Source: a virus. Taken from it: 27,049 nt of DNA. How positions within the stretch are numbered: position 1 is the first letter of the stretch; each line of letters opens with the position of its first letter. The notes beneath the pieces are model-generated. The model saw nothing but the letters and a program-made list of their open reading frames with translations. It was not told where the DNA came from and made no database searches. The DNA is taken from the IMG/VR virus record IMGVR_UViG_3300030102_002991, positions 1 through 27,049 of that record; one strand, written 5' to 3'. Below are positions 1 to 27,049 of this stretch, piece by piece. The position numbers and the translations under genes are program-made.

Positions 1-3000
1 ATCTTTTGTTTTATTATATACAGATTGAAAAGTTTGTAAACCAACTCTTAAAACTTTAGCGACAGGTCCAGGTGTAATACCAGTAGCTAAAGTTCCACTG
101 TATTTTCCTTCAATACCTTTTAAATAATCTATAGCTCTATCAACAGCTGTTTTTACTTTTTCAGGTGTAGCAGATAAAATAGTACCTGCAACTTCTCCTG
201 TAGTAATACCTTCAAGAGCTGCATTAGTTCTTACTCTTGATAATAAAGTTAATATAGCTTTTGCTGTTTGAGCTTCACCAGATCTATTAATAAAATCAGG
301 ATCTACTTTACCGTCAAGAATACCAACAGACATTTGAATATCTTTTATAGTAAGATTTGGTTTTAATTTATATTGAAAATTATTACCAACTCTTATGTCT
401 GTTTTATCAAAAAATAAATCTAATAATTTTCTAGGTAACTTTAAAGGTTTACCACCAACTTTTATTTTTACTTCAGGATTTTTTAAACTACCAACAACCT
501 CTACATTTGTATTAGCTTTTAATACACCTAAAACAGTTTGAGCATTTCTTAATATAAATCTTTGTATGTTACTTGGGTTGTGCTTGTCATTTATGTTTAA
601 CTTAGGATCAGTAATTACTTCTACTGGAATATTTAATTCTTCTGCTAAAATTGGTGCAGAAACTTCTTCATTTAATGTATTTAAATCACTAATTTCTATT
701 GTTTCAGCACTTTGTATTTTTCTTCCAAGTTCTGATTCTTGTATTGCACCTACTGTTTGACTTTCTAAAACTTCAGCTTCAGGTCCTTTACCAAAAACAT
801 TTATAGTAGGCGTTACAGTTTCTGTTGTAACGCTTTCTACAGTTTGTACAGTTGATGGATCTGCAACTTGTTGTGCTCTTTCATCATCTAAACTTGTAGT
901 TTTACCAGCTTCTGCTAATCCCTCTTGCCCTCCGTATAAACTAGCTGCTTTTGGAGCTATAGTGTTTGTTACAAAAGTACTAAACTGAGCTTCGTTAGGA
1001 TCAAACCTTTCCATTATACCCGTAAACTCTGCATCAACAAAAGCTTGTGCGTCTTCTGGTGTTACAGTACCTTTACCAGGACTATAACCTAAAGCAGATA
1101 AAGCTATAGATCTATATTGATCTAAAAGAGTTTCAACATCTTTAGCTTCTAAATTATCATAATTACGTGCAAGTTCATTTGCTGTAGATTTATCTTTTGC
1201 AGTTACAACAACCTCATCTAACGCTATTTCAGCTTGTGCTTCCCCTTTATCAGCTAAAACTTCAGCTTCTATTTTTTGATCCGCAGTGGGTTTTGCAACA
1301 CCAGACATAAACATTGATAGAATAATAGGTGTTTCAGCAGTTACTTTTGAACTAGCTTGTTCTTTAATTTCATTAATAGCATTTTTATCTGCTTCATATT
1401 TTTCTTGAAAACCTTTTCTAGCCGCATTAAATTCTTCTTGAGTAATCTCTTTATTTCTAAATTTCGTTAATAAAGTACCAAATTGATCTAGTGTAGAGTT
1501 AGCTGACTTTCCTAGTTTATTTATTGTGTTTAATTCTTGATCAGTTAAAACATTTACTATTTGATTATTTCTACCTATTTCAACTTTAACTTTATTTTCT
1601 AAATTAAAAGCCTCTGCTTCTATACCAGCTTTTACAGTTGGATCTTTAGTTTGAGCTGCTTTTTTTCTTAAACTACCTATTTTTTCTAAATCATTATTTA
1701 GATTTTGTGTTTGCTCTATTGTTCTAATATTTGATGAAGCTTGTATTTGTGGAGTATCGGCTGTTCTTACAGTACCAGCTGTAGCAATACCAGCACCAGA
1801 AAAAAATCCTTGAACGGCAGCTTCAGTACAATCGCCTAAAGCAGCGTTTCTAGCTGCTTTCATAGCGTCTTGCTTGTTTCCAGTTTCACCCAACACACGG
1901 TTATATACCTCAATCTCACATTGACCAAACTCAGTAATACTTTCTGCAACTCCAGTTCCTAATAAACCTGTTAACATTTTACCTTTACTTCCTTTTGGTT
2001 TAAATATACTTCCTAGTATTTTTGTAAAACCAAAATATTCTAGAGCTGACATAGCTGCGGCTCTTCTAATAGGACCACCAGTTTCGTCTAAATTTTGTTC
2101 AACAAGTTCTTCTAAAGTAATACCAAGTCTAGCTGCTTTACCTTCATTGTATTCCATCCAGTTTTGAGCAGCAAAATCAAAAAAGTAACCAGATCCTAAT
2201 GTTAGTGCTCCATAACCTACAGAACCTACCGCACCTATTATAGAACTTAAAACACCACCAGCTGCTCTACCAAACTCTCCTTTACTTAAAGCGTCAGTAA
2301 TATTTATTGTACCTCTAAAAGAATCTACCTCTTTTTTAAGTTTTTCTAAATTTTCTTCAACTTCTTTATCGCCTATACCTTCGTAAATCCACTTATCAGG
2401 CAGTTCTCCTGCGTCTCCAAAAATACCTTCATAAATTCTAGACGTAGCAATATCCATACCTGCTGATTCTCCAGAATAAAACGAACCTACTTTATTTAAT
2501 TCTTTAGCAGAGTTCATAAAAGCATTTTTTATACTTTGTACTACACTCATTTTTCTACCATCTTCAAATGGTATTAACTCTTCATCTAATTTTAATCTTT
2601 GTTCTATTAAATTATTTCTTAAATCAAAAGAAGCTTGTGTTATAAAAAAATCAGGATTACCTAATTCTTTTATTCTTTTATCAATTAATTGTCTCTGTTT
2701 TATTTTTTCTAAATAAGGTTCATTATTTTTTTCTAACCATTTTCCAGCTGGTGTTAATCCTGCTGTAGTTATATCTTCATTTTCTTTTAAAGAAACTGTT
2801 TGTTGATCTTCAGGTTTTAATACAACTTCTTCAAGTTCTATTGGTCCTGCAGCATCAACCTCGGCCTGTGCTAATTCTATTTGCTTTTTTTCTTCAGCTA
2901 CAATATTTTCTCTTTTTTTAACCTCTTCACCTACTTCTTGTATTGATGAACCTGGTTTTTGCTTAGTACTAACTTTTGTATAACCTCTTTCAGCAATAAA

Positions 3001-3087
3001 ATCATCCGCACTGCCTTTATACTTTTCTTTATTAAGTATAGCTTCTATTTGTTCTAGAGTATATTGCTTACCGTTTAATTCGTACAT
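1..3087 (-). CDS. Giant internal/ejected virion protein, N-terminal part (runs off left edge)
   Basis: An open frame of 1029 codons with no stop runs from an ATG at 3087 to the window edge, so the C-terminus is missing. Residues about 40-100 are charged and helix-rich. Residues about 268-305 are Gly/Ala-rich and hydrophobic (AAGGVLSSIIGAVGSVGYGA), and a second Gly/Ala stretch (FFSGAGIATAGT) lies near 430. Around residue 695 is the phrase FDPNEAQFSTFVTN. The gene is the last of the tail/internal-protein run and starts 9 bases after the preceding stop. In crAss-like phages the genes after the tail barrel encode cargo proteins packed in the virion and ejected with the DNA, and the giant virion RNA polymerase lies nearby. 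I infer a cargo or ejection protein from position and composition. No catalytic motif of a polymerase or lysozyme is visible in this portion. Confidence 0.72.
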   Translation of the reverse strand, partial: MYELNGKQYTLEQIEAILNKEKYKGSADDFIAERGYTKVSTKQKPGSSIQEVGEEVKKRENIVAEEKKQIELAQAEVDAAGPIELEEVVLKPEDQQTVSLKENEDITTAGLTPAGKWLEKNNEPYLEKIKQRQLIDKRIKELGNPDFFITQASFDLRNNLIEQRLKLDEELIPFEDGRKMSVVQSIKNAFMNSAKELNKVGSFYSGESAGMDIATSRIYEGIFGDAGELPDKWIYEGIGDKEVEENLEKLKKEVDSFRGTINITDALSKGEFGRAAGGVLSSIIGAVGSVGYGALTLGSGYFFDFAAQNWMEYNEGKAARLGITLEELVEQNLDETGGPIRRAAAMSALEYFGFTKILGSIFKPKGSKGKMLTGLLGTGVAESITEFGQCEIEVYNRVLGETGNKQDAMKAARNAALGDCTEAAVQGFFSGAGIATAGTVRTADTPQIQASSNIRTIEQTQNLNNDLEKIGSLRKKAAQTKDPTVKAGIEAEAFNLENKVKVEIGRNNQIVNVLTDQELNTINKLGKSANSTLDQFGTLLTKFRNKEITQEEFNAARKGFQEKYEADKNAINEIKEQASSKVTAETPIILSMFMSGVAKPTADQKIEAEVLADKGEAQAEIALDEVVVTAKDKSTANELARNYDNLEAKDVETLLDQYRSIALSALGYSPGKGTVTPEDAQAFVDAEFTGIMERFDPNEAQFSTFVTNTIAPKAASLYGGQEGLAEAGKTTSLDDERAQQVADPSTVQTVESVTTETVTPTINVFGKGPEAEVLESQTVGAIQESELGRKIQSAETIEISDLNTLNEEVSAPILAEELNIPVEVITDPKLNINDKHNPSNIQRFILRNAQTVLGVLKANTNVEVVGSLKNPEVKIKVGGKPLKLPRKLLDLFFDKTDIRVGNNFQYKLKPNLTIKDIQMSVGILDGKVDPDFINRSGEAQTAKAILTLLSRVRTNAALEGITTGEVAGTILSATPEKVKTAVDRAIDYLKGIEGKYSGTLATGITPGPVAKVLRVGLQTFQSVYNKTKD

Positions 3088-3096
3088 ATTATTTGA

Positions 3097-4161
3097 TTAT
3101 GGTAAAACTACTTCTTCTTGTACTTGTTCTTCAACAATTTCTTCTTGTGGTTGTTCTGCGTTTTTAGGTTTTGGTTCACCTAAAGGAAATTTATTTCCTA
3201 TTTCAGTTTCTAAAAACCATTTTTTATAGTTTTCTTGAAATTTTTGTTTTTCTTTATCGTTTAAAGCTGTAGCTGGTTTTAAATAATAACCTGTAACTTC
3301 AGCCAATATATTGTTGTTAAAAGCTATTGCTTGATCTGAGCTTTGATAAGATCCTAATATACCAGCAGATATTTTATTTAATTCAATATTAAACGGTAAA
3401 CTATTACCAATTAACTCTTTATCTACCATGTAAAAATCTTGTACCATGTTGTTACCTATATCTTCAGCTTTTAATTCTACTTGACCTTTTGAATCTTTTT
3501 TCCTATATGTTTCAGTAACACCACCTGTTAAAACAGGTACTTCTGCTTTTTCCTCTTGTTCAAATATTTCAGGATTAGTCATTTTAAAATTATTATTATC
3601 TTCAGAAACATCGGGTATAGAAACAAACATGTCTTGGTTTTCAGACAGGGTGTTTAATTTGTTTAAATAAATTTTTTCTACAAAACCTTCATCGTCATAA
3701 ACGTTAAAAACTAGTTTATTAATATTGTTATCTTCAGCAACTATATCCATTTTACCTTTTAAGTTTCCAGATAAAACATTCATACATTTATATCTACTTT
3801 GAGGTGTACCCATTAAATCAACACCGCCCATTAATCCAGCTTTTTGTACTACTTCATTCCAAGCCTCTACGTTACTAGCTATATTTTCTAAAGATAATCT
3901 TATTGTATCAACACTACTAACTATATCATCAGCATATTTTCTAGCATACGCAGGATTATCACTAGTGTTGTTTTGCAAAGCTAACTGTATATCAGAATAA
4001 GTTTTAACAAAAGGATCATATAAAGCTGCATAATCTATACTTTCTTGTTTAGAATCATCATAACCTAATTGATAGCTCATTTCAGATTGTTGTTCTGAAA
4101 CTTTATATTGGTTCTCTTCATTAAGGCGTTTGTTTTCTAATAATTTTTCTTTTAAACCCAT
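3097..4161 (-). CDS. Putative internal virion protein, 354 aa
   Basis: I do not recognise a named family. The N-terminus is charged and helical (MGLKEKLLENKRLNEENQ), followed by a helical segment to about residue 120, a mixed middle, and a C-terminal tail rich in Glu, Gln and Pro (QPQEEIVEEQVQEE). There is no signal peptide or membrane segment. It lies between the glycine-zipper protein upstream and the giant protein downstream, with gaps of 16 and 9 bases, so it is almost certainly part of the late structural operon. By position I infer an internal or cargo protein of the capsid or tail. The leader before ATG is A/T-rich with no Shine-Dalgarno sequence. Confidence 0.6.
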   Translation of the reverse strand: MGLKEKLLENKRLNEENQYKVSEQQSEMSYQLGYDDSKQESIDYAALYDPFVKTYSDIQLALQNNTSDNPAYARKYADDIVSSVDTIRLSLENIASNVEAWNEVVQKAGLMGGVDLMGTPQSRYKCMNVLSGNLKGKMDIVAEDNNINKLVFNVYDDEGFVEKIYLNKLNTLSENQDMFVSIPDVSEDNNNFKMTNPEIFEQEEKAEVPVLTGGVTETYRKKDSKGQVELKAEDIGNNMVQDFYMVDKELIGNSLPFNIELNKISAGILGSYQSSDQAIAFNNNILAEVTGYYLKPATALNDKEKQKFQENYKKWFLETEIGNKFPLGEPKPKNAEQPQEEIVEEQVQEEVVLP

Positions 4162-4177
4162 TATAAATATTTGTTTA

Positions 4178-4894
4178 CTATTTTAATCCTTTTTCAATTA
4201 AAGCGCCACCTATATCGCCAAATACACCGCTAATAGCATCTGATCTATCCTTTGAAGATCCATACTCTCTTTCTTTAGCTTTATTTGATTGACCTCTTAA
4301 ATAATCAAGTTTACTATTATCTCTAGCTTCTTGAGCTTCAAATTTATATGCTCTACCTTGTGCTTCAGCGCTTTGTATTCTTTGGCCTTCAGATATTTGT
4401 ATACCTTGTAATCTTCTTTGTTCTGCTATTTCAGCTTGTTGTAAGTATTGCTCTCCTTGCGCTCTAAGCTTTTCGTTAGCAGCTTCTTGCTGTTCTAAAT
4501 TAGCGGCAACACCTCTTTTACTTTGTAAAGCCGCTTGCGCTAAAGCTGTAGCACCGCCTGCGCTTGCGCCAGTAGCCCTTAAAGTATCAAGTGTGTTTGC
4601 TAAAGCAAAATCTGTTTGTTCCATTTGTATTTCAGAACTTTTTGTAGCAACACCTAAATTAGCATATGGATTACTAAGTTTACCAGTAAGATCTTTAGCT
4701 AAACTACTTAAATCTTTAAAATTATCATAAGGATTAATAACTGATTGACGTGTTTTTTCTAATGATGCCATTTGTGCGTTAGCTCGTCTTCTATCAGCAG
4801 CAGCTGCTCTCTGTCTTCTTCGAGCTCCACCACCTTTAATCAGGCCTCCTACTAAAGATGCACCAATACCTACTGCTAAAAATGGAAAAGGCAT
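4178..4894 (-). CDS. Internal virion / DNA-ejection-like protein with N-terminal glycine-zipper segment
   Basis: The protein has 238 residues. Residues 4-24 form a hydrophobic glycine-zipper segment (FPFLAVGIGASLVGGLIKGG), followed at once by an Arg-rich patch (ARRRQRAAAADRRR). Residues about 75-195 are Ala/Gln/Glu-rich and helical (LDTLRATGASAGG, then a long helix). This layout of one membrane-active segment, a basic patch and a long alanine-rich helix is typical of small podovirus internal proteins such as T7 gp14-like ejection proteins. I infer that role from architecture and from its place between tail-barrel and cargo-like genes. It ends in TAG followed immediately by TAA, so the amber codon is a true stop here. 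Confidence 0.62.
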   Translation of the reverse strand: MPFPFLAVGIGASLVGGLIKGGGARRRQRAAAADRRRANAQMASLEKTRQSVINPYDNFKDLSSLAKDLTGKLSNPYANLGVATKSSEIQMEQTDFALANTLDTLRATGASAGGATALAQAALQSKRGVAANLEQQEAANEKLRAQGEQYLQQAEIAEQRRLQGIQISEGQRIQSAEAQGRAYKFEAQEARDNSKLDYLRGQSNKAKEREYGSSKDRSDAISGVFGDIGGALIEKGLK

Positions 4895-4930
4895 AATATA
4901 TATTTTATTTTGTTAGACATATTTTTAATT

Positions 4931-6253
4931 TTAATATGATGATTCTACTGTATCGCTTGATACTGCAAATAATTCTCTTTTTTTGTTTATAGAATTATCT
5001 AATGAAAATTCTATTGTGTTAAAAAATCCTTTAACACCTGTAACGTTATTGCCAAAAACTACTTCACCAGCCGTAGCAGAAGAATTATTTAGTATGTTAG
5101 CAAAATATTTATTTTCTTTTTTCTTAAAACTATTTGTAAATAGCTCTGTGCTATAATCACTTAATGACGTTGGTTGCACATATTTAGATATTGGTACTTG
5201 GCCTACATCACCTGAGCTAGCTATTATACTGTTAGCTGTCCAGTCATTAGTACCTTCATAATTTATAGTTTTAAACACTTTAACAGTAGATGGTTGAGCG
5301 TTTAATACAACTTTAACTGTTGATGGAAAAACTTGATCATAAAACCTAGAATAAGCGGCTGATCCATAATGTTGATATAGTTTACCTGAGTTAGTTGTAA
5401 AAAATGTAGATGATAAACTAAATATCCAAGATGGTTTAAAGCTTAATCTACTTGTCCAGCCTTGTACAGTTTCATCAAAAGATAATGTATTAAAACTACC
5501 ATCAGTGTTTTGTATAGATAATATATAGTTTTTAGTGTGCATATCCCAACCACCTCTAATTTTACTTACATTGGCGGCTAATGCATCTCTAAAAAAGTCA
5601 TGCATACCATAACCTGATATTTCTACTATTTCACCAGCAGTTGTTAACCTTAACACACAACCTCTTTTTCTGTCTGTAAAATATTTTCTATGACCATATA
5701 TAGCAAAACTATACGGATCTGTACTAATACCATACTCTCCTTTATAAGGAACTATTTGACCTATGACTTGTTGGCTAGAAGTAACTGTGGCGTTGCCTTC
5801 TGCAGAGTAAATAGCATCTTTATCTATTAAAGCTCTGTTAACCTTGTCTTCTTGGAAAATAATTAAATTAGTATCTTCTGCGTATAGCTTTTGTATAGAG
5901 CCATGAACTGGATCTACACTTCTAGTTATATCTTCGCCAACTGAAAATACATTAGTTTGATTTATACCTGTTCTTGAATTAAAAACTCCAGAGTATATCA
6001 ATGTATTAAACCTGTGTTGGTTTTTAGGGTTATCTTCTACTATATGTGCTTTAACTCCTAAATCTGTTATAGTGTTGTTATAACCACCTCTTATCCTAGC
6101 TTCTTCAACAAACCAGTCATTAGTATTATCATTAGCATAAGCTTGAGGAACGTTTGCATAAGGTGCTGTAGGTTGCGGATTTGCATCTACAACATTACTT
6201 AACTTCTTCACCCAGTAAGAGTTAAAATATTTTAATTCTAAAGTAGCGCCCAT
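4931..6253 (-). CDS. Tail-barrel protein, second part (crAss-like muzzle/stabilisation C-terminal half)
   Basis: The protein has 440 residues and looks beta-rich. It contains phrases I recognise from the C-terminal half of large tail proteins in marine and crAss-like phages: EEARIRGGYNN near residue 50, NTLIYSGVFNSRTG near 85, SIQKLYAEDTNLIIFQEDKV near 120, DKDAIYSAEG near 145, and a terminal ELFAVSSDTVESSY. In related phages, as I recall them, these sit in one chain with the N-terminal portion encoded here by the 1410-residue gene just upstream, 32 bases away. The likely role is the lower tail barrel or muzzle that receives fibres and guides DNA. There is no sign of frameshift debris between the two genes, so this looks like a clean split. 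Confidence 0.62.
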   Translation of the reverse strand: MGATLELKYFNSYWVKKLSNVVDANPQPTAPYANVPQAYANDNTNDWFVEEARIRGGYNNTITDLGVKAHIVEDNPKNQHRFNTLIYSGVFNSRTGINQTNVFSVGEDITRSVDPVHGSIQKLYAEDTNLIIFQEDKVNRALIDKDAIYSAEGNATVTSSQQVIGQIVPYKGEYGISTDPYSFAIYGHRKYFTDRKRGCVLRLTTAGEIVEISGYGMHDFFRDALAANVSKIRGGWDMHTKNYILSIQNTDGSFNTLSFDETVQGWTSRLSFKPSWIFSLSSTFFTTNSGKLYQHYGSAAYSRFYDQVFPSTVKVVLNAQPSTVKVFKTINYEGTNDWTANSIIASSGDVGQVPISKYVQPTSLSDYSTELFTNSFKKKENKYFANILNNSSATAGEVVFGNNVTGVKGFFNTIEFSLDNSINKKRELFAVSSDTVESSY

Positions 6254-6285
6254 ATTCTTTTATTATCACTTATTTTTTAATATTA

Positions 6286-9200
6286 TTACAACCAACCAAC
6301 AGCGCCAGGCATAGGCTGAGCACACGTGCTAAAACCGCCTTGACAAGCTACAGCTCTAGCACCAGAGCATATATCATCAGCAACTTCTGGACTAATTTTT
6401 ACACCATCAGTTCCAAACCTTGCTGAAACTTTAATTTGATCAAATGGTTCAGACGTTTGCGTATCTGTTGTAAATGTTCTATATTCGTTTGAGCTAGGAG
6501 TAACAGGGCTAGCTAATTGAACATTGCTGTAAAATAAATCTACATACTGTGCATAAGGCATAGGTGCATAATAAGTCGCTGAATTTGTAGCAGCACCACA
6601 ACTATAGTTAGTTTGAGCAGAAGACACGCTATACTTATAAGATTTAGGTGTTCCACCGTCTGAAACCTCAGTTGCATTTTCTATAACACAATCACTATAG
6701 TATAAGTCATTAGAATTAACCCAAGCACAAACAGCATCAGCGTTTACAACCGCTTGTTGTGTTATTAACTCTGTAGCACAAACAGCATATTCACCAGCTT
6801 GATCAAAGGCAAAAGCTGCAGAAGCTTGTTTACCTACTGCATCAGCAGCGTTAAATGTGCTATTTATAAGCTGACCACTAACACCAGGCGCGCCCATATT
6901 GTCATTGTTAAAGTCGGCTATTGTGTTCCAAGTATTAGTTCCGTTTGGATCTCTATAAAATACTTTCCATATTACAGTGCTTTCTGTTCTAGGAACTAGA
7001 CCTGTGTTATTTGTAAAAGCTTGCTGTATTATACATTGAAAAACTACTGTACCCTGAGATAAAGCATTACCTATTTTAAAACCTCCACCTTGCGAAAAGC
7101 CTGATTGAGCTGCTGTAGGTGTTATTGGTAAATCGTTAGAAGCTAAAGTACTATCGCTTAAATACCAAACACCAGATACAGGGGTTTGATTTATAGGTGC
7201 TGTAAGCTGGTTTGTAGCTGGATTACCAGCACTACCTACAGCTCTACAACTTGATTTAGAACCTGAATTAATAGCAGTAGCACCTACTGTTACTTTCTGT
7301 GTTTTTGTTACATTAAGACTTCCAGTTTGAGCAACGCCATTTAATACAGCGTCTTCTATTTTTAACGTTAAGTTATAAACGCCTATAGGTGTTGAAGCTG
7401 ATTTAGTTATAACACCTGTTGTACTTGCTATTGCAAAATAATTACCAGTATTTCCACCTGTTATACTATATTTTAAACCTACTATACTATTACTATTAGA
7501 ACCGTTATTACCATCTCTTGTTACTACTGCTGTAGCAGATGCACTAACAGTTACGTCTGGTAAGCTTGCGCCTGCTGTAAATTCAGGTGCAATGTTACTT
7601 AATGATCCTGTTTCTGTTATCGTGCTACTGTCATTAGAAGTTGTAGTAAAATTAAATGTAAAAGTGTACACCTCTTTTGTAGCTCCATCTGTGCCAAATA
7701 CAAACTGGTTGTTTGCTGTTTGTATTTTATATTTAGTATTACCAGAGCTAAGAACCATTTTAAAATCACCAGTAAAGCTAGTTGTAAACGTAGCACCATC
7801 GTAGTTAATACTTCCAGAAGCTCTTTGAGCACCAGTTCCGTCTGTAACAGTCATTGTCAATGTAGAAACTCCAGTTGGTGCTATAGCAGCGCCTTGGTTG
7901 TTTAATCCTGTAAACTCTTGTGTTACATCTGTTGATGCAGCCATGTTCTCGTTTTGAGAATATGCTAGTGGCGACAAAGCCGTTACTCCATCAAAACCTG
8001 TTTCTATATCAGCGTTTAAATCTGCTATTAATCCAGTCGTAGTAGTTTCATAAAACAACTGTAATCTACTTTCAACTGGTTCTGTTTCAGCTATAGATAA
8101 ATGCGGAACCATACTTGCAGATAAAACTCCTAAATTAGTTGTTCCAGCGTTTGAAGTTGCTAATCTAGCTATCAGAGGGTTTGTTTCTATTTGATAAAAA
8201 TCGTTATCACTGCTTATATCGTCTGCAGCCATTTTAAGATCTCTAGCGTCACCTATTGTATCCGCTGTTATTGCTAGAGGTAATACTTGTGTACCGCTTG
8301 TATTTATAGGAAAATACTGCACATTGTCTGTTGCAGTGTTATTTACTCTACCATATAATCTTATAGAACTTCTAAATTGTTTTTGTTCTGGCCCAACTTC
8401 TGATAAATCTCTAGGTATTTTATTTATGTTGTCGTTTAATAACACAACATGTGCTGTTTTATTGTTTTCGTTAGAAGGATAAACTACAGTACCTTGAGAG
8501 GTAGGGTAACCATTTAAAAAACCAGGTAAATAACAGTTGTAATAATCTTGCTCTTGTTGTTTTACTACAACCTTGTATGAATACCAACCTAAAGTGTTAG
8601 GCAAAGTATAAGCAAACTTTACATCTGGATTATTTATTAAAGATCTTAAATATAAACTTTCGTTAACTTGACCATCGGTTGTTATTGTATAGTTAGCTCC
8701 AACATTTGACACGTTAGTGACTTTTACAAAATCTACAAATTGACCTCTTAAATAAGAATTTACAGTTGGAACATCTGTTTGACCAGATGCTAAAGCAAAT
8801 GTATATGTATTATTGTTAATTGTTGGGACTGTTGCGCCTGTAGTATTAAAACCGTTACCTATAGATTCAGCGTATAGACCAGGTTCTCCAGTTATTGAAC
8901 TAGCAGTACTTGTTATAGACTCGTTTACAACAACTTTTAAAGCATCACCAAACCACTCTTTTAAATTTTGTACAGCTGAGCTATATGGGTGATATATAGT
9001 AGATCCGCCAAAAAAAGTACTACCTTGTGTTGTTCCTGAGTCTACAGAAGACAATATAACAGATGATTGTCTACCATACTTATCTGATAATATAAAACCT
9101 ACTTGATAATTTCTATTTTGTTTTAAGGTATGGTTAGGATATTCTGACCAAGTTGTAAAAGCAGTAGGACTTTTTAAATTAGCTGTAACATTATAATTTA

Positions 9201-10518
9201 TATTAGCTGGAGGTGTATGCTTATTTTGAAAGTTAGCGTACATTACTCTATTACCTGAAACTTCTTGACCTAAAGCTCTTACTGGTACCCTATCATATAC
9301 TCTAACTGTTTGTCTTTCAGGTAAAGTTTTAAAAGGTTTTCTTGATTGATAATCGTAAATTAAAAAATTATCAGTGCCGTCTAAAGCAGATATTTTAACT
9401 GTGTCTACAACTTTTACAGCTAAAGCATCAGACTCTTTATATAGTATATCTATTTCTTTTATTTTATAATTGTCGTTTGTCTGTATACCTAAATTTTCTT
9501 GTTTGTCGGGTAGTGGTATAATTAACTGTACGTTTTGAACGCCGTTTTGCATAAAATCTAAAACTGTACTTCTATACGCGGCATCTTCGTTGTCTTCTAA
9601 GAAAAAACCTTTTTGTTGTGGAATAAATGCAGGTTGTGTAAAAGGTGCCATTATAGAGTATTCATTGTCATCGAACTTAAATCTATAACTAAACCTTACA
9701 AATAAGTCTTGTAGAAAATCAGGATCACCAGGCCAATCATTGCCATCATTAAAATCAAAGGTAATATCTTTACCTGTCATTGTTGTTTCTAAAAAAGTTA
9801 CAGTATATGTTGCTAGTATTGCATTTGCTGGCGCAGCATTAACAGTTATAGTAGTTCCAGATATATTAGTCACATATATATACTCTTTAGCTTCTACTTT
9901 AGGAGTGTTGCTAGCGTCTACAGCTATAACAGACATGCCTTTTTTAATGTTAGCGTTTGCTTGTGCTAAAGTTATTGTTGTTCCAGATGATGTTGCTCCT
10001 GTTACCTGTACAGATTTTAACAGTTTAATAGGATCATAAGGGTTATATTTAGCTACTGATATTTGATGCTCTTGAGTATAATAACCTAATGGTTTTGTTA
10101 CGTTTATTTTTCTTGGTTGATTTAAATTGTCTGTAAAAAATAATAAATTTTCTACTAAATTAACACCTGTAATAGGATTAGCTTTATTAAAATTTAAAAA
10201 AGCACCTTCAACTAGTTTATTATAACTATTGTTTTTATACTCGTATATAAAATGCTGTGTATTATTGCTTAAAAACAAATATATAATATTGTTGTTATCA
10301 TCTTCAAAATGACCTATAACTTCTAAACCAGCTATACCTAATGATGTAGCAGGTATTAAAGTGTTACCAAGTACATTTTCTAACGCACCAATATCACTGT
10401 CTTCAGATTTACCTACAGATATGTTCTGCGCATCACGATACTCACCATTAGGTATTAATCTATCGTCTAAGTCTTTATTCATCTTAGACTTTAGAAAACT
10501 GTTTTTAATTTCAGCCAT
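6286..10518 (-). CDS. Large tail-barrel (stabilisation/muzzle-like) protein, 1410 aa
   Basis: The N-terminus (RLIPNGEYRDAQNISVGKSE, residues 20-39, then ENLLFFTDNLNQPRKINV at 123-140) matches the start of tail stabilisation proteins in marine and crAss-like phages. Residues about 170-243 form a small beta module (IKKGMSV) that also occurs in two other proteins here. The middle contains DYYNCYLPGF and TAHVVLLNDNINKIPRDL. Residues about 975-1085 resemble a cadherin/Ig-like fold (SITGGNTGNYFAIASTTG). The last 320 residues hold nine cysteines, against one elsewhere. It follows two ring/connector genes and abuts the upstream stop, which suits a tail barrel or muzzle below the portal. The exact crAss001 counterpart is inferred. 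Confidence 0.7.
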   Translation of the reverse strand: MAEIKNSFLKSKMNKDLDDRLIPNGEYRDAQNISVGKSEDSDIGALENVLGNTLIPATSLGIAGLEVIGHFEDDNNNIIYLFLSNNTQHFIYEYKNNSYNKLVEGAFLNFNKANPITGVNLVENLLFFTDNLNQPRKINVTKPLGYYTQEHQISVAKYNPYDPIKLLKSVQVTGATSSGTTITLAQANANIKKGMSVIAVDASNTPKVEAKEYIYVTNISGTTITVNAAPANAILATYTVTFLETTMTGKDITFDFNDGNDWPGDPDFLQDLFVRFSYRFKFDDNEYSIMAPFTQPAFIPQQKGFFLEDNEDAAYRSTVLDFMQNGVQNVQLIIPLPDKQENLGIQTNDNYKIKEIDILYKESDALAVKVVDTVKISALDGTDNFLIYDYQSRKPFKTLPERQTVRVYDRVPVRALGQEVSGNRVMYANFQNKHTPPANINYNVTANLKSPTAFTTWSEYPNHTLKQNRNYQVGFILSDKYGRQSSVILSSVDSGTTQGSTFFGGSTIYHPYSSAVQNLKEWFGDALKVVVNESITSTASSITGEPGLYAESIGNGFNTTGATVPTINNNTYTFALASGQTDVPTVNSYLRGQFVDFVKVTNVSNVGANYTITTDGQVNESLYLRSLINNPDVKFAYTLPNTLGWYSYKVVVKQQEQDYYNCYLPGFLNGYPTSQGTVVYPSNENNKTAHVVLLNDNINKIPRDLSEVGPEQKQFRSSIRLYGRVNNTATDNVQYFPINTSGTQVLPLAITADTIGDARDLKMAADDISSDNDFYQIETNPLIARLATSNAGTTNLGVLSASMVPHLSIAETEPVESRLQLFYETTTTGLIADLNADIETGFDGVTALSPLAYSQNENMAASTDVTQEFTGLNNQGAAIAPTGVSTLTMTVTDGTGAQRASGSINYDGATFTTSFTGDFKMVLSSGNTKYKIQTANNQFVFGTDGATKEVYTFTFNFTTTSNDSSTITETGSLSNIAPEFTAGASLPDVTVSASATAVVTRDGNNGSNSNSIVGLKYSITGGNTGNYFAIASTTGVITKSASTPIGVYNLTLKIEDAVLNGVAQTGSLNVTKTQKVTVGATAINSGSKSSCRAVGSAGNPATNQLTAPINQTPVSGVWYLSDSTLASNDLPITPTAAQSGFSQGGGFKIGNALSQGTVVFQCIIQQAFTNNTGLVPRTESTVIWKVFYRDPNGTNTWNTIADFNNDNMGAPGVSGQLINSTFNAADAVGKQASAAFAFDQAGEYAVCATELITQQAVVNADAVCAWVNSNDLYYSDCVIENATEVSDGGTPKSYKYSVSSAQTNYSCGAATNSATYYAPMPYAQYVDLFYSNVQLASPVTPSSNEYRTFTTDTQTSEPFDQIKVSARFGTDGVKISPEVADDICSGARAVACQGGFSTCAQPMPGAVGWL

Positions 10519-10520
10519 AT

Positions 10521-11936
10521 TTAATATTTAATCCACTTAGACTTGTTTCTCATAACTTGAACTATTTCTTCAAGTTTAATATTAGATAATCTAATTTTAG
10601 CATTTCTTAGCTTAGCGCTTCTTTCTTTTTTAAATCTTTGAACTATATACTCTTGTATACCTACGCTTGTTGAAAGTATAGCATATAATATGTGTGCATA
10701 TAAAGCTTCTTCTGCTAGTTTAGGTATTTTAAAGTCTTCATTATAAGCATTACCATCAGATATATACTCTAATATTATTAATTTGTCTTTTAAATTGTTT
10801 GAAAAAGCAAATAAACCTTTTCTGTCATCTATAATAAACCAACCGTTTCTTTGACTTGTTTCTGGGTTTAAACCATATCTTTGGCCTAAAGCACCGTCAT
10901 AATAATTTCTCCAGTAAACGTTTGCTACTTCATAATCATTTATATATGCTCCACTTATATTTCTTGGGTTATTACTGTCCCAACGCTCAGTGGTTTTTGA
11001 ACTTCCTTCTAAGTTTGAAAATTGACTATCTTGTGTAGGAACACCATCGTTGTCTTGTATAGGTGTAGCATACGGCCTTAATGTTAATAAATTAGCTGGA
11101 TAAATAGTTTTTTGAACACCTTGATCATCAACGCAAGATATTCTAGTGTAGTTTACATAGTCTTGAGGTATTAATAACGTCAGATTTTCAGGAACAGTTA
11201 ATTCTTGAGATCTTATAGTTTTTAATGTATCATAGCTAAACTCTTGTAAACCGCGCCTAGCATGAAATATAACATCATTTCTATTTACGCTATTTATTAG
11301 TTTTCCAGGTCCTACATATGCTATTAAAAAGTTATTTATTATATCTTCAAGCTTTGTATATTCATAACCACCATGTGTTTCCCAAAGCGTATCTTCGTTT
11401 AACTGTATTTTAATATACTCACCGGTTGTTAAACTAGAGTTTACCGTAATTATGTTATTTGCCTCGGTCCATGGGCTAGCAAACCTAAATGTTAGTGTAG
11501 TTGCGTTTGTAACATTAGCTGCTAAATTATTTACACAAGTAAAATTAGCATTACTATTTACGGTTTGTATAACGCCTATTAAAGTGTTACCATTTAAAAC
11601 TGACATACCAGCTAATATATTATTATTACCTGGGTTTATACTTACTACTTTTTGACCAGTTACATTGCTACCAGCCGCAGCTAAAGCAGCTCCTGTTGTA
11701 GCTGTTGAATTAGGTGTTAATTCTGTCCAAACGTTAGCATCTGGGCTTGTAAATATTTTAAAATTGTTTAATAAATAATTATTATTTGCTGGATCTGAGC
11801 TACCAAATGTTAAATTTGTTTCAAAAGTACTAGTAAATGTCTGACCAACGCCAGTTGAAGCTATTGTAAACTGCTGACTTCCAGCGTAATATTGTGCGTT
11901 TGTTTCGGTTATCAAACCACCATTAGGTATAGACAT
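10521..11936 (-). CDS. Ring/connector (tail tubular-like) protein with N-terminal beta extension, 471 aa
   Basis: The C-terminal core from about residue 195 carries the connector-like phrases KLEDIINNFLIAYVGPGK and FHARRGLQEFSYDTLK, and later IIDDRKGLFAFSNNL and KLIILEYISDG, ending in a basic helix. I recognise this core from ring or tail-tubular proteins of crAss-like phages. The first ~190 residues are a Thr/Asn/Ala-rich beta extension, including a module at about 97-151 (ILAGMSV, TLTF) that resembles segments of the 1410- and 172-residue proteins. It lies directly between another ring-like protein and the tail barrel, with spacing of 6 and 2 bases. The likely role is a ring below the portal that joins head and tail. 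Which ring it is cannot be told from sequence alone. Confidence 0.68.
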   Translation of the reverse strand: MSIPNGGLITETNAQYYAGSQQFTIASTGVGQTFTSTFETNLTFGSSDPANNNYLLNNFKIFTSPDANVWTELTPNSTATTGAALAAAGSNVTGQKVVSINPGNNNILAGMSVLNGNTLIGVIQTVNSNANFTCVNNLAANVTNATTLTFRFASPWTEANNIITVNSSLTTGEYIKIQLNEDTLWETHGGYEYTKLEDIINNFLIAYVGPGKLINSVNRNDVIFHARRGLQEFSYDTLKTIRSQELTVPENLTLLIPQDYVNYTRISCVDDQGVQKTIYPANLLTLRPYATPIQDNDGVPTQDSQFSNLEGSSKTTERWDSNNPRNISGAYINDYEVANVYWRNYYDGALGQRYGLNPETSQRNGWFIIDDRKGLFAFSNNLKDKLIILEYISDGNAYNEDFKIPKLAEEALYAHILYAILSTSVGIQEYIVQRFKKERSAKLRNAKIRLSNIKLEEIVQVMRNKSKWIKY

Positions 11937-11942
11937 ATCTTA

Positions 11943-12869
11943 TTAAGTTTTTTGATTTATATTTTCTTGTTGTATTTGACTAGCAGCTACCTGTATAACT
12001 TCTTGATTTTTAACAACTACACCTGCATATAAAAGTATTCTTAATATTAATTCTACCTGCTCACTCGCGTGCAACTCAAAGTTACATGAAGATGTAGGTT
12101 GAAAAACGTATTGAGCTCCAGAAGTAAAAGACCATATTGGAGGTATAGGTTTTCTAACATAAGTAACAGTAACGCCTGAGTTTATTTCATCAGGATATAA
12201 TCTAATTAAGTTATTTGAATATGTATATATAGGATTTGTTGTAGTAGGTTTTGTAAGATTAGAACTTAATAAATGATATAGTTCGTGAGAGCCTACTCTC
12301 TCGGCTTCTTCTGTTGGCAAAGCACCAACTTGATATAATACTTGACCTAGTTTATGAAACTGTTTGGGATATAAGTTTATAACTATTATTTGGCCAGCTG
12401 TTGGTTGATTAGCTAATGTTAATGTAGCGCCATTTAAACTATAATCTGTCGAAGCTAATTCTATACCATTTACAAAAACATTTGTAATAGCATTAGAATT
12501 TGATAAAGATAGAGCGTCTCCAGTTAAAGTATATGTTAATCCAGGATTTGCAGCTGTAAATTGTTGTGTTGCTGATGTAACGCCTGAATATTGAGAAGGC
12601 AGTTTAAAATTTGGATTATCGTATGTAGCTGCAGCAGATGTTTTAAATATCTGTAATTTTTCATCTAAACTTACAACTCTATTAGAATAATCTACATCAG
12701 ATTGTGGCACACGTAATTGTTGATTTAAACTATCAAAATATGTTTCAAATATTTCTAGTTGAGATTGAGCACCTATTTTATTAAACTCCAAAGGTGTCAT
12801 ATATCCTCTTTGTTCTTTGTTTAATATTAATAAAACGGTTTGATATACATTGTTTACGTTTATTGCCAT
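11943..12869 (-). CDS. Ring/connector protein with inserted beta domain, 308 aa
   Basis: Residues 1-75 are helical and begin with NVYQTVLLILNKEQRGYMTP and IFETYFDSLNQQLRVP, phrases I associate with the first ring/adaptor protein of crAss-like phages. The core resumes at about 170 (FHKLGQVLYQ, then EEAERVGSHELYHLL and a terminal helical segment). Between them, about 93-169, sits a beta-rich insert with VFVNGIELASTDYSLNG and LTLANQPTAGQIIVINLYP, a pattern common in phage tail and fibre decoration domains. The gene starts after a 66-base gap with nested inverted repeats, so it may begin its own transcript for head-tail joining genes. Confidence 0.68.
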   Translation of the reverse strand: MAINVNNVYQTVLLILNKEQRGYMTPLEFNKIGAQSQLEIFETYFDSLNQQLRVPQSDVDYSNRVVSLDEKLQIFKTSAAATYDNPNFKLPSQYSGVTSATQQFTAANPGLTYTLTGDALSLSNSNAITNVFVNGIELASTDYSLNGATLTLANQPTAGQIIVINLYPKQFHKLGQVLYQVGALPTEEAERVGSHELYHLLSSNLTKPTTTNPIYTYSNNLIRLYPDEINSGVTVTYVRKPIPPIWSFTSGAQYVFQPTSSCNFELHASEQVELILRILLYAGVVVKNQEVIQVAASQIQQENINQKT

Positions 12870-12893
12870 TATAATATTTTATGTTAATAGTGC

Positions 12894-12915
12894 AAGGGCC
12901 ACATAGTGACCCCTT
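12894..12915 (-). other. Hairpin in leader of the ring-protein gene
   Basis: On the minus-strand transcript, AAGGG and CCCTT form an outer stem and CAC/GTG an inner stem around the loop TAT, separated by a small asymmetric bulge. There is no T-run after it, so it is not a typical intrinsic terminator. It lies between the preceding stop at 12936 and the ATG at 12869. It could be an RNA processing or leader structure, or chance. Confidence 0.4.
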
Positions 12916-12916
12916 C

Positions 12917-12937
12917 ACTATATTATAGTTACACGTT
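12917..12937 (-). promoter_or_regulatory. Candidate phage regulatory site, copy 1
   Basis: The minus strand reads AACGTGTAACTATA and runs into the 13-base inverted repeat ACTATAATATAGT (12917-12929). The same 14 bases, again joined to an ACTAT/ATAGT inverted repeat, occur at 22415-22437. Both copies lie just after a stop codon and 29-47 bases before the next ATG. A phage promoter or repressor site fits best. It does not match the Bacteroidota consensus (TTTG, then TAnnTTTG) well, and function is unproven. Confidence 0.45.
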
Positions 12938-13706
12938 ATTGTAACTTTTTCTCTATTGTTTTAAATACTTCTACACCTTCATCAGTTTTAAACCAAGCCG
13001 CTAATGCTGAATAAGGGTTTTCATCAAAAGGAACTGTCATTAATTTTCTATCATTTGATCCCCAATGAAAAGTTCGTTGATCTTGTGAAAGTTTAATTAT
13101 ATTGTGCTCTGTAGCTCTTATAGCTGTATTTCTTAAACCTACGTTTTCATCATTAGCAATAGCCATAAAGTTTGCAGGATTTTTCTTAGCCATTAAAAGT
13201 AAATCTCTTTTTATTTCTTTAGAAGTCATACTTGCTACAGCAGAACCTTTTTCAACTCTTAATATTGCTTCAGCGTGATCTATGTCAAGATCTTTTGCTA
13301 AATTAAGAGCTTCTATTTCAGCGTGTATTTCATCTACTTCGTCTTTAGCAACAACTGTTGGTTCAAACTCAGTGTATATAGCACCTTTTCTTGGGTGATA
13401 TAATGATAAAAGTTTTTGTAGGTTTTGTTTTTCTTTTGAGACGTTTAAAACGCCGTTTTCAAAAAGTATATGCCCCATTGTAGCTTCACCTTTTTGCTCA
13501 TCAACAAATGGTGAGTTTTGATTAGTAGCATATCTTAGTTCTCTTTGTTCATTTTTTTTATCATCAAACCAAAGTAATGGATACCTTGTTGAGTGTCTTG
13601 ATGCTAACCTATATGTTAAAGGAGATTCGTTGTGTAATAAAAAATATGTTCTATCTTTTATTTCCCATTTTTCAGAAGCGGGTACTTCTTGTTTTAATTT
13701 TGCCAT
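12936..13706 (-). CDS. Conserved head-associated protein after the capsid gene, 256 aa
   Basis: I recognise the position and general look but no named function. The N-terminal half is mixed (WEIKDRTYFLLHNESPLTYR, then GHILFENGVLNVSKEKQNLQ near residue 77). The rest is helical and charged (EIHAEIEALNLAKDLD, MTSKEIKRDLLLMAKKNPANF) and ends with a compact domain containing NPYSALAAWFKTDEG. It sits between the major capsid gene and the first ring protein, behind the capsid terminator. Similar proteins follow the capsid gene in other marine phages I recall. A capsid-associated or head-completion role is an inference. The start codon is preceded by an A/T repeat shared with the scaffold-like gene. 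Confidence 0.55.
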   Translation of the reverse strand: MAKLKQEVPASEKWEIKDRTYFLLHNESPLTYRLASRHSTRYPLLWFDDKKNEQRELRYATNQNSPFVDEQKGEATMGHILFENGVLNVSKEKQNLQKLLSLYHPRKGAIYTEFEPTVVAKDEVDEIHAEIEALNLAKDLDIDHAEAILRVEKGSAVASMTSKEIKRDLLLMAKKNPANFMAIANDENVGLRNTAIRATEHNIIKLSQDQRTFHWGSNDRKLMTVPFDENPYSALAAWFKTDEGVEVFKTIEKKLQ

Positions 13707-13721
13707 AATATAATATAATTT

Positions 13722-13755
13722 AATAAAAATAAAAGGCTAGGCGCCGAAGCGCCTA
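13722..13755 (-). terminator. Intrinsic terminator after the major capsid gene
   Basis: On the minus strand, a 7-base-pair stem TAGGCGC/GCGCCTA closes the tetraloop TTCG (stem and loop 13738-13755). It is followed by GCC and the T-rich tract TTTTATTTTTATT. The C(UUCG)G tetraloop is exceptionally stable. The hairpin starts 20 bases past the capsid stop codon, in an otherwise AT-rich gap. It probably ends or attenuates the capsid transcript, or protects its 3' end. Confidence 0.85.
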
Positions 13756-13775
13756 ACACTTTTAATAAAGTAATC

Positions 13776-15239
13776 TTAGTTTTTAAACAATACGAAGTTA
13801 TTCGCAGCTTGTACAACAAGACATCTTTCAGATAAGAAGTTAACAACCATCTCATCGATTTCAGATGTAAACGCACCACCAGCAGTACCAGTGACCCAGT
13901 TTTTATATCTTCTATCGTCTGATTGCGAAGCTCTATATCTTACATGCAAGAAAGGTCTTCTAATGTTTGTACCTAAAACTTGGTCATAAACAGTTGAAGT
14001 TCCAGCTGGTACTAATACACCGTCAATGTTGTTGACAGCTACAGCACCTCTTGTTGAAGCATCGTTTAAATATTTCCAGCTAGTTTTATAAAAGTCATAA
14101 GAACCTCTTCTAAAACCAGAGAAACCTAAATTTAATGCCATGTCTTCAGAGTTTTCAAATAAACCATAAGCAACACCACCTGATAATCCAGATGAAATTT
14201 GTGCTAGCATATCATCAAATTCTAAATCCATATCTCTATTTAAGAATAACATGTTTTCTTCAATAGCTCCTTGAGTGTCAAGGTTTTTAAGTACTGAATC
14301 AAAATCAGAGATACCAGTTGCTCCAGCGAAACCGCTAAATACGTTACCTCTTGCTTCAATCGCAGCAAATAAACCTTCAGAACCATGTGCAACAGCGTTA
14401 CCACCTGCAGCTGTAAAGCCTGGTACGTTTGCAGAGTTAGCAGCAAAGCTTTTTCCACCAGCACCTGTAGCTTTTTCAGCTTCAATCATTGCCATTTCTA
14501 AGTAATCATCAAATCTTAATCTTGTTTCAGACTCAGATTTTAAATACCATAAATAACCAGATGTTCCGTCCTCTGTAGCAACTTCTACCCAACCAATTTG
14601 TGCCATATCAGATCCATTGATAGCATATCTATCTTTGATGATGATCGGCTGGTTTGAAAATTGAGTAAACTGTGGCTCAACAGAAAAACTTCCACTTCCA
14701 GTACCTTTTGCAAATAAAGAACCATATACAAATAGTTTTAATCCGTTATTTGCGATACCTAATGTATCCCAGCTATTTAAAGAAAATGGATAACATGTTA
14801 CGTTAGTAGTATTGTTACCTTGTACAGCTACAGCTCCTACAATACCTTTTATTGTTACTCCTGTAGTAGGGTTCATAACAACAATTGTGTCGTTAGGTGC
14901 AATAGCGTTTTGAATAGTTCCAGCGTTTGTTGGTATATTAAAAATATCAGTACCAGCACCTGGACCTACTAGATTTACGTTATCATAAGAGATGTGTAAT
15001 CTGTTTTGTTCAGACCAAATAACTTGGTCAGATGTCATTGGCATTTCAGCGCCAACCATTCTTAAGAATCCAGATAAAGTTCTATTACCATATCTTTCAA
15101 CTTCTTGCTCATATATCTCTGGAAGATATTGTTGAGCGAAATCATTAGCTCCACCATTGAAAGCTAAATAATTACTTGCTAAAGTTTGTTGTTTTGGGGA
15201 AGGTACGATCGACCCGAAAACTGGATTTATTGATCCCAT
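13776..15239 (-). CDS. Major capsid protein (HK97 fold expected, crAss-like)
   Basis: The protein has 487 residues, close to the size of crAss-like capsid proteins. The N-terminus holds ERYGNRTLSGFLRMVGAEMP (about 48-67) and SDQVIWSEQNRLHISYD (70-86), phrases I recognise from this capsid family. A beta-rich stretch (about 95-200) is followed by LRFDDYLEMAMIEAEKATG, which suits the spine-helix region of an HK97-like fold, and a C-terminal P-domain-like part with RRPFLHVRYRASQSDDRRYKNWV. It lies directly after the scaffold-like gene and before the terminator with the UUCG loop, as expected for the most strongly expressed structural gene. It should form the icosahedral shell. Confidence 0.86.
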   Translation of the reverse strand: MGSINPVFGSIVPSPKQQTLASNYLAFNGGANDFAQQYLPEIYEQEVERYGNRTLSGFLRMVGAEMPMTSDQVIWSEQNRLHISYDNVNLVGPGAGTDIFNIPTNAGTIQNAIAPNDTIVVMNPTTGVTIKGIVGAVAVQGNNTTNVTCYPFSLNSWDTLGIANNGLKLFVYGSLFAKGTGSGSFSVEPQFTQFSNQPIIIKDRYAINGSDMAQIGWVEVATEDGTSGYLWYLKSESETRLRFDDYLEMAMIEAEKATGAGGKSFAANSANVPGFTAAGGNAVAHGSEGLFAAIEARGNVFSGFAGATGISDFDSVLKNLDTQGAIEENMLFLNRDMDLEFDDMLAQISSGLSGGVAYGLFENSEDMALNLGFSGFRRGSYDFYKTSWKYLNDASTRGAVAVNNIDGVLVPAGTSTVYDQVLGTNIRRPFLHVRYRASQSDDRRYKNWVTGTAGGAFTSEIDEMVVNFLSERCLVVQAANNFVLFKN

Positions 15240-15254
15240 AATAATTTAAAATTT

Positions 15255-16457
15255 TTAGTTGAATTTACGTGTTTTAATTTTAAGTTTTGAAGAATCTATA
15301 CCACTAATAGCTCTTACTTTTAATCCACCAATAAATACATCTTCTGGAGCTGAAGCTCTAGCTTCTGTGCTTATGTTTTTAGATTTAGCAGCAAGATCTT
15401 TTACAGCATCGGCTTTACCTTGCTCATAAAAATGTTGTGCTATTGTATCAGCGTTGTTAGCAGCATATATAGCTTTATGATAACCATTAACGTCTGTAAC
15501 ATTTCCTTCTTTGTCTAAGAACTTCTTAATGGTGTTGGAAATATTAGACTGACTATCAGCAACTTCTTGAACATTTTTTATTCCATATCTAAACTTTTTT
15601 TCTCCTACAGAAAAATCAAAACCTTTGAACTCTGGGCCAAAATATTTTTTAGTATTAGACTTAAATGTTTCGTGTTGCTTTTCAGCTACTTGTTGATCTT
15701 CATTATAGCGGTTAAAAAAATCTACAGCTTCTTGTTGTTGTTTAGTAACACCGGGCCTCAACTTGACTTCCTGATAATACTTACTTTTTAAACCTTCAAG
15801 ATGCTTTTTAGCTTTTGCAACCTCTTCTTTATACGCGAGTTTTGCTTTACGCACTGCTCGCGGCTCATCTACATCTTCGTCCCATCCAAAACTATCTTCA
15901 ATTAAAAAGTTAATTTCTTCTTGGTCTAAATGTGATTTTGTTTGCTTATAATACTCTCTTAATAAAGTATCATTGTCTACGTTAGAATAATCATAGTTTA
16001 ATCTTACATAATCTTCTAGTGTTCCACCAGTTTCATTCATAAAATCTACAACTTTAATTATATTTTCTGGTAACGTAGGTATATCTTCTTTAGGAACGTC
16101 TTGAGATATAACCGCTTCAGGTTTATCTTCTTGATCTTCCATTTTTTCACCGATTTCTACAACCTCTTCTTCTTCAGGTTTTTCTTCTACTATTTCTTCA
16201 ATAATAGGTTTTACTTCTTCTTCGGCGGGCCGTACTTCTTCAGCCACTTTTTCGCTGTCGCTACTGTTTTCGGGCTCCTTGATAACAACATCGCTATCAT
16301 TTGTCTCTTGTGTTTGAACGGCATCTTTTTCTTCTTTTAATTCTTCAGTTATTTCTACTGGTTTAGATAAATCTACTTTTATAGGTTCATCTGTTTTAAC
16401 TAATTTTCTAGGTTTTTTAACCTTAAGCTTTCCAGCTTTTTCTTGTGTTTCTGACAT
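15255..16457 (-). CDS. Scaffold-like / capsid assembly protein, 400 aa
   Basis: Residues 1-140 are very acidic and low in complexity (runs such as EEVVEIGEKMEDQEDKPEA) with a basic start (KLKVKKPRKLVK). The middle is helical: ETGGTLEDYVRLNYDYS near 140, LREYYKQTKSHLDQEEINF, then a basic helix with KAKLAYKEEVAKAKKHLEGL. The C-terminus has HFYEQGKADAVKDLAAKSKN and a basic tail. The position between portal and capsid, acidic disorder, long helices and basic ends all fit a scaffolding protein. No protease catalytic motif is evident. The functional label rests on architecture and context. Confidence 0.66.
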   Translation of the reverse strand: MSETQEKAGKLKVKKPRKLVKTDEPIKVDLSKPVEITEELKEEKDAVQTQETNDSDVVIKEPENSSDSEKVAEEVRPAEEEVKPIIEEIVEEKPEEEEVVEIGEKMEDQEDKPEAVISQDVPKEDIPTLPENIIKVVDFMNETGGTLEDYVRLNYDYSNVDNDTLLREYYKQTKSHLDQEEINFLIEDSFGWDEDVDEPRAVRKAKLAYKEEVAKAKKHLEGLKSKYYQEVKLRPGVTKQQQEAVDFFNRYNEDQQVAEKQHETFKSNTKKYFGPEFKGFDFSVGEKKFRYGIKNVQEVADSQSNISNTIKKFLDKEGNVTDVNGYHKAIYAANNADTIAQHFYEQGKADAVKDLAAKSKNISTEARASAPEDVFIGGLKVRAISGIDSSKLKIKTRKFN

Positions 16458-16488
16458 AATATAATATAATAATAATTAATAGTAATTG

Positions 16489-18870
16489 TTAAATCTCATC
16501 AATAGATATTCCACCAAATTGATTAGATTCAAAATCTGTTGGTAAAGTATCATTTTGACGCTGACTTATCATTTTAGACTGTTGTGTAGCCTGTATTCTT
16601 GTTCTTTCGTCTTTACGATCTTCTATTTGTTTTTCTTTTTTTGTTTGAGCTTTTAGTTCAGCGTCTTTCAACTGCATATCATATTCAAATTGTTTAGCCA
16701 TTTGCTCTCTTTCAATTTGAGCTTTTGTTTGTAGTCTTTGTATTTCAAAATCAGATTTAGCTTTTTCAATTTGTATTTCTGTTTCAGCAATAGCTTGTTT
16801 CTTTTGAACATCAGCCATAGCAGCATTTTCAGCTGATTGAGTGTTAGACTGTGTTTGAGCTTCAATGTTAGCCATCTGAGCTTGTTGATCGGCTTGCTGT
16901 TTTTTAATTCTTTTATATTTTAAAACCTGATTAGCTAATTGTAAGTTTTTTATTTCTCTAATATCAATAGCATCTTCTAAAAATATTTGATTCTGTTGTA
17001 AAGCCATTTGAATATTTTGCTCAAGCATAGCTTTTTCTTCTTCTTCAGGCTCTAAATCTAAAAACAAACCAAAGTCATACAGATGTAAATCATTTATTTC
17101 GTTTAATGTTGCTACATTAAATTTACCTATACTAGCTTTTAACGAATCATTTGTTAATGCAAAGTCTAACATATCAGAAACTCTTAGTGATATATTTTCA
17201 CATGTTCTTAGCGTTAGATATAACATACTTTTTAATATATGCTTAGTTGCTGTATTAGAAGCATTTGCAGCCATTTTTTGTAATCCTACTAAAGCGTCTT
17301 TATCAGGCAAGCTACCATCTCTTGCTTCATTTAGACCGGTTACATCTCTAATCATTTGTAAATAATACTGATAAGTATTTATTAAAGAGTTTATTTTACC
17401 ATTAGCGCTAGATGTTTGTAATTCCTGTATTGGTACTTTACCCCTGTTAGGATCACCATCTTGTGTTAATGATCTACCAACTATACTACCAGTTTGAAAA
17501 TACATGTTTAACGCTTCTTGTGGATTATAATTTGTACCGTTACCTAAATCAACCTCAGCTAAACCGTCTACATCTACAAATACACCATCTGGCACCATCC
17601 TAGCAATAACTTGTTGAAGTTTTAATGAAGTTAATTGAATCATATCTGCAAAACCAGTTATACGGTTTACAAGTGAATCAATCCTACCTTGATACATATG
17701 TGGCGCAACCATACAGTAATTCATGTTTACTTTAGTTAAATCACTTTTAGGTCTTGTCATGTTCTGACACATTTCCCATCTTAACATTTGTTGTACGCCT
17801 AAAACTTTTGCACCACTAAATAAAACTTCAATAGATCTTGAAACTCTATCAAAATTATCACTAGGTGGTGGGTTAAAAAAGTCTGGTTTTTCTAAGGCTT
17901 TTTCTAGCCCTTGATCTGTTTGTTTTATTTTAAAAACTTGATCTATATATGTTTTGTATTCAAAATATAAAACTTGAACTAAATCGTTATTCCAAGGTCC
18001 TTTTAAATATCCTTCTTTACCAGGATATTTTTGTATCATTTTTAAATCTTCATTTGTTAGATCAGGAAACTCTTTTTTAAGTTCAGCTAATGTTATTGAT
18101 TTAATTTCACCAACATAGTATATATCTTGAAAATTAGGATCATCTGTATATGACCAAACTAAGTTAGCAGGATTTACATAATCAACGGTTACGCCTTCTG
18201 CTTTGTTAAAGTTTGTTTTAACAGCTCCAATACCTATAGTAACAATATCTTCTACTAATCTTTTTTTAGTTAGTTCATATTTATTAAAATCTAATATGTT
18301 ATTAATTACTTCTTCTTCAGCTATTTCAACTGATTGTTTGTAATTTAATTGCATATGAACTTCTAACTCTTCTTTGTTCTGAGGTAAGTTAGCAGGATCT
18401 AATGAACTATATATATCAACGCCTAAATTTTGTTTTATGCTATCTAATAACGGTTTACTCATCATGTCTCTCATAATAGAGTTTGCGTAATTAGTTCTCT
18501 GTTTTGTTGAAAACGGATCTTGAGCAAAAGCTTTTATTTCATAATCTTTAGATGATATACCATTTACTACTATATCTACAAACTTAGGTATAATAGGTAC
18601 TGGTTTCCAGTCTAAATTTAAATAACTTAAATCACCATTTATTGATAATTCATCTTTATATTTTTGTACAGATTGTTCGCCCCTGCCATACAATCTTAAT
18701 CTATTAAAGTTTTGATAACCAGTATTAAACCTACTGCTATTTACCTTTCCACCTCTAAACCACTCATACTCAATGGCTTGACCTACTTTAAGGCCATACT
18801 CAAAACTAAGCTTTTCCGCGATAGGTACCACCTGACTTGGAAACGAACTGTTAGTACTTGTTTCAATCAT
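16489..18870 (-). CDS. Portal protein (crAss-like)
   Basis: The 793-residue length fits crAss-like portals. The N-terminal part contains FNRLRLYGRGEQSVQKYKDE and FVDIVVNGISSKDYEI, followed by the alpha/beta body with ANLVWSYTDDPNFQDIYYVG and, further on, ITGFADMIQLTSLKLQQVIA and a turn with VTGLNEARDGSLP. From about residue 655 to 765 is a Gln/Lys/Glu-rich coiled coil, then a disordered end. The portal ring occupies one capsid vertex, takes the packaging motor and later the tail. Its start overlaps the terminase stop by 8 bases, so the two are probably translationally linked. Confidence 0.83.
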   Translation of the reverse strand: MIETSTNSSFPSQVVPIAEKLSFEYGLKVGQAIEYEWFRGGKVNSSRFNTGYQNFNRLRLYGRGEQSVQKYKDELSINGDLSYLNLDWKPVPIIPKFVDIVVNGISSKDYEIKAFAQDPFSTKQRTNYANSIMRDMMSKPLLDSIKQNLGVDIYSSLDPANLPQNKEELEVHMQLNYKQSVEIAEEEVINNILDFNKYELTKKRLVEDIVTIGIGAVKTNFNKAEGVTVDYVNPANLVWSYTDDPNFQDIYYVGEIKSITLAELKKEFPDLTNEDLKMIQKYPGKEGYLKGPWNNDLVQVLYFEYKTYIDQVFKIKQTDQGLEKALEKPDFFNPPPSDNFDRVSRSIEVLFSGAKVLGVQQMLRWEMCQNMTRPKSDLTKVNMNYCMVAPHMYQGRIDSLVNRITGFADMIQLTSLKLQQVIARMVPDGVFVDVDGLAEVDLGNGTNYNPQEALNMYFQTGSIVGRSLTQDGDPNRGKVPIQELQTSSANGKINSLINTYQYYLQMIRDVTGLNEARDGSLPDKDALVGLQKMAANASNTATKHILKSMLYLTLRTCENISLRVSDMLDFALTNDSLKASIGKFNVATLNEINDLHLYDFGLFLDLEPEEEEKAMLEQNIQMALQQNQIFLEDAIDIREIKNLQLANQVLKYKRIKKQQADQQAQMANIEAQTQSNTQSAENAAMADVQKKQAIAETEIQIEKAKSDFEIQRLQTKAQIEREQMAKQFEYDMQLKDAELKAQTKKEKQIEDRKDERTRIQATQQSKMISQRQNDTLPTDFESNQFGGISIDEI

Positions 18871-21085
18871 TTATAATTATTTTTGATTTATAACCTCTAT
18901 TATCATATTTAGAAAAGTTTAAATTTACTTTTTCTTTAATAATTTCAGCAACTGGTCTATATTTATTTTTATTACAAGCCATAATAGCTAAACCAGAACT
19001 TATTGACGCATCATGCTTTGTTCTGTTGTTTATATTAAACGCCGCCCAGTCTTCTAGCGTTCTTTGAAAATACATTGTACCATATTGTTCATTATTGTAA
19101 CCTACAAAGTTTTCAATATAAGATTCAATGGCTGCAGCATGAGCTTGTTTTACATCTTCACTTGAGTTAGGTATTCCACCTATTTCTTTTTCTGTAATAG
19201 ATAATTTATAAGCTGTTTTATCAGGCCTGTTCATTGAGTAGTTTCTATAACCTCTACGTTTTAAATAGTATAATAGCCTTGGTTTATTATTTTCTGCTAA
19301 CAAAGGCATACCGTAAAAATGCAAAGCCATTAATACATCTTCAAAAAACATTTCAGCTGTTTGAGGTCTAGCTATATATTCTAAAAAAAACAAATTAGGC
19401 GGACCGTCCATCATAAATTTTGTTAATCCGTGTAAGGCTCCTTTAGATCCTCTACCATCTACTGTTCCAGATATATCATAGCTATCACAACCAAAAGCAC
19501 CCATGTGCTCGTTTGCTGGATATTTTTTACCGTTTTTTGTTATATATCTATTTTGTTGATGTACATCAGGCACCCATGAGATTAAAAATCTACCGTTTTT
19601 ATTAGGAAAAAACTGTACGCTTGTATCTTTAATCCCACCTTCCCATTGAAAATTACCTTGTGTAATTACACCTGAGTGCTTTAAATCTTCATTATAATCA
19701 ATTTGTTGATAAATTTTTGTTAAATTAAATAAAGATTTTCTAGTCTCATCTCTAAAAGCATGTTTTTCAGTACGTGGAAACTGTCTATATAATTCATTAA
19801 GTGCATCAGGATCATCTTTAAGACCATCTACTTCATTATCCCAGTGTTCAATAACCCCGATTTGTATCTTTTGACCATCGATTCCTTTAACTGCTTGTTT
19901 TGGAGTATCAAAGACAGGGTGTCCATAAGTATCAATGTATCCTTCGTAGTTCCATTCCATAGGTATAAACAAAGAATATAGTCCTGAGCTAGTCTGTCCA
20001 TTGCGGTTTCTTTTGGTAACATCTGAATCATAGTATATTTTTTTATAGTTTCTACCCCCTTTATCTAAAGAGTTTGAGGTACTACCCATCATACACTTAC
20101 CAATAATCCTGCTACCTAATCTTAATGTTGTTTTTGTTACGCGCCAGTTGTTTAATATATTTTCAGGTTTTTCCCATTTACCTGCTTCATCGTGAACTAA
20201 TAAAGCTAGCTTTTCACCATCATAAGAGTTATCACCTGTGTTTTTCCAATCAATAGTTGTATCAAGACCAATAACTTCTTCTAGCTTTTCGTTATTATCC
20301 ATTTTTTTACGTGTAAATCTAGATGCTGGAACTCTATAAGCAAGTTCTGTTTTAGGTCTATCCATACCATCTTGTATAGGTTTAAAGAAAAAAGGATAAT
20401 TAACAGATATTGGAACAACTTTGTCTGTAAACATTTTTTTAGCATCTGGACCTGTTTTCGATAATATACCAAATCTTGAGTCACTAGATATAGTTGCTAA
20501 ATTAACTGTTTCACCAGATGCCATAAAAGAAAAACCAGATCGCCTGTTTTTTAAATAACACATACCATAAGATCTTTCATCTGCTTTACAAGCTTCCCAA
20601 AAAATATAAAATAATCTATTAGCTTCTCTAAACTCTGCTCTACCTACGTCTATTTTACTCCACTGTAAATACATGTAATGTGTTCCTGTTATGTAAGTTG
20701 GAACACCTTTATTGTAAAACCAAAAACCTTCTTCTCTTCTTTTGAACTCTTCATCTATATATCCATGTAAACTTTCTTTAAAAGTGTCAGGATATGTTTT
20801 CCAGTCAAATATGGTTTTAATTTTTTTTAATTCTTTTCTAGGTTCAAATACTTCCCAGTACTGTTCTAGTTTTTTATTAGATCTTTTATAAACATTATCT
20901 TGTAAAGGTAAAGCTATACGTAAGTTTTGTATTTCATATATCTCACCTATTTTACCTGTTTTAGATATAACTATAATATCATATTCTTTGTTATAGCCAT
21001 ATTTCCATTTTTTACTTTTATTAAACCTTTTAATTAAATGTTCTTTTATAGGTTCAACTATTTTATATAATGTTTGTTTATACAT
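18863..21085 (-). CDS. terL: Terminase large subunit (packaging ATPase and nuclease)
   Basis: This is the DNA-packaging motor, 740 residues. The N-terminal domain holds GFWFYNKGVPTYITGTHYMY (120-139), typical of crAss-like terminases. The P-loop is the deviant form KNRRSGFS (179-186), which lacks the usual lysine before the final serine. Walker B is LALLVHDE (293-300) and the coupling motif is GSTSN (334-338). The RNase H-like nuclease has candidate acidic residues at D534 (FGCDSYD), E598 (LLAENN) and D692 (HDASISSGL). The ATG overlaps the upstream stop as TAATG, and the gene ends in TGA inside the portal start. The function is secure; the exact nuclease residues are inferred from spacing. 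Confidence 0.93.
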   Translation of the reverse strand: MYKQTLYKIVEPIKEHLIKRFNKSKKWKYGYNKEYDIIVISKTGKIGEIYEIQNLRIALPLQDNVYKRSNKKLEQYWEVFEPRKELKKIKTIFDWKTYPDTFKESLHGYIDEEFKRREEGFWFYNKGVPTYITGTHYMYLQWSKIDVGRAEFREANRLFYIFWEACKADERSYGMCYLKNRRSGFSFMASGETVNLATISSDSRFGILSKTGPDAKKMFTDKVVPISVNYPFFFKPIQDGMDRPKTELAYRVPASRFTRKKMDNNEKLEEVIGLDTTIDWKNTGDNSYDGEKLALLVHDEAGKWEKPENILNNWRVTKTTLRLGSRIIGKCMMGSTSNSLDKGGRNYKKIYYDSDVTKRNRNGQTSSGLYSLFIPMEWNYEGYIDTYGHPVFDTPKQAVKGIDGQKIQIGVIEHWDNEVDGLKDDPDALNELYRQFPRTEKHAFRDETRKSLFNLTKIYQQIDYNEDLKHSGVITQGNFQWEGGIKDTSVQFFPNKNGRFLISWVPDVHQQNRYITKNGKKYPANEHMGAFGCDSYDISGTVDGRGSKGALHGLTKFMMDGPPNLFFLEYIARPQTAEMFFEDVLMALHFYGMPLLAENNKPRLLYYLKRRGYRNYSMNRPDKTAYKLSITEKEIGGIPNSSEDVKQAHAAAIESYIENFVGYNNEQYGTMYFQRTLEDWAAFNINNRTKHDASISSGLAIMACNKNKYRPVAEIIKEKVNLNFSKYDNRGYKSKIIIND

Positions 21086-21357
21086 TACTTAGATCTTCTT
21101 TCTGCAAAACCGCCAAAAGTAGTTTCTTTTTTTTCTACTGGCTTATTATCTAATATATTTTTTTCTTCTTCAATACGCGTAAGTATTTCAAAGGCATCAA
21201 ATATAGCAAGCTTTTTTGTAGCAGCTGCATTTTTTAATCTATCAGCAGATATATCATCTTCTGAATCTACTATTGGTTCTTTTGCAACCTTAATTAACTC
21301 ATCAACTGCTTTTTGCCCAGCTTGGATTATATTCTTCTTCGTTTCCTTGACGTTCAT
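21085..21357 (-). CDS. Small conserved protein, candidate terminase small subunit
   Basis: The protein has 90 residues and is mostly helical: KKNIIQAGQKAVDELIKVAK at the start, LKNAAATKKLAIFDAFEILT in the middle, and a basic end (FGGFAERRSK). It immediately precedes the large terminase and is joined to it by a TAATG overlap, which is the usual place of a small terminase. No helix-turn-helix can be assigned with certainty, so the role is positional. Its only ATG lies 56 bases inside the end of the upstream GroES-like gene, an unusually long overlap. The reading frame contains no later ATG that could replace it. Confidence 0.55.
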   Translation of the reverse strand: MNVKETKKNIIQAGQKAVDELIKVAKEPIVDSEDDISADRLKNAAATKKLAIFDAFEILTRIEEEKNILDNKPVEKKETTFGGFAERRSK

Positions 21358-21907
21358 ATTTAATTACAATATCATTAGATTTCATACAGTAAAGACGCTT
21401 ATTATCTACAATAAAGTCATATTCTCCATAAGGAGTATAACCTACAACGTCTCCCTCGTTGATTTCTAGCGCTTCTAATGAACTATTACCATATTTTAGT
21501 ATACCAATAAGGCTTTGCTCCAAAGAGGCGTTTATTTCGTCATTGTTTTTTAGTGGCGCTACAAAACATCTATCACCAAAAGCTTTCCATTTATTAGTTT
21601 TTTTATATAAATATATTTGATCTAATTGTACAAAATATTTATTATCTTTAAAAAAAGCTCTACTATTTTTTTCTTTACCGTTAATATCATAAAACCTTCT
21701 AAAAACATTGTGATGAATTAAAATTAGATCACCAGGTTCTACAACTGTTTTATAAGCTAACGGTGTTGAAATTACTTTTGCAACGTTATTAACTGATTTA
21801 TAACTTTCAAGCTCAGTGTTTATTATTAAGCTTTTGTCACCTACTGAAACAATATTGTTATATCGATGGCCATATGGCTCAACGATAAAATCAAATAAAC
21901 TGTTCAT
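21302..21907 (-). CDS. GroES-like protein, possible phage co-chaperonin
   Basis: The protein has 201 residues. Near the C-terminus it has GDVVGYTPYGEYDF (152-165), then a hairpin and MKSNDIVI (175-182), closely echoing the GroES ending, where a GD-V-F/Y-Y-GxE element precedes a hairpin and ESDI. The first half has IVEPYGHRYNNI and VEPGDLILIHHN (55-66), which also read like a GroES barrel strand set (P-x-GDR near the start, V-x-x-GD-x-V/I later). Phage T4 gp31 is a known precedent for a phage co-chaperonin needed for capsid folding. Placement next to terminase and capsid genes fits, but no clear hydrophobic GroEL-binding tripeptide is identified. It could be a GroES-fold protein with another job. 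Confidence 0.55.
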   Translation of the reverse strand: MNSLFDFIVEPYGHRYNNIVSVGDKSLIINTELESYKSVNNVAKVISTPLAYKTVVEPGDLILIHHNVFRRFYDINGKEKNSRAFFKDNKYFVQLDQIYLYKKTNKWKAFGDRCFVAPLKNNDEINASLEQSLIGILKYGNSSLEALEINEGDVVGYTPYGEYDFIVDNKRLYCMKSNDIVIKYERQGNEEEYNPSWAKSS

Positions 21908-22134
21908 TAATACTCTAAATCATACTCAACGGATATTGCCATGTTAGAATTAAACTTCTTCCACGGCAATACCTCGTCATTTTTTTTGATAAAAATGTTA
22001 TAAGAATTGTCTTTTTGTTCAGCTATTATATGTGATATAGTATGACCACCATAAACAGACTGACCAACAGAATAATGCATTGCATCGGTTTTATAATCAG
22101 AACCAATACTGATTTTTCTTATAACTGATGACAT
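21907..22134 (-). CDS. Small conserved protein of unknown function, 75 aa
   Basis: I recognise no function. The sequence starts with VIRKISIGSDYKTDAMHYSV and continues as alternating short strands, with SYNIFIKKNDEVLPWKKF near residue 44 and an acidic end (EYDLEY). It has no cysteines, membrane segment or signal peptide and looks like a compact beta protein. Both ends are joined to the neighbours by TAATG overlaps, so it is probably made together with the coiled-coil protein before it and the GroES-like protein after it. Similar short proteins occur near terminase genes in Bacteroidota phages I recall. Confidence 0.6.
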   Translation of the reverse strand: MSSVIRKISIGSDYKTDAMHYSVGQSVYGGHTISHIIAEQKDNSYNIFIKKNDEVLPWKKFNSNMAISVEYDLEY

Positions 22135-22385
22135 TATTCTTCTTTTTTATCCTCTTCTTTTTCAATTGGTTCATATGTGCCATCAGATAAATTTATATTT
22201 ACTGATCCATACTGCTCTTCAAGTTCTTTTTTAAACTCTTCAGTTGCTTTATTAACCTCATGAAATTTTGCTAATACTGCGGTTTTTTGGACTTCTAATA
22301 CTCCAGTTTCATTTAAAAGTTGATTTAAATCTTTTTGAAAATCTTGTATTTTTTTTAATTGGTCTTCGGTAATTTTTTTACTCAT
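22134..22385 (-). CDS. Small coiled-coil protein, 83 aa
   Basis: Residues 1-60 form a continuous charged helix with heptad character (ITEDQLKKIQDFQKDLNQLL, then KFHEVNKATEEFKKELEEQ), followed by a short strand (VNINLSDGTY) and a Lys/Glu tail. There is no catalytic motif. Function is unknown; a small coiled coil like this often acts as an adaptor or assembly partner. The gene follows a 56-base gap with a candidate regulatory site and leads the group of three small genes ahead of the terminase genes. Its stop overlaps the next start as TAATG. Confidence 0.6.
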   Translation of the reverse strand: MSKKITEDQLKKIQDFQKDLNQLLNETGVLEVQKTAVLAKFHEVNKATEEFKKELEEQYGSVNINLSDGTYEPIEKEEDKKEE

Positions 22386-22414
22386 ATTAATTTAATTTAA
22401 TTGTTTATTTATTT

Positions 22415-22437
22415 AACTATTAATATAGTTACACGTT
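22415..22437 (-). promoter_or_regulatory. Candidate phage regulatory site, copy 2
   Basis: The minus strand reads AACGTGTAACTATA (22424-22437). It joins the inverted repeat AACTAT-ATTA-ATAGTT (22415-22430). It starts four bases after the holin stop codon and lies 29 bases before the ATG of the coiled-coil gene. The 14-base core is identical to the one at 12924-12937. It may be a promoter or operator that starts the packaging and head transcript. Confidence 0.45.
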
Positions 22438-22441
22438 TTAT

Positions 22442-22903
22442 TTATTTTTTAAATATACTTGTAACCTTTTCTCCACTTCGTCCGCCGAAGTAGGCTAAAA
22501 CAACGGCCATCATAACTTTTTCAAAAGTATCGTTCCATGTTTCACCTATATGAAACGGTATTGTATCTACACTATCAAGCAAGCCTGCTAGCGAAAACAC
22601 AACAATACACCAAACTAAAACTAGCGGGCGTACATTTTTTGAAAGCCATGAATCTGACGCAGAGTCTGCTTGCCACCTTGCAGTGATAGACTCCATCTCT
22701 TTATTCTGTTGCTCGTATATTAATTGTTGTAATTTTATTTTGTCATCAGAGCTTACATCTGATTTACCTATAGCTGCTATAGCTTCACCTGGTGATGTTA
22801 CTCCTTTTAGCACGTTCCCTAAAGCGGGATTTACTATTGAAGCAGCACCAAATAAAAGTTTACCTACAGTACTTTCTGCGAATTTCTTTTTAGGTTTTGA
22901 CAT
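22442..22903 (-). CDS. Holin (3TM / GTA-holin-like)
   Basis: The protein has 153 residues. An N-terminal Gly/Ala-rich hydrophobic stretch (LLFGAASIVNPALGNVL) is followed by a helical linker with the family-like phrase RWQADSASDSWLSKNVRPL (76-94). Membrane segments lie at about 92-110 (VLVWCIVVFSLAGLL) and 128-141 (VMMAVVLAYFGG), and a conserved-looking GGRSGEK follows. This order matches the 3TM phage holin family related to gene transfer agent holins. It should open the inner membrane at lysis and release the endolysin. It lies two bases from the metallopeptidase-like gene and about 4 kb from the M15 endolysin, so the lysis genes are not adjacent. Confidence 0.82.
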   Translation of the reverse strand: MSKPKKKFAESTVGKLLFGAASIVNPALGNVLKGVTSPGEAIAAIGKSDVSSDDKIKLQQLIYEQQNKEMESITARWQADSASDSWLSKNVRPLVLVWCIVVFSLAGLLDSVDTIPFHIGETWNDTFEKVMMAVVLAYFGGRSGEKVTSIFKK

Positions 22904-22904
22904 G

Positions 22905-23219
22905 TTATTTTTTGTATACGCTCCAAGCTTCTTTTTCCCAAGGAAGTTCTATAGAGCCTTCGTTCATTTTTGATCTGGGATATACTTTACCTTTCCAATA
23001 CACATTTTTATCATCATAATCAAGATCACCTCTTTTCATTTGATTTATGTGTACCATTTCATGTTTAATAACCTCCTTACGTTCAACAGGAGAATTAACA
23101 TCTTTGTCAATTAAAATAGCACCATTTCTGTCTGCCTTACCAACAACACCATCTTCTAGTGGAACATTATATATAGGCGTACTGTCAATAGGAAAAGGTT
23201 GCTTAATTTTAAAAGCCAT
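22905..23219 (-). CDS. HExxH zinc metallopeptidase-like protein, 104 aa
   Basis: Residues 53-57 are HEMVH, a zincin-type HExxH site in the helix VIKHEMVHINQMKRGD. The sequence then runs through DYDDKNVYWKGKVYP, and EKEA at 95-98 offers a glutamate (E97) as third zinc ligand. There is no signal peptide. Small proteins with this layout recur in marine phages, in my recollection, but their substrate is not known to me. It lies directly before the holin, with a TAACATG junction, and after the 52-residue gene via TAATG. That suggests either a lysis accessory that cuts cell-wall protein or peptide links, or a virion maturation peptidase. Confidence 0.66.
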   Translation of the reverse strand: MAFKIKQPFPIDSTPIYNVPLEDGVVGKADRNGAILIDKDVNSPVERKEVIKHEMVHINQMKRGDLDYDDKNVYWKGKVYPRSKMNEGSIELPWEKEAWSVYKK

Positions 23220-23377
23220 TAGTTTTGTTTATAAGGAAACATTTTATTTAAAAAAGTTTTTCGGCCTTCACAGCCACAGGGTATATTTAAACCCTGTGAT
23301 ACTGTGTCAACCAACTTTTTAATACCAGTTGCTTTGGTTACTTTTTCAATACTGTCTCCTAAGCCTCTAGATTTCAT
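23219..23377 (-). CDS. Small conserved protein, 52 aa, with CGC motif
   Basis: The frame encodes 52 residues beginning MKSRGLGDSIEKVTKATG and containing IPCGCEGRK at 33-41, then FLNKMFPYK near the end. I recognise the overall pattern (RGLGD-IEK-TKATGIKK, CGC, LNK-FPY) from small proteins of Bacteroidota phages, but no function is known to me. Both ends are TAATG overlaps with the neighbouring genes, which strongly supports the frame despite its size. The two close cysteines could bind metal or form a redox pair. The middle of the gene also forms a long hairpin in the RNA. Confidence 0.75.
   Translation of the reverse strand: MKSRGLGDSIEKVTKATGIKKLVDTVSQGLNIPCGCEGRKTFLNKMFPYKQN
23269..23306 (-). 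other. Long RNA hairpin inside the 52-aa gene
   Basis: On the minus strand an outer stem CACAG/CTGTG and an inner perfect 8-base-pair stem CACAGGGT/ACCCTGTG are separated by a 3/1 internal loop, with an 8-base A/T loop (23283-23290). A T-run occurs only about 20 bases further on, so this is not a standard terminator. The bases also encode the conserved CGC region. Confidence 0.5.
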
Positions 23378-23664
23378 TAAGACCAAACAACATTTGAAAC
23401 TGTAATTCCTGAAGGAAGCTGTACTTTTGCTTTTACTCCTCCTGGATTAGCTGATAACGCATAGTTAATAGCATCTCTTACAGACGGTGTTGTACCTGTA
23501 GTATCGTGAGTAATTGTACACTCATCGATTATTCCACCGTTATATTTAATAATTGTTGATGTTCCAGAAGCAGCGTCTACGCCAACAACGCCGTCTGCTC
23601 CTATTAATACATTACCTCCATCAAGACCTGATCCTGATGAAAATACTTCGATAAATTTTGCCAT
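23377..23664 (-). CDS. Small Gly/Asp-rich conserved protein, 95 aa
   Basis: I recognise no function. The protein starts MAKFIEVFSSGSG and continues with VLIGADGVVGVDAASGTSTI, TITHDTTGTTPSVRDAINYA and a short C-terminal strand (VQLPSGITVSNVVWS). It is neutral to acidic and beta-rich with one helix, unlike the basic proteins around it. It has no cysteine signature or membrane segment, apart from one cysteine at about residue 49. It follows a 77-base gap with an A-rich tandem repeat leader, one of the larger gaps here, so it may be the first gene of a transcript that continues to the 52-residue, metallopeptidase-like and holin genes. Confidence 0.62.
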   Translation of the reverse strand: MAKFIEVFSSGSGLDGGNVLIGADGVVGVDAASGTSTIIKYNGGIIDECTITHDTTGTTPSVRDAINYALSANPGGVKAKVQLPSGITVSNVVWS

Positions 23665-23677
23665 AATTTTGATTTTT

Positions 23678-23703
23678 GATTTTTGTTAATGATTTTTGTT
23701 AAT
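23678..23703 (-). repeat. Tandem 13-base repeat in an A-rich leader
   Basis: Two exact copies of ATTAACAAAAATC on the minus strand (23678-23690 and 23691-23703) precede the 95-residue gene, with a further partial copy nearer the ATG. The stretch is A-rich, as favoured for translation start regions in Bacteroidota. It may enhance translation or have arisen by slippage. Confidence 0.6.
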
Positions 23704-23741
23704 GTATTTATGGGCGAGTTTTATACAGACTCTACTGTTTT

Positions 23742-24170
23742 TTATTTTTTCTTATGACCCATTTTAATTGGATCTTTCATTTTCATTGGCTCCTTCATAT
23801 TTAAAGGTTTTTTACCATAAGCTTTTAAAGGAGGGTTTTTCATCTGCATCGGATCCTTCATCTTCATTGGATCCTTCATCTTCATTGGATCTTTCATTTT
23901 CATAGGGTCCTTCATCTTCATGGGTTCTTTCATTTTCATTGGATCTTTCATTTCAGGTGCGGCTTCTATCGCTCTCTTTAAATGATCTGGTAATTTATGT
24001 TGATTACCTTTTAATTGTTTATCTAAGGGACCTCTTTTTGAAGTTCCTGGTTTCATTTGAAAAGGTCCTTTTTTCATTTGAAACATACCTTTTTTCATAG
24101 TCATACCTGCTCTTTCGTCGACAGGCATGTCTTTCATTAAGTTCTTTTTTTCTTGTTTAGCTGATTCCAT
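23742..24170 (-). CDS. Met-Lys-Asp-Pro repeat protein, 142 aa
   Basis: The protein is built largely of the hexapeptide MKMKDP. Repeats run from about 73 to 113, then again at about 124-137, and a looser Met/Lys/Gly repeat (MKKGMFQMKKGPFQMK) occupies 25-40. Between them is a helix, KLPDHLKRAIEAAPE (59-73), which looks like the only ordered part. It is very basic and methionine-rich, lacks cysteine, and is probably disordered. Function is unknown; nucleic-acid binding or a virion-packaged filler protein are possibilities. It lies 6 bases from the lysine-rich gene before it, which carries a trace of the same repeat. Confidence 0.66.
   Translation of the reverse strand: MESAKQEKKNLMKDMPVDERAGMTMKKGMFQMKKGPFQMKPGTSKRGPLDKQLKGNQHKLPDHLKRAIEAAPEMKDPMKMKEPMKMKDPMKMKDPMKMKDPMKMKDPMQMKNPPLKAYGKKPLNMKEPMKMKDPIKMGHKKK
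23760..23948 (-). repeat. 18-base coding tandem repeats
   Basis: Six consecutive 18-base units lie at 23841-23948 and two more at 23760-23795. On the plus strand the typical unit is CATTTTCATTGGATCTTT. Each encodes six residues of the Met-Lys-Asp-Pro protein. Units differ mainly at silent positions (for example GGATCC against GGATCT), so purifying selection on the peptide is likely after expansion. They are not a CRISPR array: there are no spacers. Confidence 0.9.
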
Positions 24171-24176
24171 TTTTAA

Positions 24177-24542
24177 TTATTTAGACTGTGAGTGTTTAGA
24201 CATAAATGATCTGTCAGCAATATTATTTTCTAAATAATGTAATCTTGCTTTACCAGATAAGTTTTTGTTGTATGCTTCTTTAGCATCGTAACTTGCGTCT
24301 TTTTTTAAGTTGTTTTTCATTTTAATAGGATCATATGGACTTCCGCCATACTTTTTAGTGTATTTTTTTTCTTTTTTAGTAAGTCTATCTTCAACTCTAT
24401 AAAGTTTATCTCTATCTTTATCGTAGTTTCCACTAGTATATTTGTTTGAACCGTAGCCTTCTACAACAGCATCATACAAACCTTTATGTTTATCAGATAG
24501 CTTGTTGATTTTTTTCTTTAATTTTTTTTGTTTATCTGGCAT
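24177..24542 (-). CDS. Lysine-rich small protein, 121 aa
   Basis: I recognise no function. The protein is strongly basic: KKLKKKINKLSDKHKGLYD at the start, a second basic helix (RLTKKEKKYTKKYGG) around residue 53, then SPYDPIKMKNNLKK near 68. The last third (LSGKARLHYLENNIADR) looks like a conserved helical ending. It has no cysteine, signal peptide or membrane segment. DPIKMK and its DNA resemble a repeat unit of the next gene. Such a basic composition fits nucleic-acid binding, but nothing here proves it. It sits between the beta-rich 172-residue gene and the repeat protein with tight spacing. Confidence 0.58.
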   Translation of the reverse strand: MPDKQKKLKKKINKLSDKHKGLYDAVVEGYGSNKYTSGNYDKDRDKLYRVEDRLTKKEKKYTKKYGGSPYDPIKMKNNLKKDASYDAKEAYNKNLSGKARLHYLENNIADRSFMSKHSQSK

Positions 24543-24552
24543 AACTATAATT

Positions 24553-25071
24553 TTAACTTAATGCAACTAAATTTTCTACGCCACCTTCTGTTCCTGTGGC
24601 AAATACTTGTACTACGCTAACCGGTAATATTTCACCTTTAACTGGATTGTGAAAAGTTACTGTCTCGTTGTTTACGGTTAATACTTTTAATTTTGCGCTT
24701 TCAGCATAAGTATATGTCAATGTAGCATCTGCTGCTATTGTATCTGCAGCTGATAAAACATAGTTACTAGCATCAGTTACGGACGCTATAGTTAAGCCAG
24801 TTGTGGGTAAACCAGTTCCTTTAACTAACATACCTGCTTTAATAAGCGGGTTTGGAGATTTTAAACTAACATTTGTTGAGTTGTTAACTGCGTTATTGTC
24901 AGTTGTTGTTGTTACAGGTAGCGTAGCTGGAGAATCACCAACATATAAGTTGTACTGTTTCCAAGCACCTTGTGGTATATCAGCTTTAGTTCTACCGTCT
25001 ATAAGTAGTGTATCACTAACTGAAGGTGATACAGCAGAACTGTAAGCTTCTGTGTAATAATTTCTAATCAT
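24553..25071 (-). CDS. Small beta-rich protein, possible virion decoration protein, 172 aa
   Basis: The protein begins MIRNYYTEAYSSAVSP and GRTKADIPQGAWKQYNLYVG, then a module at 66-122 (LIKAGMLVKGTGLPTTG, YVLSAADTIAADATLTYTY) and a C-terminal strand set ending in ENLVALS. The module resembles segments embedded in the 471-residue ring protein and the 1410-residue tail protein. It is neutral, lacks cysteines and looks like a soluble beta protein. A capsid decoration or minor structural role is my inference from the shared module and the composition. It lies among small basic genes, away from the main structural block, with gaps of 5 and 10 bases. Confidence 0.55.
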   Translation of the reverse strand: MIRNYYTEAYSSAVSPSVSDTLLIDGRTKADIPQGAWKQYNLYVGDSPATLPVTTTTDNNAVNNSTNVSLKSPNPLIKAGMLVKGTGLPTTGLTIASVTDASNYVLSAADTIAADATLTYTYAESAKLKVLTVNNETVTFHNPVKGEILPVSVVQVFATGTEGGVENLVALS

Positions 25072-25076
25072 TTTTT

Positions 25077-25364
25077 TTATTTTTTATTTTTGTGTTTATT
25101 ACAAAAGTTTCTAGCAGCTTCTTTACTACCAAAACCCCATTTTTTTAGAGCCATTTTAAGTTTAGTAGGCTCACCTTTAGCATCTTTTAATGCTCCAGCC
25201 ATACCAGCAAATCTACACGCAAAAGAAACTCTACGTTTACCTGTTCCGGACGTTTGTCTAGTTCCAAGTGTTTTACCTGTTTCTTTTTTATGCTTAGCTC
25301 GCATTGCGCGATTTTGTTTTTCGTAAGCTTTTTCTTTTATATTGTTAGGTGATTTACTAGCCAT
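25077..25364 (-). CDS. Small basic cysteine-paired protein, 95 aa
   Basis: The N-terminal half is very basic (KAYEKQNRAMRAKHKKETGK). A second part has RRVSFACRFAGMAGALKDAK (44-63), KLKMALKKWGFGSKEAARNF and ends CNKHKNKK, placing cysteines at 50 and 88. Small proteins with FACRF-GM and KWGFGS-EAAR phrases are ones I recall from marine phages; their role is unknown to me. The two cysteines flanked by basic residues could bind zinc or pair in a disulfide. It follows the 118-residue gene by 3 bases. No enzyme motif is visible. Confidence 0.62.
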   Translation of the reverse strand: MASKSPNNIKEKAYEKQNRAMRAKHKKETGKTLGTRQTSGTGKRRVSFACRFAGMAGALKDAKGEPTKLKMALKKWGFGSKEAARNFCNKHKNKK

Positions 25365-25367
25365 AAT

Positions 25368-25724
25368 TTATTCTCCACATTTTTTACTAGGATCATCAAC
25401 TCTTCTCCAGTCTTCTTTTTCAAACCAGTCTCTTAATGTAGCACCTTTTTTTCTAGCACCTTTTACATTTGTTTTTGATGATCTTTTATATTTACCTTTA
25501 GCACCGGCAGATTTTTTAGCATTTACTAATTCTTTTCTTTTTTCTTTAGACATGCTTTTTATTTTAGAAGCAGGTAAACAGGTTTTTGTTGTGCCTCCTC
25601 CTTTTTGTTTTGTAGCCGGTGAATCAGAAACTTTTACGCAACTACCTTTTGAAAACTCTTTTGTACCAGGTTTTCTTTTATAACCTTGCCAGCATGACAG
25701 TGGATTATTTTGTATATAAGGCAT
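25368..25724 (-). CDS. Small basic protein with four cysteines, 118 aa
   Basis: Cysteines lie at 11, 29, 49 and 116, each near lysines. Conserved-looking segments are CLPASKIKSMSKEKRKEL (49-66), KGKYKRSSKTNVKGARKKGA (76-95) and LRDWFEKEDWRRVDDPSKK (97-115). I recognise this layout from small proteins of marine phages and large DNA viruses, but not a function. Four cysteines and many basic residues would suit a zinc-stabilised nucleic-acid-binding protein. Its start lies 20 bases inside the end of the phosphatase gene, so the two are tightly coupled. Confidence 0.62.
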   Translation of the reverse strand: MPYIQNNPLSCWQGYKRKPGTKEFSKGSCVKVSDSPATKQKGGGTTKTCLPASKIKSMSKEKRKELVNAKKSAGAKGKYKRSSKTNVKGARKKGATLRDWFEKEDWRRVDDPSKKCGE

Positions 25725-26268
25725 TTGCTTTTGTTTTATAATGTTGATACATTGCTTTACCTAAATCTAAACCGTTTTGGCTATCAGAAGCGTAATGTAA
25801 TCTACCTATATTTCTACTTAAAGATATATTGTTAGCTTCTTTCATTATTTGAGATCTTAAGTTAGGATATATATCACTTAATACTAATCCTATTAATTCA
25901 GCTTGAGCTGAGTGACCTGAAGGGTAAGCTTTTGTTTTAGCAGATTTTAAATCTACAACATCTAAGTTTATATTATAGTTTTTAGCTATTTCGTTAGGTC
26001 TTGATCTTTTATGATAATTTTTTAAATTTAATATTGTTTCTCTACTGTTATTTATTAAATACTTAACTAAATCAGAAGGAAACTCATAACCATTTTTTTC
26101 TATTATCTTTTTAAAAACGTCATAAACTTCGTCATAATACTTAACGAAACTTACATCTATTTTTAAGTTATCAATATCTTTTATTTCTTTTAAAGTTGTT
26201 AAAGAATTATCAGTTGGTGGTTTTTGATTTTTAAATTTAATTAAATTAAAATCATCAAATATATTCAT
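25705..26268 (-). CDS. PAP2-type acid phosphatase
   Basis: All three signature motifs of the PAP2 / class A acid phosphatase superfamily are present in order: K83-x6-R90-P91 (KNYHKRSRP), P116-S117-G118-H119 (YPSGHS), and S151-R152-x5-H158-x3-D162 (SRNIGRLHYASD). H158 is the expected nucleophile and H119 the acid/base. The family hydrolyses phosphomonoesters or lipid phosphates. At 187 residues it is close to the minimal domain, and it lacks an obvious signal peptide or membrane helices, so it probably acts in the cytoplasm or after cell breakage. It lies among small basic genes and near the endolysin. Substrate is not predictable; lipid phosphate, nucleotide or phosphate scavenging are all open. 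Confidence 0.88.
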   Translation of the reverse strand: MNIFDDFNLIKFKNQKPPTDNSLTTLKEIKDIDNLKIDVSFVKYYDEVYDVFKKIIEKNGYEFPSDLVKYLINNSRETILNLKNYHKRSRPNEIAKNYNINLDVVDLKSAKTKAYPSGHSAQAELIGLVLSDIYPNLRSQIMKEANNISLSRNIGRLHYASDSQNGLDLGKAMYQHYKTKANALYTK

Positions 26269-26429
26269 CTTTTACAGCCGTGCATATTGATAAACCAGTT
26301 AGCCAACTGCACGTCTCTTTTTGTAGCTCCTGGTCGTGACTTTAGTTTTTTCACTTTACCACAAGTCACATCACCTCCATATAATTTATTTATTCGGGCT
26401 TTTAAAACTCCTCTATAAGCTTTAGGCAT
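26265..26429 (-). CDS. Small basic cysteine-paired protein, 54 aa
   Basis: The frame encodes 54 residues beginning MPKAYRGVLKARINKLYGG, with VTCGKVKKLKSRPGATKRD (21-39) and a conserved-looking end LANWFINMHGCKR. Cysteines are at 23 and 52. It starts inside the end of the 80-residue gene (8-base overlap) and its TGA stop overlaps the phosphatase ATG as ATGA, which supports it as a real gene. Function is unknown. The two cysteines in a basic context repeat the pattern of its neighbours. Confidence 0.72.
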   Translation of the reverse strand: MPKAYRGVLKARINKLYGGDVTCGKVKKLKSRPGATKRDVQLANWFINMHGCKR

Positions 26430-26664
26430 CTTTGCCTAGTTTTTTCATAGCTTTATTTCTAGCACATTTCATTTTGCTAGCATAGCTAGGATTTTTTTTA
26501 CGATTAAAAACTATTTGCTGATTTAAACTACCTACAATAGCTTTTTTATTACCTTTTCTACTTTTAATAAGCCAACTAGCAAGAGCATCACAAGATAAAT
26601 CTTTAAACTTACCTTTTGCATCAGCATATTTACTGTCTTTCCACTCTGGTCTTTTTTTAGCCAT
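26422..26664 (-). CDS. Small basic cysteine-paired protein, 80 aa
   Basis: The protein has a lysine-rich start (MAKKRPEWKDSKYADAKGKF), then LSCDALASWLIKSRKGNKKA (23-42), GSLNQQIVFNRKKNPSYASK (45-64) and KCARNKAMKKLG. Cysteines are at 25 and 67. The ALASWLIK-R-GN and SLNQQ-FNR-NP-YA phrases are ones I recall from marine phage small proteins with no assigned function. It looks helical and may bind nucleic acid. The start overlaps the preceding stop as TAATG and the end overlaps the next start by 8 bases. Confidence 0.68.
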   Translation of the reverse strand: MAKKRPEWKDSKYADAKGKFKDLSCDALASWLIKSRKGNKKAIVGSLNQQIVFNRKKNPSYASKMKCARNKAMKKLGKDA

Positions 26665-26834
26665 TACTTCTTTTTTGATTTACCCATTTTACCAGGTCCA
26701 CCAGCTTTAGTACATCTTACTCCCCAACCAGAAGCATAAGCACTTGGCCATACTTTAAATTTTTTCTTTGCAGCAGTTTTACAAGCTGGACTAATTTTAC
26801 CTTCTAAAGGTGTTTCTTTTGCTTTTATTGCCAT
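26664..26834 (-). CDS. Small basic cysteine-paired protein, 56 aa
   Basis: The frame encodes 56 residues with the conserved-looking core GKISPACKTAAKKKFKVWPS and AYASGWGVRCTKAGGPGKMG, then a lysine tail. Cysteines are at 18 and 41. The SPACK-AAK-KF-VWPSAYAS pattern is one I recall widely from marine phages. Function is unknown. TAATG overlaps at both ends, with the M15 peptidase before it and the 80-residue gene after it, make the frame secure in spite of its size. Confidence 0.78.
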   Translation of the reverse strand: MAIKAKETPLEGKISPACKTAAKKKFKVWPSAYASGWGVRCTKAGGPGKMGKSKKK

Positions 26835-27049
26835 TATATTACTTTGTATTTAGTTTTACCTTTTTCTTTATAAGCTTCTAAACATCTATTTCTATTTGCT
26901 TCCTCAGAAACGTAGCTTACATGAACCCAATTTGGATTTGTTTCTGTACCAAACTCCCATATCATCTGATCGTAATCTAAATTAGCTTTAATCCAATTAA
27001 ACATTTCAGCATTAGAAGCATGTCCGTAAGTATCGTCAATATCAATAGC
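26834..27049 (-). CDS. M15-type zinc D-Ala-D-Ala carboxypeptidase-like endolysin, C-terminal part
   Basis: Only the last 71 residues are present; the N-terminus lies beyond the right edge. The fragment opens with AIDIDDTYG, continues with NAEMFNWIKANLDYDQMIWE and NWVHVSY, and ends KTKYKVI. In the M15 peptidase family the Asp of the AxDID segment and the His of WVHVS are zinc ligands; the first zinc-binding His (SxHxxGxAxD) would lie just outside the window. These enzymes cut peptidoglycan cross-bridges or stem peptides and serve as phage endolysins. Its stop overlaps the next gene as TAATG. Confidence 0.84.
   Translation of the reverse strand, partial: AIDIDDTYGHASNAEMFNWIKANLDYDQMIWEFGTETNPNWVHVSYVSEEANRNRCLEAYKEKGKTKYKVI

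Follow-up and report, generated by a model that had tools for sequence, protein, structure and literature searches.

The stretch of DNA analysed here (the window, 27,049 nucleotides) represents 27 kb of a podovirus-like phage genome, a fragment in which the terminase, portal, ring and muzzle genes are all read in one direction. The window TerL shares 63% identity with that of ctfjg026 and about 44% with those of the elemo Flavobacterium phages; other isolated relatives have Cellulophaga, Tenacibaculum and Maribacter as hosts, and the TerL proteins of uncultured IMG/VR relatives are up to 87% identical. The MAG bins holding relatives belong mostly, not exclusively, to Bacteroidota, and the motif-bearing viruses described below appear to form a large and uncultured marine group infecting Bacteroidota. 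In two contigs (G025, 41016-43213; G034, 23207-25368) the TerL frame is broken by several stops, which may represent assembly errors, insertions or decayed copies.

There are seven intergenic gaps in the window, and gaps of at least 30 bp make up 1.36% of its length. Exact copies of the 14-base motif AACGTGTAACTATA occupy two of the seven. The features of these loci, and of a third one carrying a related site, are as follows (A, B and C denote putative promoters):

22448..22452, minus strand: TTAAA, the promoter A -35 box (GTAAA in the consensus), located within the 3'-terminal part of the holin gene
22424..22437, minus strand: extended -10 of promoter A, AACGTGTAACTATA, with TG at 22433-22432 and the hexamer AACTAT at 22430-22425
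22415..22418, minus strand: transcription start of promoter A as predicted from the geometry, which would leave some 30 nt of leader before the ATG at 22385
22134..22385, minus strand: 83-aa gene, first of the operon behind promoter A, followed by a GroES-like gene, terminase and portal
12948..12952, minus strand: AGAAA, a weak -35 region belonging to promoter B, within gene 12936-13706
12924..12937, minus strand: extended -10 of promoter B, AACGTGTAACTATA
12887..12921, minus strand: hairpin directly behind promoter B, with paired changes in relatives and no U-run in the window
11943..12869, minus strand: gene for a virion structural ('ring') protein, which opens the operon following promoter B
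6285..6289, minus strand: -35 box of promoter C, GTAAT
6261..6274, minus strand: extended -10 of promoter C, AATAAGTGATAATA
4931..6253, minus strand: gene behind promoter C, matching the crAss muzzle C-terminal domain (PF25729, 2e-11)

The two exact copies were first noticed in a sequence-only reading of the window, and no third one exists there. As that reading had stated, both lie right after stop codons and ahead of new genes; the stop codons belong to 22442-22903 and 12936-13706, and the genes that follow are 22134-22385 and 11943-12869. It was also right that a 14-base repeat alone is unremarkable: the window contains 72 direct identical 14-mer pairs, compared with about 13 in dinucleotide shuffles. 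Their shared placement and orientation are indeed unusual: both copies fall within the small intergenic fraction and are oriented like the genes (naive p about 5e-5), which makes the placement meaningful, unlike the repeat alone. The ACTAT/ATAGT inverted repeat said to be attached to the motif is present at both window copies, but it is not conserved in relatives and was for this reason rejected as the signal or a part of it. In the nearest complete relative, the ortholog of site 22424-22437 reads ACCTGTAACTATATTAATACATTAATAACC and the inverted repeat is not kept; at site 12924-12937 the repeat makes up the base of a distinct hairpin that is conserved. The third, related site (core G at 6269) had been overlooked in the sequence-only reading.

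Comparison with relatives revealed a two-part consensus, GTAAA, 17 nt, TGTAA(T/C)TAT, of which the window motif is the extended -10 part. The -35 box was derived from 33 non-redundant sites located just downstream of a phage sigma factor gene in other genomes; in their alignment on the core, GTAAA emerged unprompted at -20..-16, with nearly no conservation at -15..-6. Among 54 gap cores from TerL loci, which are nearly independent of this training set (only two or three of the 54 are sigma-downstream sites), GTAA was found at -20 in 20 cases and at -19 in four, and no other offset between -30 and -11 occurred more than once. A sigma70-type promoter would be expected to have this geometry, i.e. 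a -35 GTAAA, a 17-nt spacer, an extended -10 TGT-AATTAT and a predicted start near +14. The two boxes are thus separated by a spacer within the 16-18 nt range (GTAAA-17-AATTAT); sites A and C fit this arrangement, and the -35 of site B is weak.

When 80 TerL loci and the window were scanned, all 14 occurrences of GTGTAANTATA were in gene sense, with no antisense copy and no hits for reversed control patterns. Gapped-k-mer enrichment in 242 sense gaps yielded GTAACTAT (13 versus 0.8 expected, 0 antisense) and GTAA.TAT (27 versus 5.4 expected, 2 antisense), and unsupervised enrichment separately recovered TATnTTTG, the Bacteroidota primary promoter element. The core GTRAYTATA alone shows no genome-wide enrichment, and a core-only matrix matches many coding positions, specificity being attained only with the two-box matrix. 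EM applied to raw upstream sequence found just coding conservation and start-codon context; applied to gaps, with a reverse-complement control that was not clean, it found the core and missed the -35 box because its frame was too short. The core is followed by the next ATG after about 13 nt in several genomes, which suggests that messages behind such sites may be leaderless or nearly so. Genes right after sigma (e.g. in L133, L135, L143 and L146) also have start codons about 13-14 nt past the core G, and leaderless messages are possible there.

Both window strands were scanned with a matrix built from sigma-downstream gaps of other genomes, none of them from the window. Its three highest-ranking sites were 22432 (25.8 bits), 6269 (15.9 bits) and 12932 (9.6 bits), all intergenic and in gene sense; the maximum score in shuffles had a mean of 9.8 bits and reached 14.4 at the 95% level. 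Promoter A, the best-scoring site, carries TTAAA instead of the consensus GTAAA. Promoter B, with its poor -35, scores within the shuffle range and is not significant by score alone; it was accepted because it has the -10 core and lies at an orthologous place in G031 and further relatives. Of 32 ring gaps from sigma-positive genomes, only 5 score 8 bits or more, although the GTAA core is kept in most of the 32. E. coli-type promoters gave no signal in the window (85 found versus 77 expected), and the host element TAnnTTTG is absent from all window gaps. The best explanation for this arrangement is that the motif promoters drive the packaging (A), ring (B) and putative muzzle (C) operons.

The ring mRNA would carry the hairpin behind promoter B at its 5' end. 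In most isolates the terminator comes first in the ring gap and the promoter second, whereas in the window the promoter runs directly into the hairpin. Ring-gap hairpins with compensatory changes were also seen in L009, L010, L186, L194 and others, followed by a T-run only in some (e.g. L072). Elsewhere in the window, a strong terminator-like hairpin with a T-run (GTTAGGCGCTTCGGCGCCTAGC, then CTTTTATTTT; 13736-13757, minus strand) sits behind the gene for a 487-aa virion protein, in the gap 13707-13775; a gap of similar length is found at this junction in phi38:1 and ctfjg026.

Two relatives, G001 and G002, encode a sigma70-family protein of 250-253 aa. It was identified by matches to a PHROG sigma family (3e-21), to FliA/SigA in PDB and to sigma folds by Foldseek; matches to Pfam sigma regions 2 and 4 were sub-threshold. 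Its AlphaFold model matches PDB sigma factors, with weak domain packing (pTM 0.53) and flexible domain placement. At least 242 relatives of this protein exist in IMG/VR, while 50,697 phage records contained no close relatives, the matches being at most 35% identical and none of them from phiEco32. All 39 complete-size contigs with the sigma gene carry a window-type TerL (66-84% identical); these 39 consist of the two complete relatives nearest to the window, G031 and G027, and 37 further contigs. The window itself, a fragment not covering the respective region, has no sigma gene, and we infer that the phage from which it derives would encode one. The gene is absent from the eight isolates checked, and the single match in a MAG with a TerL of 65% identity, a 640-aa frame on a long contig, was taken as the host RpoD. 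Of 77 sigma loci, 71 have the motif core in the gap that immediately follows the sigma gene (reversed control: 0 in the same bin). In seven such gaps (L107, L108, L112, L114, L119, L130 and L131) a covarying stem lies just ahead of the promoter, with arms GTCCC/GGGAC, GTCAACT/AGTTGAC or TGTAGCA/TGTTACA; it is possibly a terminator of early transcripts.

Across the genomes compared, promoter and sigma factor occur together. G031 (69.7 kb, TerL 84% identical) has only four sites of at least 12 bits, each in an intergenic gap: one follows sigma, one lies upstream of the chaperonin region, and the other two precede the ortholog of the 83-aa gene and the ring gene. Three isolates have 0, 0 and 1 (coding) two-box sites at this threshold, but 8-13 host-type gap promoters, compared with 0-1 in sigma-positive genomes. 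The primary sigma factor of Bacteroidota (sigmaABfr) uses promoters of the -33 TTTG / -7 TAnnTTTG type (PMC6847099). Such a promoter fills the ring gap of phi38:1, Calle_2, elemoA, elemoD, ctfjg026 and the Maribacter, Tenacibaculum and phi19:3 phages, with TAnnTTTG located 23-39 nt upstream of the ring start codon in 8 of 8 isolates checked; of 32 sequences taken upstream of ring genes in sigma-positive genomes, none contains TAnnTTTG, and in window-type phages the GTAA core mostly replaces it. The gap before the 83-aa gene likewise holds a host element in phi38:1 and elemo. MAG loci divide in the same manner, those with 75-79% TerL identity having motif-bearing (class-L) sites in 5 of 5 cases, and those with 39-65% identity having host elements and no class-L site in 4 of 4. 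Two 48-kb relatives, both fragments, contain motif sites and no sigma gene. It appears, as far as sequence comparison can tell, that the clade uses a sigma factor of its own to read these junctions, where cultured relatives have kept host-type promoters.

In the block preceding the sigma gene the prevailing class is a different one, AATACGA-N9-GATAATATAA, which is near zero after the gene, where class L begins. This second class is represented by 128 non-redundant sites, and GATAATAT occurs in 113 gaps versus 4 expected. Its sites, often preceded by TTACA and often followed by GTAAC, stand before many small early genes up to the sigma gene, and were seen in sigma-positive relatives, e.g. in L093 8104-15900 (G002 28-36 kb) and in the sigma flanks of L107-L185. 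The class is not of the host type, and TAnnTTTG shows no enrichment in early gaps (29 sense versus 44 antisense). It is conceivable, though we hold it only tentatively, that the clade has abandoned host primary promoters altogether, the early class, a previously undescribed one, being read by some other, perhaps virion-borne factor and the later genes belonging to the sigma class.

Based on these observations, we suggest, with a probability of roughly 85%, that the motif is the extended -10 of GTAAA-17-TGTAAYTAT, read by the host core RNA polymerase with the phage 250-aa sigma70-family factor. The phage-specific promoter envisaged in the sequence-only reading is strongly supported by promoter-like two-box geometry, conservation in relatives, sense-only placement in gaps, co-occurrence with sigma and the alternation with host-type promoters in orthologous gaps, all of which are directly observed. 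Recognition by sigma, start sites and timing are inferences from the sequences. To judge from complete relatives, the early block with its different promoter class would be transcribed first, with the sigma gene closing that block. The host core RNA polymerase would then take up the phage sigma, which, with the first class-L promoter right behind its own gene, would turn on the replication genes and subsequently the structural genes.

Alternatively, a primary or alternative sigma factor of an unusual Bacteroidota host might read the promoter, leaving the phage sigma with other targets. The MAG bins of relatives are not all Bacteroidota, which leaves some room for this explanation; it is nonetheless improbable, as the motif accompanies the phage sigma and is missing from the sigma-less isolates checked, the primary Bacteroidota factor reads TAnnTTTG, and the first motif site comes directly after the sigma gene, following a block of another class. 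It is even less probable that the motif is an operator bound by an activator or repressor of the phage. A short conserved box near operon starts, palindromic in appearance at both window copies, would suit such a role, but there are two boxes at a fixed 17-nt spacing, asymmetric and in a single orientation, about 14 nt or more ahead of start codons, and the palindrome is not conserved.

The sequence-only reading had the promoter recognized by a virion or phage RNA polymerase. A podovirus-like phage with very large virion proteins and a phage-specific motif might well use a single-subunit enzyme, but this possibility is largely refuted: PF00940 found no match in twelve relatives, although it recovered the T7 positive control, and the sites are built as two boxes in sigma70 fashion, not as a single uninterrupted block. 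The giant virion proteins that were scanned had also been considered as polymerases and were rejected, as no polymerase domain or family supports them. Least credible of all is that the motif belongs to a terminator or RNA element ending the upstream transcript. The conserved GC hairpin directly behind it at the ring gap, with a U-run in some relatives, would agree with this, yet no GC hairpin follows site 22424-22437 or the sigma-downstream sites, and the GTAAA box, partly in coding sequence, is kept at a fixed distance.

If phage sigma-dependent transcription is confirmed, a defined sigma factor and a two-box consensus would constitute the promoter code of a widespread group of uncultured marine phages. 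Since cultured sigma-less relatives keep host promoters at the same junctions, the host-to-phage transcription switch is directly testable in Bacteroidota. The primary sigma factor of these bacteria is unusual, and the system may supply orthogonal promoters for them. No description of this promoter system was found in the literature searched, which mostly leaves out subscription journals.

The window-type class would join the phage-sigma-dependent promoters of phiEco32, SPO1 and T4. It differs from T7-like promoters in that relatives encode no T7-like RNA polymerase (PF00940, twelve relatives), and from the N4-type virion-polymerase hairpin promoter in that no small hairpin is conserved, ACTAT/ATAGT included. 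It is also unrelated in sequence to sigmaABfr promoters, which are absent from sigma-positive ring gaps. As with the T4 gp55 late and the SPO1 gp28/gp34 promoters, a phage sigma would redirect the host core RNA polymerase to middle and late genes. T4 late promoters consist only of TATAAATA and require the sliding clamp, whereas the window-type class has a -35 box at 17 nt. The middle and late promoters of phiEco32 and phage 7-11 are similar in depending on a phage sigma distantly related to the sigma70 family and in having an AT-rich -10, which in phiEco32 is TAATGTATA (PMC4331800). In these phages, too, structural genes lie behind phage promoters, with part of a functional cluster behind bacterial ones. 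The window-type class is distinguished from them by another sigma factor, different hosts, early genes without the known host promoter type and a clear -35 box, GTAAA.
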